Assembly (NCBI GenBank): GCA_018268715.1
Contig: JAFDVZ010000011.1
Coordinates: 62,001-126,000, forward strand
Reading direction: 5' to 3'
Length of the DNA stretch: 64,000 nt
From: Acidobacteriota bacterium
GTDB lineage: Bacteria; Acidobacteriota; Terriglobia; Bryobacterales; Bryobacteraceae
Below are positions 1 through 64,000 of the stretch, one piece after another. The position numbers and the translations under genes are program-made. Each line of letters starts with the position of its first letter. Position 1 is the stretch's first letter. The notes below the pieces were generated by a model that ran no database searches, had not been told where the DNA came from, and saw only the letters and a program-made list of their open reading frames with translations.

Positions 1-896
1 ATGGCGACGTTCTGCGTTTCGCGGCCCTTGCGGACCTCCACTTTTCCGTTCTGCATGTAGACGCTCGCGTCGCGGCCGAAGACCTCCAGGTCCTGGAAGC
101 CGCGCGGGAGATCCCAACTGCCTTCGAAGATTCCCTCCGCGTTCTTGTAGTGCAGCAGGATGGTGGCGTTGTCCTCCACCTTGGGGAAGCGCTCCGGACG
201 GAGGTGCTGCACCTGGGCGAAGACGGATTCGGGACGGCCGAGATACCAGAGGCTCCATAGGGCGTTGTAGCAGCCGAAGTCCATCAGCGCGCCGGCGCCG
301 TTCTTTTCGGGGTCGGTGAGCCATGCGAAGAAGTACTTGTTGCGGGCGCCTTCGGAGCCGGGGCCGCCGTGTCCGACGATGCCGCGCAGACGGTACACCT
401 GGCCGAGCGCGCCGGATTTCGCCTGATCGTAGGCGGTGTAGTTGGCCGCCCACCACGCCATCTGATAGTTCGTCATCACCAGGATGCCGTTCTTGCGGGC
501 GAGGTCGCGGATGACCAGGGCGTCCTTGTAGGTGGAGGCCAGCGGCTTTTCAAAGATCACGTTGATCTTGCGCGGGGCGCAGGCCTGCACGATTTCCAGA
601 TGCCGGTTGTTTTCGACGAAGGCCCACACGATGTCGGGCTTGGTTTCGTCGAGCATCTTCTTGTAGTCGGTGAAGATGAGTTTGTCGGCGACGCCGAGTT
701 TTTTGGCTTCGTCGGTGAGTTCCTGGACCGGCTCGGCGACGCCTACCAGTTCCGCAGGATCGTTCTTGACCATGTCGCGGAGGTGTCCCCAGACGTGGGA
801 GTGGACCAGGCCGACGACAGCGATCTTGTACTGTTTCTGGGCGAGCGCGGGGAGCGCCGCGGCGAGCAGCAGGGGGATGAACAGCAGTTTACGCAT
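1..896 (-). CDS. Gfo/Idh/MocA-family oxidoreductase, exported, 3' end outside window
   Basis: The gene runs off the left edge; 298 codons are visible from the ATG at 896. The protein starts with a cleavable leader (MRKLLFIPLLLAAALPALAQ) and then a Rossmann start (YKIAVVGLVHSHVWGHL). The family signature EKPLA appears after the first nucleotide-binding half, followed by a typical C-terminal segment (ADP-glyceromanno/inositol-dehydrogenase-like). This family oxidises or reduces sugars and inositols with NAD(P); the substrate cannot be read here. It follows the DUF1501 gene on the same strand with a 36-nt gap, so it is probably the third gene of that operon, although a TAAAAT hexamer at 910-915 could provide its own promoter. 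A leader peptide on an NAD(P) enzyme is unusual in general but common among Acidobacteria, Planctomycetes and Verrucomicrobia members of this family. Confidence 0.85.
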   Translation of the reverse strand, partial: MRKLLFIPLLLAAALPALAQKQYKIAVVGLVHSHVWGHLRDMVKNDPAELVGVAEPVQELTDEAKKLGVADKLIFTDYKKMLDETKPDIVWAFVENNRHLEIVQACAPRKINVIFEKPLASTYKDALVIRDLARKNGILVMTNYQMAWWAANYTAYDQAKSGALGQVYRLRGIVGHGGPGSEGARNKYFFAWLTDPEKNGAGALMDFGCYNALWSLWYLGRPESVFAQVQHLRPERFPKVEDNATILLHYKNAEGIFEGSWDLPRGFQDLEVFGRDASVYMQNGKVEVRKGRETQNVA

Positions 897-932
897 GGCT
901 GAAAGGACGATTTTATCAAGGGGCGACGCGCT

Positions 933-2330
933 TCAAGCTAACAGCGAGTTCACCACGCTGCCGTGGACGTCGGTGAGGCGGAAGTCGCGGCCCTGAAAAC
1001 GGAAGGTCAGTTTGGTGTGGTCGAAGCCCAACAGGTGGAGGATGGTGCCGTGCAGGTCGTGCACGTGGACCTTGTCCTTCACCACGTTGAAGCCCAGTTC
1101 GTCGCTTTCGCCCATCACGATGCCTGGCTTCACGCCACCGCCCGCCATCCACATGGTGAAGGCGTTCGGGTGATGGTCGCGGCCGTCGCTGCCGCCCTGC
1201 ACCATGGGCGTGCGGCCGAATTCGCCGCCCCAGACCACCAGCGTGTGGTCGAGCAGACCGCGCTGCTTCAGGTCCTGGACCAGCGCGGCGCAGGCTTTGT
1301 CGGTGTCGTGGCAGTTCTTGGTGAGGTCGCGGACCAGGGCGCCGTGCTGGTCCCAGGCTTCGTGATAGAGCTGGACGAAGCGTACGCCGCGCTCCACCAG
1401 ACGGCGCGCCAGCAGGCAGTTGTTGGCGAAGGACGGCTTGCCGGGTTCCGCGCCGTAGGCTTCGAGCACGTGCTTGGGTTCCGTGGAGAGGTCCATCATG
1501 CCGGGGGCGCTCGATTGCATGCGGAACGCCATTTCGTAGGCACTGATGCGGGTTTCGATTTCGGGGTCGCCCTCGGTTTTCAGGCGGCCGCGGTTCAGCG
1601 CGCCAATGGCGTCGAGGGAGTCGCGCTGGAGTTCACGGTCGACGCCCTTGGGGTTCGACAGGTACAGGATGGGGTCGCCGGCGCTGCGGAATTGCACGCC
1701 CTGGTAGACGGTGGGCAGGAAGCCGCTGCCCCAGCAGGAATCGCCGCCGCTGGGGCCCTTGGCGCCGGAACTGAAGACGACGAAAGCGGGCAGGTCGCGC
1801 GATTCGCTGCCCAGGCCGTAGACGGTCCAGGCGCCCATGCTGGGGCGGCCGAACTGCATCGTGCCGGTGTTCATCAGCAACTGGCCGGGCGCGTGGTTGA
1901 AGGCGTCGGTCACCATCGACTTCACGATGGCGATGTCGTCGACGATTTTCGCCGTGTGAGGGAGTAGTTCCGAAATCTGCGCGCCGCTTTGGCCATAGCG
2001 CGCGAATTTGAACTTGGGGCCGAGCAGCTTCGAGTTCGGGTTGATGAAGGCGGCGCGGTAGCCCTTCAGCAGGTCCGCCGGCGGCAGCGTGCCGTCGAAC
2101 TTCGCCAGTTGCGGTTTGTAGTCGAACAGCTCGATCTGGCTGGGGCCGCCGGCCATGAACAGGAAGATGACGTTCTTCGCCTTGGCGGGGAATTGCGGCT
2201 GCTTCGGCGCGAGCGGGTCAGCGCCGGAGGCGTATCCCGACTCGACGAGCAGGTTCGCCAGCGCCATCGAGCCGAGCCCGACACCGCACTGTTCCATAAA
2301 CCATCTGCGCGTGATTTGTTTCGGGCTCAT
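933..2330 (-). CDS. DUF1501 domain protein, Tat-exported
   Basis: This 465-residue protein begins with a twin-arginine leader ([19 protein letters not shown]) and continues with the alkaline-phosphatase-superfamily-like DUF1501 fold: an N-terminal [21 protein letters not shown] block, a central WDQHG segment, and a C-terminal [10 protein letters not shown] and GRDHHP block. Members occur in Acidobacteria, Planctomycetes and Verrucomicrobia beside DUF1549/DUF1553 cytochrome proteins; their biochemical role is not established. Here the upstream partner ends only 3 nt before the ATG, so the two are co-transcribed and probably translationally linked. The protein is expected in the periplasm. Export by Tat implies folding or cofactor loading in the cytoplasm. 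Confidence 0.92.
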
Positions 2331-2333
2331 CGG

Positions 2334-5300
2334 TTACTCCTTGGTGATCGTTTCGTCGAGGTTCAACAGGACGCGGGACACGGCGGTCCAGGCGGCGGCG
2401 TCCACCGGCGTCGCGCCCTTGGGCAGCGCGGACTTGGCCGCGTCGTCGAGGCCCGCCAGATCGAGCGCGCTCAGCCAGCCGTCGCGCAGCCGCTGCTTCT
2501 GTTTTTCGAGGAACGGCAATATAACGCGCCCGTCGGAGGCGTCGGGCTGGCGGCCGGTGCAGCGGCGGAAGGCGTAGGCGAAGCGCTGCTGGTCCGTCGC
2601 GCCGCCTTCGCGCAGGGTGAGAGTGGCCAGGGCTCGGGCCGCGTCGAGGAACACCGGTTCGTTCAGCAGCGTGAGGGCCTGGAGCGGCGTGTTGGAGCGG
2701 CCCCGGCGCACGCAGGAGGTCTCGCCGTTGGGCGCGTCGAAGGTTTGCAGCGCGGGATAGGGGACCGAACGGTAACGGAACGTGTACAGCGCGCGGCGGT
2801 ACTTTTCGTCGCCCTTCGATTCGATCCACACCTTCGGGCTGTAGCTGGCTGGGGCCACGAACAGGAACGCCGGGGCGGGTGGGAAGACGCTGGGTCCGCC
2901 GACTTTGCCGTTCAACAGTCCGCTGGCCGCTAGCGCGATGTCGCGCACCACTTCGGCGTCCACGCGGAAGCGCGGGCCACGGGCGAGCAGGCGGTTGTAG
3001 GGGTCCTGCGCGGTCAGCTCCGGCGTGGCGGCGGAGGAGCGCTTGTAGGCGTCCGACGTCACGATGAGGCGGGCCATGTGCTTCACGTCCCAGCCGCTTT
3101 CCATGAACTCGACGGCGAGCCAGTCGAGCAGTTCGGGATGCGACGGCGCTTCGGCCTGCGTGCCGAAGTTCTCCGCCGTGGCGACGATGCCGATGCCGAA
3201 GTAGGCCTGCCACAGGCGGTTGACGAACGAGCGCGCGGTGGTGGGCGAGCGGCGGTCCACCATCCACTTTGCGAAGGTCAGGCGCGTGGGCGGGTCGCCG
3301 GCGGGCAACGGATTGAGGAACGCCGGGACGCCGGGAGTCACCAGGGCGGCGGGCTTCAGGAAGTCGCCGCGGGCGAGGATGTGCGTTTCGCGGGGCGTGT
3401 CGCGGCGCGCGTAGACCAACTGCGTGGAGCCTTCCGGATAGTCGCGCCACAGGGCGGCGATGCGGTCGTTGACGGGCTTCCATTCGGGGACGGTGGTGCG
3501 CCAGTAGTGGAATACGGCCTGCTGTTCGGCGGGCGTGCGTTCGGCGCGCGGCTTGGCGATGATCGAGCGGACGTTGGCGGGCAGGGGGTCGGCTACGGCG
3601 TCCGGGTCGGAGGTGATCGACAAACGGAAACGGCCCAGATTGTTGTTTTGATTGTCGTCGCTGTTCCAGCCGCCGTGGTTCTGCTTCAGATAGAACGTCA
3701 GGATGACGCCGCCTTCGTTGGCGATGGGAGCGGCGGCGTTGAAGACGGCCTTGCGCGGCTGGTTGCGGTCGCCGGGTCCGCTGTCGATGCCCCAGGCGGT
3801 TTCTTCCTTGCCGTCGATGGCGAAGGTGACGGGGCCGGTGACGCGGCGACGGTCGCTTTTGTCGGAGTAGAGCGGGTCGAGCGGCGTTTCGGCGGGGTTC
3901 ACGTCGGCGGTGGCCCGGGCGATTGTCACCGCCACGGGCTTGGTTGGGTCGGAGGCGGGTGCGGCTTCGACTCGGAATTCGGTAAGGGCCAGCGTGCCGT
4001 CCACCGAACGGCCGGGGCCTCCGCGCGGCAGGTTCGCGTCCTTCAGCAGTTCGAGGCGGAAGGCCGCGATGTTTTTGAGATCGGTCTTCACCGTGAGTTT
4101 CACGGTGTGCTTGGTGGGCGCGTAGCCTTGCGCGAGAAACGAGCCGTCCTCCATTGGCAGGTATTTCTGGCCGCCGGTGGAGATGTCGTCCACTTCGGGC
4201 CGCACGATGGTCCAGTGGGCGGCCGGATTGCGTACGGTGTACTCCCATTGCGCCATGCGGTCGGCCCAGTCCGGCGTGCGGTGCTCGAGGCCGCCCTCTA
4301 GCTCTCGCGTTTCGCGCAGGATGTCGGCGCGCTTCATCTGCTCGGGCGGCGTGTAGACGGCGATGTTCGCCTCATGCGAATCGTTGAGGAAGGCGAACAT
4401 GCGGTAATACTCTTCCTGCTTGAGCGGGTCGAACTTGTGGTTGTGGCACTGCGCGCACTGGATGGTGACGCCCAGGATTCCTTTGCCGATGGCGTCCATG
4501 CGGTCGAACATGGCCTCCATGCGGAACTGTTCGGGATCGATGCCGCCTTCCTCGTTCGTCATCGCGTTGCGCAGGAAGCCGGTGGCGACGATTTGATCCT
4601 GCGTGGCGTTGGGCAGCAGGTCGCCCGCAATCTGCTCGATGATGAAGCGGTCGTAGGGCATGTTGCGGTTGAAGGCGTTGATCACCCAGTCGCGGTAAAA
4701 CCATACCTGACGCTGTTTGTCCTTTTCGAAACCGTCGGAATCGGCGTAGCGTGCGCCGTCGAGCCAGGTGCGGGCCTGGCGCTCGCCGTAATGCGGAGAG
4801 GCGAGCAAGCGGTCCACCTGGCGCTCGTAGGCGCCGGGTTGGGTGTCGCGGAGGAAGGCGTCGATTTCGGCGGGAGTGGGCGGCAGACCGGTGAGGTCCA
4901 GGCTGAGGCGGCGGAGCAGGGTGGGGCGGGAGGCTTCGGGCGCGGGCTTCAGCCCTTCCTTGGCCAGGCGCGCCAGGATGAAGGCGTCGATGGGGCTGGC
5001 GGCGCCCTTCGGAATCGCGGCGCGGACGGGCGGCGTGAAGCCCCAGTGCGTGGCGCGGGCGCCGGCCAGCGATTCGGGCCACTCGGCGCCCTGGTCGATC
5101 CATTGGCGAACGCGCTCGATGTCGGCCGGGTCGAGTTTGCCGCCCATGGGCATGCGCGCCTGATCGCCGATACCCGCCACGCGGCGGTACAGTTCGCTGG
5201 CGGCGGATTTGCCGGGTTGGACGGATTTGGCGAGCACGCTTGCGCGCGAGTCGAGGCGGAGTCCCGCCATCTGCCGCTTTTCGCTGTGGCAGGCGTAGCA

Positions 5301-5414
5301 GGACTTGGCGAAGACGGGCTGGATGTCGCGGGCGAAGTCGACGCGGGATTGCGCGAGCGCGGCGGCGGCGAAGGCGGTGGCGAGGAACGAGAGGCGAACG
5401 TACCCAGAGTGCAT
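2334..5414 (-). CDS. Secreted cytochrome-c / DUF1549 / DUF1553 protein
   Basis: A 1026-residue protein with a Sec leader of about 22 residues (LSFLATAFAAAALAQ). A haem-c motif CYACH lies at residues 39-43, inside the planctomycete cytochrome C domain. DUF1549 follows (from about residue 140, starting SPIDAFILARL), with a second CxxCH-type motif, CAQCHNHKFDP. After a middle region that looks like a carbohydrate-binding or concanavalin-like insertion, the C-terminal third is DUF1553. This architecture is usually encoded next to DUF1501, as here, and a role in oxidising polymer-derived sugars is often guessed but unproven. It is the first gene of a minus-strand run with DUF1501 and the oxidoreductase. 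The ATG at 5414 gives an intact leader and is preferred. Confidence 0.92.
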   Translation of the reverse strand: MHSGYVRLSFLATAFAAAALAQSRVDFARDIQPVFAKSCYACHSEKRQMAGLRLDSRASVLAKSVQPGKSAASELYRRVAGIGDQARMPMGGKLDPADIERVRQWIDQGAEWPESLAGARATHWGFTPPVRAAIPKGAASPIDAFILARLAKEGLKPAPEASRPTLLRRLSLDLTGLPPTPAEIDAFLRDTQPGAYERQVDRLLASPHYGERQARTWLDGARYADSDGFEKDKQRQVWFYRDWVINAFNRNMPYDRFIIEQIAGDLLPNATQDQIVATGFLRNAMTNEEGGIDPEQFRMEAMFDRMDAIGKGILGVTIQCAQCHNHKFDPLKQEEYYRMFAFLNDSHEANIAVYTPPEQMKRADILRETRELEGGLEHRTPDWADRMAQWEYTVRNPAAHWTIVRPEVDDISTGGQKYLPMEDGSFLAQGYAPTKHTVKLTVKTDLKNIAAFRLELLKDANLPRGGPGRSVDGTLALTEFRVEAAPASDPTKPVAVTIARATADVNPAETPLDPLYSDKSDRRRVTGPVTFAIDGKEETAWGIDSGPGDRNQPRKAVFNAAAPIANEGGVILTFYLKQNHGGWNSDDNQNNNLGRFRLSITSDPDAVADPLPANVRSIIAKPRAERTPAEQQAVFHYWRTTVPEWKPVNDRIAALWRDYPEGSTQLVYARRDTPRETHILARGDFLKPAALVTPGVPAFLNPLPAGDPPTRLTFAKWMVDRRSPTTARSFVNRLWQAYFGIGIVATAENFGTQAEAPSHPELLDWLAVEFMESGWDVKHMARLIVTSDAYKRSSAATPELTAQDPYNRLLARGPRFRVDAEVVRDIALAASGLLNGKVGGPSVFPPAPAFLFVAPASYSPKVWIESKGDEKYRRALYTFRYRSVPYPALQTFDAPNGETSCVRRGRSNTPLQALTLLNEPVFLDAARALATLTLREGGATDQQRFAYAFRRCTGRQPDASDGRVILPFLEKQKQRLRDGWLSALDLAGLDDAAKSALPKGATPVDAAAWTAVSRVLLNLDETITKE

Positions 5415-5480
5415 GTATGGCCCAGTTGTCTACTCATTCTAATCGCGTACGGCGATACCATGAGGGACAGGCGGTGATCC

Positions 5481-5687
5481 ATGAAGGAACTATGGTCGAA
5501 GGGCTTCTGGCGCGATGTGAAGAGAACGTTCGAGGACGCGCGCGATGGAGCCGGGCCGAAGGCCGCCCAAGCGGATCAGGCTCGGCCCGCGGATACGATC
5601 GAAGAGACCAGCGAACCGCGGCCGAACTCGCCGGCCGATGCGCCCTCGAGCGCGGCGGGCACGGCCCAAACGGCCAAATTGGAGTAG
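5481..5687 (+). CDS. Small hypothetical protein, possible
   Basis: A 68-codon open frame starting ATG at 5481, with a GGTGAT Shine-Dalgarno-like stretch just upstream. The first 25 residues (MKELWSKGFWRDVKRTFEDA) look like an amphipathic helix; the rest is Ala/Pro/Glu-rich and low in complexity. It reads divergently from the cytochrome-c gene across a 66-bp gap, but its last 112 nt overlap the 3' end of the GH116 gene on the other strand. No family is recognised. The helix and ribosome-binding site argue for a real gene; the overlap and the biased composition argue against it. Confidence 0.35.
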   Translation: MKELWSKGFWRDVKRTFEDARDGAGPKAAQADQARPADTIEETSEPRPNSPADAPSSAAGTAQTAKLE

Positions 5688-7654
5688 TAGTCGTCGCCCC
5701 ATAAGGGCAGGCCCGTTGAGCCGTAGAGCAGGCAGCGCTGGTTCCACGGCGCACGGGTTTTGACGGCCAATGTTTCGTACAGGCGGCGCGCGATTTCGAC
5801 GCCTGTTTCGCGGCGGCCGTGATAGAGGAACGTCATCGCGGCGCACAGATTTTCGCCGACGAAGATGTTCATGCCGAAATCGCCCGATGGGTGGACGCGC
5901 GTGTCGAAGGGCTCGCCTTCGGGCGTCACGCCGTTGGTAAGACCGTAGGCGGTGGCCTTCATGTTCAGCTTTTCGATGGTCGCGAGCGCGCTTGCGACGC
6001 GGTCCTTCGGGAAGACGTCGCGCAGGCCCAGCAGGCGGGCGCACCATTCGCCCATGAGCTGGTTGGCGAGAACGACGTCGCTCGAGCGATTGGCCGTGGC
6101 GTTGCTCCACAGGCGATAGTAGCGGCCGGTCCACAGGCGCTCGTCGAAGGCCTTGCGGGCTTTGTCGAGCCGCTGGGCGCATTCGGCGGCGAAGTCGCGG
6201 TCGCCCGCCGCTTCCGCCATGGCGCGGCCGGAGGCGAGCGTGGCGAGCCAGGTTCCGGCGACGTAACTCGACACGCCTTCCCACGGCCACACGTCGTAGA
6301 ACTGGTTAGCGGGCCACGCCTCGCCGGGACGCACGTGGGGCTGCTCGTGGACCAGGCCGCAGCCATCGTCGTCGAGCGTGTATTGATAGCGGATGGCCCG
6401 CTTCGCGGATTCGTAGAAATGTTTCAGGACGCCCGCGTCGCCTGTGCGCAGGAAGAGGCGATGGACCATCTGCGCGAATTGGCCGGAGTTCAGCGGGTGC
6501 TGGCAGTGGTAGCGGGGGTCGCGCATGCTGGTGGGCTGGCCGAAGCTGAAGGGGATTTCGCCGTCCGAGATCTGAAAGTGGCGGAAGGCTGCGAGCGTTG
6601 TCTGTTCGAGTTCGGGGAAGAACCACAGCAGCGGGAAGTGCCCGTGGATGCGGCACACCATGGTTTCGACGATGGGACAGCCGGTGTGGCTTTCGCTGTG
6701 GGTGAACCAGCCGTTGTCGCCCCACCACTCGTCGGCGCGCGTGCGGGCGATCCAGACGGAGTTCTTCGCCAGGCTGTAGAGGCCTTGAACGAGGGCGTCG
6801 CGCAGCCAGGGCGGGAGGCTCGCGCGATAGATGGCCGCCTGCCACGCGCATACGCGGCGGATCAGATTCGGCGCGTTGTCGAGGGCGAAGGCGGCGGCTT
6901 GGTCGGCGCTCGCGAAGCGCTGCGAGTAACGGTTCACGTGGAGTTCGCTGCTCGAATCGCGCCAGGACGGGAAGGACCATCCCACGGCGACGGTGACGCG
7001 ACGGCCGGCGCCGGGGGCGAGGTCGAGTTCAACGGTGTGGGCGCCGTTGCTTTCCTTCGCGGACTGGGCGCGCAGGGCGAACGATCCGCCTTTGGGCGGC
7101 GCGGGGAACCGGAGGCGCAAGCTGATGCGCAGAGGGTCGACGCCGTGGTTTGTCGCGTCGATTTCGAAGATGGCGGCGGGGGTGTTCGATACGGCCGCGT
7201 CGCCGGGGATGAAGGGCGCGACGGCTCGGATGCCCAGGGTCAGCGGGATTTCGGGCAGTTCGGCGTGGAGGTCGGCGATCGGGTAGTGGCCCCAGAATTG
7301 GATGCGCGCGGCCGACAGGGGAATGGCGCGGGTCCCGCTTTCGATGGTGAGCCAATCCGCGTGGACGGGCTTGGGCGGGACGAGGTCTCCGAAGATGGAA
7401 CTGACGCCGATTTGGCCGTTGCCTTCGATGGTGAAATAGCCCGTGCCGAGTCCGCCGAGCGGCAGGCCGGAGCGCAGTTCGCCGCCATCGTAGATAAAGC
7501 CTGGGACGGGATCCGCAAAGCCGTTGGCGGCGATGGCAGTCCACTGGCCCACGGCGGCGGCGGTGAAGGGAAATCGCACCGCGGCCCCCTGTGGCGCGGC
7601 GGCGCCCGCGGCCCCCACGGCGAATCCAGCCAGCAGATCCCGACGACGCAGCAT
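5576..7654 (-). CDS. GH116-family (GBA2-like) beta-glycosidase, exported
   Basis: The 692-residue product begins at ATG 7654, five nt after an AGGAG ribosome-binding site, and carries a Tat-like leader (MLRRRDLLAGFAVGAAG). The open frame continues upstream but that extension is Ser/Arg-rich out-of-frame coding of the neighbouring pentapeptide gene. The N-terminal half shows the family GGLGTGYF motif; the C-terminal half is an alpha/alpha barrel. NQFYDVWPWEG aligns with the region that holds the acid/base Asp in human GBA2 and related GH116 enzymes. Known members hydrolyse beta-glucosides or beta-xylosides; the substrate here is unknown. It is divergent from the pentapeptide gene, and the two promoters appear to overlap at 7674-7681. 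Confidence 0.85.
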   Translation of the reverse strand: MLRRRDLLAGFAVGAAGAAAPQGAAVRFPFTAAAVGQWTAIAANGFADPVPGFIYDGGELRSGLPLGGLGTGYFTIEGNGQIGVSSIFGDLVPPKPVHADWLTIESGTRAIPLSAARIQFWGHYPIADLHAELPEIPLTLGIRAVAPFIPGDAAVSNTPAAIFEIDATNHGVDPLRISLRLRFPAPPKGGSFALRAQSAKESNGAHTVELDLAPGAGRRVTVAVGWSFPSWRDSSSELHVNRYSQRFASADQAAAFALDNAPNLIRRVCAWQAAIYRASLPPWLRDALVQGLYSLAKNSVWIARTRADEWWGDNGWFTHSESHTGCPIVETMVCRIHGHFPLLWFFPELEQTTLAAFRHFQISDGEIPFSFGQPTSMRDPRYHCQHPLNSGQFAQMVHRLFLRTGDAGVLKHFYESAKRAIRYQYTLDDDGCGLVHEQPHVRPGEAWPANQFYDVWPWEGVSSYVAGTWLATLASGRAMAEAAGDRDFAAECAQRLDKARKAFDERLWTGRYYRLWSNATANRSSDVVLANQLMGEWCARLLGLRDVFPKDRVASALATIEKLNMKATAYGLTNGVTPEGEPFDTRVHPSGDFGMNIFVGENLCAAMTFLYHGRRETGVEIARRLYETLAVKTRAPWNQRCLLYGSTGLPLWGDDYYSNLAVWAVPAALEGASAGEFGRGSLVSSIVSAGRA

Positions 7655-7673
7655 GATGCTCCTTTCGGCCTGA

Positions 7674-7681
7674 AGTATATA
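7674..7681. promoter_or_regulatory. Overlapping divergent -10 elements (GH116 / pentapeptide gene)
   Basis: On the minus strand 7674-7679 reads TATACT, 19 nt before the GH116 start and upstream of its AGGAG site. On the plus strand 7676-7681 reads TATATA, 10 nt before the ATG at 7692. The gap between the two start codons is only 37 bp, so the two polymerase sites must compete. No -35 was identified for either. Confidence 0.45.
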
Positions 7682-7691
7682 GCAGCGTGAA

Positions 7692-8120
7692 ATGGCGATG
7701 CTAAGCTTGAAAGCAGTGGCGAATCCCGAACATGTGGCCGCGTTGTGTGCGGATCTGGACGAATGGAATCGATGGCGCGACGAGAGCCCCGAGCTGCCTG
7801 ACCTGAACGGCGCCGATCTGCGCGGCGCGAATCTGGTGCTGGCCGATCTGCGGCACGCGATGCTGCAGCACGCGAATTTGACGCTGGCGAGTCTGAAGGC
7901 GGCGGATCTGCGATGGGCGGATCTGCGCGGCGCCAATCTGGTGGGCGCGCGGCTGATCGGCGCGGACCTGGAAGGGGCTGACCTGCGCGGCGCGGACATG
8001 CGCACGGCCGAGGACCTGACGCACGAGCAGTTGAACGAGGCGATCGGCGACGATACGACGTTGATTCCGGACGAGGTGATGCGGCCGGTGCGGTGGGTCG
8101 GCGATCTTGGCGCGCGCTAG
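7692..8120 (+). CDS. Pentapeptide-repeat protein
   Basis: A 142-residue cytosolic protein. Residues about 40-105 are tandem pentapeptides of the A(D/N)LXX type (NGADLRGANLVLADL, then RWADLRGANLVGARL and so on), which fold as a right-handed quadrilateral beta-helix. An N-terminal segment of about 35 residues with a WNRWRDE patch and a C-terminal LNEAIGDDTTLIP tail flank the repeats; the tail is a common cap in this group. Pentapeptide proteins are mostly of unknown function, with a few mimicking DNA to protect gyrase; nothing here shows that role. Start ATG 7692 is chosen because of the upstream -10-like hexamer; an in-frame ATG two codons later is also possible. It ends directly against the RidA stop codon. 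Confidence 0.85.
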   Translation: MAMLSLKAVANPEHVAALCADLDEWNRWRDESPELPDLNGADLRGANLVLADLRHAMLQHANLTLASLKAADLRWADLRGANLVGARLIGADLEGADLRGADMRTAEDLTHEQLNEAIGDDTTLIPDEVMRPVRWVGDLGAR

Positions 8121-8597
8121 CTACTTCAGGAAAATCGCGATTGCTTCGATCTCGATGAGCAGGTCGGGACGGCACAGGATGGCCTGGATGCCCGTCGACG
8201 CCGGCAACGGATCGAGCCCCTGTTCGGCGAAGAACTTCGTGCGCTCCTGGTTGAAGGCTTCGTAATCGCGGTCGATGTCGCGCAAGTAGCAGGTGGTGCG
8301 GACGATGTCCTTCCAACTGGCGCCGGAGCTTTCCAGCAGACCCGTGATGTTGGAGTACGTCCGGCGCAACTGCGCGCGGAAATCGCCCACGTGCACCGTG
8401 GCGCCGTGCTCGTCGATGCTGGCTGTTCCGGAAATCAGAAGCACCACCACGCGGCCGAACTCCAGGCGCAGGCCGCGGGAGAACGAACTGGGCTTGGCGT
8501 AATCGTACGCTTCGTTCAGCACGCCTAGATTGGTGATCTTCTTCTTGTCGATGCTGGCGGCTTTGGCCAATTCGGTCAGGACGTCAGGGTTAAGCAT
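8121..8597 (-). CDS. RidA/YjgF/UK114-family protein
   Basis: A 158-residue single-domain protein of the RidA fold, slightly longer than the usual 125-130 residues because of an N-terminal extension. Family features are the GRVVVLLISGTASID strand, the helix SNITGLLESSGASWKDIV followed by TCYLRD, and the C-terminal Glu-containing strand LLIEIEAIAIFL. The canonical RidA active-site Arg that binds the imine carboxylate (usually in a CRxDLLxEIE-like context) is present as CRPDLLIEIE. RidA enzymes hydrolyse reactive enamines/imines, although many subfamilies lack a proven substrate. The gene is monocistronic. GATAAT lies 17 nt before the ATG. Its stop codon touches that of the pentapeptide gene. 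Confidence 0.93.
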   Translation of the reverse strand: MLNPDVLTELAKAASIDKKKITNLGVLNEAYDYAKPSSFSRGLRLEFGRVVVLLISGTASIDEHGATVHVGDFRAQLRRTYSNITGLLESSGASWKDIVRTTCYLRDIDRDYEAFNQERTKFFAEQGLDPLPASTGIQAILCRPDLLIEIEAIAIFLK

Positions 8598-8615
8598 GGA
8601 GAGGGCGTAGTTCGA

Positions 8616-9809
8616 TTATCCCTCAGATTCGATGTGTCCCATGACGAAGGCCCGGAGCGCCGCTTCGTCGAGCTTCGACTTGGGCGCCGGGACGCCCAGC
8701 ACGAGCATGCGCGACAGGTCCTCGCCGGTCATGATCGTCAGCGTGCGGGCGCCATAGGCGGCGATGCGCGACGCCGTCAGCCGGACGTATTCGGCGAGCA
8801 TCAGCGCGTCCACCAGGGACCCGGCGGGATCGTCGGCGTCGGCGGTGGGGTTTGAACGGCGCTGATCCTCAAACAGCACGGAGCTCGAGAACGGTTTCAG
8901 GCGCTGGCGGATGCCGAAGCAGGCGATCATGGCCTGGGGTTCGGCTCGACGCATCGCCTCCGAGGCGCCCCATTGCACGAAGGAACTGGGGAACACGAGC
9001 GATCCGTTGCCGCTCAGCATCACGCCGCGGATGAACTCGCGCACGCGGGGCTGGGCGGCGAGCGCCTCCGGCATCCACTTGCCGATGTCGAGCCGTTTCA
9101 GGTCGACGTTGGTCTGATCGACGCTATGCAGATCGCGCCGGACCGCGTTCAGGCGGTTCAGGAATTCGCGGCGCACCTGCTCGAGCGCTTTCCAGGACAC
9201 CACGGTCTCGCCCGGCGGCTTGGGCGCGTCGGTGAAGCGGGCGTCGGATTCGAAGATCCACGTGCTTTCGATGTCCTCGACTCCGGCGGGACGTTTGCGT
9301 TTCACCACCGACGCGACGAGAGCGGGGAACGCGCGGCCGAAGGGACGGTCGAGATCCACCCAGGCGCCGCCTTTTGCGAGCGATGGCCACCAGGGCTCCT
9401 TCGATGGAGGGAGCCCGGCGGGCAGCACGCACATCAGCAGGCGTCGCATGGGCGGCAGGGCGCCGGCGGATCCGACGCCTTCATCGATCGTCGCGAACAC
9501 TTTCGCCACTTCGGTGCGCCACTGCGGGTACAGCGGCGATCGGGCGAGGATGCCGACGTCGGTGACGGACATGCCCTTGGCGGACGGGTCCCAACGGGGT
9601 AGATCCATCTTCGATTCGAGCGCCACGATGGGTTCAAAGAGATGCTTGAAGGCGGCGGGCGGAAGTTGGGCGAGCCAGTCCACCTGCGCGCGCAGGCGGC
9701 GCTGTTCGGCGGGGAACAGCAAGTTCCATTGGGCGAGTTGGTCGTTGAAGGAAGGGCCGAAGGTCCGCGGCAGGCGCGCGATCAGATCGCCCGCGGACGG
9801 CTCAGCCAT
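8616..9809 (-). CDS. Conserved-looking hypothetical protein paired with a phosphatase-superfamily gene
   Basis: A 397-residue protein with no leader and no recognised domain. It is mostly helical by composition, with conserved-looking aromatic and charged patches (RLPRTFGPSFNDQLAQWNLLFP, then WWPSLAKGGAWVDLDRPFGR, and a C-terminal GARTLTIMTGEDLSRM). The last segment, LTIMTGEDLSRMLVLGVP, could be a small alpha/beta unit. Its ATG overlaps the last 8 nt of the upstream Tat-exported phosphatase-superfamily gene, so the two are translationally coupled and probably act together even though one is exported and the other appears cytosolic. It might be a maturation or chaperone partner; that is inference only. 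Confidence 0.8.
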   Translation of the reverse strand: MAEPSAGDLIARLPRTFGPSFNDQLAQWNLLFPAEQRRLRAQVDWLAQLPPAAFKHLFEPIVALESKMDLPRWDPSAKGMSVTDVGILARSPLYPQWRTEVAKVFATIDEGVGSAGALPPMRRLLMCVLPAGLPPSKEPWWPSLAKGGAWVDLDRPFGRAFPALVASVVKRKRPAGVEDIESTWIFESDARFTDAPKPPGETVVSWKALEQVRREFLNRLNAVRRDLHSVDQTNVDLKRLDIGKWMPEALAAQPRVREFIRGVMLSGNGSLVFPSSFVQWGASEAMRRAEPQAMIACFGIRQRLKPFSSSVLFEDQRRSNPTADADDPAGSLVDALMLAEYVRLTASRIAAYGARTLTIMTGEDLSRMLVLGVPAPKSKLDEAALRAFVMGHIESEG

Positions 9810-10920
9810 GGAACTCGGGCAGGACGGCGCCCGCCAGCTTCCCGGTTTCGAGGCCCATCCAACTGGCGATGGACGGCGCCATGTCCACCTGACGGATGAC
9901 TCGCTCGATGATGTCGGGCTGCTTCACCGCGGCGCCCAACACCACGCTCCAGGCCATGCGGCAGCATTCGGTGTCGGTGCGGTGATTGAAGAAGCCGTTC
10001 GTGCTGGAGCCGTCCGGGTCGCGGCCGAATTCGTTCATGATAACGAGCGTGGTGGTGGCCTTCAGCTCGGGCTTGCTGTCGATGAATTGCCAGAGGCGGT
10101 GGCACAACGCGTCGGCGCGACGGATGCCGCCGAGGTGCAACGAGTAGGAGCCCGAATGCGCCACCTCCATGTCGGAGAAGTTCACCATCAGCAGGGCGGG
10201 CGCGATGCGGTCCAGCACTTCGCGGGCGATCAGGAACGTCAGGTCGTCGCCGCTGGTCGGGGCGTCGGGCCCGTGGATGAAGTTGGCCAACGCGGCCAGG
10301 AACGTCTGCTTCACTTCGGGGTCCTGGAACGTGGAGGTGGAGGGCACGCCCCAACCGATGCGCTCGTAGTCGGTTTCAAGGACGGCGGTCATCTCCTGCA
10401 GGATCTGATCGCGCTCCAGGCGGCGGCGTTCCGTCTGGCCGTTGATGATGCGCTCCACCGCCTCGATCATGAGCTGCTTGGACAGCACCACGTTGACGCC
10501 CGGGCTGATGTTCGCCGTCAACTGCTTGTTGCTGGTGACCACCCAGGTTTGGCCGGCGTCGACGTGATGTTGCTTCTGAAAGTAATGGAACAGCGTCGGA
10601 TTGGCGGGCTTCTGCGAACCCCAATCGTCCACGTGCTGCCAAACGCCGGTGAGGATGCTGGAGATGGTGTTGAAGTGCGAGGTGACGCCTTCGTTGATGG
10701 TGAGCGGGTAGAACAGGCCCTGCGGCGCCAGGTCGTTGACGAAGTGCGGGATGTAGATCGCGCCTTCCTTCGAAAAGCTTTCCTGCCGGCGGATGCCGCC
10801 GATGGTGACCAGCACCACGCGCTTCGCGATGGCGGCGGATTTGGGGTTGCCGGCCCGCGCCAGCCGCTCGGCCGCGGCCAACGGCGCCAGTTCGAGAAGC
10901 TTACGACGGGTGATCAACAT
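9802..10920 (-). CDS. Tat-exported alkaline-phosphatase-superfamily (DUF1501-like) protein
   Basis: A 372-residue protein with a twin-arginine-type leader (MLITRRKLLELAPLAA). The core resembles the phosphatase/sulfatase superfamily: RVVLVTIGGIRRQESF near the N-terminus in place of the usual metal-binding Asp block, SHFNTISSILTG where the nucleophile loop would lie, LLMVNFSDMEVAHSGSY, and a C-terminal LVIMNEFGRDPDG plus HRTD region. Several canonical metal ligands are not obvious, so catalytic activity is uncertain. The start ATG at 10920 is preceded by a GAGGG ribosome-binding site. It overlaps the following unknown gene by 8 nt, forming a two-gene operon. Confidence 0.75.
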   Translation of the reverse strand: MLITRRKLLELAPLAAAERLARAGNPKSAAIAKRVVLVTIGGIRRQESFSKEGAIYIPHFVNDLAPQGLFYPLTINEGVTSHFNTISSILTGVWQHVDDWGSQKPANPTLFHYFQKQHHVDAGQTWVVTSNKQLTANISPGVNVVLSKQLMIEAVERIINGQTERRRLERDQILQEMTAVLETDYERIGWGVPSTSTFQDPEVKQTFLAALANFIHGPDAPTSGDDLTFLIAREVLDRIAPALLMVNFSDMEVAHSGSYSLHLGGIRRADALCHRLWQFIDSKPELKATTTLVIMNEFGRDPDGSSTNGFFNHRTDTECCRMAWSVVLGAAVKQPDIIERVIRQVDMAPSIASWMGLETGKLAGAVLPEFHG

Positions 10921-10971
10921 GGCGCGACCCTCTGTCGATCCAGCTTATCCCAACTGGACGGCAACGGTCGG

Positions 10972-11196
10972 CTAACGCCATCCCGACTGATTACGCGCGG
11001 TCCAGAAGGCCGTCATGGCGTGGGCCCAGGCGCGCTCGGCATGCTCGACGTCGCGATGCAACAGAGCGAGCCGGCCGGTGAGTTGCGCGGCCGGCTCCAA
11101 TCCGACGGTGACGGCGGCGAGCAGCGACGTCATCTCGTCGAGGAATTTGCGCGCACGCCACGCGTGGGTGAGGAGGAACTGCTCCTCCCCGGTCAC
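10972..11196 (-). pseudogene. Short helical ORF downstream of argG, possible gene fragment
   Basis: The 74-codon frame starts with GTG at 11196 and lies in the same reading frame as argG, which stops at 11239-11241; there is no other stop between them. The sequence (EEQFLLTHAWRARKFLDEM, then LLHRDVEHAERAWAHAM) resembles the C-terminal helical part of short acidobacterial proteins whose N-terminus usually carries a TGPRT-EGK-HGL type motif; that N-terminus is missing here. It may be a truncated remnant, a small unknown gene, or the end of a longer argG frame. ArgG itself has its normal length, so the last option is least likely. Confidence 0.35.
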
Positions 11197-11238
11197 CGGC
11201 TCGAATTGGCGGATGAAATCGTCGAGCGTCCCCGTTGG

Positions 11239-12621
<1,383 letters not shown>

Positions 12622-13437
12622 TCAATGCGTCATCGCGTAAACGACGTAGTTGACGCCGATGCGGATGGCCAGGTCGGCGAACTTTTCCGGATAGTGCGGC
12701 GAGTCGGCCCACTCCCACGCGTCGCCGATGTCGGAGTTGAACGAGATCGCCACCATGATGCGGCCCTTGTCGTCCAGGATGGCCCGCCAGTGCGCGTCGA
12801 TGCCGTCGTTCTTGTAGCCGAGGCGGAGGTGCGCTTCGCCCGGGATCTGATAGCGGTCGGTCAGGTCGTAGACGGTGTGGAAGATGGGGTCGGCGTCGTC
12901 GATTTCGACGATGGGCCGGTCCGGGAACGCTTTGCGGATGGCCTTTTCAAACACCTGCCATTCGAAGGCGCCGTGGAAGTCGTCGGCCATGAAGAAGCCG
13001 CCGCGCAGGCAGTATTCCCGCAGCGCTTTCGCCTGCTCGTCGGTGATGCCCCATTCGCCCACCTGCACGGCGTAGACCCACGGCCAGTCGAACTGTTCGC
13101 CTTCGTCGAGGTTGATGGGCTGTTCGGCCGAACGCACGTGGATGCGCGTCAGCCGGCGCACGGCGAGCGAGAAGTGGCGGTCGGCGCGCGGGTAATCCTG
13201 AGTCCACAGGGACAGGCCCAGGCGCCAGTCGCCGTCGAAGCGTCCGCGATAGCCGTCGTTTTCGCCGGGCGGGAACATCAGGCGCGCGAAGGCCCATTCG
13301 GTGGGCTCATTGGCGTCGGGCGGCGTTTCGAAGGAGTAGTATTCGACGCCCTTGTATTGGTGGAACGGCCGCTGGGCGCAGAGCACGCCCGCCAGCAGAA
13401 GACAGCCCACGGAACGATACGCGACACGAATGCTCAT
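12622..13437 (-). CDS. Exported DUF4159-domain protein
   Basis: A 271-residue protein starting at ATG 13437 with a short Sec leader (YRSVGCLLLAGVLCAQ). The rest is a DUF4159 domain: FARLMFPP near the N-terminus, DYPRADRHFSLAVRRLTRI, then the family core GGFFMADDFHG and a C-terminal VAISFNSDIGDAWEWAD. DUF4159 has a class-I glutamine-amidotransferase-like fold without known activity and is frequent in Acidobacteria and Myxococcota. It is divergent from the gamma-glutamyltransferase gene with a 65-bp gap that holds a perfect 21-bp palindrome, so the two genes may share a regulator. ORF extension upstream of 13437 runs through that palindrome and is rejected. Confidence 0.88.
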   Translation of the reverse strand: MSIRVAYRSVGCLLLAGVLCAQRPFHQYKGVEYYSFETPPDANEPTEWAFARLMFPPGENDGYRGRFDGDWRLGLSLWTQDYPRADRHFSLAVRRLTRIHVRSAEQPINLDEGEQFDWPWVYAVQVGEWGITDEQAKALREYCLRGGFFMADDFHGAFEWQVFEKAIRKAFPDRPIVEIDDADPIFHTVYDLTDRYQIPGEAHLRLGYKNDGIDAHWRAILDDKGRIMVAISFNSDIGDAWEWADSPHYPEKFADLAIRIGVNYVVYAMTH

Positions 13438-13455
13438 CGCCCGCCCTTTCCAAGG

Positions 13456-13461
13456 AGGATA
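13456..13461 (-). promoter_or_regulatory. Candidate -10 element of the DUF4159 gene
   Basis: Minus-strand TATCCT, 18 nt before the ATG at 13437, directly abutting one edge of the 21-bp palindrome 13462-13482. Confidence 0.35.
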
Positions 13462-13482
13462 CCATCGGCGGCCCGCCGATGG
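13462..13482. promoter_or_regulatory. Perfect 21-bp palindrome, candidate shared operator
   Basis: The arms CCATCGGCGG (13462-13471) and CCGCCGATGG (13473-13482) are exact reverse complements around a single C. The element fills the space where the -35 regions of both divergent genes would lie: TATCCT (minus) touches its left edge and TAGAAT (plus) begins 5 nt from its right edge. A bound repressor would block both genes. A nearby LysR gene (15194) is one candidate regulator, although the site lacks the usual T-N11-A LysR form. Confidence 0.6.
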
Positions 13483-13487
13483 GCTGT

Positions 13488-13493
13488 TAGAAT
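13488..13493 (+). promoter_or_regulatory. Candidate -10 element of the gamma-glutamyltransferase gene
   Basis: TAGAAT ends 9 nt before the GTG start at 13503; no Shine-Dalgarno is visible, suggesting a leaderless or nearly leaderless message. Confidence 0.5.
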
Positions 13494-13502
13494 GATGGCT
13501 TC

Positions 13503-15185
13503 GTGAAAACACTGGTTGTATTGACTCTGCTTTCGACGGCGGCTTTCGCGCAGGAGCGCTGGCAGGCGCGATCGATGGTGATGACCCAGCGCGGCATCGT
13601 CGCCGCCAGCCAGACGCTCGCTTCGCAGGCGGGCGCGCAGATATTGGCGCGCGGCGGTTCGGCCGTCGACGCGGCCATCGCGGCGAACGCGGTGCTGGGC
13701 CTGGTGGAGCCGATGATGTGCGGCATCGGCGGCGATCTGTTCGCCATGTATTGGGACGCGAAGACGGGCAAGCTGACCGGCATCAACGCGAGCGGCTGGT
13801 CGCCCGAACATCTGACCATCGAATACCTGAAGGCGCACGATCACTGGTCGATGCCCTCCACTGGGATTCATACGGTCACCGTGCCGGGCGCGGTGGACGG
13901 CTGGTTCCGTATGCATCAACGCTTCGGCAAACTGCCGTGGCGGGATTTGTTCCAACCGGCCATTTATTACGCGCGCCACGGGTTCCCGGTGACCGAGATC
14001 ATCCAATACGACTGGGATGAGACCACCGCCAAGCTGGCGCGCGACGCCAACGCCTCCGCGGTGTTCCTGAAGGACGGTCGCGCTCCGGCGGCTGGCGAGA
14101 TCTTTCGCAATCCGGGGCTCGCCGCGGCTTATGAACTGATCGCGGCGCAGGGACCGTCGGCCTACTATCGTGGGGCGATCACGCAGGCCATTCTCGAGAC
14201 GTCGAAGCGGCTGGGCGGCACGCTGACGGCGGCCGATTTCGCGGACTTTCAGAGCGAGTGGGTGACGCCGATTTCCACCGATTATCGAGGATGGAAGGTG
14301 TTCCAGTTGCCGCCCAATGGACAGGGCATCGGAACGCTCGAGATGCTGAATCTGATGGAGCAGTTCCCGCTGCCCGAGTACGGCCAGAACACGGCGGAAG
14401 CGTTCCATTACAAGATCGAATCGCAGAAGTTGGCGTATCAGGACCTGCGCCGGTATGTGGGCGATCCTCGTAAGGTGAAGGTGCCGGTGGAGGGGATGCT
14501 GTCGAAGGAGTACGCCAGGGAGCGGGCCAAACTGGTGGATCCCAAACAGGCGCGTTGCGATGCCTCGCCGGGGACTCCGCCGGGCGTCGGCCACACCGTA
14601 TACCTGAGCGCGATCGACGCGGACGGCAACATCGCTTCGTGGATCCAGAGCATCTCCGACATCTGGGGCTCGGGCGTGGTGGTGGACCGCTACGGATTTT
14701 CGCTGCACGATCGCGGCGGCGGGTTCTCCGTGGATCCGTCGCAGCCGAACGCGCTTGCGCCGCATAAGCGGCCGTTCCACACCATCATCCCGGGCTTCAT
14801 GGAGAAGGGCGATCTGCACATCGGCTTCGGCATCATGCGCGGTTCGAACCAGCCGCAGGCGCAGGCGCAGTTCGTGTCGAACGTGGTGGATCATCGCATG
14901 AACATACAGGCTGCGCTGGAGGCGCCGCGATTCACGCGCGCGACGCTCGGCGGCTGCGAGGTGTTCATCGAAGGACGCGCAACGCAGGCGGCGCAGGAGG
15001 AATTGACCCGGCGCGGGCACCGGCTGTCGGTGGGCGGCGAGTATTCGGGGCTGGTGGGTGGAGGCCAGGCCGTCATGCGCGATTCGAAGAACCGCGTGAA
15101 CTACGGCGGCTCGTCGCCGCGCAAGGATGGCGCCGCGATCCCGGAGCCCGACCCGTACTTCGGCGCGGCGGCGAAATCGAAGTGA
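13503..15185 (+). CDS. Gamma-glutamyltransferase family protein, periplasmic
   Basis: A 560-residue precursor with a 17-residue Sec leader ending STAAFAQ. The Ntn-hydrolase fold is clear: the N-terminal ASQTLASQAGAQILARGGSAVDAAIAA-type block, ML/GGDLF motif, and the autoprocessing Thr at about residue 365 in GVGHTVYLSAIDADGN, where cleavage makes the large and small subunits. The late GLVGGGQAVMRD segment completes the small subunit. The family hydrolyses or transfers gamma-glutamyl groups of glutathione, although many environmental members accept other acylated substrates such as cephalosporin side chains. Start is GTG. The next gene (LysR) follows after 8 nt, probably in the same operon. 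Confidence 0.93.
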   Translation: MKTLVVLTLLSTAAFAQERWQARSMVMTQRGIVAASQTLASQAGAQILARGGSAVDAAIAANAVLGLVEPMMCGIGGDLFAMYWDAKTGKLTGINASGWSPEHLTIEYLKAHDHWSMPSTGIHTVTVPGAVDGWFRMHQRFGKLPWRDLFQPAIYYARHGFPVTEIIQYDWDETTAKLARDANASAVFLKDGRAPAAGEIFRNPGLAAAYELIAAQGPSAYYRGAITQAILETSKRLGGTLTAADFADFQSEWVTPISTDYRGWKVFQLPPNGQGIGTLEMLNLMEQFPLPEYGQNTAEAFHYKIESQKLAYQDLRRYVGDPRKVKVPVEGMLSKEYARERAKLVDPKQARCDASPGTPPGVGHTVYLSAIDADGNIASWIQSISDIWGSGVVVDRYGFSLHDRGGGFSVDPSQPNALAPHKRPFHTIIPGFMEKGDLHIGFGIMRGSNQPQAQAQFVSNVVDHRMNIQAALEAPRFTRATLGGCEVFIEGRATQAAQEELTRRGHRLSVGGEYSGLVGGGQAVMRDSKNRVNYGGSSPRKDGAAIPEPDPYFGAAAKSK

Positions 15186-15193
15186 GGGCGTGA

Positions 15194-16081
15194 TTGGAGC
15201 TGAGGCAACTCGAAGTCTTCCTGGCGGTGATCGAGGAGGCGAGCGTCACCAAGGCCGCCGCCCGCTTGAACCTGTCGCCCGGCGCCGTCAGCCTCCAGTT
15301 GCACAATCTGGCCGCCGGTCTTCGCACGGATCTGTTCGTTCGTTCCGGCAAGCGCCTGGCGCCCACGCCCGCCGCCCTGCGCCTGTTCGAGCACTCCAAG
15401 CGCCTGCTCGCGCTGGCCCGCGAAATCGAGCTCGACTTCGAGAACGACCCCGCCACCGATGAGCGCCCGTTCGTGTTCGCCACCGGCGCCACAACGTTGA
15501 TCCACAAACTGGGCCGTCCGCTGCGAGCGCTCCGCAAGCAGTTCCCGCGCATGGCGATGTCGATCCAGGTGGCGCCCTCGGAGCAGATGGTGGACGGGCT
15601 GCTGAGCCGTCAGATCGACCTCGCCCTGATCTCGCTGCCCTTCGACGCGGAGGGTGTCGAGATGACACCGCTCTACGACGAGGAACTGCTCATCGTCAGC
15701 CCCTCGACAGAGCGCCTGCGCGGCTGGCACGTGGGCTCGATCGAACCGGCCGAACTCGGCGCCGCGCGGTTCATGCTCTACCCGCGCCACAGCAACATGC
15801 GCGCCATCATCGAAGGGTTCTTCCGAGAAATCGGCATCGCTCCACCGGTGATCATGGAAGCGGACGACACGGAGGCGATCAAGCGCCTGGTGGAGTCGGG
15901 CTTCGGCTATTCCGTGCTGCCCGAATTCGCCCTGCGACAGCAGCCGCGCTTTTACCGGATGTTCCGCGTTCCGGGCCGCCGGCTTCTGCGACGGCAGGCT
16001 CTGGCGACGCCGAAAACGGAACATCCGCGGGCGCTGACGCTGGCTGTCGCGCGGTTTCTGCGGAATCAGCTCAAAGCGTAG
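15194..16081 (+). CDS. LysR-family transcriptional regulator
   Basis: A 295-residue regulator. The first 60 residues are the LysR winged helix (LRQLEVFLAVIEEASVTKAAARL); residues about 90-290 are a periplasmic-binding-protein-like effector domain. TTG at 15194 is the only possible start, because an in-frame stop lies immediately upstream; GAGGG a few nt before serves as the ribosome-binding site. The co-directional position 8 nt behind the gamma-glutamyltransferase gene is unusual, since LysR genes more often sit divergently, and suggests that it controls its own operon from the palindromic region at 13462-13482. The effector is unknown. Confidence 0.93.
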   Translation: MELRQLEVFLAVIEEASVTKAAARLNLSPGAVSLQLHNLAAGLRTDLFVRSGKRLAPTPAALRLFEHSKRLLALAREIELDFENDPATDERPFVFATGATTLIHKLGRPLRALRKQFPRMAMSIQVAPSEQMVDGLLSRQIDLALISLPFDAEGVEMTPLYDEELLIVSPSTERLRGWHVGSIEPAELGAARFMLYPRHSNMRAIIEGFFREIGIAPPVIMEADDTEAIKRLVESGFGYSVLPEFALRQQPRFYRMFRVPGRRLLRRQALATPKTEHPRALTLAVARFLRNQLKA

Positions 16082-16090
16082 CGCCCCTGG

Positions 16091-17449
16091 CTAACTCGCC
16101 CGCTTCGCTAGTTCCTTCTCGATGGCGTTGGCCCAGGCGGGCTGCGTCCCGGCCGCTTCACGACGCTCGCGGATCAGGCGCAGGTTGCGCACGGTCGTCT
16201 CCGGCTCCCACTTCTCCCGGATCGCGTTCAGCGCATCGCCGAGCCACATCTCCGCCTCCACCTCATTCGACTCGATGACGGCGAGTTCGATGAGCGTCGC
16301 GTAGTCCCAGTAATCGGGCCGGCCGTTCTCGATCTTGCGCTCCACCGCGTAGCGCACCACATGAATCAGCTTCAGCCGCCGGATGTCGGGCGGGTTCGAC
16401 AACTCCATCAGCGTAACGGCGTTCACTCCCGGATAGGCGTCGCGCCAGTCCGTTTCGAAGCCCTTTAGATACGCGTCCACGGCCTGTTTCAGGTAGGATT
16501 TTGCGGAAAACGACTCGCCCGCTTTCACCGCCGCCTCCCACCGGTCCTTATACACGCGCCCCAGCAGACCGTTCGTCTCGCTGCTCGGCCCGCGCTCGGC
16601 GATCAGCGCCAGCAGCACCTTCTCCGCCTCTTCGGTTTGTCCCAGCCGGTTCAACGCGAAGGCCAATTGCTCGCGCACCATCACCGTCTGCTGCAAGGGC
16701 GGCGGCATGCGCTGGTACAAGGCCACCATGTCGCCCCACGCCTTCGTGGCCCGATAGGAAAGGTACAGGTCGACGACGACGCCCGCATCGCAATCGGCCA
16801 CGTCGCCCAGCTTCGTATCGACCGCGCGGACCGCATCGGCGCCGGCCTTGCGGGCCGCCGTCAAATCGTTGCGGACCTGGTTCGAATACGCCACCTGATC
16901 GCGAAACACATCGGTCTTCAGGTGCGCGATATCGGCGGGCTTCAGCCCATCCAACAACTGATAGATTGGACTGTCCTTGGCGCCGTCCCGCGCCTGGTCG
17001 AGACACCGCGCCACGGCCTTCCGTACACCTTCCAGCTTCGCGGGATCCGGCAAACCGTCCTTGCCCAGGCCATACGGAATGGTGCGCAGCATCTGGACAT
17101 CGAACGGCAGGCGGCTGCCTTCGGCGATCATCTGCACTGTCGAATAGGGCCGGAACGCGTGCCGCACACCGAGTTCGTAGAACACGTTGGCGTTGGCCAG
17201 CGTCAGGTCGGCCACGGCGAACGGGCACAGAATCAGCCGCTCGAACATCGGCTTGTGAATGATGCCGCCGGCGTTTTCGTGGTCGGCGCGGAACGGCTCC
17301 AGCCCGGCTGCCTCGATGGCGGGCGCAATCACATCGGCGTACACGCGATCGAAATCGATGAGCGTTCCATCGGGCGCCGGCTTCCGGCCAAACGGCATCA
17401 GGACGAAGCACAGCGGCGCGGCGCCGGCGGGGCTCTGCGGTTGGCTCAT
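16091..17449 (-). CDS. Deoxyribosyltransferase/TIR-like domain plus TRAFs-binding-like helical-repeat protein
   Basis: A 452-residue soluble protein in two parts. Residues about 12-135 form a Rossmann-like domain (CFVLMPFG, then PAIEAAGLEPFRAD, then AVADLTLANANVFYELGVRHAF) of the nucleoside 2-deoxyribosyltransferase / TIR-related type; the Glu in NVFYELG is in the position of the catalytic Glu of that fold. Residues about 150-445 are helical TPR-like repeats matching the MAP3K TRAFs-binding (DUF4071) family. In animals the same combination lies upstream of the ASK1 kinase; in bacteria such proteins are found among predicted immunity and stress-signalling proteins. Here no kinase or obvious effector partner is adjacent. 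A small basic protein gene lies 28 nt upstream on the same strand. GAGG precedes the ATG. Catalysis is not shown. Confidence 0.8.
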   Translation of the reverse strand: MSQPQSPAGAAPLCFVLMPFGRKPAPDGTLIDFDRVYADVIAPAIEAAGLEPFRADHENAGGIIHKPMFERLILCPFAVADLTLANANVFYELGVRHAFRPYSTVQMIAEGSRLPFDVQMLRTIPYGLGKDGLPDPAKLEGVRKAVARCLDQARDGAKDSPIYQLLDGLKPADIAHLKTDVFRDQVAYSNQVRNDLTAARKAGADAVRAVDTKLGDVADCDAGVVVDLYLSYRATKAWGDMVALYQRMPPPLQQTVMVREQLAFALNRLGQTEEAEKVLLALIAERGPSSETNGLLGRVYKDRWEAAVKAGESFSAKSYLKQAVDAYLKGFETDWRDAYPGVNAVTLMELSNPPDIRRLKLIHVVRYAVERKIENGRPDYWDYATLIELAVIESNEVEAEMWLGDALNAIREKWEPETTVRNLRLIRERREAAGTQPAWANAIEKELAKRAS

Positions 17450-17477
17450 GGCAGCCTCAGTATAGCTCCGGCCAGGC

Positions 17478-17657
17478 TCAGGCGGGCTCTTCGTCGCCGG
17501 CGGGCTTCTTGTGTTTGGGCTTCTTGCGTTTGTCCTTGGGCTCGATGGGATGCGCGGGCGGAACCGTGCCCACGCGTTCGCGCGCCAGCTTGCGCACGCC
17601 CTTGTTCTGGTCGAACCCTTTGCGTTCGGAACCCTTGGCCACGTACCATAATCGCAT
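17478..17657 (-). CDS. Small basic hypothetical protein
   Basis: A 59-residue protein read from ATG 17657 (a TTG one codon upstream is an alternative). It begins RLWYVAKGSERKGFDQ, has a central KLARERVGTVPP segment, and ends in a run of Lys/Pro (KDKRKKPKHKKP) followed by an acidic tip. Strong codon bias and absence of a better frame support translation; the family is not recognised. The Lys-rich tail suggests nucleic-acid binding, which is only inference. It is head-to-head with dcd with only 6 bp between the two start codons, and precedes the TRAFs-binding-like gene by 28 nt, probably in one transcript. Confidence 0.6.
   Translation of the reverse strand: MRLWYVAKGSERKGFDQNKGVRKLARERVGTVPPAHPIEPKDKRKKPKHKKPAGDEEPA
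17647..17652 (+). promoter_or_regulatory. Candidate -10 element of dcd inside the divergent small ORF
   Basis: CATAAT ends 11 nt before the dcd ATG. It lies within codons 2-4 of the small basic protein gene on the other strand. No Shine-Dalgarno precedes dcd, which fits a leaderless message. The -35 is not recognisable. Confidence 0.45.
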
Positions 17658-17663
17658 CAAGCC

Positions 17664-18239
17664 ATGGTTCTATCCGACGTCGACATCAAGCGGTACATCG
17701 AGAAGGGCAAGATCCGCATCAGCCCGGATTTGCCCCCGGAGCAGTTCGGAAGCTGTTCGGTCGACTTCCGGCTCGGAGCCGAGTTCAACATCTTCGAATA
17801 CTCGCGCCACGCCTACATCGACCTGCGCGACCGCGGCGGCATCCAGGACATCATGCGCCCTGTAACCGTCCCCGCCGGCGAGCCCTTCGTCCTTCAACCG
17901 CACGAGTTCGTGCTCGCCATCACCGAAGAGCACCTGGAGCTCGACGACGACATCCTGGGGCGCCTCGAAGGCCGTTCGAGCCTCGGCCGCATCGGCATCA
18001 TCGTCCACGGCACGGCCGGCCTGTTCGACCCCGGTTGGCGCGGCAAGGCGACGCTCGAACTCAGCAACCTCGGCCGTATGCCGGTGGCGTTGTACCCCGG
18101 GATGCGCATCTGCTCGTTCACCTTCGAGCAGGTGTCGACGCCCGTCTCCGTGCCCTACTACAAGAAACCGTCCAACAAGTACGCGGGCCAGACCAAGCCC
18201 CTGGCGAGCCGTCTGGTGGGCGAGATCAAGGGCTCCTGA
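17664..18239 (+). CDS. dcd: dCTP deaminase
   Basis: A 191-residue enzyme that converts dCTP to dUTP (or, in the bifunctional subgroup, directly to dUMP) for thymidylate synthesis. Family motifs are MVLSDVDIKRYIEKG at the start, the SCSVDFRLG strand, EGRSSLGRIGIIVHGTAG, and LFDPGWRGKATLELSN that includes the catalytic Glu. The C-terminal KPSNKYAGQ is the usual trimer tail. The thymidylate kinase gene lies at 57552-58205 in the same window but is unlinked. The stop codon TGA overlaps the ATG of the peptidase gene (TGATG), so the two are translationally coupled. Confidence 0.96.
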   Translation: MVLSDVDIKRYIEKGKIRISPDLPPEQFGSCSVDFRLGAEFNIFEYSRHAYIDLRDRGGIQDIMRPVTVPAGEPFVLQPHEFVLAITEEHLELDDDILGRLEGRSSLGRIGIIVHGTAGLFDPGWRGKATLELSNLGRMPVALYPGMRICSFTFEQVSTPVSVPYYKKPSNKYAGQTKPLASRLVGEIKGS

Positions 18240-19777
18240 TGCGTATCGCAATCGCCCTGGCGGCGCTCGCCGCCGCGGCGCAGACTCCGAACGGCGCCCG
18301 CCTTCGCGCCGATCTCGACTTCCTCACCTCCGACGCGCTCGAAGGCCGAGCCTCGTTGAGCCGCGCCGCCGACATTTCGGCCCTCTACATCGCCGCGGAC
18401 TTCGCGCGATCGGGCCTGAAGCCGGCCGCCGCCAACGGGTCCTACCTGCAGGAGTTCCCGCTCATCGGATACCGCGGCAACCCCGCCGGCCGTTCCCTCA
18501 CCATGACCCGCGCGGGCGTCGACAAACCGTTTCGCGCCTTCTCAGGCGGCTTCGCGCGCGACGTCCACGTGCGCGCCCCGGCGGTGTTTGTGGGCTACGG
18601 CATCACCGCGCCCGAGTTCCACTACGACGACTACGCGGGCGTCGACGCAGCCGGTAAGGTCGTCGTCATGTTCGACCACGAGCCGCAGGAAAACGACTCG
18701 CGCTCCATCTTCAACGGCGCCGGACACACCCTTCACGCCGGCCGCGCCATCAAGATCGCCAACGCCCGCCGGCACGGCGCCGTGGCCATCCTCATCGCGA
18801 GCGAACCGCTGCGCACTCATCCCGGCCTGCTCGACCGTCCCGCCAATCAAGGCCAGCCGATGCGCGCCGCCGCGCCGCCCCAGGCGCTCGACGACGACGG
18901 CCAGATCCCGGCCTTCAGCATCGGCGACGACGTCCTGGCCGAACTCCTGGCCCAACCGCCGGCCAACCTGCAGCGCGCCATCGACGCATCGTTGAAGCCG
19001 CGGTCGGCCGCGCTCGCGGACACCGTTGTCACCCTCCGCAGCACGAATCTCGAAACGCACCGCGGCGTATCGTCGAACGTCGTGGGGTTGCTCGAAGGCA
19101 GCGACCCGGCGCTCCGATCCGAGACCGTTCTGGTGACCGGCCACTACGATCACCTGGGCCTGCAAAACGGCCACGTCTACGCCGGAGCGAACGACAACGC
19201 CTCCGGAACCGTCGCCGTCATGGAGCTGGCCCGTCTGTTCGCCGCCGCGCCCGTCCGCCCCAAGCGCAGCATCCTGTTCGTCGTGTTCGGATCGGAGGAG
19301 CAGGCGATGCTCGGCTCGTTCTACTATGCGGCGCATCCGCTGCGGCCGCTGGCCACCACGCGAGCCGTCATCAACCTGGACATGGTGGCCCGCGATGAAG
19401 CCCACATCCCGCAAAGCGAAGGGGTGCTCGACATCCCGGCCGACACGTCGAACGAGCTGAACCTGGTGGGGACGTCCTACAGCCCGGACCTGGCGAAAAT
19501 CATCGAGCGCATGAACGCCGACGTCGGGCTGCAGCTCGATACGAAGTTCGATCGCGACCACACGCTGCACGCGCTATTCCGGTGCGATCATCTACCGTTC
19601 CTGGTGGAAGGAGTCCCGGCCGTGTGGCTGTTCGGAGGCTTCCATCCCGGCTATCACGAGCCGTCGGACACGGTGGAAAAGCTGAACTTCCCGAAGCTCG
19701 AGAAGGTGACGAAGCTGGCCTATCGAGTGACGGCCGAGGTCGCTAACGCCGCCGCGCCCCCGGCCTTCAAAAAGTAG
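18239..19777 (+). CDS. M28-family zinc metallopeptidase, exported
   Basis: A 512-residue protein from ATG 18239, with a Sec leader (MRIAIALAALAAAAQ). A PA-type insertion (about residues 95-240) is followed by the M28 catalytic domain with two-zinc ligands in GHYDHLG, GANDNASG, the GSEEQ pair, NLDMV and FHPGYHEPSDT. Such enzymes are aminopeptidases acting on short peptides. The longer frame upstream of 18239 merely crosses dcd out of phase. Coupling to dcd by a TGATG overlap is odd functionally, since a periplasmic peptidase has no evident link with nucleotide metabolism. Its stop codon abuts that of recA. Confidence 0.92.
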   Translation: MRIAIALAALAAAAQTPNGARLRADLDFLTSDALEGRASLSRAADISALYIAADFARSGLKPAAANGSYLQEFPLIGYRGNPAGRSLTMTRAGVDKPFRAFSGGFARDVHVRAPAVFVGYGITAPEFHYDDYAGVDAAGKVVVMFDHEPQENDSRSIFNGAGHTLHAGRAIKIANARRHGAVAILIASEPLRTHPGLLDRPANQGQPMRAAAPPQALDDDGQIPAFSIGDDVLAELLAQPPANLQRAIDASLKPRSAALADTVVTLRSTNLETHRGVSSNVVGLLEGSDPALRSETVLVTGHYDHLGLQNGHVYAGANDNASGTVAVMELARLFAAAPVRPKRSILFVVFGSEEQAMLGSFYYAAHPLRPLATTRAVINLDMVARDEAHIPQSEGVLDIPADTSNELNLVGTSYSPDLAKIIERMNADVGLQLDTKFDRDHTLHALFRCDHLPFLVEGVPAVWLFGGFHPGYHEPSDTVEKLNFPKLEKVTKLAYRVTAEVANAAAPPAFKK

Positions 19778-20842
<1,065 letters not shown>

Positions 20843-20853
20843 GGGTAGTCTTG

Positions 20854-20859
20854 ATTATA
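20854..20859 (-). promoter_or_regulatory. Candidate -10 element of recA
   Basis: Perfect TATAAT on the minus strand, 11 nt before the ATG. No good -35 at the normal distance. Confidence 0.6.
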
Positions 20860-20890
20860 TCCCGGCCCCGCGTCCGCCGCGAGAGGTTTC

Positions 20891-20907
20891 TTCGCCAAAT
20901 TTTCGCC
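20891..20907. repeat. TTCGCC-N5-TTCGCC direct repeat upstream of recA
   Basis: Two exact TTCGCC copies at 20891-20896 and 20902-20907 with an 11-bp period, about one helical turn. They lie 49-65 nt upstream of the recA start and about 32 bp beyond its -10. SOS boxes made of direct repeats exist in Alphaproteobacteria; whether this is one is untested. Confidence 0.3.
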
Positions 20908-20931
20908 TATCTGAAAGGATAGCCGCCGACT

Positions 20932-22314
20932 TCAACGCTTTGGCGGCGCGGACGGGTAGGCGCCGGCGGGCATGGCGGGATTCGCCTTCCGCTCCTGTGC
21001 CTCGTCCCAGGCCGCGCGAACTGGCTCCGGGAAGGTCTTCAGCAACTCCTCGATGCGCGACTGGATCCTGGCCACCACCTGCGGATTCTCGGCCGCGACG
21101 TCGTAGCTTTCGTCCGGATCGTTGGCCAGGTCGTAGAGCTCCGGACGCGGCAGCGTGAAGCTGTGCCGCCCGCCCGGGGGCGCGGGCGCGTAGGCCGCGG
21201 TGTTGTGCCGCGCGATGTGCAGCTTCCAGTTCATCGAACGCGCGCACTGCAGATCCCAATTGTCGAAGTAGAGGAGCACGTCGCGGTCCATCGTTTCCTT
21301 CTGACCGCTCAGCATGGGCCATATGTCGATGCCGTCGAGCGGTTTCGATGTCGGCTCGCCGCCGCACAATCGGGCCACCGTCGGGAAGACGTCGAGCATG
21401 GAGCCGAGTCCCCCGCACACACGGCCCCTAGGGATCTGGCCCGGCCAGCGGGCGATGAACGGCTCCCGCACGCCGCCTTCATAGGTGGTGTTCTTGCGGC
21501 CGCGCAGTTTGCCTGGGCTGCCCTGATACCAGGGCCCGTTATCGCTTGAAAACATCACCAGCGTGTTGCTTTCCAGGCCGTTCTGCTTCAACGCTCCGAG
21601 GATCTGGCCGACGCTCCAGTCCACCTCCTCCACCACGTCGCCGTAGATCCCTTCGGGCGACTTGCCGCGGAAGCGCGCCGAGGCGCCCAGCGGAATGTGC
21701 GGATAGGTGTGCGGCAAGTACAGAAAGAACGGCTTTGTTTTGTTCGCGCCGATGAACTGCAGCGCCTGCTCCGTGTAGCGGGGCGTCAGCGTCTCGAGCG
21801 TGGCGGGTTGCTCCACTACCTCCGTATTGTGCAGCAGCACGCGCGGAGTCATGTCGTTGCTGTACGGGATGCCAAAATATCCGTCAAAGCCGCGACTGGT
21901 GGGCAGGTAGGCGTCCGGCCGGCCGAGGTGCCACTTGCCGATGCACATGGTGCTGTAACCCCGCGCCTTCAGCATCTGGGCCATGGTGGTCTCGTCGAGA
22001 TTCAAGCCCTCCTTGTCCTGCGGAAACAGGACTCGCGGCACGCCGACGCGGGTGGGATAGCGCCCGGTCAGCAGCGCCGCGCGCGAGGGCGAACAGACCG
22101 GATCGGCCGAGTTGAAGTTGGTGAAGCGAACTCCTTCGGAGGCCATGCGGTCGATGTTCGTCGTGCGAATCTTCGATCCGTAGCAGCCCAGATCGCCGTA
22201 GCCCAGATCGTCGCAGTAGATCATGATCACGTTCGGCCGCTTGGGCGTCGCGGCCAGCAGATTCGAGGCGGCTGCGGCGCCCGCCGATGCCAGAAAATCG
22301 CGCCGGGTTGTCAT
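20932..22314 (-). CDS. Sulfatase (arylsulfatase A-like), Tat-exported
   Basis: A 460-residue formylglycine-dependent sulfatase. A Tat leader (TTRRDFLASAGAAAA) is followed by the metal block YCDDLGYGDLGCYG with the canonical Asp-Asp pair and by the maturation motif CSPSR at residues 74-78, whose Cys becomes formylglycine. The GKWHLG block and SSDNGPWY metal site are also intact, so full activity is expected. It probably removes sulfate esters from polysaccharides or aryl compounds. No formylglycine-generating enzyme is in the window. CACAAT lies 9 nt before the start. Divergent from the next sulfatase with 81 bp between. Confidence 0.94.
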   Translation of the reverse strand: MTTRRDFLASAGAAAASNLLAATPKRPNVIMIYCDDLGYGDLGCYGSKIRTTNIDRMASEGVRFTNFNSADPVCSPSRAALLTGRYPTRVGVPRVLFPQDKEGLNLDETTMAQMLKARGYSTMCIGKWHLGRPDAYLPTSRGFDGYFGIPYSNDMTPRVLLHNTEVVEQPATLETLTPRYTEQALQFIGANKTKPFFLYLPHTYPHIPLGASARFRGKSPEGIYGDVVEEVDWSVGQILGALKQNGLESNTLVMFSSDNGPWYQGSPGKLRGRKNTTYEGGVREPFIARWPGQIPRGRVCGGLGSMLDVFPTVARLCGGEPTSKPLDGIDIWPMLSGQKETMDRDVLLYFDNWDLQCARSMNWKLHIARHNTAAYAPAPPGGRHSFTLPRPELYDLANDPDESYDVAAENPQVVARIQSRIEELLKTFPEPVRAAWDEAQERKANPAMPAGAYPSAPPKR

Positions 22315-22395
22315 GAAGCACCCATTGTGTCAGGCGCGGCGAACGACGACAACACGAAGGGGGCGCGGGCGGGTGTACGATTGGCGTGTCAGTTT

Positions 22396-23796
22396 ATGAA
22401 CCCGATCACACGCCGCGCGGTCGCCGCCGCCCTTTCGACGCCGCTAATGAACACGATGCGAGCCGCCGCGGCCCGGCCCAATGTGCTGCTGCTGCATTGC
22501 CACGACCTGGGCCAGCACCTGGGTTGCTATGGCGTCGATTCCGTCCAATCGCCGAATCTGGACCGGCTGGCGTCCGAGGGCGTGCTGTTTGAGCGGAACT
22601 TCTGCACCGCACCCCAGTGCAGCCCCTCCCGAGCGTCCATCTTCACAGGCCGCTATCCGCACTCGAACGGAGTGATGGGGTTGACGCACGCTGACTTCGC
22701 CTGGGACCTGAACAGCGGCGAGCAGCACCTGGGACAGATTCTGAAAGCCTCGGGCTATTCGACGCACGGCGTGGGCGTCATTCATGAGACGCGCTCCGGC
22801 CCGGCGCGCTGCGGCTTCGACGATTACACGAACCAATCCCAGGCCGTCGCCATGGCGGACGCGGCGATCGCGAAGCTGCGGTCGCTCGCCGGGCGCGGGC
22901 GGCCGTTCTACCTGCAGGCGGGCTGCATTGAGCCGCATCGGCTGGGCGGTCCGAATCGCGACGTCGACCAGGGCTTTCTCGACGGTCGCCTGAAACCCGA
23001 CGCCGAGCGCGGCGTCCGCATCCCGCCGTATCTGCGCGACACGCCCGGCACACGCACGGAGCTCGCCGAATTGCAGGGCGCCATCCGCCACATGGACGAG
23101 CAGATGGGCCGCGTGCTGGCCGCCGTGCGCGAGTTGGGCCTTGAAGGCGACACGCTCACCATCTTCACGACGGACCACGGCATCGCCATGCCGCGCGCCA
23201 AATGTTCGGTGTATGAGCCGGGACTGCTGACCTCGTTCATCCTGCGCTATCCGGCGCGCGAGGGCTGGCGCGGCGGCGGGCGGAGGCGCGAGATGATCTC
23301 GAATATCGACCTGCTGCCGACGGTGCTCGACCTGGCGGGCGTCGCCATTCCATCGGCGGTGGAGGGCCGGTCGCTCGCGCCGCTGCTCGACGGCAAAGCC
23401 TATGCGCCGCGCGAGCTCATCTTCGGCGAGATGACGTATCACGACTACTATGATCCGCGCCGCAGCGTCCGCACCCAAACGCACAAACTGATCGTGAACT
23501 TCTCGAGCGCGCCCGCCTTCATGGATCCTTCGCAATCCTGGCGGCCGCGTTCGGACACCGTCACGCCGCCCAATCACGCCATGGCCTACCATCCCCCCTA
23601 CGAACTGTACGACCTGAGCCATGATCCCTGGGAGCAGAACGACGTCGCCCGGGACCCCGCCTACGCGTCCATCGCGGCCCAGTTGCGCGCAAAGCTCATG
23701 GCGCACCTGCGGGCCACACGCGATCCAATCCTGAGCGGCGCCGTCACCGGTCCCCTGCATCGCCGCGCGCAATCGTGGCTCGAAGGCCACAGCTAG
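22396..23796 (+). CDS. Sulfatase-family protein with modified metal site
   Basis: A 466-residue protein beginning at ATG 22396 with a Tat-type leader (MNPITRRAVAAALS); the longer frame upstream crosses the divergent sulfatase. The Cys of CSPSRAS at residue 75 fits the formylglycine site, but the usual DD metal pair is replaced by HD (LLHCHDLGQHLGCYG). The second metal block TTDHGIAMPRAK is present. The closest group by features is the N-sulfoglucosamine sulfohydrolase-like S1 branch, in which the first Asp varies; substrate unknown. The next gene follows after 10 nt, forming a two-sulfatase operon. Confidence 0.9.
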   Translation: MNPITRRAVAAALSTPLMNTMRAAAARPNVLLLHCHDLGQHLGCYGVDSVQSPNLDRLASEGVLFERNFCTAPQCSPSRASIFTGRYPHSNGVMGLTHADFAWDLNSGEQHLGQILKASGYSTHGVGVIHETRSGPARCGFDDYTNQSQAVAMADAAIAKLRSLAGRGRPFYLQAGCIEPHRLGGPNRDVDQGFLDGRLKPDAERGVRIPPYLRDTPGTRTELAELQGAIRHMDEQMGRVLAAVRELGLEGDTLTIFTTDHGIAMPRAKCSVYEPGLLTSFILRYPAREGWRGGGRRREMISNIDLLPTVLDLAGVAIPSAVEGRSLAPLLDGKAYAPRELIFGEMTYHDYYDPRRSVRTQTHKLIVNFSSAPAFMDPSQSWRPRSDTVTPPNHAMAYHPPYELYDLSHDPWEQNDVARDPAYASIAAQLRAKLMAHLRATRDPILSGAVTGPLHRRAQSWLEGHS

Positions 23797-23806
23797 GAAG
23801 ACGAAC

Positions 23807-25660
23807 ATGCCCATTACACGCCGTGAATTCGCCGCCTCGGTAGCGGCGCCATTCGTTCAGGCGGCCGCCGCGCCGCGGCCCAACATTCTATGGATCACCT
23901 GTGAGGACATTGGCCCACACCTGCACGCCTGCGGCGACGATTATTCGGTGACGCCGCAACTGGACCGCCTGTGCGCGCGCGGGTCGATCTATATGAACGC
24001 GTGGTCGAACGCGCCGGTGTGCGCGCCGGCTCGCACCACCATCATCAGCGGCGTGTATCCGCCGTCCACCGGCGCCGAGCATATGCGCTCCATGACGCGC
24101 ATGCCCGAAGGCTGGAAGATGTTCCCCGGTTATCTGCGCGAGGCGGGCTACTACTGCTCCAACAACGTCAAGGAAGACTATAACCTGGAGAAACCGCCCG
24201 GCACGTGGGACGACTCCTCCAAGAACGGGCATTGGCGCAACCGGGCGGCCGGGCAGCCGTTCTTTTCGGTCTTCAATCTGGAGATCACGCACGAAAGCCA
24301 GATCCGCAAACGCCCCCACAAGTGGATCCACGACCCCGCCAAGGCTCGCGTTCCGGCCTACCATCCCGATACGATCGAGGTCCGCCAGGACTGGGCCCAA
24401 TACTACGACAACATCACGACCATGGACGGACAGGCGGGAGCGATCCTCGCCGATCTGGAAAAGGACGGCCTGGCCGACGACACCATCGTATTCTTCTACG
24501 GCGACCACGGTTCCGGCATGCCGCGCAGCAAACGCTGGCCGTACAACTCGGGGTTGAACGTGTCGATCGTGGCGGCGATCCCGGAGAAGCACCGTCGTCT
24601 GGCCGCGTCCGGATACGTCGCGGGCGGCAAGAGCAACCGGCTGATCGGGTTCGTCGACCTGGCCCCGACCATGCTCAGCCTGGCGGGCCTGAAGCCCCGC
24701 CCGTTCCATCAGGGACAGGCGTTTCTGGGCCCCTACGCCGCCCCTCCGGCGCGCTATAGCTTCGGCTTTCGCGGACGCATGGATGAGCGCTACGATTGCG
24801 TGCGCAGCGTCCGCGACCAGCGCTACGTCTACGTCCGCAATTACATGCCCCACAAGATCTACGGCCAATATCTGGCCTACATGTGGGAGACGCCCACCAC
24901 ACGGGTTTGGGAGCGTCTGTACAAGGAAGGGAAACTGAACGCGGCCCAGCGCAAATTCTGGGAGCCGAAGCCGCCCGAGGAGCTGTACGACCTGACGACG
25001 GATCGCGACGAAGTGAACAACCTGGCGACTTCGCCTGAATTCGCCGGCGTGCTGGCCGAGTTGCGAAAGGAGCACCGCGAGCACGAGTTGAAAATCCGCG
25101 ACATCGGACTGCTTCCGGAGGCCGAAATCCATAGCCGGGCCAAGGGCGGCGCACCCTATGACGCGGGCCACGACGAGAAAATCTATCCAGCCGAACGCGT
25201 GCTGAACGCCGCCGAACTGGCGAGCTCGCTCCGGCCCGGCGTGGGGGCGCAACTGGAAAAGCTGATGTCCGATTCCGACAGCGGCGTGCGCTACTGGGGC
25301 GCCATGGGCCTTCTGATGCGCGGCGCCGAAGCGGTGCGCGCCTCCCGCCAGCCGTTGCGGCGGGCGCTTGAGGATCAAGCGCCCAGCGTCCGCATCGTCG
25401 CGGCGGAAGCCCTGGCGCGCCACGGCGACGAAGCGGACCTTCAACCTTGCCTGGAGACGCTGATCGCACTGGCCCACCCGGTGGTGAACGGCGCCTATGT
25501 GTCGGTGCAGGCATTGAACGCCATCGACGCGCTGGGCGAGAAGGCGCTGTCGCTGAAGGAGCGCGTGGCGGCGCTGCCCGACGCCGACCCGAACGCTCCG
25601 GCTCGCGCCCGAACCGAGTACATCCTGCGGCTCAAGAGCTCGATCGCCAGCCGGTCGTGA
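23807..25660 (+). CDS. Sulfatase with C-terminal HEAT-like repeats
   Basis: A 617-residue protein with Tat-like leader (MPITRREFAASVAAPF). The formylglycine motif is CAPAR at residues 72-76; the metal block reads TCEDIGPHLHACGDD, also unlike the standard DD-GxxxLGCYG. The second metal site is FFYGDHGSGMPRSK. After about residue 480 come alpha-helical repeats (AELASSLRPG, YWGAMGLLMRGAEAV, VRIVAAEALARHGDE), typical of HEAT/PBS repeats fused to sulfatases in Acidobacteria and Planctomycetes. AGGAAG precedes the ATG. Substrate is probably a sulfated glycan; the fused repeats may bind partner protein or polymer, which is inference. Confidence 0.92.
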   Translation: MPITRREFAASVAAPFVQAAAAPRPNILWITCEDIGPHLHACGDDYSVTPQLDRLCARGSIYMNAWSNAPVCAPARTTIISGVYPPSTGAEHMRSMTRMPEGWKMFPGYLREAGYYCSNNVKEDYNLEKPPGTWDDSSKNGHWRNRAAGQPFFSVFNLEITHESQIRKRPHKWIHDPAKARVPAYHPDTIEVRQDWAQYYDNITTMDGQAGAILADLEKDGLADDTIVFFYGDHGSGMPRSKRWPYNSGLNVSIVAAIPEKHRRLAASGYVAGGKSNRLIGFVDLAPTMLSLAGLKPRPFHQGQAFLGPYAAPPARYSFGFRGRMDERYDCVRSVRDQRYVYVRNYMPHKIYGQYLAYMWETPTTRVWERLYKEGKLNAAQRKFWEPKPPEELYDLTTDRDEVNNLATSPEFAGVLAELRKEHREHELKIRDIGLLPEAEIHSRAKGGAPYDAGHDEKIYPAERVLNAAELASSLRPGVGAQLEKLMSDSDSGVRYWGAMGLLMRGAEAVRASRQPLRRALEDQAPSVRIVAAEALARHGDEADLQPCLETLIALAHPVVNGAYVSVQALNAIDALGEKALSLKERVAALPDADPNAPARARTEYILRLKSSIASRS

Positions 25661-25802
25661 CAGGCTGATCCTGTCGTGTCCGCCCCGCGCCAAAGGCCTC
25701 ACGAACCGATGGCCAGCTCCGATGAGAAAAAAGATCGCGATGCGCACCATAAGTGTGGGCAGTGCGCTCGAAGGTCTGCTTTTCGGGTAAGGGGGAATCG
25801 GC

Positions 25803-27563
25803 GTGGGCGGGATTCGTTGGACGATTTCATTCAGGACAGTGGCGATCGCGTGGGTTGCGGTCATCGTAGCCGCTGTCGCCAGCCTGCTGGTGCAGCGTTC
25901 CGTGATTCGGAATCAAGGGCTCGCCTTGGAAAGGGACGCTATGCGCGGCATCGTGCTTTCTGCCGAGAGCACCCGCGAAAGCGTGGCCAAGCTCAACTCG
26001 AGCAACGCATTTGATCGCGCGGGCCTGGTCGCCGAAGTCCGAAAGAGTTCCGATTATAGAAATACCCGTTTGTACTCCACCATTCCTGTGGTGGCGGCCT
26101 GGAAGGCGATTCAGCATGTGGCGGACAAGGAGGGTTACCAGTTCCGCGTTCCGTCACAGAATCCCCGCAATCCGGACAACGCTCCAACCCCCGCCGAGGA
26201 GAAGATCCTGGCCGCGCTGGCCGACGGAAAGCAGTCCGAGTACTTCGAATTGGACAAGGAAAAGAACGAGATGGTGTTTGCCCGCCCGATCCGCTTGGGG
26301 CCGGAGTGCATGAGTTGCCATGGATCGCCCCCCGCGGATAATCGCGACGGCAAGGACGTTGTCGGATTCAAGATGGAAGGGTGGCGGGCCGGCGAAATGC
26401 ACGGGGCCTTCGTCCTGCGGGCCAAGATGACAAAGGTGGACGCGGCGGTCAGCGCGGGCATGACCACCGCGGCCATGTGGTTGTTGCCGTTGGCGGGGCT
26501 GATCGGGTTCGGGGCGTTCCTCGCCTCACGTCCGATCCGGGGGGCGCTTGGCCATGCGGTGGAGGTGTTGCAGACCATCGCCAAGGGCGATCTGACGCAT
26601 GAGGTCGACCTGCACGGCAATAACGAGATCGGCGACATGGGTACGGCGATGCGGACCATGCAGGATTCGTTGCGCCTGGTGCTGAACGAAATCAGCGACA
26701 GCGTCAAGGCGGTGGCGGCATCGTCCACGGAACTGGTGGCCAACTCCGGCGCGATGTCGGATGGGGCCCGCCGGACCTCGGATAAGGCGCACTCGGTGGC
26801 CGCGGCCGCCGAGCAGGTGAGCACGAACGTGACCTCGGTGGCGGCGGGCATGGAGCAGACCACCACGAATCTGGCCAGTGTCTCCTCCCACACTGAGCAG
26901 ATGACGTCCACCATCGGCGAGATCGCGTCGAACTCTGAAAAAGCGCGGCGGATCACCGAGGACGCCATGACTCAGGCGGCCCGGATCACCGACCAGATGG
27001 GCCAACTGGGCGAGGCCGCCCGCGAGATCGGCAAGGTCACCGAGACCATCAACGAGATTTCGTCCCAGACGAACCTGCTCGCCTTAAACGCCACCATCGA
27101 GGCCGCCAGGGCCGGAGCAGCCGGTAAGGGCTTCGCCGTCGTCGCCAACGAAATCAAGGAACTGGCGCAGGAGACCGCGTCGGCCACCGAGGACATTAAG
27201 AGCCGCATCGCGGGCGTCCAATCGTCGGCGTCAACAGGCATTTCCGAGATCCAACGCATCTCCCGCGTGATCGGCGAGGTGAGCGGCATCGTGTCGTCCA
27301 TCGCCGCGGCGATTGAGGAGCAGGCCTCGGTCACCACCGGCATCTCCCAGAACATCGCGGAGGCTTCCACCGGCGTGAAGGACGCGAACGTCCACGTTTC
27401 GGAAATGTCGGTGGCCACTCAGGACATCGCCAAGGCGATCCAGGTGGTGGATCAGACGGCCAGCGAACTGACCGGAGGCAGCGACGAAGTCCGCGCGAGC
27501 GCGGCCGAGTTGTCGCGCGTCGCCGAGCAACTTCACCTGGCCATGTCGCGCTTCAGCATCTAA
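25803..27563 (+). CDS. Methyl-accepting chemotaxis protein with haem-c sensor domain
   Basis: A 586-residue receptor. TM1 is about residues 9-30; residues about 45-215 form a periplasmic Tll0287-like (DUF3365) domain with a CMSCH haem-c motif at residues 169-173. TM2 is about 219-240, followed by HAMP and a signalling coiled coil containing the conserved hairpin tip ([20 protein letters not shown]). The attached c-type haem makes it a likely redox or gas sensor, as in described haem-MCPs of metal reducers. No cheA, cheW or cheR lies in the window, so it is an orphan receptor that must couple to chemosensory proteins elsewhere. Start is GTG after a GGGGGA ribosome-binding site. Confidence 0.93.
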
Positions 27564-27570
27564 GGAGACG

Positions 27571-28395
27571 CTAGCCGCTCCACTCCGCCGAAATCGCGCG
27601 GGCCGTACGCACCACGCCCTCGATCAGACGCTGATGGGTTTCGGCGGCGCCGGCCCGTGCTTTCGGCATGGACATGCTGATGGCGGCCAGCACCTCGTCT
27701 TCGCTGATCGAAACCGCACAACCGAAGCACAACCCGCCCGCCGTGGTTTCCTCGTCGTCCACCGAATAGCCGCGCTCCCGAATGCTGCGGAACTCCTCCA
27801 CCAGCGCCTGCTCGTCGATGATCGTCTGGGGAGTCATGCGCAGAATTCCGTAGCTGCGCAGCAGGTGTTCGCGGCGTTCCTCGGTTTGAAACGCGGTGAT
27901 GCTCTTCCCGATCGAACTGGCGTGCGGCTGCAGGATTCGGCCCACGGTGTTGCCCATGCGGATGACCTGGGGACTCTCCACCACCGCCATGGTCTCGATG
28001 TGATTCTCAAACAGCACCCCCAGCGCGGTGCTCTCGCCGAATTCGCGAGTGAGTTCCCGCAGGTGGGGCGTCGCCACCCGCAATAGCCTCGACAGCATGC
28101 TGGTGGGAATCAGCGCCTGACGATCGACCGACATGACGTAGCGGCCCTCCGCCGATTTCTCCACGTAGCCCGATGTCTCGAGCGTATGCAGGATCCGGAA
28201 CAGCGAACTCTTGGTGAGCGCCACCTGGGGCGCCAACTGGTGGAGCGCCTGTGGCTTGGGACTTCGCTTCAGGATCTCGAGAACCTCCAGCGCCTTGCTC
28301 ACCGCGCGCGAGAAATAGCGATCCTCGTCCTGTTCGACCTGCGCCGCCCCGTCGGTTGGCGCTTTCCGTTTCGCCTTTGCTTCTGACTTCCGCAA
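27571..28395 (-). CDS. IclR-family transcriptional regulator
   Basis: A 274-residue regulator with a Lys/Arg-rich N-terminal arm, an IclR winged helix (SRAVSKALEVLEILKRS, LTKSSLFRILHTLETSGYV) and a GAF-like effector domain (residues about 100-270), containing the conserved GRILQPHASSIGKS and GLCFGCAVSI parts. The start is TTG at 28395, with AAGG-like sequence absent but GGAAAACG upstream. A perfect 12-bp palindrome lies 29-40 nt upstream and is a candidate autoregulatory operator. IclR proteins often regulate catabolic pathways of aromatic acids or sugars; no target other than itself can be assigned here. Confidence 0.93.
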   Translation of the reverse strand: MRKSEAKAKRKAPTDGAAQVEQDEDRYFSRAVSKALEVLEILKRSPKPQALHQLAPQVALTKSSLFRILHTLETSGYVEKSAEGRYVMSVDRQALIPTSMLSRLLRVATPHLRELTREFGESTALGVLFENHIETMAVVESPQVIRMGNTVGRILQPHASSIGKSITAFQTEERREHLLRSYGILRMTPQTIIDEQALVEEFRSIRERGYSVDDEETTAGGLCFGCAVSISEDEVLAAISMSMPKARAGAAETHQRLIEGVVRTARAISAEWSG

Positions 28396-28423
28396 TGTCG
28401 TTTTCCGATCTGCTATCCGGCTG

Positions 28424-28435
28424 AACTTCGAAGTT
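28424..28435. promoter_or_regulatory. 12-bp palindrome upstream of the IclR gene, candidate operator
   Basis: AACTTCGAAGTT is a perfect palindrome placed 29-40 nt before the TTG start. IclR-family operators are typically 12-15 bp palindromes or near palindromes in their own promoter. No other copy was noticed within the window. Confidence 0.5.
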
Positions 28436-28626
28436 GGCGCGCGACGGCCTCGTCCCCGCTGAACACCGTGAAATTGTGTCAGTCAACCCGAGAGGCGTGG
28501 AGCACCCGGCAGCCTGCTTCGGTTTCAAAGTATACACGAGAGCCGCCGTCCGGCGGACACAATCGCGGCCCGACGCACAATTCCGGGCCATTCCCGGACC
28601 ACAGGGCGTTATCCTGGAGTCATCCC

Positions 28627-29379
28627 ATGACCGTGATTCGTTCCGTCTGGATCTGGTTCGCCACGTCCGCGCTGATCCTGATCTGGCTCCCTCTACTCTG
28701 CATCGTCAGGCTGCTCGAACGCGACCCGCGCAAGGTCGCCACGGCGCGCTGGTTCCGCCGCCTGGGGCCGGTTCTCGCCAAGGTGAACCCCTGGCGGATT
28801 CACGTTTCAGGGGTTTCGAACATACAGCCCGGCGAGGTCTACGTGGTCGTCAGCAATCACCAGTCGCTCGCCGACATTCCCCTGATCGCACACGTCCGGA
28901 TGGATACGAAGTGGCTCGGCAAGGCGGAACTGTTCCGCATTCCCATCATCGGCTGGATGATGAGCATGGCCGGCGACATCCCGGTGGAGCGAGGCGACCG
29001 CCGGAAAGCGGCGCAAGCGCTGCTGCAATGCGCGCGCTGCCTCCGCGATCGCGTATCGGTGGTGTTCTTCCCGGAAGGCACGCGATCCAGAACCGGCGAG
29101 GTTCTGCCGTTCAACGACGGTCCGTTCCAACTCGCCATCCGCGAGCAGACGCCGGTTCTGCCCATCGTGGTCGAGGGGTCGGGAGCGGCGCTCCCGCGCG
29201 ACGGCTGGACGTTCGGCGGCACGCAGGACATCTATCTGTCGGTGCTGCCGCCGGCGCCTTCCACGGGGTTCAACGTCAAGCAGAGCGCCGAATTCCGCGA
29301 TGCGATCCGCCAGCAGATTGTGGACGAAGTGGCGCGGCTTCGCGCCGGTCACCGGACCGCGACGGTCACTCCGGCCTGA
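28627..29379 (+). CDS. plsC: 1-acyl-sn-glycerol-3-phosphate acyltransferase
   Basis: A 250-residue inner-membrane acyltransferase from ATG 28627 (TGGAG upstream). One N-terminal TM helix (about residues 7-28) leads to the HX4D motif NHQSLAD (His78, Asp83), then the acceptor-binding GDIPVERGDR and PEGTRSRTGE blocks. It adds the second acyl chain to lysophosphatidic acid in phospholipid synthesis. The upstream in-frame extension starts in intergenic DNA and is rejected. The last 31 nt overlap the 3' end of the convergent NHL gene, so both C-termini are encoded on complementary strands. Confidence 0.93.
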   Translation: MTVIRSVWIWFATSALILIWLPLLCIVRLLERDPRKVATARWFRRLGPVLAKVNPWRIHVSGVSNIQPGEVYVVVSNHQSLADIPLIAHVRMDTKWLGKAELFRIPIIGWMMSMAGDIPVERGDRRKAAQALLQCARCLRDRVSVVFFPEGTRSRTGEVLPFNDGPFQLAIREQTPVLPIVVEGSGAALPRDGWTFGGTQDIYLSVLPPAPSTGFNVKQSAEFRDAIRQQIVDEVARLRAGHRTATVTPA

Positions 29380-32045
29380 CTCGCAGCCGTCCCCACCACG
29401 ATCGTCACCGGCAGCACGCCGGGCGGCGCGAATCCGCCGGGGACACGAGCGTTCACCTGTAGCAGCCCGGCGAATCCCGGCGCGGCGCCCGCGTAGGTCA
29501 CCTCGGCCGCATAGTCGCCGATGCTCACCAACACGGGGAGCACTGGAAGCGGCGCGGGCGATCCGGCCGGGCGTCCTTCGACGCCCGCCGGCGTAGTTTG
29601 TCCCTCGCCGGTGGCGAACAGGACGATGATCGATCCGCGAGCGGCCGGATTATCCGCTGTGTTCAGGCTTCCGTTCTCGTTGAGCGCCGCCGCCTGACCC
29701 GCGCCGTTCGCCGTGGTGAAGATCCCCGGGGCCGCGTCCGTCACGTTGAGCTGGGCGCGCGCCTTCACCACGCCATTCGACAATACCTGCACTTCGCACG
29801 GCCGCGCGTCGCCGAGCGAGTAGGGGACCTGGGCGTTGATCTGGCTCCCTCCCGCGTAGGTCATGGGCGCCAATCTTCCGTTGAAGGTCACCTGAACGCC
29901 GCCCAAATCCACGGTCGGCGCGGAGGCGGTTACGCCGTCGGCCGGCCCGAGGGAGGCGCCGAACAGCGTCACCAACTCGCCTTGGGCCACCGCGCCCGGC
30001 TGCAGGCTGGCGGCGTTCACAACAGTAAGCGCCGGTTGGCCAGAGCCGGCCGGATTCACCGGCGTGACGCTCGACGCCAGTTGCAGCATCCGGATCCGGC
30101 CATTGCCCGAATCCGTCAGGTACACATTGCCGGCGCTGTCGAGCGTAATGCCGGCGGGCGTGTCCAAAGCCTGTTGAAGCGCCGGCCCCGATTCGCCCGT
30201 GAAGGCCGCGGTCGAGGTTCCGGCAATCGCGTAGATGGCGCCGGGAGGGTCCATGCGGAACGCTTGCGCGGCCAGGGCGTCGGTGACGTAGAGGTTGCCG
30301 CGGGCATCGACGGCGAGTCCGCGAACGCTTCCCCAGTTCGACGTTCCGACATCCGGGATGGTGGTGATCGTGGACACGCCGTTCGATCCGCCGGGCGACA
30401 CCATCCGAATCCGTTGGTTGCCGGCATCGGCGATGTACACGTTTCCGGCGGCGTCCACCGCGATTCCCTGCGGAGAATCGAGCGCCGCCAGAGCGGCGGG
30501 TCCGCCGTCGCCCGAATATCCACGAACGCCGCTTCCGGCCACCGTCCGCACCTCGCCGAGAGCGTCCACCCGGCGCACCGCGTGATTGCCGATCTCAGAG
30601 AAGTACAGCGTCCCGTCGCCGCCGAAGGCCACCCAGGCAGGCGTGTCGAGCTGGGCGTACCGGGCGAGCGTCCCGTCCTGCGAGTGCGACTTCACGCCCG
30701 TGCCCACCGCGGTCCAGAGGACGCCGGCCGGATCGATCATTCGAATCCGCTGGTTGCCCGAGTCGGCGAAGTAGAGGTTGCCCTTGCCGTCCAGCGCAAG
30801 GCCGATGGGGGTATCCAGCTTCGCCTGCGTCGCCAGGCCCCCGTCGCCCGAATAACCCTGTACGCCAGTGCCTGCGATCGTGCTCACGGTTCCGTCCAGC
30901 GACACTTTGCGGATGCGGTGGTTGCCGGTGTCGGCGATATACACGTTGCCGATGGCGTCGCGAGCCACGCCGTTCGGGTGATTGAACCGCGCCTCGAGCG
31001 CGGGCCCGCCGTCGCCGATCATGGCCGTCGACGCGCCGCCCGCCACCAGGACGCCGCCTCCCAGCCGGTTCCGCCGGTACAGCTTGCCTTCGGTGCAGGC
31101 GTACAGCGTGCCGGCTGCGTCCACCGCCACGTCGCGGGCGGGCTGCGCGATCGGCTGGAACGTCATCCCGGTGGTGACGCGCAGAATCTGATTGCCCCCG
31201 ACGTCGGCAATGTAGAGGCTGCCGTCGGTGTCGAGCGCCACACCGACCGGAAGCGACACCGGAACCGTGGACGCCGCGCCCGCCTTCCCGCCGTCGCCGA
31301 GCGTCGAGATCGTTCCGCGATCCACCTTCCGGATCCTCGCGTTACCGCTGTCGGCGATGTAAAGCGCGCCCAGCGGGTCCACCGCCAGTCCCGCGGGCCC
31401 CGACAGTTGAGCCAACCGGGCCGCTCCTCCATCGCCCGAGAATCCCGCGAGCCCGGTTCCCGCCACGATCGTCAGAACACCAGAAGTCGACACCTGGAGC
31501 ACCCGATTACCGCCGAAATCGGAGAAAAAGAGCGTTCCGGAGCCGTCCACCGCCACGTTTCGGGGACTCGTCAGGGCTACCGTCGTGGCGCTCGCGTTGT
31601 TGACAAGTTCCTGGGAGCCGCCCCCGGCATAGGTGGTGATCTTGCCATCGGCGCCGATGCGGCGGATCCGCGCGTTTCCGAGATCGGCGACGTATAGATT
31701 GCCGTAACGGTCCGCCGCGACACCGTATGGGGTTCGCAACTGCGCCGCCGCCGCGGGGCCGCCGTCTCCGGAAAATCCGGGATGGCCATTGCCCGCCACC
31801 GTGGAGATGATCCCGGTGACAGCGATTTTCCGGACGCGGTGGTCGTCGGCGTCGGCGATGTACACGTTGCCCCAGGAGTCGGTGGCGACGCCTTCCAGGT
31901 GCTTCAGAACCGCTGACAGTGCGGGGCCGCCGTCGCCGGCGTAGTTGCCGCCCGCGATCGTCTGAAGGTTATAGGTAGCCGATTGCGCGGAAGCGGCGAA
32001 GGCCGCGGCGAGGAGGGCAAATAGACCTTGACCGACGCGTGGCAT
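29349..32045 (-). CDS. Secreted NHL-repeat protein with Solibacter-type C-terminal domain
   Basis: An 898-residue secreted protein starting at ATG 32045 (MPRVGQGLFALLAAAFAASAQ leader). Residues about 30-655 consist of many NHL-type repeats, each containing a GDGGPA-L-P-GVA-D-GN-YIAD-GN-RIRK pattern, which form one or more beta-propellers. The last about 225 residues are the C-terminal domain found almost only in Solibacter and relatives (NAASLQPGAVAQGELVTLFG at its start). Function is unknown; propeller plus surface-domain architecture suggests an extracellular binding or adhesion role. AAGGG precedes the start. It is divergent from the matrixin gene across 60 bp. Confidence 0.93.
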   Translation of the reverse strand: MPRVGQGLFALLAAAFAASAQSATYNLQTIAGGNYAGDGGPALSAVLKHLEGVATDSWGNVYIADADDHRVRKIAVTGIISTVAGNGHPGFSGDGGPAAAAQLRTPYGVAADRYGNLYVADLGNARIRRIGADGKITTYAGGGSQELVNNASATTVALTSPRNVAVDGSGTLFFSDFGGNRVLQVSTSGVLTIVAGTGLAGFSGDGGAARLAQLSGPAGLAVDPLGALYIADSGNARIRKVDRGTISTLGDGGKAGAASTVPVSLPVGVALDTDGSLYIADVGGNQILRVTTGMTFQPIAQPARDVAVDAAGTLYACTEGKLYRRNRLGGGVLVAGGASTAMIGDGGPALEARFNHPNGVARDAIGNVYIADTGNHRIRKVSLDGTVSTIAGTGVQGYSGDGGLATQAKLDTPIGLALDGKGNLYFADSGNQRIRMIDPAGVLWTAVGTGVKSHSQDGTLARYAQLDTPAWVAFGGDGTLYFSEIGNHAVRRVDALGEVRTVAGSGVRGYSGDGGPAALAALDSPQGIAVDAAGNVYIADAGNQRIRMVSPGGSNGVSTITTIPDVGTSNWGSVRGLAVDARGNLYVTDALAAQAFRMDPPGAIYAIAGTSTAAFTGESGPALQQALDTPAGITLDSAGNVYLTDSGNGRIRMLQLASSVTPVNPAGSGQPALTVVNAASLQPGAVAQGELVTLFGASLGPADGVTASAPTVDLGGVQVTFNGRLAPMTYAGGSQINAQVPYSLGDARPCEVQVLSNGVVKARAQLNVTDAAPGIFTTANGAGQAAALNENGSLNTADNPAARGSIIVLFATGEGQTTPAGVEGRPAGSPAPLPVLPVLVSIGDYAAEVTYAGAAPGFAGLLQVNARVPGGFAPPGVLPVTIVVGTAASQAGVTVAVR

Positions 32046-32105
32046 AGCGGAAACCCTTAGCAAATACAGAGTGTCCGTACTGTCTAATTTCTCTCCGGTG
32101 CTCCG

Positions 32106-34160
32106 ATGAGATCATTTATGAGACTCGGACGTTTCGCTGCTCTCTTCCTCATGGCGGGGGTCCTGATGGGCGCGAAGTTATACTTGAAGAACCGGGTCAT
32201 CGACACGGCGGCGACCCCGCCGGATATTACGTTGCAAAGCGCCGCGCCATCCGACATCGTCGGGCCGGCGCACTACCTGATCCAATACGATCATCCGCCC
32301 ACCCCGAACGATTTGCAGGCGCTCACCGACTCGGGCGCGACGATAGCCGGCTACGTTCACGAGAACGGGCTGGTGGTCGCCATCGCCGATGTGAAACAAC
32401 TGGCCTATGACGGCGCGGTATGGATCGGAAAGCTCGATCTTTTCGACAAACTGAGCCCCATGCTGGCCGAAGACGGCGATCCGCACCCGGTGCTGGTCGA
32501 GTTCTTCTTCGACGTCACGCCCGATGCGGCTCGCAACGTATTGAGCGATCTCGGAGTCGTCTATCTGAACAATCCCAACATTGGTCCGCACCGGCTGCTG
32601 GCGGTGGCCGACGCGGCCCAGGCAGTGGGGCTATCGTTGCGCGACGAGGTCGCCTACGTCTTCCCGGCCTCGGCGGATCTGGTCTCCGGAGCCCCGGTGG
32701 TGGCCTGCTCGGGGGCGCTGACCGCCGCTGGAGCCACTGGCCAGTACATTCCCACGGTCGGCGACGGCTGGGGCGGCGCCTCGCATCAAGCCGCGTCTCT
32801 CGGCTACTACTTCTCGAAACTGACCGCGCAACTGCCGCCGGACGCCGTCCAGTCGGAGGTTCTGCGAGCCTTCGCGGAATGGGCGAAATACGCTCAGGTC
32901 ACCTTCAATCCGGCCGGCTCGGCCGACGCGGCGCGGTCGATCAACATCCTGTTCGCCTCGGGCGATCACGGCGACGGGTACCCGTTCGACGGCCCCCGGG
33001 GCGTGTTGGCGCACACCTTCTACCCGGCGCCTCCAAACCAGGAACCGCTCGCCGGCGACATGCATTTCGACGACTCCGAACCCTGGCGCATCGGAGCGGA
33101 CACGGACCTGTTCAGCGTGGCGTTGCACGAGGCCGGCCACGCCCTGGGCCTGGGACATTCCGACCGGCCCGGCGCGGTCATGTATCCCTACTACACGCGA
33201 GTCACCGGGCTGACGGCGGAGGACATCGCCGCCATCCAGACCCTCTATCCGGCGCCAACGTCGTCGGGCGGGCAACCGACGCCGACTCCGACTCCCACGC
33301 CGACTCCCACGCCGGCCGCCTTGACCCTCAACATCGACGCCACGCCGCTCACCACCACCTCCGATTCGGTCAACCTGACCGGGAGCGCATCGGGTGGGAC
33401 GGGCGCGATCTCCGTCTTGTGGTCCACCGACCACGGGCGGTCCGGAGGCGCGCAGGGGTCCTCGACCTGGTCGGCCCACGTGCCGTTGTCCACCGGCGCC
33501 AACTCGATTACAGTAACCGCTCGCGACGCCCAGTCGCAGACGGCGGCGAAATCGGCAATGGTTCTGCGGCAGACGCCAGCCGCTTCGCCTTCCGCTCCGG
33601 TGGTGATCCAGATCACGGCGCCCTCGGCGTCGGGCGGCGTGTTCCGCACGTCATCGTCTTCCTGCGCGGTGCGCGGTTCGGCGTCCCACGCCTCCGGCAT
33701 CAGCTCCCTCAACTGGTCGAGCGACCGCGGCGGCTATGGGACGGTCTCCGGGACATCCGCCTGGGACGCCGGTCAAGTCCCGCTGCAGGCGGGCGTTAAC
33801 AACATCACGGTGACGGCCAAGGCCAATGACGGCAGTTCCGGCTCGCAGTCGGTGGCCATCAACTACTCGGTCGCGACGGCCGACACGACGGCGCCGTCCA
33901 TTACCATCACTTCCCCGGCTACGGCGACGTCCACCAGCAGTTCGGACTCGATCGTGGTGCGCGGAAAGGCGAGCGACAATGTCGGCGTAACGTCTGTGGT
34001 GTGGTCGACATCAGCGGGCTCCAGCGGCTCCGCCACGGGTTCGACGGCCTGGACCACAACGCCCATCCCACTCATCGTGGGGTTCAACTCGATAGAAATA
34101 CGAGCTTATGATGCGGCCGGCAACTCCGCCTGGCGCAGCATCAACGTGACACGCCGCTAG
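32106..34160 (+). CDS. Secreted matrixin-like zinc metalloprotease with Ig-like repeats
   Basis: A 684-residue protein with an N-terminal membrane or leader segment (FAALFLMAGVLMGAKL). The catalytic domain (about residues 210-382) carries HEAGHALGLGH (His341, Glu342, His345, His351) and the Met-turn VMYPYY at Met359, the metzincin signature. A Pro-Thr linker at 391-405 joins at least three immunoglobulin-like Big repeats (about residues 410-500, 505-590, 600-684), each with an NSITVTA- or NIEIRAYD-type edge. The region before the catalytic domain may be a propeptide. It probably cleaves proteins or matrix outside the cell. The stop codon shares CTAG with the convergent methyltransferase. Confidence 0.9.
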   Translation: MRSFMRLGRFAALFLMAGVLMGAKLYLKNRVIDTAATPPDITLQSAAPSDIVGPAHYLIQYDHPPTPNDLQALTDSGATIAGYVHENGLVVAIADVKQLAYDGAVWIGKLDLFDKLSPMLAEDGDPHPVLVEFFFDVTPDAARNVLSDLGVVYLNNPNIGPHRLLAVADAAQAVGLSLRDEVAYVFPASADLVSGAPVVACSGALTAAGATGQYIPTVGDGWGGASHQAASLGYYFSKLTAQLPPDAVQSEVLRAFAEWAKYAQVTFNPAGSADAARSINILFASGDHGDGYPFDGPRGVLAHTFYPAPPNQEPLAGDMHFDDSEPWRIGADTDLFSVALHEAGHALGLGHSDRPGAVMYPYYTRVTGLTAEDIAAIQTLYPAPTSSGGQPTPTPTPTPTPTPAALTLNIDATPLTTTSDSVNLTGSASGGTGAISVLWSTDHGRSGGAQGSSTWSAHVPLSTGANSITVTARDAQSQTAAKSAMVLRQTPAASPSAPVVIQITAPSASGGVFRTSSSSCAVRGSASHASGISSLNWSSDRGGYGTVSGTSAWDAGQVPLQAGVNNITVTAKANDGSSGSQSVAINYSVATADTTAPSITITSPATATSTSSSDSIVVRGKASDNVGVTSVVWSTSAGSSGSATGSTAWTTTPIPLIVGFNSIEIRAYDAAGNSAWRSINVTRR

Positions 34161-35320
34161 TCCACCAGAATTTCGGAGACCACCACGCCGAGCTCGCGGG
34201 CGTCCCGTTCCGACGGCGGCAGCCAGCGGTCCAACTCGAATTCGAGCAGCCCGCCGCCGGCTGTCAGCGCCGCTGGCAGGCGCGCTTCGAACACATGCTG
34301 GCCGGGCTTCGAAAAAGTCCGCCGGCTCAGCACCTCGCCAGCCGCCGAGAGAGTCAGCGTAACCGCGCCCGCCGTTTCGACCAGCACCGGCGGGACATAC
34401 AACCCGAGTCGCAGCCGGCCCCGGTCCCTTGAAGCCGAACCACGCACATTCAGCCCAAAGGCGCGAGCCGTCCAACGCCACTGCCCCTCGCCCGTTCCTC
34501 GACCGTACCAACCGTGCGCCAGCGCGGCTTCGATCTCGTCGCCGCCGGATTCCGGGCCAACATCGGCCCGCCGCAGCAGGCAGTAGCATCGCTCATCGGC
34601 GTCCGCCCGCACCGGATCGGAATCCGACGTATTCCCCACGTTTCCGATATCGACGATGGTCCAACCCGCGCGACGGATCAACCGCTCGAGCCCCGCCTGG
34701 GAGAAGATCCAGTAATTGGTGACGTCCGCGTTCAACTCGTCGGAATCCACCAGATACGCCACAGGCAGCCGCTCCATCCGCACCGCCCGGTCCGGGGTCA
34801 GGCGCGCCACCCGGGTCGACAACAGGCAGTAGCGCGCATGCCGGCCGATCTGCTCGAGCACGTGGAACGGGTTCCGAAGATGGTAGAGCAGGCCCAACAT
34901 GAGCGCCAGGCCGTACTCCGGACGCGGAGCCTCGAACCCTCCGCGGTCCAGATCCGCCTCCACCACGTCGACGCTGGAGCCCAGCACGTCACGGATCGCG
35001 CGGACCCCTTCCATCCGGTTGCAATTAGTGGCCGGATTATCGATTGCCGTCACATGAAATCCCAGGCTTTCAAAGAAGAACGACAGCGCCCCGTCTCCGC
35101 AGCCGGCGTCGAGCACGGGCCGGTCTCCGATCAACTCGGTAAGATACCGCCGCTCGCCCGTCAGTACTCCGTCGAGGATGGAAAACAGCCCCAGCGAATC
35201 GTAGGCGTACCACGGCCAATCCCGTGCTCCCACCCGGGCTCGCGCCTCCTCCATGACAGCCTGGAAACGGTCAGCCTGTTGCGCCATGTCCCGCACTTCG
35301 GGCCCGGTGTGAATACACAT
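34157..35320 (-). CDS. SAM-dependent methyltransferase with C-terminal beta domain
   Basis: A 387-residue protein from ATG 35320. A class I methyltransferase domain (about residues 55-215) has the SAM motif VLDAGCGDGALSFFFE and post-motifs DVVEADLDR and GLALMLGLLYHL. Residues about 215-285 contain a Cys-bearing helical part, and the last 100 residues are a beta-rich domain (LRLGLYVPPVLVETAGAVTL). The combination resembles methyltransferases associated with polysaccharide or secondary-metabolite modification; the acceptor is unknown. A longer frame extends upstream but TACACT 9 nt before ATG 35320 supports this start. Monocistronic. Confidence 0.88.
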   Translation of the reverse strand: MCIHTGPEVRDMAQQADRFQAVMEEARARVGARDWPWYAYDSLGLFSILDGVLTGERRYLTELIGDRPVLDAGCGDGALSFFFESLGFHVTAIDNPATNCNRMEGVRAIRDVLGSSVDVVEADLDRGGFEAPRPEYGLALMLGLLYHLRNPFHVLEQIGRHARYCLLSTRVARLTPDRAVRMERLPVAYLVDSDELNADVTNYWIFSQAGLERLIRRAGWTIVDIGNVGNTSDSDPVRADADERCYCLLRRADVGPESGGDEIEAALAHGWYGRGTGEGQWRWTARAFGLNVRGSASRDRGRLRLGLYVPPVLVETAGAVTLTLSAAGEVLSRRTFSKPGQHVFEARLPAALTAGGGLLEFELDRWLPPSERDARELGVVVSEILVD

Positions 35321-35329
35321 GAACCGACT

Positions 35330-35335
35330 AGTGTA
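35330..35335 (-). promoter_or_regulatory. Candidate -10 element of the methyltransferase gene
   Basis: TACACT on the minus strand ends 9 nt before ATG 35320, with no ribosome-binding site between. Confidence 0.4.
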
Positions 35336-35444
35336 ACGGACACAGCATTCGCTCCCGTCGGTTGCGAGGTAAACTCCAGATAGTGAGGCTTGCGCCATAT
35401 CCCGAAGCCGGAGTCTCCGGGAACCGGCGCTGATCAACAATCCA

Positions 35445-36488
35445 ATGTCGAGCGTTCCCAAAAGGGAGTCGAATTTCGATGGTGATGCGGCAATTTTGTC
35501 GTTAATCAACGACGAAGTTCTTGCCCCGGCGCTCATTCTTGACGAAAAAGGTTTTATACTGGATGCCAATATAGCCTTTTGCGAGATGATCAATTACCGT
35601 CCGCCGGAAGTTGCGGGCCAGACCTGGGTAGGTTTGGCCGATCCGGACTGCCAGGCCCAGGACAGCCTCCATCTACGGAGACTGTGCGAGGCTGGACAGG
35701 TGGGGCCCTGGCGCACCCAGTTGCGGAACTGCGACGGCGCCTCCGTGCCCGTGCTGGTCCGCGCCACGCGCCTCGGCGAGCGGCGGGAAGGGCTCGCGGG
35801 GCGGTTCCTTTTCCTGGTGTTCGATGCATCTGAATTTGAAGAATCCGAACAGGAATTGCGCAATCTTGCGGGAAAATTGCTGAAACTTTACGACGAGGAG
35901 CGCCGCAGAATCGCACGCGAACTCCACGATACGACGGCCCAAAATCTGGCCGCGTTGTCGATGAATCTGGCCATGCTCGCGCCGGCCCGGACATCGCCCG
36001 GCAGGGACGCCGAAATCATCGCGGAATGCTCCTCGCTCACCGAGGAATGCCTGAAGGAGGTTCGCTCGCTTTCTTACATGTTGCACCCGCCCCTGCTCGA
36101 CGAGTTGGGGCTCGAAAGCGCGCTGCGGACCTTCATCACTTTGTACGAACGGCGCACGGGCGTCGCCGTGACGCTCGATTTGAATGCTCCCCTGGGACGT
36201 CTCGATCCGGAGGTCGAACTGGGAGCGTTCCGCATCGCGCAGGAAAGCCTGTTCAACGTGCAGCGCCATTCCGGCAGCGTGCGAGCCGAAGTCCGATTGA
36301 GCCGCCTGAACGCGGCGTTTGAAGTGGAAGTGAGAGATTGGGGGGTCGGGATCACTGGTGAGGCTGCCCGGGGAGACGGTCTTGGAATCGCGGGAATGCG
36401 CGAGCGCGTCCGTCTGCTCGGTGGACAACTCGAGATTCAACCCGCCGAGCCTGGCACCCTGGTGCGGGCAATTTTTCCGACGGATTGA
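35445..36488 (+). CDS. PAS-domain sensor histidine kinase of the NarX/DegS class
   Basis: A 347-residue cytosolic kinase. A PAS-like domain (about residues 20-130, starting LAPALILDEKGFILDANIAF) is followed by a HisKA_3 dimerisation helix with the phosphorylated His161 in RRRIARELHDTTAQN, and by a HATPase_c domain with the N-box QESLFNVQRHS and DWGVGI motif. There is no transmembrane segment, so the signal is cytosolic. It pairs with the NarL-type regulator that starts within its stop codon (TTGA overlap). Confidence 0.93.
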   Translation: MSSVPKRESNFDGDAAILSLINDEVLAPALILDEKGFILDANIAFCEMINYRPPEVAGQTWVGLADPDCQAQDSLHLRRLCEAGQVGPWRTQLRNCDGASVPVLVRATRLGERREGLAGRFLFLVFDASEFEESEQELRNLAGKLLKLYDEERRRIARELHDTTAQNLAALSMNLAMLAPARTSPGRDAEIIAECSSLTEECLKEVRSLSYMLHPPLLDELGLESALRTFITLYERRTGVAVTLDLNAPLGRLDPEVELGAFRIAQESLFNVQRHSGSVRAEVRLSRLNAAFEVEVRDWGVGITGEAARGDGLGIAGMRERVRLLGGQLEIQPAEPGTLVRAIFPTD

Positions 36489-37150
36489 CTAAGGTGGCGT
36501 TTCGAATACTAATAGCCGATGATCATGAGATCGTACGGCGTGGATTGAAGGCGATCCTCTCCGCTCAAGGCGATTGGGAGGTGGTCGGAGAGGCGCTGAC
36601 CGGCCGTGAGGCGGTCGAACAGACACGCGAACGGAAACCCGACATCGTGATCATGGATATCGGGATGCCCGACCTCAACGGCCTGGAAGCCACGCGGCAG
36701 ATCCTCAAGGAATTTCCGGGCATCGAGGTCCTTATCCTCACCATGCACGAGTCCGAGCAGTTGATCCGCGAAGTGCTCGACACCGGCGCCCGCGGATACG
36801 TGCTCAAGTCCGACGCGGGGCGCGATCTGGTGGCCGCCGTAGACGCGTTGCGCCGGCATAAGCCCTACTTCACCACCAAGGTGTCGGAGATGGTGCTGAC
36901 CGGCTACCTGCGCGGCGTGCCGTCCCGCGAGGAACCCGAGGACGCCCCGCGCCTCCGCCTGACCGGCCGCGAGCGCGAAATCGTGCAGTTGCTCGCCGAG
37001 GGAAAGTCGAATAAGGAGGTCGCCAGCTCGCTCAACATCAGCGTGAAGACGGCGGAAACCCACCGCGCGCGAATCATGGCGAAACTCGGCCTCCGGTCCA
37101 TCGGCGAGTTGGTGCGGTACGCCGTCCGTAACGGCATGGTCGAACCCTGA
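36485..37150 (+). CDS. NarL/FixJ-family response regulator
   Basis: A 221-residue regulator with receiver domain (Asp58 in [10 protein letters not shown] as phosphoacceptor; ADDHE acidic pocket; conserved Lys in VLKSD) and a C-terminal LuxR/GerE helix-turn-helix ([21 protein letters not shown]). TTG at 36485 overlaps the kinase stop and is the likely start, making the pair translationally coupled; GTG 36494 is an alternative three codons in. The genes controlled are not apparent; the following ABC exporter starts after 66 nt and has its own promoter-like dyad. Confidence 0.94.
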
Positions 37151-37180
37151 ACCCCAATATCAGCCGCCGGTAATCGGAAT

Positions 37181-37200
37181 TCGGGATAGAATGATCCCGA
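37181..37200. promoter_or_regulatory. Dyad over a candidate -10 of the ABC exporter operon
   Basis: TCGGGAT-N6-ATCCCGA (37181-37187 and 37194-37200) is a perfect 7-bp inverted repeat. Its centre overlaps TAGAAT at 37187-37192, 24 nt before the ATG at 37217. There is no T-run behind it, so an operator is more likely than a terminator of the response-regulator gene. Confidence 0.35.
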
Positions 37201-37216
37201 CTCGCACTGTTTAGCC

Positions 37217-37990
<774 letters not shown>

Positions 37991-37999
37991 GAGACCTAC

Positions 38000-39181
38000 A
38001 TGCGATTCCCATTCCTGGCCGCCATCTACCGCAAGGAAATGCTGGATCTCATCCGTGACCGGCGCACGCTCATCAGCATGGTGGTCGTGCCGGTCTTCGT
38101 GTTCCCCATCATCATGTCCCTGATGGGCTTCGTCATCGGCGCCATGGAGGACAAGGCCGAGCGCGAATCGAAAACCCAGACCATCGGCCTGAAGGTGGCT
38201 AATCCCGCCGTCCGGGAGACGCTCTCCAAGGCCGGCCTGGTGGTGGCCGACAAGGACAACCTGCGGGCCCTGATCGAACAGAAGGCCATCGTCGCCGGCG
38301 TGGAGGAAGTCGCCGCGGCCGGCCAGGCTCCCGAGTTTCGCGTCTACTCGGACAACTCGAATCCTACCTCCGCCGCGGCCAGCGAGAAGGTCCGCGCCGC
38401 CCTGGCGGGGTTGAAGGAGGCGATCGTGCGCTCCAGCCTGCGCGCCTCCGGCGTTCCGGAAGCGGTGCTCACGCCGTTTTCCGTGGCCAAGGTGAACGTG
38501 GCGCCGCCGAAGAAGATGGCCGCCACCATGTGGGGCAGCATGCTCGGCTATCTGATGATCCTGCTGATGTTCTCGGGCGGCATGTACCCGGTGATCGACA
38601 TGACGGCGGGGGAGAAGGAGCGCCACACCCTCGAATCGTTCCTCGCCACGCCGGCCGGCCGCAATGAGATCGTCGTGGGCAAGATGCTCGCCGCCATGAC
38701 CGCCATCCTGATGACGGCCCTGCTCACGCTGACCAGCATCGTCGTCTCCATCCGCTCCAACCGGATCGGCGGCAATTCCGCCGAAGTCCGCCAGATGTTC
38801 AGCACCATCCCGCTCGACGCCGGCAACATCGGCCTGATTCTCGTGACGCTGCTGCCGTTGTGCGTTCTGGCGGCGGCCGTGATGATCGCCATCGCCATGT
38901 TCGCCCGCGGCTTCAAGGAAGGCACCAGCTACCTGACGCCCGTAATGCTGTTCGTCCTGTTCCCAGCGATGCTGGGCGGCATGCCGAACCTGGAGTTGAC
39001 GCCGGCGCTGGCCCTGATCCCGATTTTCAACGCCAGCCAGTTGATCCGGGGCATCATTCTCGGGGACTTCACCCGCGCCGCTTTCCTGGTGACCATGGCG
39101 GCGAACCTGGTCTACGCGACCATCGCCCTGGCCATCGCCAAGAACCGGTTTGAGACCGAGTCCGTGCTATTCCGCACCTGA
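38000..39181 (+). CDS. ABC-2 type permease, NatB-like
   Basis: A 393-residue inner-membrane protein with one TM helix near residues 27-47, a large extracytoplasmic loop of about 130 residues (containing the RVYSDNSNPTSAAASEKV region) and five further TM helices in the C-terminal half, including the conserved AGEKERHTLESFLATPAGRNEIVVGK segment of the ABC-2/NatB family. Strong ribosome-binding site TAGGAG before ATG. Together with the preceding ATPase it makes an exporter. Its stop lies 15 nt from that of the convergent lipase. Confidence 0.93.
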   Translation: MRFPFLAAIYRKEMLDLIRDRRTLISMVVVPVFVFPIIMSLMGFVIGAMEDKAERESKTQTIGLKVANPAVRETLSKAGLVVADKDNLRALIEQKAIVAGVEEVAAAGQAPEFRVYSDNSNPTSAAASEKVRAALAGLKEAIVRSSLRASGVPEAVLTPFSVAKVNVAPPKKMAATMWGSMLGYLMILLMFSGGMYPVIDMTAGEKERHTLESFLATPAGRNEIVVGKMLAAMTAILMTALLTLTSIVVSIRSNRIGGNSAEVRQMFSTIPLDAGNIGLILVTLLPLCVLAAAVMIAIAMFARGFKEGTSYLTPVMLFVLFPAMLGGMPNLELTPALALIPIFNASQLIRGIILGDFTRAAFLVTMAANLVYATIALAIAKNRFETESVLFRT

Positions 39182-39196
39182 TGCCGGCGTGTGGCG

Positions 39197-40006
39197 CTAC
39201 CTGCGGGAGCTGGCGGCGGCGACGCGATCGTGCGCCATCGCCAGCCGGTCCGCGATCAAGCCGTAGACGGTGGGATTAAACGCCAGGCCGATGTGCGTGC
39301 CGGGCACCTCGAAGTCGGTTTCGGGATCACCCGTCATGCAGTAGCGCCAGTCCACCACCCCGTCGCTGCGCGTATAGATGGCGGTCTCCATCACCGACGC
39401 TGGAAACGGCGACTTCAGCCGTTGCAGGAAGTCGCAGGTGCAACGGCCCGTGTAGCATTCCGGCAGCACGCCCCGTCCGTGCTGTTCCAGGATCTTGGCC
39501 CGCACCATGTTGGCGGCCTTCAGCACGCTCGGGTGAACCACCGTGCCGCGGAACGGAGATCCCATCGTGATCACCGACCCGATGTCCTTCGCCCGCTTGC
39601 CCGCCAACGACCGTGCGATGATCCCGCCCAGGCTGTGGCCGATCAGGTGGACCCGCCGCCCGGTGTCGCGCTTGGCCTTATTCAACGTTTCGGTGAGTGT
39701 CTTGCGGATGAGGAGGTTCGGACAATCGGCGTTCAGGCCGATCCCGGAGAAGTACGGCGTGTAGCCCATGCGCTTCAGCCACGCATGCATCTCGGTGAGG
39801 AACACATCCGTGCCCAGAAATCCGGGTATCAGAATCACTGCGGAGCCATCGCCGCGCGGCGCGCCCCACCCATAGAAAACCGGGCTTGCGCGCAGCAACA
39901 GGATCTCTACGCCAACCAGCGCCTCTTGCCAGATTTGAACATCTGGCGATGCCGTGTGATCCACCAGGGACTGACTCGGCAATACCGGCAACGCTTTCCC
40001 AGCCAT
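39197..40006 (-). CDS. Alpha/beta-hydrolase (lipase/triacylglycerol-type)
   Basis: A 269-residue alpha/beta hydrolase with oxyanion strand VILIPGFLGTD and nucleophile elbow GHSLGG (Ser125). The Asp and His of the triad are probably in the TRSDGVVDW and GTHIGLAFNP segments. The overall layout resembles class-I bacterial lipases or lecithin-cholesterol-acyltransferase-like enzymes. No leader is evident, so the protein may be cytosolic or use another export route. A TGTCAG-N10-CTGACA inverted repeat lies 68-89 nt upstream. Adjacent storage-lipid genes make a role in lipid turnover plausible but unproven. Confidence 0.85.
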   Translation of the reverse strand: MAGKALPVLPSQSLVDHTASPDVQIWQEALVGVEILLLRASPVFYGWGAPRGDGSAVILIPGFLGTDVFLTEMHAWLKRMGYTPYFSGIGLNADCPNLLIRKTLTETLNKAKRDTGRRVHLIGHSLGGIIARSLAGKRAKDIGSVITMGSPFRGTVVHPSVLKAANMVRAKILEQHGRGVLPECYTGRCTCDFLQRLKSPFPASVMETAIYTRSDGVVDWRYCMTGDPETDFEVPGTHIGLAFNPTVYGLIADRLAMAHDRVAAASSRR

Positions 40007-40073
40007 CGCTTCCAGTGCGCCTCACAGGGACTCGCCGGCCACTTGACTCACGTGGCGACACGTTTCAGGCCGG

Positions 40074-40095
40074 TGTCAGTAATCCGATTCTGACA
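40074..40095. promoter_or_regulatory. TGTCAG-N10-CTGACA inverted repeat upstream of the lipase gene
   Basis: Exact 6-bp arms (40074-40079, 40090-40095) separated by 10 nt, in the 171-bp gap before the lipase start. The spacing fits a dimeric regulator on one helix face. A low-stability hairpin at the end of the DGAT transcript is the alternative; there is no T-run. Confidence 0.3.
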
Positions 40096-40177
40096 TAAGA
40101 GAACGGCGTTTAGCTGCTGATTCTTTCTACATCCTCCCAGTTTCCACTCCGCTTTCCAGCGCCATCCCGGCCCGCAC

Positions 40178-41866
40178 TCACGAACCCGTCGATACCGCCT
40201 GAGCCGTCTCCGAGCCTGTTTCCTCAACAACTTCCACGGTCGCGGCGGCTTCCACGACCGGCTCCGCCACGGCGGCTTCGACGACCTCCGGCACCGCCTT
40301 CCCGTTGTTGCTTTCCGCGACAACCGCCTTCTTGGCCACGCGCGTCCGGACGGGCTTGGTCTTGGAGCCGGCGTCCACCTGCTTCGCCGCCTTCTTCGCG
40401 GCGGTCTTCGGTCGCACCGGCTTCTTCGGCTTTTCCTCGGCCTCCGGCGCCGGCTCGCTGGCTTCCGCCGTGGCGGCCGTCGCCCGGGCTCTCAGCAGGT
40501 GGAAGGAATCCACCAGCAGGTCCCTGACGCGGCTGATGTCGGGTATCGCGACCGCATCGCCCGCGAAGTTCACAAACAGCTTCCCGTTATAGCTTTCGAC
40601 GGCGCAGTTCATGCCCATCTCATTGCCGATCGGGACGTAGGGGTATGCGGTCAACAATTCGCGGCCCAGCATGTACAAAGGAAACTGCGGCCCCGGGACA
40701 TTCGTGCACACCATGTTCCACGGCGGCAGCGGCAGGTTGTTGCCCAGCATCCCGAAAGCGACCTGGAAAGGCGCGGGCGCGGTCCCCAACCACTTCGCCG
40801 TCAGCGTGATGACGTCCGCCACGTGTCCCCTCTTCAGGCTTTCGGTGATGCGGTGGACTTCGTGCAGTAGCCGCGCCGGGTCGGCGATATCAAGCGGAAT
40901 ATTGATAGGCAGGAAGGAGATGGAGTTGCCCATGCCGGGATTGATCACATCGCGTCGCAGGTTCACGGGCGCCATCAGCCGCAGCACGCGGTCCTGCATC
41001 GAATGACCGTGGAACTCGCAGTACCGGCGCACCGCCAGCGTCACAATCGTCAGCACCACGTCGTTCAACGTGCCGCCCAGTGCGTCCTTCAGAGCCTTCA
41101 CCTCGGGCAGGGGAAGTTCCGCCCAGGCGAACTGCCGCGGCCCGAGCACCGGCTTGTTGAACGGCAACCGCTCCACCGCGGTGAACGGCACGGCCCCGGG
41201 AAACTGGTCGAGCGAATCGATCGGCGGCTGGCCCAGCATCGCCTGCGCGACGTTCAAGGCCTCCGACTGCGCCGATAGAATTCGCGTCGTGAACTCCTCA
41301 TAGGCGTTCACCAGCGCGTCGACAAACCGCTTGCCCGTATCCGGCAGCGGCGGCGCGTCGAACGGCGGCGCCTTGGGCAGTTTAGGGGGATTCCGTGTCT
41401 GGTCGAACAGGATGTTCATCAGCGCCACGCCCGCGATTCCGTCCACCAGGCAGTGGTGCACGCGGATCATAATGGCGCTTCGATGGCCCTTCAGCCCGTC
41501 CACCAGCAAGACGTCCCACAGCGGACGGTTCCGGTCCATGATCTTGGCGAAATGCTCGCCCGCCAGCGTCTCTAACTCATGATCCGTGCCGTGCTTCAAC
41601 CGCGCGTGGCTGAAATGGCGGTCGATCTGGAAATCCGGATCCCATTCCCAGGTCGGCAATCCGATGTGCAGAGGAGGAAACACCAGCCGCTGGCGATACC
41701 GGGGGATGAGGGGCAGCTTCGCCTCCACCAGGGCCTTCAGGCGGTCCATCGCGATGGGACCGTCGAAAACGCCGACGCTTCCAATGTGCATCGGCATTTC
41801 CTTCTTTTCGAGGTAAACGAACAGAGCGTCAAGGGGCGACAGGTGGTCGCCGGCCGAGTTCGACAT
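40178..41866 (-). CDS. Wax ester synthase / diacylglycerol acyltransferase with Lys/Pro-rich tail
   Basis: A 562-residue enzyme that esterifies fatty alcohols or diacylglycerol with acyl-CoA to form storage wax or triacylglycerol. The active-site motif HHCLVDG (His137, His138, Asp142) and the PLWDVL, NDVVL, and CTNVPGP-type blocks are intact; the normal catalytic part ends near residue 460. The remaining about 100 residues are disordered, with a KKPVRPKTAAKKAAKQ basic part and then an acidic Val/Glu-rich end, not typical for this family. The basic motif recurs in the phasin-like protein upstream. GAGGAG precedes the ATG, TATGAT lies farther up. Confidence 0.93.
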   Translation of the reverse strand: MSNSAGDHLSPLDALFVYLEKKEMPMHIGSVGVFDGPIAMDRLKALVEAKLPLIPRYRQRLVFPPLHIGLPTWEWDPDFQIDRHFSHARLKHGTDHELETLAGEHFAKIMDRNRPLWDVLLVDGLKGHRSAIMIRVHHCLVDGIAGVALMNILFDQTRNPPKLPKAPPFDAPPLPDTGKRFVDALVNAYEEFTTRILSAQSEALNVAQAMLGQPPIDSLDQFPGAVPFTAVERLPFNKPVLGPRQFAWAELPLPEVKALKDALGGTLNDVVLTIVTLAVRRYCEFHGHSMQDRVLRLMAPVNLRRDVINPGMGNSISFLPINIPLDIADPARLLHEVHRITESLKRGHVADVITLTAKWLGTAPAPFQVAFGMLGNNLPLPPWNMVCTNVPGPQFPLYMLGRELLTAYPYVPIGNEMGMNCAVESYNGKLFVNFAGDAVAIPDISRVRDLLVDSFHLLRARATAATAEASEPAPEAEEKPKKPVRPKTAAKKAAKQVDAGSKTKPVRTRVAKKAVVAESNNGKAVPEVVEAAVAEPVVEAAATVEVVEETGSETAQAVSTGS

Positions 41867-42062
41867 GGCTGGGCTCCTCTACGATTTGATCATACGGCCC
41901 AGGCGAGTGCGCCGCTCGGTGACGGGCAGGGAGGGACGCTCCCGGAGGGCGGGCGCACCGCCGCAAGCTTCGCGGACTAACGGACCTTTTTAACCCAAAA
42001 TGGCCGCGAAGTAAACCCTCCAGGAGCGATTTTTCCAATTCAGGCTTGCGCCCGCCGACGGC

Positions 42063-42980
42063 TTACGCCGGCTGAACCTGCTTGGTCAGGCGTGGACGCA
42101 CCGGACGCTTGGCGCGCGGCGCCTCTTCCTCGGCGGCTTCGCGGGCCTGCGCGCGGCGCGGCCGCATCACGACATCCAGAAGAGCCTTCTGGGCCGTGAC
42201 GAAGCTGTCCACCGTGTCGCGGGTGAAGCCGGCTGCGTTGAACTTCGGCGTGGGCGTCAGCACCTCCACCGCCCGGCGGGCGGCCTTGATGTTGATTTCC
42301 GACTGGCTGCCGGCCACGTCGAGCAGTTTCTTCTGCGCTTCAATGAAGGCGTCGGAAGCCTGGCGGGCGATCTCGGTCAGCGCCGTGGCGTCCCTCGGTT
42401 CGCCTTCCTCGCCCTCGGCCACGCGGGTCACTTCGTTGGCCACCATGTCGAGGAACTTCTTCTGCGCCCGCACGAACGTGTCGATGGCCTCGCGAGCCAC
42501 TTCCCCGCCCGACTTGCCGGCGAACTCCTCGCCCGACTTGGCGGCTTCCACCACCGCCTTGGCCTGGCGCGACGCCGTGGCCAGGAAGTGTTGCTGCATC
42601 TCGATCAGCGTATCCACGCTCTTGCCGAATACATCGGCGATCGCGGTCGCCGTCTTCGAGAATCCCACCCGGTCCTTCACTCCGCCCACCAGCAGTTCGG
42701 TCTGCGATTGCGCCAGATTCAGCACGATCCGCTGGGCTTCGATGAAGTTCGAGGTGGCCTCGCCGGCGAGTTCCGTCAGCGAGAATTCCGACTCGGGGAC
42801 CTTCCACGACAACACGTCGCGCACCGCATTGATGGTGAGCGAATTTTGCCTCATAACCAGGTCCAGCAGGATGCGCTGGGTGGCGAAAAAGCTCTCAGTG
42901 CCCTGCTGCACCAGCCCGGACACCATTTCGAGCGCGGACGACGCCTGCGTCTTCGTCGCGGTTCGGCCTGCTACTGGCAT
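42063..42980 (-). CDS. Phasin-like granule-associated protein with six repeats
   Basis: A 305-residue helical protein from ATG 42980 (AAGGAGAG ribosome-binding site). Six repeats of about 43-48 residues each contain an F-x-x-AQ-(K/R)-x-x-L-(D/N) core, starting near residues 30, 77, 123, 167, 210 and 258. This is the amphipathic helix pattern of phasins that coat polyhydroxyalkanoate or lipid granules, but ordinary phasins have one or two units. The C-terminus is basic (KRPVRPRLTKQ). Divergent from phaR, with a near-consensus promoter and a PhaR-type palindrome before it. Longer upstream frame is rejected because it runs through the promoter. Confidence 0.75.
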   Translation of the reverse strand: MPVAGRTATKTQASSALEMVSGLVQQGTESFFATQRILLDLVMRQNSLTINAVRDVLSWKVPESEFSLTELAGEATSNFIEAQRIVLNLAQSQTELLVGGVKDRVGFSKTATAIADVFGKSVDTLIEMQQHFLATASRQAKAVVEAAKSGEEFAGKSGGEVAREAIDTFVRAQKKFLDMVANEVTRVAEGEEGEPRDATALTEIARQASDAFIEAQKKLLDVAGSQSEINIKAARRAVEVLTPTPKFNAAGFTRDTVDSFVTAQKALLDVVMRPRRAQAREAAEEEAPRAKRPVRPRLTKQVQPA

Positions 42981-42996
42981 AGTCTCTCCTTCGTTT

Positions 42997-43011
42997 TGCT
43001 GCAATGCAGCA
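42997..43011. promoter_or_regulatory. PhaR-type operator 1, 15-bp perfect palindrome
   Basis: TGCTGCAATGCAGCA is a perfect palindrome about the A at 43004 and contains CTGC-N3-GCAG, the kind of site described for PhaR of Rhodobacter and related PHA regulators. It lies just after the expected transcription start of the phasin gene (-10 at 43021-43026), where a bound protein would block elongation. Confidence 0.75.
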
Positions 43012-43020
43012 TCCAGCCTG

Positions 43021-43049
43021 AGTATAGGCCTGCGTGGAGAATGTGTCAA
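43021..43049 (-). promoter_or_regulatory. Sigma70-type promoter of the phasin gene
   Basis: Minus-strand -35 TTGACA (43044-43049) and -10 TATACT (43021-43026) are separated by exactly 17 bp. This is the best consensus promoter in the window. It gives a leader of about 34 nt containing the palindrome and the ribosome-binding site. Confidence 0.8.
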
Positions 43050-43055
43050 TATGAA

Positions 43056-43070
43056 TTGTGCATTGCAGCA
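43056..43070. promoter_or_regulatory. PhaR-type operator 2, imperfect palindrome
   Basis: TTGTGCATTGCAGCA matches the perfect palindrome of operator 1 except at two outer bases in the left arm; it keeps TGC-N3-GCAG. Its centre is 59 bp from that of operator 1 and it lies 14-28 nt before the phaR start, suggesting autoregulation. Confidence 0.65.
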
Positions 43071-43083
43071 TGAGGGCCGGCCG

Positions 43084-43626
43084 ATGAAGACCGAAACGGT
43101 GACCATCCGCAAGTACGGCAACCGCCGCCTGTACGACACCTCCTCCAGCCGCTACGTCAACCTGGAGGACATCGCCGGACTCATCCGCAAGGGTGCCGAC
43201 GTCAAGGTGGTGGACGCCCGCAGCGGCGAGGATCTGACACGCGTGGTGCTCACCCAGATCATCACCGAGGATGTGAAGGGCCAGCCCTCCGGCCTCCCGC
43301 TCGAACTGCTCAAACAGATCATCCTCGCCTCCGACCACGCCCGCCAGGAGTTCCTCGCCTGGTATCTGCGGACCACCTTCGAGACGTATCACAAGGTGCA
43401 GGAATCGTTCCAAAGCCGCCTCACCGACGTCGGTTCGGCCGCCTTCGCGCCCTTGCAGAGAATCGGCGGCATGATCGCCAGCGCGCTCGCGCCCCAGGAA
43501 GGCCAGCCCTCCGGCGAGGTGGAGCAACTCCGCCGGCGCGTGGCCGAACTCGAGGCCGAACTGCGCTCCCGCCCGACTCCGAAACCCGCCCGGAAGTCGC
43601 CCGGCAAGCGCCCGCGCGCCCAGTAG
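43084..43626 (+). CDS. phaR: Polyhydroxyalkanoate synthesis regulator PhaR
   Basis: A 180-residue regulator. The N-terminal DNA-binding domain has the family signature TVTIRKYGNRRLYDTSSSRYVNL and LTQIITEDVK; the central helical part and the Lys/Arg/Pro-rich C-terminus follow. In PHA producers PhaR represses phasin genes and its own gene until granules bind it. ATG 43084 is preferred; ATG 43051 would add eleven residues but would place operator 2 inside the coding region. GAGGG lies 9-13 nt upstream. No PHA synthase lies in the window, so the storage polymer could be PHA elsewhere or wax/TAG. Confidence 0.93.
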   Translation: MKTETVTIRKYGNRRLYDTSSSRYVNLEDIAGLIRKGADVKVVDARSGEDLTRVVLTQIITEDVKGQPSGLPLELLKQIILASDHARQEFLAWYLRTTFETYHKVQESFQSRLTDVGSAAFAPLQRIGGMIASALAPQEGQPSGEVEQLRRRVAELEAELRSRPTPKPARKSPGKRPRAQ

Positions 43627-43646
43627 CCTGCTCCCTTCCGGCGTGC

Positions 43647-43652
43647 TACTCT
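43647..43652 (+). promoter_or_regulatory. Candidate -10 element of the DinB-like gene
   Basis: TACTCT ends 6 nt before the ATG at 43659 in a 32-bp gap after phaR; no ribosome-binding site is seen. Confidence 0.3.
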
Positions 43653-43658
43653 CTTGCG

Positions 43659-44135
43659 ATGAACCGATATGCTGCCTGCCTCGGAGACGCCGACCCCCTC
43701 GTGGTGATCGCCCATACTCCCGCGCGCATCGCCGAACTTGTGTCGAAGTGGGGTCCCGGCGCCGGCGAACGTTCCCTCGGCCCCGGCAAATGGACCGTCC
43801 GCGAGATCATCTCGCACCTCGCCGACTGCGATCTGGCCTTCGGCTTCCGGTTGCGCCAGGCCCTTGCCGAACCTCACTTCACCGTCCAGCCGTTTGACCA
43901 GGATCTTTGGGGCGCCCGCTACGCCGTCTACGATCTGCACTCCGCCATGGTCGCCTTCAGCGCCTTCCGCAACTGGAACCGGCGTCTGATCGACAGCGCC
44001 ACGCCGGAAGACAACGCCCGGCCCGTCCGACACCCCGAAATGGGCGAAATGACGTTCCGCACGCTGGTGGAAATCATGGCCGGCCACGACCTCAACCACC
44101 TCGCCCAGTTCGAAAAGATGGACGCCGCGGGGTGA
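43659..44135 (+). CDS. DinB/YfiT-like metal-binding protein
   Basis: A 158-residue four-helix-bundle protein of the DinB_2 type. Residues likely to bind a metal ion are in HLADCD (after helix 1-2) and in HDLNHLAQFE near the C-terminus, spaced as in the YfiT/DinB thiol-transferase-like family. Family members use low-molecular-weight thiols or act in detoxification; the reaction here is unknown. The WTVREIISHLADCD segment is the most conserved. Monocistronic, convergent with the NTF2-like gene (19-nt gap). Confidence 0.88.
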   Translation: MNRYAACLGDADPLVVIAHTPARIAELVSKWGPGAGERSLGPGKWTVREIISHLADCDLAFGFRLRQALAEPHFTVQPFDQDLWGARYAVYDLHSAMVAFSAFRNWNRRLIDSATPEDNARPVRHPEMGEMTFRTLVEIMAGHDLNHLAQFEKMDAAG

Positions 44136-44154
44136 CGGCGGACCGCTAACCGTC

Positions 44155-44640
44155 CTACTTCACGCCTGGAGGCGCCGGAGCGTGATCGTAACTGATGGCG
44201 CGGGTCATCTTCCAGACCCCGCCGTCATTACGCCACAACGTGATGAACTTGCCCTCGCCCACCCCGTCCTCGGGATGCCCGGGATGGTGGAATCGGTGGA
44301 CGCCGATCTCCACCGCGCCGTAGCCCTTCAGCGGATGGGCTTCGAGCGTCCCCGGCACAAGGCTCCGCTCCACCTTTCCGCAGATGTTCTGCTGGATGGC
44401 GGCAAGGAACGGAGCCTTGCCGGCCGACAACCCGGTCTGGTCGTGATAGAACTCGAGGTCGTCCGCCGTCATCGCGCCCAACGTCTTCAAATCACAGCGG
44501 TTGTAGGCGTCAAACAGCTTCTTGTCCAGCGCCTCCACCGTCTGCAATAGAGCATCGGTTGGTGGCTTCGTTTGGGCGTGGGCCGCAGCTCCGCCCAGCG
44601 CCAGGGCGGCGAGTGAAAAGGAAATCAAGGGTCGAATCAT
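44155..44640 (-). CDS. Exported NTF2-like (DUF4440) protein
   Basis: A 161-residue protein from ATG 44640 with a Sec leader of 22 residues ending in AAAHAQ. The rest is one SnoaL/NTF2 cone-fold domain (LDKKLFDAYNRCDLKTLGAM, EFYHDQTG, then HRFHHPGHPED, and VGEGKFITLWRNDGGVWKM). Such secreted single-domain proteins are common in Acidobacteria and are usually of unknown function, often bound to small molecules. The gene is divergent from the peroxiredoxin gene (123-bp gap). Confidence 0.87.
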   Translation of the reverse strand: MIRPLISFSLAALALGGAAAHAQTKPPTDALLQTVEALDKKLFDAYNRCDLKTLGAMTADDLEFYHDQTGLSAGKAPFLAAIQQNICGKVERSLVPGTLEAHPLKGYGAVEIGVHRFHHPGHPEDGVGEGKFITLWRNDGGVWKMTRAISYDHAPAPPGVK

Positions 44641-44763
44641 GCCTGGATCGGCCTGCTGGGAGGCCACCATGGAGTACGGGCGTCGGGCCCCGCATGTTCC
44701 CGTGAGTATTGTCCGCTGGTCATATGATATGCTGCGAACACGCCATTTAGAGGAGGCAAACTG

Positions 44764-45348
44764 ATGAAGATTTTTACCGCGCCAATCGTGTGCGCCGTGT
44801 TGGCGGCACTGCCCGCCGCGGCCGCTCTCAAGCCCGCTGACGCCGCCCCGGATTTCGCTACGCCCGCGTCGCTCGCCGGCAAGGAGTTTCGCTTTTCCCT
44901 GAAGGCCGCGCTCAAGAAAGGTCCGGTGGTCGTCTATTTCTACCCGTCGGCCTACACCAAGGGCTGCGACCTGGAAGCCCACACGTTCGCCGTCGAGAAG
45001 GATAAGTTCGACGCCGCCGGCGCGACCATCATCGGCGTGTCGGCCGATAGCGTCGCCCGCCTGAACGTCTTCTCCGCCGATCCCGAATACTGCGCCGGGA
45101 AGTTCCCGGTGGCCTCCGACCCCGACGGCAAAATCGCGGAATCCTATCAGTTGAAGGTGGGCGCGGCGCGCGCCGGCGCCAAGGACGTCCGCGGCGCCGA
45201 CATCGACCACGGCTTCATCGAGCGGGTCACCTACGTCATTGGCAAGAACCACAAGATCGTGGCTACGCTGTCATCGGCCGAAGACAAGATCTCGCCCGAC
45301 CAGCACGTGCACAAGGCGCTCGAAATCGTCCAGAAGCTCCACAAGTAG
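44764..45348 (+). CDS. Exported peroxiredoxin, BCP/PrxQ-like
   Basis: A 194-residue protein with a Sec leader (MKIFTAPIVCAVLAALPAAAA). The thioredoxin-fold domain has the peroxidatic motif YFYPSAYTKGC, with Cys68 and the preceding Thr65 in T-x-x-C; a second Cys (110, in PEYC) may resolve the sulfenic acid. The enzyme reduces peroxides in the periplasm with an unidentified thiol partner. A strong ribosome-binding site GAGGAGG and TATGAT about 30 nt upstream mark the promoter. The convergent unknown gene ends 6 nt away. Confidence 0.92.
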   Translation: MKIFTAPIVCAVLAALPAAAALKPADAAPDFATPASLAGKEFRFSLKAALKKGPVVVYFYPSAYTKGCDLEAHTFAVEKDKFDAAGATIIGVSADSVARLNVFSADPEYCAGKFPVASDPDGKIAESYQLKVGAARAGAKDVRGADIDHGFIERVTYVIGKNHKIVATLSSAEDKISPDQHVHKALEIVQKLHK

Positions 45349-45354
45349 CCGGCC

Positions 45355-46035
45355 TCAGGCGTCCCCCAGCGCGCGGTCCAGGATCCTGCGCAAGCCCTCC
45401 AGCCCGGTCGGAACCGGCTCGTTTCCCGCCGTCCGACCGGCGCTCTCCCAATCGCCCTCGAGCAATTCCTCCACCCACCCGGGCAGGTCCGCGTCCGCAC
45501 CCCGGCCGAGCGACTCCGCCAACTGAGTGATCTCATCCATTTCGAAGCCTCCATCGGAATCCCATCGCGACGCCGGCAGGTGCGCGGTCCAGGCCCGGTT
45601 GTAGAGTTCGAGAAAGTGGAGGCTCCACTCAAAAGCCCGTCGCGCCGCGCGAGGATGCGCCGCCGCCAGCGCCTCCCCCACCTCCCTCCACTCCGCGCCC
45701 AGGTCGCGATCGGCGAAATGCCCCTGCCCGACGAAGCGCGCCGCCAGCGCCGAATGCCGGACCGGGACGTCAAATCGCTCCGGAACGGGGACGAAATCGG
45801 GATGCGCCTCCACAGGGTGGCCCGGCCGCGGCAGGTCGTAGTTATCCAGGGCGTACAGCTTCTCGGTCAGCCGCCGGTGCGCGGTCATGCGCCGTTCGTT
45901 CTCCTCGGCCGAATCGAGCAGTTCGCCGGGTGGAAACAGCGCGGCCCGCGCCTTATGATAGTGCGCGCCCGCGCCCGGTTGGTTGGCGAAGAACAGCGCG
46001 TCGCCCGCCAGCTCCTCCCGCTCGGCGTCGTTCAT
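45355..46035 (-). CDS. Hypothetical protein coupled to a sialate O-acetylesterase-like gene
   Basis: A 226-residue protein without leader, starting at ATG 46035, whose A overlaps the TGA of the upstream esterase (TGATG). It is mostly helical: MNDAEREELAGDALFFAN, HYHKARAALFPPGEL, LYALDNYDLPRPGHP, then the Trp-rich LHFLELYNRAWTAHLP. No domain is recognised. Translational coupling to an exported esterase in an apparent polysaccharide operon suggests a linked role, but its cytosolic look does not tell which. Confidence 0.7.
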   Translation of the reverse strand: MNDAEREELAGDALFFANQPGAGAHYHKARAALFPPGELLDSAEENERRMTAHRRLTEKLYALDNYDLPRPGHPVEAHPDFVPVPERFDVPVRHSALAARFVGQGHFADRDLGAEWREVGEALAAAHPRAARRAFEWSLHFLELYNRAWTAHLPASRWDSDGGFEMDEITQLAESLGRGADADLPGWVEELLEGDWESAGRTAGNEPVPTGLEGLRRILDRALGDA

Positions 46036-47525
46036 CACCAGGCGCCGGAACGGAAGGGCGACGCCGGCAACCCGTCGGCGTTGTACAGCGTGGCGTCGGG
46101 ATTGTCGGCCCACGCATATCGCACATACACGGGCGTCGCGACGGCCGGGTTCGACGTCACCACCGTAGCTCCGTCGATCCGCGCCGAAGCCTCCACGAAC
46201 TTCCCGTCCGCGCCGGCCACTTCAAATCCCTTGAGCGAATCCCCGTGAACGGTCAACCCTCCCCCGACGTGATTGAACCACACCCGCATCGCGCCACCCT
46301 CCGGCGTCGCCTGCCGGAACAGCGGCCCGGACCATTCGAGCTTCTCACCCGCCAGGGCCCGGGCGGCCAAGGCCAGGCGCTTGCCCACATCCTGCTTGTT
46401 CTTGGGATGTATGTCGGTCGGATTGCCGATGTCGATGGTCACCGCCATGCCGGTGTTCCTCAACGCGAGGGTCTGTAGCTGGGCTTCCCGGAGTTCGGGC
46501 CATTTCGACGTGGGGCCGGTCTTGAAGTTGGCTAGTTGCACGAACAGGAACGGGAAATCGCCGACGCCCCAGGCCCGCCGCCAGTCCTCGATCATCGCGC
46601 CGAACAGCCGCGCATAGAGCGGCGACCGCTCGCGAGAGGCGTTGCTTTCGCCCTGATACCAGATGGCGCCGCGGATCGGATACGGCGTAAGCGGCGCGAT
46701 CATGGCGTTGAACAGCGACGACGGAGCCCACTCGCCGCCATCGTTGGCCTGCCAGGGCCGTCCGGGCGGCGTGCGTCCCTCGGCCTTGGCCGCCGCCACG
46801 GCCTGCTCCCATTTCGCCAGTTGCGCCTCTCTGCGGGTCCGCACCGCCGTCAGGACCTCGGTCATCTTCGACCATTCGGCGAACACCGGCATCAGCGCCG
46901 CGTCGGCCGATAGCGCCTTCAGACTGGTCCAGGAGTCGGCCGGAGTCCCACCCCAGGACGTATCGATCAGTCCCACCGGGACGCCGTTGCGCTGATGCAG
47001 GTCGCGGCCGAAAAAGTAGGCCACCGCCGAGAAATCCGACACCGTTTCGGGCGAACAGGCGCGCCACGGATGCTTCAGGTCGGCGTCGTCGATGGGGTGG
47101 TCGGCTACGGAATTCCGTACGTGCATCAGCCGGATCTTCGGGAAGTTCGCCGCCGCGATTTCGGCTCCGCCGTTCACCGCCTCCTTCACCGCGAACTCCA
47201 TGTTCGACTGTCCCGAGGCCACCCACACGTCGCCCACCAGCACATCCCGCAGCCGGACCGTATTGGCGCCCTTCACCTCCAGCTCGTACGGGCCGCCGGC
47301 CTCCGAGGGGCCCAGGTAGAGGCTCCATCTCCCGATGTCATCCGCGGTGGTGGAAGCGGTCGCTTGCCGGAACGCGACCGTGACGTTCTCTCCCGGCGCG
47401 GCGTGTCCCCAAATGTGGATGGGAAGCCCCCGCTGAAGAACCATATGATCTCCCAGCACGGCGGGAAGCCGGACATCGGCCATCGATAAGGAGGCCGTCA
47501 GCAGAACCAGCGATAGAATGCGCAT
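46035..47525 (-). CDS. Sialate O-acetylesterase-family SGNH hydrolase, exported
   Basis: A 496-residue enzyme with a Sec leader (MRILSLVLLTASLSMADV), an N-terminal Ig-like region (DVRLPAVLGDHMVLQRG) and an SGNH domain: catalytic Ser107 in GQSNM, IWYQGES block, and the Asp-x-x-His pair in TDIHPKNKQDVG. The family removes O-acetyl groups from sialic acids, but in plant-polymer degraders it also deacetylates xylan and pectin. The CE15 gene upstream makes the hemicellulose role more likely here. TATCAT lies 8 nt before the ATG. Confidence 0.9.
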   Translation of the reverse strand: MRILSLVLLTASLSMADVRLPAVLGDHMVLQRGLPIHIWGHAAPGENVTVAFRQATASTTADDIGRWSLYLGPSEAGGPYELEVKGANTVRLRDVLVGDVWVASGQSNMEFAVKEAVNGGAEIAAANFPKIRLMHVRNSVADHPIDDADLKHPWRACSPETVSDFSAVAYFFGRDLHQRNGVPVGLIDTSWGGTPADSWTSLKALSADAALMPVFAEWSKMTEVLTAVRTRREAQLAKWEQAVAAAKAEGRTPPGRPWQANDGGEWAPSSLFNAMIAPLTPYPIRGAIWYQGESNASRERSPLYARLFGAMIEDWRRAWGVGDFPFLFVQLANFKTGPTSKWPELREAQLQTLALRNTGMAVTIDIGNPTDIHPKNKQDVGKRLALAARALAGEKLEWSGPLFRQATPEGGAMRVWFNHVGGGLTVHGDSLKGFEVAGADGKFVEASARIDGATVVTSNPAVATPVYVRYAWADNPDATLYNADGLPASPFRSGAW

Positions 47526-47533
47526 TCAGACGG

Positions 47534-47539
47534 ATGATA
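47534..47539 (-). promoter_or_regulatory. Candidate -10 element of the SGNH esterase gene
   Basis: Minus-strand TATCAT ends 8 nt before ATG 47525 in the 92-bp gap behind the CE15 gene; no ribosome-binding site is seen. Confidence 0.4.
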
Positions 47540-47617
47540 CACCCGTCAGAACGTCGCCGGCAGGGTCGGGGAACCGCTGTTTTCGCACACGAGAACCGCG
47601 GTCGCCAACTTGAAAAT

Positions 47618-48898
47618 CTAGCGCGCCAGATGCATCTTGAGGAACCGCAGGTACTCGTCCCAATCCGAGGGGAGCGCACCGTGTCCGCCCTCGTGTTCGA
47701 AGTATCCGAGGGTGTGATAGACCCCCGTTCCCGGCGCTGGCATCTGGTCTGTTTCAAGGCCCTGGCGGCCCAATAGCCGGTAAACGGGACCGGCGGCGAC
47801 CGCTGCCAGAAACTCTCCCTTGGGATCCGACCAGAAGTCCTTGTCGCCGGTCTGCAACAGCAGCGGGCGGGGCGCGATCAGCGCCACCAGGAGGTTGGCG
47901 TCCACCGGAAGGCGCTCGACGCGTTCGCCATACTTTCCGTAGTTGGCGCAGAACTGGTAGGTAAAGCGCGACGGGGCGGTGAGGTGGGCCACGGTCTCTC
48001 CATAGTTGCGCCGGCTGAGCGCCGCGCCGCCTTCGCCGGAACAACTGGCGACGACCAGGGCGAAGCGCGTATCGCGAGCGCCGGCCCACATCACCGTCTT
48101 GCCCAGGCGCGAGACGCCGTGGAGGGCGACTCGCCGGGCGTCCACATCCTTATCGGTCTCCAGGTAATCCATTGCGCGGCTGAGCCCCCAGGCCCAGGCG
48201 GCGATGGCGCCCCATTCATCGGCGGCCGGCGCGGTTTGGCCGGGCCTCAGGAACGCGGCGCGAACGCCGAGCGGCAACCCACCCTCGAAGTCGGGATCGA
48301 CGTCGCCGTAGTACATGGTCGCGAAGCCGAAGCCCGCGTCGAGAAGGCGCGCCACGTCGATACGGCCAAAGCGGCGTCCTTGCACGGCGGGGATCTTCTT
48401 CTTGCCAGGGCCCCACACCTCGCCGCATTTCACCTCGGGGTCGTCGGCCACGTTGCAGTTGGCCGTGAAGCTGAGGTTCAGCAGCAACGGAGCCGGCTTT
48501 GCGCCGCGCGGCGTGTAGATGAGCAGATCCGCCTTTATGGAGCCGGCCAGCCGGAGCGTCACCTGCTTGCGCAACGCCTTGCCGCCAAAAGCGGGCGAGC
48601 CTTTATCGAACACATCGAAACCGAAGCTGGACGGGCGTTGCGGGCTGCGTCCGAACTGGTTCTCCTCAAACAGGCGTACGATTTCCGGCCTCCGTTGCTT
48701 TGCCCAGGCGCGGGCGTCGCGCACACGCTTTCCGTTGAGAAGAATCAACGGATCGGGAAGCGTGTAGGCGCCTACCTTTGCTTCGTCGTAGTTCACCGGG
48801 ATGCCGGCCACCTCGGCCGGCGGCGCCGCTGGCTGCTGTTGCGCCGCGGCGTAAGCGCACATCGAGATCACCATGGTCAGCGCGCACACGAATGGCAT
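47618..48898 (-). CDS. CE15-family glucuronoyl esterase-like protein, exported
   Basis: A 426-residue protein from ATG 48898 with a Sec leader (MPFVCALTMVISMCAYAAAQ). The CE15 nucleophile motif is GVSRLGK (Ser263; the usual GCSRxGK has Cys where this has Val), followed by VVASCSGEGGAALSRRNYGE with the oxyanion/acid region and, near the end, the His of HEGGHGALPSDWDEY. These enzymes split ester bonds between lignin alcohols and glucuronoyl groups of xylan. The Val replacement removes the family disulfide. TAGGAT lies 7 nt before the ATG. Confidence 0.88.
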   Translation of the reverse strand: MPFVCALTMVISMCAYAAAQQQPAAPPAEVAGIPVNYDEAKVGAYTLPDPLILLNGKRVRDARAWAKQRRPEIVRLFEENQFGRSPQRPSSFGFDVFDKGSPAFGGKALRKQVTLRLAGSIKADLLIYTPRGAKPAPLLLNLSFTANCNVADDPEVKCGEVWGPGKKKIPAVQGRRFGRIDVARLLDAGFGFATMYYGDVDPDFEGGLPLGVRAAFLRPGQTAPAADEWGAIAAWAWGLSRAMDYLETDKDVDARRVALHGVSRLGKTVMWAGARDTRFALVVASCSGEGGAALSRRNYGETVAHLTAPSRFTYQFCANYGKYGERVERLPVDANLLVALIAPRPLLLQTGDKDFWSDPKGEFLAAVAAGPVYRLLGRQGLETDQMPAPGTGVYHTLGYFEHEGGHGALPSDWDEYLRFLKMHLAR

Positions 48899-48905
48899 GT
48901 GGAAT

Positions 48906-48911
48906 ATCCTA
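48906..48911 (-). promoter_or_regulatory. Candidate -10 element of the CE15 gene
   Basis: Minus-strand TAGGAT ends 7 nt before ATG 48898; the TonB-receptor gene ends 82 nt upstream. Leaderless initiation would fit. Confidence 0.35.
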
Positions 48912-48979
48912 TCTCGGGAAAGCGGCGGGCGGAGGGAAATAGGGGCGGCGGCCGTTTGACCGCCGCCCGTCATCAATTG

Positions 48980-51900
48980 CTAGAAGACGTACTTCAAGGC
49001 GCACTGCATCTGCCGCATGTTGATGCGGGTGCCGGTGATGGTGCCGAACGAGGCGGAACTATTCGCGTTGGAGTTCGGAGTGCCCCACACCGGGTGGTTC
49101 GCGGCGTTGAAGGCCTCCCATCGGAACTCGATCCGGTGACCTTCGTGAATCTGGAAGTCCTTGTGCGTGGAGAAGTCCCAGGTGAACATACCGGGACCCA
49201 CGATGGACTCCCGTCCTGCGTTGCCAAGAGTGCCGGCCGGCTGCAAGGCGAAAGCCGCGATGTTGAACCACTGAGCAGGCGAGGGGTTGGAGACGTAGGG
49301 GCTGAGGCCGGTGGCGTTGGGACGGTCAAAGGCGCTGCCCGTACCGGAACGGTCTGTGCCGCCGATGGTGGGCGTGAGCGGGAATCCGCTTTGCACCATC
49401 AGAATGGACCCGATCTGCCATCCGCCGATGATGGCGTTCAGCACCGGGTTCTTCACGTCCATCGCACGCCCGCGCCCGACCGGGATGTCCCACAGGCCCG
49501 ACGTGATGAAGCGATGACGGGTGTCGAAGGCGGAAACGCCGCGCTCGCACTCCACGCAATAGCTGTTCTGCGGGAACAGCGTGTCGCCGTCCTGCACGCG
49601 GATGCCGCTAGCGTCGTCGATGGACTTCGCCCAGGTGTAGGAGGCGAGCAGCGTCAGGCCCTTGGTGTACCGCTTGGTGACCTTCAAGCTCATGGAGTTG
49701 TAGTTGGCGTTGGCGCCGTTATCCACCAACTGGATGCGGCCGAAGTTCGGGTAGGGAGCGCGGCTGTTCACCGAACCCACCGTGCCGGGCAACGATTCGT
49801 TCACCGCGCGCAGCGATTCCAGATGATGGCTGACCGAGCCGAGGTAGCCCGCCTCCACCACCACCGAGTCCGTCAGCTCGCGCTGGACGTTGAACAGATA
49901 CATCATGGCGTACGGCGTACGCCGCTCGTACTTGTTGGCGAAAGCGTACGGCGTGGCGACCTGAGCGTTGGCGCCCGCGAAGCCGGCAAGGGCGCTGCTC
50001 CACGTCAGGTTCGGGAAGTCCGGATCGGTGGGATTGAAGCGCACGCGTCCCGATAGGTTGCGCGACATGTCGAAACGCGGGTTGCCGGTGTCCTGGTTGT
50101 AGAGGATGCCGTAGCCGGTGCGGACCACCCACTTGTTGTTGGGCGTGTAGGCGATGCCCAGGCGCGGGGCGAAGTCGTTGTTGTCGCGCGCCACCAGGCG
50201 GTTCCCCAGACGGCCGTCCCACAGCACGTTGATGTTGGGCCAGCGGATGGAGACGCCGCTATAGGGATCGGTTCCCGAGCCCTGACGGATGAAGGAGGGA
50301 TAGCGGCTCTTGTCGGCCACCTGCGGCGTGCTGTCCATGTAGGGGATGTAGACGGAGAACAGTTTCCCGGTCTGATCCTCCCACGGCGGCGTGTTCTCAT
50401 AGCGCAGGCCGAGCGACAGCGTCAACTTCGGGGTGACCTTCCAGGTGTCGTCGAAATAGAGCGAGAAGCTGGTGGAGCGGAACTGCGCGCTGGCGATGGA
50501 GACCGCCGCTTCGGCCTGATACAACTGGCCCAGCAGGAAGCCCGCGAAGGAGTCGCCGCCGGTCTTGGTCTGCGGGTTTTGGGTGGCGGAGAGGTCGAAG
50601 GTCCACTGGCCGCGGGCGAACTGATTGCCCACCTGGTTGAACTGCTCACGCCGGATCTCGCCGCCAAAGCGGAAGGTGTGCTTGCCGTGGGTCCAGGACG
50701 TGTTGTTCAGAAATTGCAGCGAGTTATTCTTGTTTTCGTACGGGCCTTCGGTGTCGTCGCCGATGCTTGAGTAGTTGATCAGCGTGACGTTCGGAATGCC
50801 CCACACCACCGGGTCGCCCGGGTTCAGGCCGGGGATGCCCAACTCCTTCACGACGTTGCGGGTGAAGGCCAGATTGCGGCCGATGGAGTTGTAGAAACGC
50901 GTGTAGCCGAAGCGGGTCTCCGTAACAACGGCCGGAGACAGGACGCGCGTGTTCGAGCCGACGTACTGTTCCACGTTGGTGAGAATCTTCGTGCCGTCCA
51001 GATGGAGGCCTTCACTCAACTGGTTCTCGTCGCCCCAACTGTAGCGGCCGAACCAGGACGATTTGTCCGATTCGACGAAGTCCATGCGCAGGACGAACTG
51101 GTCTTTGTTAATGGGGCGTCCCTGCGATTCCTGGAAGTTGTTGGAGAGCCTGGAAGTGGTAAGGTTCGACGCCGGGTAGAACTCGAGCAGCTTGAGCGAA
51201 ATCGGGTCGAAGCGGGCCTTGGGGATGATCTGTCCGGGGAACGCGCTGGCCGTGACGACGCCGTTGGCCTTGGCGCGCGTCGCGGGGTCGTAGATGGTGT
51301 TCGCGACGGCGGTGAAGTCGCCGCCTTGCATGGCCAGGGTCGGCACGGTGTAGACCGACTGCACCGAACGGCGTTGGCGGAAGGACTCGTAGTTGCCCAT
51401 GAAGAAGAGCTTGTCGTGGCCGTTGAACACCTTCGGGATCCACACCGGTCCGCCGAAGGTGAACCCGTACTGGTTCCACTTGAAGGGATCCTTGGGTGGG
51501 CGGGCGGTGGTGAAGGCGTAGTTCTTGGCGTCCAGTTTGTCGTTGCGCAGGAACTCGAAGGCCGTGCCGTGGAACTGATTGCCGCCGGAGCGGGTGAGCA
51601 CGTTGATCTGGGTGGCTTCGCGACCGAACTCAGCCGGATACACGCCGGTCTGGATCTTGTATTCCTGGATGGCGTCGATGGACGGCAGGATGACGTAGGT
51701 GTTGAAGTTCGGGTCGGTGTTCTCCACGCCGTCGAGCGTGAAGTGGTTGAACATGGTGCGCTGTCCGGCGACGGCGATGGACTGGCTGGCGCGGTCGCCG
51801 CCCTGTCGCGATCCGGCCTGTCCGGCCGAGGGCGATGCGGTGGTGACGTTGGGCGACAGCGAGACCAACTGCAGGTAGTTGCGGCCGTTTAGTGGGAGTT

Positions 51901-52321
51901 CAACGATGCGCTTGTTCTCGATGACGGTGCCGACAGTGGAGTTCTCGGTCTGCAGTTGGGCGGCCGAGGCGAGCACTTCGATGGATTCACTGACCTGTCC
52001 GACGGTGAGGCTGAAGTCGAGTCGGACGGTCTGTTGCACCTGAACCTGCACGTTATTACTTGTGGCGCTCTTGAAGCCTGGTTTCTCGACTTTAACGTGA
52101 TAAACTCCGGGCGCGAGGGAAGGAAAATCGTACAGTCCCGCGTCATTGCTGACTGCGTTGCGCACGGCGTTGGTGGCGGTGTTGGTGACGGTGATGCTGG
52201 CGCCAGAGATAGCGGCGCCGGTTGAGTCAGTGACTTGTCCAGTGAAGGCGCCGAAGGTCTGGGCCATGACCGGCGTAATAAGCGCGAGTAACAGTAAACA
52301 GCGTAGTTGCTTCTTCAACAT
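48980..52321 (-). CDS. TonB-dependent receptor with carboxypeptidase-regulatory N-domain (Oar-like)
   Basis: A 1113-residue outer-membrane receptor from ATG 52321 with a Sec leader (MLKKQLRCLLLLALITPVMAQ). Residues about 25-105 are a CarboxypepD_reg-like domain (FTGQVTDSTGAAISGAS), then a plug (LPLNGRNYLQLVSLSPNV and RNDKLDAKNYAF) and a long beta-barrel ending in an aromatic residue (QMQCALKYVF). Such Oar-like receptors are expanded in Acidobacteria and are thought to take up oligosaccharides or siderophores. No SusD-like lipoprotein follows; the downstream CE15 and SGNH esterases suggest uptake of hemicellulose fragments. Earlier in-frame ATG at 52381 adds a non-leader-like stretch. Confidence 0.93.
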   Translation of the reverse strand: MLKKQLRCLLLLALITPVMAQTFGAFTGQVTDSTGAAISGASITVTNTATNAVRNAVSNDAGLYDFPSLAPGVYHVKVEKPGFKSATSNNVQVQVQQTVRLDFSLTVGQVSESIEVLASAAQLQTENSTVGTVIENKRIVELPLNGRNYLQLVSLSPNVTTASPSAGQAGSRQGGDRASQSIAVAGQRTMFNHFTLDGVENTDPNFNTYVILPSIDAIQEYKIQTGVYPAEFGREATQINVLTRSGGNQFHGTAFEFLRNDKLDAKNYAFTTARPPKDPFKWNQYGFTFGGPVWIPKVFNGHDKLFFMGNYESFRQRRSVQSVYTVPTLAMQGGDFTAVANTIYDPATRAKANGVVTASAFPGQIIPKARFDPISLKLLEFYPASNLTTSRLSNNFQESQGRPINKDQFVLRMDFVESDKSSWFGRYSWGDENQLSEGLHLDGTKILTNVEQYVGSNTRVLSPAVVTETRFGYTRFYNSIGRNLAFTRNVVKELGIPGLNPGDPVVWGIPNVTLINYSSIGDDTEGPYENKNNSLQFLNNTSWTHGKHTFRFGGEIRREQFNQVGNQFARGQWTFDLSATQNPQTKTGGDSFAGFLLGQLYQAEAAVSIASAQFRSTSFSLYFDDTWKVTPKLTLSLGLRYENTPPWEDQTGKLFSVYIPYMDSTPQVADKSRYPSFIRQGSGTDPYSGVSIRWPNINVLWDGRLGNRLVARDNNDFAPRLGIAYTPNNKWVVRTGYGILYNQDTGNPRFDMSRNLSGRVRFNPTDPDFPNLTWSSALAGFAGANAQVATPYAFANKYERRTPYAMMYLFNVQRELTDSVVVEAGYLGSVSHHLESLRAVNESLPGTVGSVNSRAPYPNFGRIQLVDNGANANYNSMSLKVTKRYTKGLTLLASYTWAKSIDDASGIRVQDGDTLFPQNSYCVECERGVSAFDTRHRFITSGLWDIPVGRGRAMDVKNPVLNAIIGGWQIGSILMVQSGFPLTPTIGGTDRSGTGSAFDRPNATGLSPYVSNPSPAQWFNIAAFALQPAGTLGNAGRESIVGPGMFTWDFSTHKDFQIHEGHRIEFRWEAFNAANHPVWGTPNSNANSSASFGTITGTRINMRQMQCALKYVF

Positions 52322-52445
52322 TGAATGCCCCCGTTCCTGCGGTCCTCGTGGACGCATTGGATCGATGTTAAATCGATTCATCGCCGTGGCGCTAGCGTTT
52401 TCCGAGATGTTTTGGAACGAATCGACCCGCGTCCGATAATTCTTC

Positions 52446-52466
52446 CGGCCAGTAAGATCCTGGCCG
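52446..52466. promoter_or_regulatory. CGGCCAG-N7-CTGGCCG inverted repeat upstream of the TonB-receptor gene
   Basis: Perfect 7-bp arms with a 7-nt AT-richer loop, about 125-145 nt upstream of the receptor ATG; candidate operator or leader hairpin. Confidence 0.35.
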
Positions 52467-52482
52467 ATTGGTCGCGTGTGTG

Positions 52483-52507
52483 AGTTAGCCTGAATTTAAC
52501 GCTAACT
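52483..52507. promoter_or_regulatory. AGTTAGC-N11-GCTAACT inverted repeat upstream of the TonB-receptor gene
   Basis: Perfect 7-bp arms and an 11-nt AT-rich spacer, 162-186 nt before the receptor start; arm spacing suits a dimeric helix-turn-helix regulator. Confidence 0.35.
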
Positions 52508-52701
52508 TCGGCTTGAGATAGCTTTGACGGAGTTATCCGGGCGCGTCTGGTCGGTAACGACGTAAACATAGAGAACAGGGATAACTTACCGATCTCGCCC
52601 GGGCGACTGACCCGGCGGGAGCCGGACGCGCTAGCGCGGCGCTTCGCATCCCCGCCAGCCAGGACCCGTGAACGCGTGCTGTACGATGGGCATAGCGCAT
52701 C

Positions 52702-53838
52702 GTGAACCCAGCATCGCCACATCCCGCGCCAGGCGGCCTGAAGCTGTTCTGGGCGCGCGTCACCGACGGCGTCGCGCTCAACGACCTGTGGGGCCAGTTC
52801 CGCGCCGAAGCCCGTTCGAGCTACGAGCTCTACTCGAACGAGGTCGACTGGACGCGCCAGACCGGGGAATCCCGCGGGCGTCGCTTCCTGCGCGTGGCGA
52901 GCAGCCTGTTCTGGGCCATGCTCATGAAGCTTTCGCCGGGACGCCGACTGCTGTTCCTGCTCGGCATGGTGCTGCTCGCCGCGCCCGGCTTCCGGATTCA
53001 AAGCGCCAACTGGGTCTTCGAAACGCCGAACCTGTCCATCCTGGGCGGAGCGGCGCTGGTCGCCCTGCTCGCCCTCGAACTGGCGGATCGCGTCGTCATG
53101 AAGCGCGACCTCGAAATCGCCCGCGAGATCCAGAGTTGGCTGATGCCGAGCGCTCCGCCGTCGTTGCCCGGCGCAGAAATCGCCTTCGCCACCCGGCCCG
53201 CCAACACCGTGGCCGGCGATTACTACGACGCCTTCTTCCGCAACACCGAGGACGGCCAACGGCTGCTTCTGGTGGTGGCCGACGTCGCCGGCAAAAGCAT
53301 CCCGGCCGCCATGCTGATGGCCACCATGCAGGCCAGCCTGCGGACGCTCGCCGCCATGCCCGGCCCCCTACTGGAAGTCGCCGAACGGCTGAACCGCTAC
53401 GCCTGCGCGCAAAATCCCAGCGGACGCCGGTTCACCACCGCGTTTCTGGCCGAGTACGAGCCCGCCCTGGGACGCATCACCTACGTCAACGCCGGCCACA
53501 ACTTCCCGGTGCTGCGCCGGGCCTCGGGGGCCGTGGAGCGCCTGGAGGTGGGCGGCATCCCGCTCGGAATCCTCCAGCAGACAAGCTATGAAATCGGCGA
53601 GGCCACGCTCGGCGCCGGCGATCTGCTGATCGTGTTCACCGACGGTCTGGTGGAAGCCGAAAACGAACGCAAGGACGAGTACGGCGAGCCCCGCATGCTG
53701 TCGCTCATCGCCGGAATGGGCGGAGCGAGCGCCGCCGAAGCGCTCCGCCGCATGCTCCTGTCGGTGGAAGCCTTCGCCGGACACACCCGCCAGCACGACG
53801 ACATCACGTTCCTGCTATTGCGCAAGACCTCGGCCTAA
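52702..53838 (+). CDS. PP2C-type serine phosphatase (SpoIIE/RsbU-like) with membrane anchor
   Basis: A 378-residue protein starting GTG 52702. Two TM helices (about residues 80-98 and 108-126) lead to a short coiled helix (VMKRDLEIAREIQSWLMP), the linker typical of RsbU-like phosphatases, then the PP2C-SpoIIE domain with metal-binding Asp in VAGDYYDAF, VADVAGKSIPAAMLM, and C-terminal FTDGLVEAEN and HDDITFLLLR. It probably dephosphorylates an anti-sigma-factor antagonist in a partner-switching pathway; none is nearby. Its stop overlaps that of the convergent metallo-hydrolase. Confidence 0.92.
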   Translation: MNPASPHPAPGGLKLFWARVTDGVALNDLWGQFRAEARSSYELYSNEVDWTRQTGESRGRRFLRVASSLFWAMLMKLSPGRRLLFLLGMVLLAAPGFRIQSANWVFETPNLSILGGAALVALLALELADRVVMKRDLEIAREIQSWLMPSAPPSLPGAEIAFATRPANTVAGDYYDAFFRNTEDGQRLLLVVADVAGKSIPAAMLMATMQASLRTLAAMPGPLLEVAERLNRYACAQNPSGRRFTTAFLAEYEPALGRITYVNAGHNFPVLRRASGAVERLEVGGIPLGILQQTSYEIGEATLGAGDLLIVFTDGLVEAENERKDEYGEPRMLSLIAGMGGASAAEALRRMLLSVEAFAGHTRQHDDITFLLLRKTSA

Positions 53839-54641
53839 TTCCCCGCCGCCAGCCGGGCCCGGAAGATCTTCTCCTGATCGCCCAAATACCGCCCGAACTC
53901 CGCCGGATTCACGAAAGGATTCGCGCCGTCCTTCATCCGCGCCACCTTGGCACGCATGCCGAACTGCTCCCCATGCGGCGCAAGGAAGATGTCGCAGCGC
54001 AACCCGTGCAGCGTGCGATAGGCGCGCTCGTAATCCTGCACGATCTCCGGATACGCGCGGTTGTGCGCCAGGCCCTGCGGATGGTTGATGGTCAGGCTGC
54101 TGACGATCAGCACGGAGTAGCTGTTCGCGCCCTCGGTCACCGGGAAGGTCCAGGTGGTGGCGCCTTTGGTGTGCCCCGGCGTCAGGTGCGCCGTCAAGGT
54201 CGCGCCGCCCAACTTCACCACGTCCCCATCCTTCAGCACGCGGTCGACGGGGCAGGGCTTCCACCCCGGCTCCCCTTTGCGGACCACGACGTCGTCGCCC
54301 GCCATCACCATTACCTTGGCCGCGGTCAGATCCTTCACCAGGCGCGTGCCCGCCGCATGATCGGCGTGCGCGTGGCTGGTCAGCAGGATCTTCACATCGC
54401 GAAACTGGAAGCCCAGCTTCTCCACCGCCGCCCGGATCAGCGGGACGTCCCGCTCATAGCTCGCGTTGATCAGGATGTGCCCTTCCGCCGTCGTAATCAG
54501 GTAGGAGGCGAGCCCGTCAGTTCCCACATAGTACAAATTGCCCGCGATGCGGAACGGCGGAAACGCCTGATGCCAATCGCCGGGATCCTGGCCGGCCAAG
54601 CCCAGCGTCAGCATCAGCAGGAGCGGAAGATGGCGAAACAT
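53835..54641 (-). CDS. Subclass B3-like metallo-beta-lactamase-fold hydrolase, exported
   Basis: A 268-residue periplasmic protein with a Sec leader (LPLLLMLTLGLAGQ). The zinc motif is HAHADH at residues 90-95; further ligands are the His of LTPGHTKGATTW and the His of APHGEQFG, the pattern of subclass B3 (no Cys ligand). A Ser is present in the VSSLT position common in B3. True B3 enzymes open penicillins, cephalosporins and carbapenems; soil Acidobacteria carry many such chromosomal genes, so activity is likely but unproven. TATAAT just 6 nt before the ATG implies a leaderless transcript. Confidence 0.87.
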   Translation of the reverse strand: MFRHLPLLLMLTLGLAGQDPGDWHQAFPPFRIAGNLYYVGTDGLASYLITTAEGHILINASYERDVPLIRAAVEKLGFQFRDVKILLTSHAHADHAAGTRLVKDLTAAKVMVMAGDDVVVRKGEPGWKPCPVDRVLKDGDVVKLGGATLTAHLTPGHTKGATTWTFPVTEGANSYSVLIVSSLTINHPQGLAHNRAYPEIVQDYERAYRTLHGLRCDIFLAPHGEQFGMRAKVARMKDGANPFVNPAEFGRYLGDQEKIFRARLAAGN

Positions 54642-54647
54642 CGGCCG

Positions 54648-54653
54648 ATTATA
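54648..54653 (-). promoter_or_regulatory. Candidate -10 element of the B3-like gene, leaderless
   Basis: Perfect TATAAT on the minus strand ending 6 nt before ATG 54641; transcription would begin at or next to the A of the start codon. Confidence 0.65.
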
Positions 54654-54671
54654 GCGCGCCGGCCGACCCGC

Positions 54672-55898
54672 TCAGATGCGGATGAACAGCTTCTTGCGAT
54701 ACATCCAGAACAGCACGACCCAGTAGACGGTCAGCACCACCAGGCCCCGCACCAGCGGCTCCAGCCCCGCTCCAAAGATCTGGAAAACGCCCTGTCCCAA
54801 GTGGATGCGGAAGGAGTTAGCCACGAACTCCTCGCCGATATGCGCGATCAGATACGCGGCGATCGAGTTCATGCCGATCACCGTCAACGGGAAGGCCCAC
54901 TTGCGATACTGCTTGACGTCGAGAATCCAACTGAACGCCGCCAGCAGCAGGAAGCAGGCGCCCCCGCTGAACAGCGTCCACCCAGGCGTCCAGATGCGCT
55001 TCACCACTGGACAAATTCCGGTGAAGTGCAGCACGGCGCCCGCCGCCAGCCCGATCGCGCCCGCCATCAGATAACGCTTCATCGGCACGCCAGGCGCTGA
55101 TTCGCGCACCCAACGGCCGGCTGCCAGGCCCAGGATCATCGTACCCAGCGTCGGGATGAAGCTGAGCGTCAGATACCCGCCGCCATTGAACAGGAACGGC
55201 TTCGAACGCGGCAGCAGATTCAGAAACCAGACATCGAAGGCCTGCCCCAGGTTCGAGTTCTTGTTCCAATGGGAGGCAAACCCGGTGAAGTTGTGCGTCC
55301 AGCCTGCCGGCACGCCGACGGCCTGGTAGTCGAAATTCGGCCCCGGCGCCGGGTAGATGGCCCAGGCCAGCCAATAGCCCACCAGAATCACGGCCAGCGC
55401 CGTCCACTGCCACTTGGGCGGCTTGAACCCGAGCAGGAACAGGAACGGATAGCCCAACCCGATCTGCGTCAGCGTGTCTTCGAAGGTGAAGTTGGTCTGG
55501 GAATGATGCATCGACCGCAGGAAGATGCCCAGCGCCACGAGAATCAGCGACCGTCGCAGCGCGTGCGCCAGCATATTGCCGAACGCGCCGCCCTTGGCCA
55601 TGCGGCTCGCGATCGAGAACGGCAGCGCAGCCCCCACCAGGAACGAGAAGGAGGGCTGGATCAGGTCGTGCAGCGAGCAACCCGCCCACTCCACGTGCGT
55701 CTGGTTGAACGCCAGGATCCCCCAGAACCAGTTGCCCGGGAAGTTGCGGTAAACGTGCGAAAGCTCGAGCACCTCCGCCATCATGAGCAACATCACGAAT
55801 CCGCGGTAGGCGTCGAGCGCCATGTTGCGGACCGCTGGCGTGAGCTTCGGCGCGGCCGCCGTCCCCTCGCGTGCGGGAGTCTCCAATGCGGACTGCAT
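54672..55898 (-). CDS. DUF5009/acyltransferase-3-like membrane protein
   Basis: A 408-residue polytopic inner-membrane protein with about ten TM segments. The N-terminal ALDAYRGFVMLLMMAEV (D-x-x-RG) motif and the pattern of His-rich loops match DUF5009 / heparan-alpha-glucosaminide N-acetyltransferase-like proteins that move acetyl groups across the membrane to sugars. A strong ribosome-binding site GGAGGTGA precedes ATG 55898. It is followed by the B3-like gene after 30 nt, which has its own promoter. Confidence 0.85.
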   Translation of the reverse strand: MQSALETPAREGTAAAPKLTPAVRNMALDAYRGFVMLLMMAEVLELSHVYRNFPGNWFWGILAFNQTHVEWAGCSLHDLIQPSFSFLVGAALPFSIASRMAKGGAFGNMLAHALRRSLILVALGIFLRSMHHSQTNFTFEDTLTQIGLGYPFLFLLGFKPPKWQWTALAVILVGYWLAWAIYPAPGPNFDYQAVGVPAGWTHNFTGFASHWNKNSNLGQAFDVWFLNLLPRSKPFLFNGGGYLTLSFIPTLGTMILGLAAGRWVRESAPGVPMKRYLMAGAIGLAAGAVLHFTGICPVVKRIWTPGWTLFSGGACFLLLAAFSWILDVKQYRKWAFPLTVIGMNSIAAYLIAHIGEEFVANSFRIHLGQGVFQIFGAGLEPLVRGLVVLTVYWVVLFWMYRKKLFIRI

Positions 55899-55935
55899 CG
55901 ATCACCTCCGTCCGATCAGGTCGAACTTACCACAT

Positions 55936-56562
55936 TCACGTTCGCCCCCGCGCGAGCGAGGCGGCAATGCCCTCGGCGTTCAGGTTGACGCCCGCCACCT
56001 CCAGCACGCCCGGTCCCATGCGCACGATGCTGACCGAAGCCGGATCCACGCGCAGCCGCGGGAAGAGGTCCAGCGAGATGCCCAACAGATGATGCAGCAG
56101 GGCGCGTATGGCGTCGGCGTGGCTCACCAGCGCCACCACGCCGTCCGGCCAAGTCTGGCATGCGGCTTTCAGTTCATCGAACATGCGGCTTTGGGTTTCG
56201 AGCATCGTTTCGCCGCCTGGCGCGCGTTCCGAGGCGCGCATCGTGCACCAGAGCTTCCACCGTCCATCGCGCTCGAGCTGATCGAGCGTCAGCCCGGTCC
56301 ATTCTCCAAAACGGACTTCGCCGAGCCCCTCGCGATAGCTCACCGTAAGGCTGTGGTGTTTGGCGATGGCTGCGGCCGTCATAACGGCGCGCTCCAGCGG
56401 ACTGCTGATGATGGCGTCGAACTTCACCACCGCCAACTCCCGCCCCAGACGCTCCACCTGCTCGAGCCCCCGCTCATTCAGAAGCACGCCTGGGTCCCAA
56501 CCCGCGATGCGCCGCCCCACGGCGTCGGTCATGCCGTGGCGAATCAACAGAATTGTGGTCAT
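55936..56562 (-). CDS. Histidine phosphatase (phosphoglycerate mutase-like)
   Basis: A 208-residue cytosolic enzyme. The phosphohistidine motif LLIRHGMTD contains the active His9; the acid/second His region is ISSPLERAVMTA, the central Glu lies in FGEWTGLTLDQLE, and the late His is in LVSHADAIRAL. Members hydrolyse phosphoesters (cobalamin intermediates, phosphosugars) in a cofactor-independent way; substrate undetermined. GACAAT is 8 nt before the ATG. The RES toxin gene ends 45 nt upstream on the same strand. Confidence 0.92.
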   Translation of the reverse strand: MTTILLIRHGMTDAVGRRIAGWDPGVLLNERGLEQVERLGRELAVVKFDAIISSPLERAVMTAAAIAKHHSLTVSYREGLGEVRFGEWTGLTLDQLERDGRWKLWCTMRASERAPGGETMLETQSRMFDELKAACQTWPDGVVALVSHADAIRALLHHLLGISLDLFPRLRVDPASVSIVRMGPGVLEVAGVNLNAEGIAASLARGRT

Positions 56563-56607
56563 CTGTTTTGATTGTCCGAAAGCGGATGGACCAGGGGCAA
56601 ACGCCGT

Positions 56608-57117
56608 TCAGGCGGTGCAGGAGGCAGGCTCGGGAGTCACGGGGCCGCCCCACAGGCGGGGATCGAAGTCGAAGGGCTCGACGACCGCCACCTGCGCCCC
56701 GGCCGCGCCCGCGCGGATCACGAAGTTGCTCTCCCTGGGCACGACCACGGAAGGAACCTCGAGGACCTCTTCCTCGGGATAGTCGCTGTACCAGGAAGCT
56801 CCCCGAAGCTGGCAGTGCGAGACATCGCCGGGGTCGCGCCAGCCGTCGGGCAACTCAGCCGCCCGAATCCGCCGGACTCTGTCACGCTGAACCAACACGC
56901 GAATCACTGAGAATACATAGTCCTCAGGAGGCCCATCCGGAAGGCCAGCACGCACTTCGAGCACCGCCAAGGCGCGACTGGAGGACGTGTAGGTAACAAA
57001 CTGGCCCTGTGCGTTCCATCGCCGCGCAGAGTCTCTGGCGGCTCCGACGCCGTCGAGCTTGCCCGCATGAACCTGCTTGGTCAGCCGGTATGCGACGATC
57101 TCGACCAAGTCCGCCAT
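56608..57117 (-). CDS. RES-domain toxin
   Basis: A 169-residue toxin of the RES family, named for conserved Arg, Glu and Ser. Here they appear as AYRLTK (N-terminal Arg), SRALAVLEV (Glu) and VPSVVVPRESNFVI (Ser region). RES toxins degrade or transfer NAD+ (MbcT-like phosphorylase or ParT-like ADP-ribosyltransferase). The start follows the antitoxin stop after 13 nt. The domain is nearly complete, so the toxin is likely functional. Confidence 0.9.
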   Translation of the reverse strand: MADLVEIVAYRLTKQVHAGKLDGVGAARDSARRWNAQGQFVTYTSSSRALAVLEVRAGLPDGPPEDYVFSVIRVLVQRDRVRRIRAAELPDGWRDPGDVSHCQLRGASWYSDYPEEEVLEVPSVVVPRESNFVIRAGAAGAQVAVVEPFDFDPRLWGGPVTPEPASCTA

Positions 57118-57130
57118 GCAGTAGGAGCGG

Positions 57131-57349
57131 TCAGGCTACAAAGCCATACTCGATGGCGTTCAGTAACTCCTCCACCCGCTTGGCGCCAGACCGTTCGAAG
57201 ACTTGCATCGGTGTGGAGCCGCCTAACTTAGGGTTCGGAGTTTCCAGCCATCGGGCCGCCCGCTGCTCGCTAACGAAAACTTCGTTCGCGCGTTGCCGCA
57301 ATTTGCCGGCATCTCCCTGTAGCGCAGGCGCGGGCCCGATCGAGTTCAT
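57131..57349 (-). CDS. MbcA/ParS/Xre-type antitoxin, toxin-binding domain only
   Basis: A 72-residue protein containing only the C-terminal DUF2384 toxin-binding domain: EVFVSEQRAARWLETPNPKLGGSTP-type core, then VEELLNAIEYGFVA. Full-length RES antitoxins are about 130-150 residues with an N-terminal Xre helix-turn-helix, which is missing here. ATG 57349 follows a GGAGAGAGG ribosome-binding site and a recognisable promoter (57366-57394). The same frame stays open for 48 codons farther upstream, but that part has a Cys/Arg-rich sequence with no HTH pattern. Autoregulation must differ from standard systems if this start is right. Confidence 0.8.
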   Translation of the reverse strand: MNSIGPAPALQGDAGKLRQRANEVFVSEQRAARWLETPNPKLGGSTPMQVFERSGAKRVEELLNAIEYGFVA

Positions 57350-57365
57350 TCCTCTCTCCACCCTC

Positions 57366-57394
57366 ATAATACTTCTTATCGCCCATTCCTCCAA
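57366..57394 (-). promoter_or_regulatory. Promoter of the RES toxin-antitoxin operon
   Basis: Minus-strand -35 TTGGAG (57389-57394) and -10 TATTAT (57366-57371), spacer exactly 17 bp, 16 nt before ATG 57349. Confidence 0.55.
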
Positions 57395-57551
57395 ACCCTT
57401 CAACCGAACTCGCGATCCCGGACGCCTCAATGTCGCAACCATACAACCACAACCGTTGCACGTGAAGCGCCACATCGTCCGGCCCACCCGCACATCGAGT
57501 TAGCGCCTCAAAAGGGCAAATCCCCGCCAGTTAGCGCCAAAATCTCGTCAC

Positions 57552-58205
57552 TCACTCAAGCCCCACCGCGCCCCGCACACACTCCCAAACCGCCCCTTCA
57601 ATCTCTTCGACCGTCCCCGACCCATCCACCAGTTTCACCCTCCCCGGCTCATCCGAAGCAATCTGCCGATACCCCTCACGCACTCGCCGGTAGAACTCCA
57701 GATCCTGCTCGTCCAGCCGAGTCTCCACGCCCGACTGCTCCCGATTCCGGCTATGCGCCCGCGCCAGGCCCGCCACCGGATCGATGTCCAGGCACACCGT
57801 CAGATCCGGAACCAATCCCCGGCAGGCGATCCGGTCGACATCCAGCACCACGTCCGCGCCCAGCCCCCGGGCGACGCCCTGATAGGCCAGCGTCGAATCC
57901 GTAAACCGGTCCGACAGCACGATCTTGCCCGCCGCCAGCGCCGGCAGGATCCACTGGTCGACATTCTGCGCCCGAGCCGCGAACATCAGCAGCATCTCGG
58001 CCGTCGCGCAAAGTTCATGATTGCGATGGTCGAGCAGAATGCGCCGGATCTGTTGCCCGATGGGCGTCCCCCCGGGCTCGGCCGATTCGAACACGTCGCG
58101 CCCCACCGCGCGCAGGCGCTCGGCCAGCCGCCGCATCTGGGTCGTCTTCCCGGTGCCGTCCAGCCCCTCAAACGTGATGAAGACGCCCCGGCTAGTCGTA
58201 GACAT
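57552..58205 (-). CDS. tmk: Thymidylate kinase
   Basis: A 217-residue kinase that phosphorylates dTMP to dTDP. The P-loop is EGLDGTGKTT, followed by the DRF motif (SDRFTDSTLAYQG) and a lid region RAHSRNREQSG. A C-terminal acidic part LVDGSGTVEEIE completes the fold. ATG 58205 overlaps the last 14 nt of the uracil-DNA glycosylase gene, showing translational coupling. It is the last gene of the compact operon that begins beyond the right edge. Confidence 0.95.
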   Translation of the reverse strand: MSTTSRGVFITFEGLDGTGKTTQMRRLAERLRAVGRDVFESAEPGGTPIGQQIRRILLDHRNHELCATAEMLLMFAARAQNVDQWILPALAAGKIVLSDRFTDSTLAYQGVARGLGADVVLDVDRIACRGLVPDLTVCLDIDPVAGLARAHSRNREQSGVETRLDEQDLEFYRRVREGYRQIASDEPGRVKLVDGSGTVEEIEGAVWECVRGAVGLE

Positions 58206-58959
58206 AATGCAATGCTTTCTTCAGATCCTCCCAAGCCTCCCGCTTAGCGTTCTGATTGTAGGGCCGCAGCAGGTAGGAGGGATGGTAGGTCACCATCACC
58301 TGGATATCGCGCCAGCTATGCCACTTGCCGCGCATCTTCGTGACGCCCTCGCGAGCGCCCAGCAGCGCCTTGGCCGCGGTCCCGCCCAGCGCGACGATCG
58401 CCTTGGGCTTCATCACCATCAACTGGCGGAACAGAAACTGCCCGCAGATCTCCATCTCATCGGGCTCAGGCGTCCGGTTCTCCGGAGGACGGCACTTCAC
58501 CACATTGCAGATGTAAACGCTCGCGCGCGTGATGCGGATGCCCTCCTTGGAGGCGGTGTTGTCGATCATCTGCGTCAACAGTTGGCCCGCGCGGCCCACG
58601 AACGGCAATCCCTGGACGTCTTCGTCGGCGCCAGGCCCCTCGCCCACAAACACCAGCGGCGATTGCTCATTCCCCGATCCGAACACAATCTTGTTGCGCC
58701 CCTGATGCAGCCGGCAGCGGCGGCAATCGCCGATATCGGCCAGGATCTTGAGCATCGTATCGTCGGAAGGCTGAAGCGACGGCAGTTCGATCGGTTTGGG
58801 CATGGGCGGTTCGAAGGCGGCAGGCTCCGGCGCGGGCGGCGGACCGGGTTCAACGGCGATGGCGGGCGTAACGGCGGCGGCGGGCGCGGCGCGGCGGTAC
58901 AGCGTCTTGATTCCGAGGTCGCGGTAATACTCGAGCAGTCCGCGGAGATCGTCGCTCAT
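58192..58959 (-). CDS. Family 4 uracil-DNA glycosylase (4Fe-4S)
   Basis: A 255-residue repair enzyme that removes uracil from DNA. After an Ala/Pro-rich N-terminal 65 residues come the active-site motifs GEGPGADEDVQGLPFVGRAG and TYHPSYLLR. Four Cys of the iron-sulfur cluster are visible: two in DCRRC, one in NVVKC and one in EICGQ, the last two 15 residues apart as in the thermophile UDGa. It starts within the coaBC stop (ATGA overlap) and overlaps tmk by 14 nt. The Pro-rich N-terminal extension is longer than in thermophilic members. Confidence 0.94.
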   Translation of the reverse strand: MSDDLRGLLEYYRDLGIKTLYRRAAPAAAVTPAIAVEPGPPPAPEPAAFEPPMPKPIELPSLQPSDDTMLKILADIGDCRRCRLHQGRNKIVFGSGNEQSPLVFVGEGPGADEDVQGLPFVGRAGQLLTQMIDNTASKEGIRITRASVYICNVVKCRPPENRTPEPDEMEICGQFLFRQLMVMKPKAIVALGGTAAKALLGAREGVTKMRGKWHSWRDIQVMVTYHPSYLLRPYNQNAKREAWEDLKKALHYVYD

Positions 58960-60170
58960 CGGGACGCATGCGCCGCCAGGCGCAGTTTGGCGATCTGGTC
59001 GAAGATCTGGTCGGCGATGTGGCGTTTGCTCGCGCGCTTCAGCGGAATGGCCTCGCCACTGCGCAGCACCAGCGTCACTTCGTTCTCGTCGGTCTCAAAC
59101 CCGATGCCAGCCTGCGAAACCAGGTTCGCCACCACCATGTCGCAGTTCTTGGTGGTCATCTTGCGGCGCGCCTCTTCGAGCAGATTCTCGGTTTCGGCCG
59201 CAAAGCCCACCAGCAGACGGTCTCCCTTACGCCGGCCCGCCTCGGCCAGGATGTCCGGCGTCGGCTGCAATTCGAGCGAAAGCAGTGTGGCGGTCTTCTT
59301 AACCTTCTGTTTCGGCAGATCGGCCCGATAGTAATCGGCGACGGCCGCGCTTTTGACGATGATGGTGGATTCCGGCAGATGCGCCATCACCGCGTCATAC
59401 ATCTCACGCGCCGTGCGGACCCGCTCCACGCTCACCCCGACAGGATCCTCCAGGTGCACCGGCCCCGACACCAGGACCACTTGCGCGCCTCGCGCCGCCG
59501 CGGCTTCGGCCAGCGAGAACCCCATCTTGCCGCTCGAGCGATTAGAGACATAGCGCACCGGATCGAGCGGTTCCTGCGTCGGACCGGCGGTGATCAGGAT
59601 CGTCTCGCCTTCCAGATCGCGCCGAGGATGGAGCATTTGGTCCACCACCGCGACAATCGCCTCGGGCTCAGCCAGCCGTCCCGGACCGCTCGTGCCGCAA
59701 GCGAGCAACCCATCGCCCGGATCGACGATCACGTGCCCCCGTTTGCGCAAAATCTCCAGGTTCGCCTGCGTCGCCGGGTGGCGCCACATATTGGTGTTCA
59801 TGGCGGGCGCGATGGCCACCGGACCCGTGAACGCCAGGTAGAGCGTCGAAAGGAAATCGTCCGCCAACCCGTGCGCGAACTTGGCCAGGACGTCGGCGGT
59901 GGCGGGCGCCACCAGCAACAGGTCGTTTTCCTGGGCCACGCGGATGTGCTCCACCGAACTGGCCAAGGTTTCGTCAGCGCCGCCGGAGCCAAACATGTCG
60001 GTGATCACCTTCCGCCCGGTGAGGGCGGCGAACGTCAGCGGGCGCACGAACTCCTGCGCCCCGGCGGTCATCACGGCCTGAACGGCGACGCCGCGCTCCA
60101 TCAGGGAGCGCGCCACTTCAGCGGCCTTATAAGCGGCGATGCCGCCGGTTATGCCGAGAACGACTCGCAT
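58956..60170 (-). CDS. coaBC: Bifunctional phosphopantothenoylcysteine decarboxylase/synthetase
   Basis: A 404-residue CoA-biosynthesis enzyme. The N-terminal flavoprotein half (VVLGITGGIAAYKA, catalytic-His region SVEHIRVAQ, PAMNTNMW, and GDGLLACGTSGPGRLAEPE) is CoaC; the C-terminal half with ITAGPTQEPLDPVRYVSN and NRSSGKMG and KSAAVADY is CoaB. It joins 4'-phosphopantothenate and cysteine and decarboxylates the product. It follows rpoZ after 9 nt and overlaps the glycosylase gene by 4 nt. Confidence 0.97.
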   Translation of the reverse strand: MRVVLGITGGIAAYKAAEVARSLMERGVAVQAVMTAGAQEFVRPLTFAALTGRKVITDMFGSGGADETLASSVEHIRVAQENDLLLVAPATADVLAKFAHGLADDFLSTLYLAFTGPVAIAPAMNTNMWRHPATQANLEILRKRGHVIVDPGDGLLACGTSGPGRLAEPEAIVAVVDQMLHPRRDLEGETILITAGPTQEPLDPVRYVSNRSSGKMGFSLAEAAAARGAQVVLVSGPVHLEDPVGVSVERVRTAREMYDAVMAHLPESTIIVKSAAVADYYRADLPKQKVKKTATLLSLELQPTPDILAEAGRRKGDRLLVGFAAETENLLEEARRKMTTKNCDMVVANLVSQAGIGFETDENEVTLVLRSGEAIPLKRASKRHIADQIFDQIAKLRLAAHASR

Positions 60171-60179
60171 GCGCGTCGG

Positions 60180-60410
60180 TTACTCTTCGGGAGGTGGGGG
60201 CTGATCGCGGTGCGGATCGTCGTACTTCACCAAGCCCCGCCGGACTTCCTCCATCGAGGCGACCGTGGGCTTTTTCGACGTCGTGGGCAGGAACGAGCGG
60301 GCGCCGTTCTGCAACTGTCGGGCGCGCTTGGCCGCCACGATGATAAAGCGGTAGGTGCTCGACTCCGGATCGTCGGGAATCGCAAAATTGGCGTTTCTTT
60401 TCTCGATCAC
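60180..60410 (-). CDS. rpoZ: RNA polymerase omega subunit
   Basis: A 76-residue omega subunit. The family core is STYRFIIVAAKRARQLQ, followed by NGARSFLP and a less conserved tail ending in Pro-rich, acidic residues (QPPPPEE). Omega assists beta-prime folding and polymerase assembly. It overlaps gmk by 4 nt, and the gmk-rpoZ-coaBC order is the conserved one of many bacterial phyla, confirming the call despite the short size. Confidence 0.92.
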   Translation of the reverse strand: MIEKRNANFAIPDDPESSTYRFIIVAAKRARQLQNGARSFLPTTSKKPTVASMEEVRRGLVKYDDPHRDQPPPPEE

Positions 60411-61048
60411 TCGCTCAATACTCCTTTTTCAGCCGGCTCAGTCTCGAACGTCTCGAGAATCGGCCGGATCTGGTCCTCCATCCGCGTGCGGCGCATTCTC
60501 TGGCCGCAGACGATGGAAACCAGCGCTTCGATGGAAGCGGTTACCTCCCGGTTGATCAGTACGTAGTCGTACTTGCCGTAGTTGCGGATTTCATCGGCCG
60601 CCCCTCGCAGGCGCTCGGCGATGACCTCCTCGGAATCTTCACCCCGGGCCCGAAGCCTTTGTTCCAGCTCCGTCCGGGATGGCGGGAGGATAAAGATCGA
60701 CACCGCGTCCGGTATCTTCTTCTTTAATTGTGCCGCACCCTGAACGTCGATGTCGAGCACCAGGTCCGCCCCCACGGCCTCCGCCTTGTCCAGTTCGCTC
60801 CGATGAGTGCCGTAGTAGTTGCCGAACACCTGCGCCCACTCGAGAAACTCATCTCCATCGATCATGGACTCGAAATGGGCCCGATCCGTGTAGTAGTAGC
60901 TCTCCCCCTCGCGTTCGGCGCCTCGCCGCTTGCGGGTGGTGTAGGAGACGGAGAACCGAAGGTTCGAAACGCGGTCGAACAGCCCGTTCTTCAGCGTGCT
61001 CTTGCCCGAACCCGACGGCGCGGAAATGATGAAAACCGAGGGTGTCAT
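60407..61048 (-). CDS. gmk: Guanylate kinase
   Basis: A 213-residue enzyme that phosphorylates GMP to GDP. The P-loop is SAPSGSGKST, the GMP-binding part VSYTTRKRRGAEREGESYYY with Ser, Arg and Tyr ligands, and later LVLDIDVQGAAQLKKK. C-terminal about 25 residues are variable and acidic. It begins 2 nt after the yicC stop and overlaps rpoZ by 4 nt, making the transcript continuous. Confidence 0.96.
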   Translation of the reverse strand: MTPSVFIISAPSGSGKSTLKNGLFDRVSNLRFSVSYTTRKRRGAEREGESYYYTDRAHFESMIDGDEFLEWAQVFGNYYGTHRSELDKAEAVGADLVLDIDVQGAAQLKKKIPDAVSIFILPPSRTELEQRLRARGEDSEEVIAERLRGAADEIRNYGKYDYVLINREVTASIEALVSIVCGQRMRRTRMEDQIRPILETFETEPAEKGVLSE

Positions 61049-61049
61049 T

Positions 61050-61961
61050 CTATTCGAGGTTCAGCGACTGCTCGCGGATCTTCTCGATATCCGCCTTCGC
61101 AGCCAGCGCCAGTTCCGTGATCCGGAGCCCGGTTTCCCCGATTCCGGTGGTCTTCGAAAGAATCGTGTTGGTCTCGCGGTTCATTTCCTGCAAGAGGAAA
61201 TCGAGCTTCTTGCCAATCTCGCCGCCGCCGGCAAACAGCGCCCTCAACTGTCCGGCGTGGATCTCCAGCCGCTGTATTTCCTCGCTGATGTCGCTGCGGT
61301 CCACCAGCATGGCAACTTCCTGGGCCAGCCGTTGCGGGTCGATGGTCTGCCCGCGCAACAGGTCGCGCAGGCGCTCCGACAGCCGGGCTTCAAACAGCGG
61401 AACGGCCCGCGTCCGGATGGCGGCCAACTCCTTGGCGGCCCTCAGAATCGCGTCGTTGTGTCGCAGCAGGTGGGCCACGATCTCTCCGGCCTCGCGCTCC
61501 CGCACCTGATTCAGCGTATCGAGCGCTTCTCCCAGAGCCGCGAGCACGGCCTGCTGGGCTTCACTCTGCAACTCCCGCTCACCCGCCTCGCCGAGCATTC
61601 CCGGCACCCGCATGGCGGCGTTGAGATCGGGCCGGTTCTCGAGCCCGTGCGCTGACGCCGCCTCGGCGATGGCCTTCAGGTAGGCCTCTAGCAGCGGCCG
61701 GTTCAACTCCATTCCGCCGGCGGCCGAAATCCGGGACAGCGTCACCCGCACCTCGACGTGTCCGCGCGTCAGTTTCCGCCGGACCACCGCCCGCATGTCG
61801 TTCTCCAGCGGATCCAGCTCGGAGGGACAGTGGAAATGGAGATCGAGCGCCCGATGGTTGACGCTCTTCACGCTAAGCACGATCTCGGTGTCGCCCGAAG
61901 CGGTCCGCACGCGGGCGTAGCCGGTCATGCTGCGGACGGCGGGCCTGGGCGACCCGCTCAT
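61050..61961 (-). CDS. YicC/YloC-family endoribonuclease
   Basis: A 303-residue protein of the YicC family: N-terminal RSMTGYARV block, VKSVNHRALDLHFHCPSEL, and C-terminal DUF1732 part KLDFLLQEMNRETNTILSK. YicC of E. coli cleaves RNA and helps destabilise some small RNAs. The gene order yicC-gmk-rpoZ is found in several phyla. ATG 61961 follows a GGAGG ribosome-binding site, so the first ten residues (MSGSPRPAVR) are probably included. Confidence 0.94.
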   Translation of the reverse strand: MSGSPRPAVRSMTGYARVRTASGDTEIVLSVKSVNHRALDLHFHCPSELDPLENDMRAVVRRKLTRGHVEVRVTLSRISAAGGMELNRPLLEAYLKAIAEAASAHGLENRPDLNAAMRVPGMLGEAGERELQSEAQQAVLAALGEALDTLNQVREREAGEIVAHLLRHNDAILRAAKELAAIRTRAVPLFEARLSERLRDLLRGQTIDPQRLAQEVAMLVDRSDISEEIQRLEIHAGQLRALFAGGGEIGKKLDFLLQEMNRETNTILSKTTGIGETGLRITELALAAKADIEKIREQSLNLE

Positions 61962-62010
61962 CGAAGCGCCTCCATCCGGGGGCTCGAATTTTCCAAACGC
62001 CGAGAATTCA

Positions 62011-63840
62011 TCAGTTCACCAAGGAGTCCGGAGCTTCCATGAACTGCAACTCGTGCAGCCGCTGGTACAGCCCTCCGCTCACCACTAGCTCATCATGGGT
62101 TCCGGATTCCACCACCGAACCCCGATCCAATACAACGATCCGGTCCGCGCGCCGGATCGTGGACAACCGGTGCGCGATCACGATCACGGTGCGGTTGGCG
62201 ATCAGGTTGGCCAGCGCCCCCTGCACCAGCGCCTCCGACTCGGAATCCAGATGAGACGTCGCCTCGTCCAGAATCAGAATCGGCGCGTCCTTCAGCAAGG
62301 CCCTGGCGATGGCGATACGCTGCCGCTGGCCGCCGGATAACTTCGTGCCCCGCTCGCCGATAATCGTATCGTATCCTTCCGGCAGTTTCAGGATAAATTC
62401 TTCCGCCATGGCGTTGCGCGCCGCCGCCTGAACGTCCTGGCGCGTCGCCTTGGGGCGTCCATAGCCGATATTATTGGCCACCGTATCGTTGAACAGGAAG
62501 GTTTCCTGGGCCACGATGCCGACCTTGTCCCGCAACGAGTCGAGCTTCACATCCCGGATGTCGCGGCCGTCCACGCGGATGGCGCCGCCCGTCACATCGT
62601 AAAACCGTGGCACCAGGTTCGCGAGCGTCGATTTCCCCGCCCCGCTCGGCCCCACCAGCGCCAGAACCTTGCCCGCCGGCACGGAGATCTTGACGCTGTC
62701 CAGCACCAGCCCGCCGCTCGACTGCGGATAGCGGAACTGGACGTTGTCGATTTCGATGCCCTTCTCGAACCGGACCAGTTTCACCGCCCCCGGCCGGTCG
62801 CGGACCGCCTGTTCCTGGTCGATGTACTCGAACACTTTTTGGGACGCCCCGAGCGCCTGCTGGAATATATTGTGGATGCCGGTCAGCCGTTTCACGGGCT
62901 CGTAAAGCATCAGCAGCGCCACAACAAATCCTACAAAGTCTCCCGTGGTCATCGAGCCGGCCTTGATCTGGGTGCGGGCGTAGGTGAGCAGCCCAACGAT
63001 GGTCGCCGCGCCGAAAAACTCGATCAGCGGCGACGCCAGCGCCTGTTGCAGCGTGTACTTGAGGTTGCTCTTCTTCAACCGCATGGCGGCGGCGCGGAAC
63101 CGGTTCGACTCGATCTCCTCGGCCCCGAAGGATCGGACCACCTGGTGCCCGCTGATGGTTTCCTGCAGGATTTCGTTCAATTCAGCGGTGTAATCCTGCG
63201 TTTTGCGCGTCGTTCGGCGGATTCGGCGGCCGATCCGGACGGTCGGCGCCACCACAAACGGCAGCACGCTCAGGCTGACGGCGGCCAGTTTCCAGTCGGT
63301 CCTCAGCACCACCACCAGTAACCCCATGACGCTAAAGGACTGGCGGAGCCAGTCGGCCAGCATTTGCGAGGTCGCCAACTGGATTTTTTCGATGTCGTTC
63401 ATCACCGAGGACATCAGGCGGCCGGTCGAATTTGCCTCAAAAAACGTCGCATCCTGGCGTAAAACGCGGTCAAACACCTTCTGGCGCAGATCTGTGATGG
63501 CCGAAAACCCTACATAATTGACCAAATAATTGCCCAAATAGTCGCAAAAACCCTTCATTAAGAACACAAAAAGCAGCGAAAACGCCACCATTGTCCACAC
63601 GTTGTGGATGCCCGAAGGGATGAACTCGTCCAGGTACAGGGTCTTGTTGAATCCGGGGATGGTCACCAGCTTGACCGGCGAGTCCGGGGCTTCGGGGCGC
63701 AGCACGAAGTCGAAGACCGGGCCGATCAGTAGTGGCATGGCGCCGTGGGCCGCGCCGGCGATCGCCATCAGGACGACGGCGGCGAGCAACGCCAACGTGT
63801 AGGGGCGCACCAGGCGCAGGATTCGGAACAGTTCCTTCAT
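62011..63840 (-). CDS. msbA: Lipid A/lipid flippase, ABC transporter fused permease-ATPase (MsbA-like)
   Basis: A 609-residue half transporter. Six TM helices lie in residues 1-330, with an extended loop between TM1 and TM2 (PEAPDSPVKLVTIPGFNK); the ATPase has Walker A GPSGAGKS, Q-loop, signature LSGGQRQR and Walker B PILILDEATSHLD. The family flips lipid A core or other lipids from the inner to the outer leaflet. A GT9 glycosyltransferase gene overlaps it upstream by 3 bp (ATGA), supporting a lipopolysaccharide role. Confidence 0.93.
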   Translation of the reverse strand: MKELFRILRLVRPYTLALLAAVVLMAIAGAAHGAMPLLIGPVFDFVLRPEAPDSPVKLVTIPGFNKTLYLDEFIPSGIHNVWTMVAFSLLFVFLMKGFCDYLGNYLVNYVGFSAITDLRQKVFDRVLRQDATFFEANSTGRLMSSVMNDIEKIQLATSQMLADWLRQSFSVMGLLVVVLRTDWKLAAVSLSVLPFVVAPTVRIGRRIRRTTRKTQDYTAELNEILQETISGHQVVRSFGAEEIESNRFRAAAMRLKKSNLKYTLQQALASPLIEFFGAATIVGLLTYARTQIKAGSMTTGDFVGFVVALLMLYEPVKRLTGIHNIFQQALGASQKVFEYIDQEQAVRDRPGAVKLVRFEKGIEIDNVQFRYPQSSGGLVLDSVKISVPAGKVLALVGPSGAGKSTLANLVPRFYDVTGGAIRVDGRDIRDVKLDSLRDKVGIVAQETFLFNDTVANNIGYGRPKATRQDVQAAARNAMAEEFILKLPEGYDTIIGERGTKLSGGQRQRIAIARALLKDAPILILDEATSHLDSESEALVQGALANLIANRTVIVIAHRLSTIRRADRIVVLDRGSVVESGTHDELVVSGGLYQRLHELQFMEAPDSLVN

Positions 63841-64000
63841 ACGGGTGCCTTTAGCCGCTCCACCGCCGCCTGAACTTCATCGATAGAGATATCGGCCATT
63901 GCCGGCCGGATCAGCACCTCGGCGGCCACCGGCTTCCACGGAGCCCACACAACAGGATTCGATGGGCCGTACAACACCGTGACCGGAACTCCCAGGGCCG
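63837..64000 (-). CDS. Glycosyltransferase family 9 (heptosyltransferase-like), C-terminal fragment
   Basis: Only the last 54 codons lie in the window. The visible part reads ALGVPVTVLYGPSNPVVWAP, the typical GT9 motif in which ADP-heptose or another nucleotide sugar is bound, and ends with the helix DEVQAAVERLK. GT9 enzymes add sugars to the lipopolysaccharide core. The TGA overlaps the msbA ATG (ATGA), so both are coupled; the gene's start is outside. Confidence 0.8.
   Translation of the reverse strand, partial: ALGVPVTVLYGPSNPVVWAPWKPVAAEVLIRPAMADISIDEVQAAVERLKAPV

Follow-up and report, generated by a model that had tools for sequence, protein, structure and literature searches.

PhaR and phasins are taken as indicators of PHA metabolism. 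In PHA producers, phaP and phaR are repressed as long as PhaR is free; PhaR is then drawn onto the surface of new granules, and the PhaP made in response displaces it (PMC9049629). The title of Yamashita et al. 2006 (cited in PMC3570403) describes the contact between PhaR and PHB as a nonspecific hydrophobic one, so that, going by this title, a neutral-lipid surface would be a plausible substitute. S. meliloti PhaR binds TTGTGCAGTGCAGCA (SMa1961) and TGCTGCACTGCAGCA (rpoE8) by EMSA; at phasin genes its paired sites flank the −35 box, and SMa1961 has one site between the −10 box and the start (PMC12542648). The R. sphaeroides PhaR site, CTGCNNNGCAG, has the CTGC-N3-GCAG form (PMC12542648), and PhbF of H. 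seropedicae reportedly protects TG[N]TGC[N]3GCAA in its own promoter (PMC3206438). In Rhodococcus, MLDSR, which is unrelated to PhaR, is sequestered by lipid droplets (PMC5504291).

The locus described here lies in a 64,000-nucleotide stretch of the genome of a soil bacterium of the Acidobacteriota, the whole of which is referred to as the window. It resembles the PhaR/PhaP circuit of Cupriavidus, Paracoccus, Rhodobacter, Herbaspirillum and Sinorhizobium (PMC9049629, PMC12542648, PMC3206438) in having a PF07879-domain regulator with a phasin target, a pair of TGC-N3-GCA palindromes around the phasin promoter, and an adjacent phaR that is probably autoregulated. Unlike that circuit, it has no detectable PHA synthase, the storage synthase being a WS/DGAT (wax ester synthase/diacylglycerol acyltransferase); its phasin is of a long repeat type outside the Pfam phasin cut-off; and its regulon is a single locus rather than dozens of targets. 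In Rhodococcus jostii, MLDSR/MLDS likewise comprises the regulator of a major lipid-droplet protein with two operators in a single promoter region, but MLDSR is of a predicted XRE helix-turn-helix type with a GNT(T/A)GCTNNTGCTANC box, and mldsr and mlds form one operon, whereas phaR and the phasin-like gene are divergent here (PMC5504291); it is an analogue, not a homologue. The haloarchaeal PhaR/PhaP of Haloferax mediterranei is also a regulator–phasin pair, but has an AbrB-like domain, a single phaRP operon and a PHBV store (PMC9049629). WS/DGAT clusters from metagenomes share with the locus a WS/DGAT with storage-related neighbours; the excerpted text of that report links no PhaR or operator to WS/DGAT, gives a WS/DGAT gene in ~8% of Acidobacteriota genomes and calls WE/TAG formation in the phylum unexplored (PMC10351704). 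In the open-access literature we found no report of PhaR linked with WS/DGAT.

A 103-bp spacer (42981–43083) separates the divergent phasin-like gene (minus strand) and phaR-type gene (plus strand). The original prediction had placed in it a perfect 15-bp palindrome and a second site matching at 13 of 15 positions, and both are there, neither being assigned a strand. Operator 1 (42997–43011), TGCTGCAATGCAGCA, is a perfect palindrome identical to TGCTGCANTGCAGCA at 14/14 fixed positions; operator 2 (43056–43070), TTGTGCATTGCAGCA, agrees with TGCTGCANTGCAGCA at 12/14 fixed positions, or 13/15 with the centre included. The CTGC-N3-GCAG form holds in full for operator 1, at the phasin promoter, but operator 2, whose left half is GTGC, fits only TGC-N3-GCA. 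The phasin promoter is of the σ70 type and close to consensus (43021–43049, minus strand; TTGACA-17-TATACT, score 11/12). As had been proposed, operator 1 lies right behind it, starting 9 bp past the −10 box and ending 16 bp from the phasin ATG (42980), which would correspond to about +1 to +16 of the transcript given the presumed start point. Operator 2 stands in front of phaR, also as proposed; it is upstream of the phasin −35 box, and 13 bp separate it from the phaR ATG (43084). As judged from their bases, both sites are within the range of experimentally bound PhaR sites, and operator 2 differs very little from the SMa1961 site that PhaR binds in S. meliloti (PMC12542648).

The phaR-type repressor gene (43084–43626, plus strand) encodes 180 residues with a PHB_acc_N DNA-binding domain and a C-terminal coiled coil. 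Its match to PF07879 (PHB_acc_N; E = 1.2e-26, 93 bits against a gathering score of 25) places the protein in that family. Its score against the TIGR01848 equivalog, 103.3 bits, is under the cut-off of 109.45 and the protein was not filed as that equivalog; because the PhaRs of ten relatives also score 94–106, the PhaC-linked ones of the phylum being equally low, this result does not discriminate. PHB_acc (PF05233) matched at the expected place with 15.8 bits (cut-off 27), and PhaC-linked relatives show no such match. The structure model has a confident mixed α/β DNA-binding domain, a helical middle and the C-terminal coiled coil; comparison of its fold found no solved relative.

The phasin-like granule/droplet coat protein (305 aa; 42063–42980, minus strand) carries a repeated [FVI]xxxQ(K/R)xxLD motif, is encoded by a gene present in single copy in the genome and belongs, by family alignment, to a well-defined family. 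It is called phasin-like because its score against Phasin_2 (PF09361; E = 0.0027, 18.3 bits) lies under the gathering cut-off of 24.9. Its structure model, which is of low confidence, contains helices only. The WS/DGAT gene (40178–41866) follows 196 bp after the phasin gene on the same, minus, strand; its product is a member of PF03007 (E = 1.7e-54) and TIGR02946 (364.6 bits, cut-off 309.95), with the HHxxxDG motif intact as HHCLVDG at residue 137. Third in the presumed operon is a gene for a lipase-like α/β hydrolase (39197–40006, minus strand; GHSLG, PGAP1/palmitoyl thioesterase-like), a candidate neutral-lipid lipase and PhaZ counterpart. A scan for terminators between the genes gave nothing above chance. 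Strongly conserved homologues of the hydrolase, with 53–68% identity, occur in most loci, after the phasin or the WS/DGAT gene.

The best explanation of the locus, and in our judgement a likely one, is a PhaR–phasin titration circuit that reads neutral-lipid droplets in place of PHA granules. Rhodococcus uses lipid-droplet sequestration of the unrelated MLDSR; we infer that this locus is a PhaR version of that principle, in which PhaR would bind the sites and repress, the genes would be co-transcribed and the lipid droplet would act as the signal. Both palindromes would be operators of the PhaR-type repressor encoded alongside, a function that sequence comparison makes close to certain. Free PhaR would occupy operator 1, just past the −10 box of the phasin promoter, and keep transcription from initiating there; the transcript from this promoter probably continues into the WS/DGAT and hydrolase genes. 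Operator 2, on the far side of the promoter before phaR, may strengthen repression, serve autorepression of phaR, or both. Neutral lipid made by WS/DGAT (wax ester and/or TAG) would present a naked droplet surface that takes up PhaR; with PhaR titrated, phasin would be made, coat the droplet and displace PhaR, and repression would resume. Counted against this reading are the 196-bp gap from phasin to WS/DGAT and the fact that no operator was found ahead of WS/DGAT itself at the locus.

Of 150 sampled genomes of the window's GTDB family, 29 are PF07879-positive. The family loci have the same palindrome before the divergent gene and a looser second site, YGCNNYGCAGCA, before phaR. In many relatives this second site and operator 1 are 66–69 bp apart, and in the window's genome the distance is 59 bp. 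The exact palindrome is present in 21 of the 29 PhaR-positive family genomes, nearly always as one copy (backwards control, 0). A search of named genomes with the phasin protein alignment alone returned 67 loci, all of them in Acidobacteriota; the same kind of contig search with a single PhaR sequence as query returned none. In this Terriglobia comparison, the perfect operator stands just before the phasin-like gene in 56/67 loci and an operator matching at least 13/14 positions in 62/67; TACTGC or GACTGC forms occur in four, and one contig ends at the operator region. Ten further perfect operators were found in the 67 loci (664 kb), and all ten sit before second phasin copies. Placement is fixed as well: 62 of the 66 promoters aligned have the operator starting 8–9 bp past the −10 box. 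The promoter itself reaches a score of 9/12 or more in 64 of these 66 relatives. At 13 loci the phasin gene has no adjoining phaR (some have a PhaR elsewhere on the contig) and the operator is kept, which argues for recognition in trans. The comparative genomic evidence, with 56/67 loci and a fixed promoter placement, makes the predicted conserved cis–trans pair of PhaR and its putative operator outside Proteobacteria well supported. We restrict the claim for operators to Terriglobia plus some other families, since no operator was found at the phaR promoters of families f10, f21 and f70 (L136–L140). The neighbourhood phaR–phasin–WS/DGAT–hydrolase recurs at these five loci, with no phasin detected in L139; their PhaR is of a more proteobacterial 'IKRYGNRRLYNT' type, and the TGC-N3-GCA operator is absent from their promoters.

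Short as the motif is, it is hardly conceivable that the palindromes are chance occurrences. The genome search proposed with the original prediction found the exact pattern once in the whole 7.63 Mb, at the phasin/phaR spacer, and no site with one mismatch; the many random copies named there as an argument against the operators are not seen. The genome has 31 other palindromes with two mismatches and the backwards control 45; operator-like sites are thus not in random excess, and no further members of a PhaR regulon are visible in the genome at a stringency of up to two mismatches. In Markov-model trials for the 103-bp spacer, the fraction with a perfect copy was 5.5e-5 and that with two sites of at least 12/14 was 7.5e-5. 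A chance origin is, on the comparison of loci, already refuted by conservation, no perfect copy being found in those loci other than before phasins. That another regulator reads the palindromes, PhaR being merely a neighbour, is very improbable. CTGC-N3-GCAG palindromes could suit other dimeric regulators, but these sites match the bound PhaR sites of S. meliloti and R. sphaeroides, and the operator class shifts with the PhaR subfamily (11 changes on the tree, compared with 40.8 after shuffling). The exact operator is missing (0 copies) from the seven family genomes whose only PhaR is K- or D-type; in six family genomes with an 'NRK' PhaR motif the operator is TGACGC-N3-GCGTTA or a near form, and G035, with a 'DRR' PhaR, has TACTGCANTGCAGTA. 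At PhaR residue 15, R goes with a TGC core (67/67) and K with a CGC core (16/16), and D13 goes with a TAC arm. A residue–base code between PhaR positions 13/15 and the operator was rejected as replicated evidence; each switch occurs only once on the tree, so that the code is a lead and not independent evidence.

The regulated store is probably wax ester/TAG from the neighbouring WS/DGAT, because no PHA synthase or PHB_depo_C depolymerase is detectable: the window's genome, which is 99.77% complete, has no match to PhaC_N (PF07167), PHA_synth_III_C (TIGR01836) or PHB_depo_C. The earlier reading of the sites as those of a PHA regulator therefore keeps its PhaR-type operators and probably loses its link to PHA. 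The operator pair is of a known type; what is new is the association of PhaR and phasin with neutral-lipid synthesis. WS/DGAT scored over the cut-off in 20/150 family genomes, and 20/20 of these are PhaR-positive (Fisher p = 3e-18, ancestry not fully corrected). The nine PhaR-positive family genomes without it comprise six of K-type, two with PhaC, and G049, which is 84% complete. A phylum sample of 297 Acidobacteriota genomes, 61 of them PhaR-positive, gave WS/DGAT over the cut-off in 39 (17 families); PhaR was present in 39/39 of these versus 22/258 others (p = 2e-33; by genus p = 2e-19; ancestry not fully corrected). Within family f2, PhaR-positive genomes have WS/DGAT (G222, G270, G358, G413) or PhaC (G233, G389), never both. 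By coordinates, 12 of the 20 family genomes and 13 genomes of other families have WS/DGAT no more than 10 kb from phaR. The set of phasin, WS/DGAT and hydrolase genes is found again in several orders, and most relatives have the hydrolase gene linked to that for phasin or WS/DGAT. On the other hand, the next gene after phasin is WS/DGAT in only 7/67 loci (the hydrolase in 24/67), some genomes (f47) have phaR adjoining phaC and WS/DGAT elsewhere, and 13 PhaR-positive phylum genomes have neither WS/DGAT nor PhaC; these points count against the lipid reading.

An ordinary PHA circuit, in which an undetected or unusual synthase makes PHA granules that PhaR senses as in Proteobacteria, is an unlikely alternative to the droplet-reading circuit. 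Supporting it, PhaC is present in three of the 29 PhaR-positive family genomes (G027, G093, G141), where a class III-type PhaC adjoins phaR and the exact operator is the same, and PhaR accompanies PhaC in 23 of the 25 phylum genomes with strong PhaC matches. But PF07167 and TIGR01836 both detect the three family PhaCs and a Caulobacter control, and they match neither in the window's genome nor in 25/28 other PhaR-positive family genomes, among which G032 has only a 20.7-bit TIGR01836 match; PHB_depo_C is likewise missing here, and the linked synthase is the WS/DGAT. Somewhat less probable again is a relict circuit, in which phaC was lost, PhaR and phasin were kept for another role (e.g., as a chaperone or nucleoid phasin) and WS/DGAT is incidental. 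Phasins of PHA producers have been reported to have additional roles, which counts in its favor, as does the lack of both synthases in the 13 PhaR-positive genomes. It does not agree with the strict implication from WS/DGAT to PhaR across 17 families, with the repeated physical linkage in differing gene orders, or with operators ahead of phasin–WS/DGAT pairs that lack phaR, exemplified by a second exact operator in L114 and L115.

For Acidobacteriota as a whole, it is an even call whether PhaR–phasin is primarily a sensor and coat of neutral-lipid droplets, PHA being one store among others, and whether, in dual-store genomes, the circuits are kept separate by PhaR duplicates whose operators have diverged, the PhaC locus having TGCTGCANTGCAGCA and the lipid locus TACTGCANTGCAGTA. 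G027 and G093 have a PhaC-linked canonical PhaR and a lipid-locus 'DRR' PhaR with differing operators, and this coexistence of paralogues suggests insulated paralogous circuits. If the droplets that PhaR and phasins serve in this major soil phylum are of wax ester/TAG, storage annotation would change in thousands of genomes, and PhaR would become a general sensor of hydrophobic storage surfaces. The circuit also provides a concrete hypothesis for how coat is matched to droplet surface in bacteria beyond Rhodococcus, in a phylum whose neutral-lipid storage is called unexplored in the excerpt cited above (PMC10351704). A dedicated single-operator regulon and subfamily-specific operators would make it easy to test.

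Several further loci show variations. The 'DRR' paralogue subtype, as opposed to 'NRR', uses TACTGCANTGCAGTA or a near form in L025/L109, L026/L110, L034/L118, L117, L212, L214 and L216. Loci L119–L124 (G017, G033, G056, G114, G081, G010) have a 'LIKRYDNRKLYDT'-type PhaR and TGACGC-N3-GCGTTA-type operators close to the phaR start; neither WS/DGAT nor PhaC was found in these six genomes. The phylum genomes with PhaR and neither synthase are G154, G169, G170, G204, G208, G215, G223, G227, G281, G294, G325, G355 and G369. In L116 (G067), a second exact operator at 7276 lies ~50 bp before a gene for a 406-aa lipase-like α/β hydrolase (6007–7224; PGAP1/DUF676), possibly a storage-lipid lipase under the same control.
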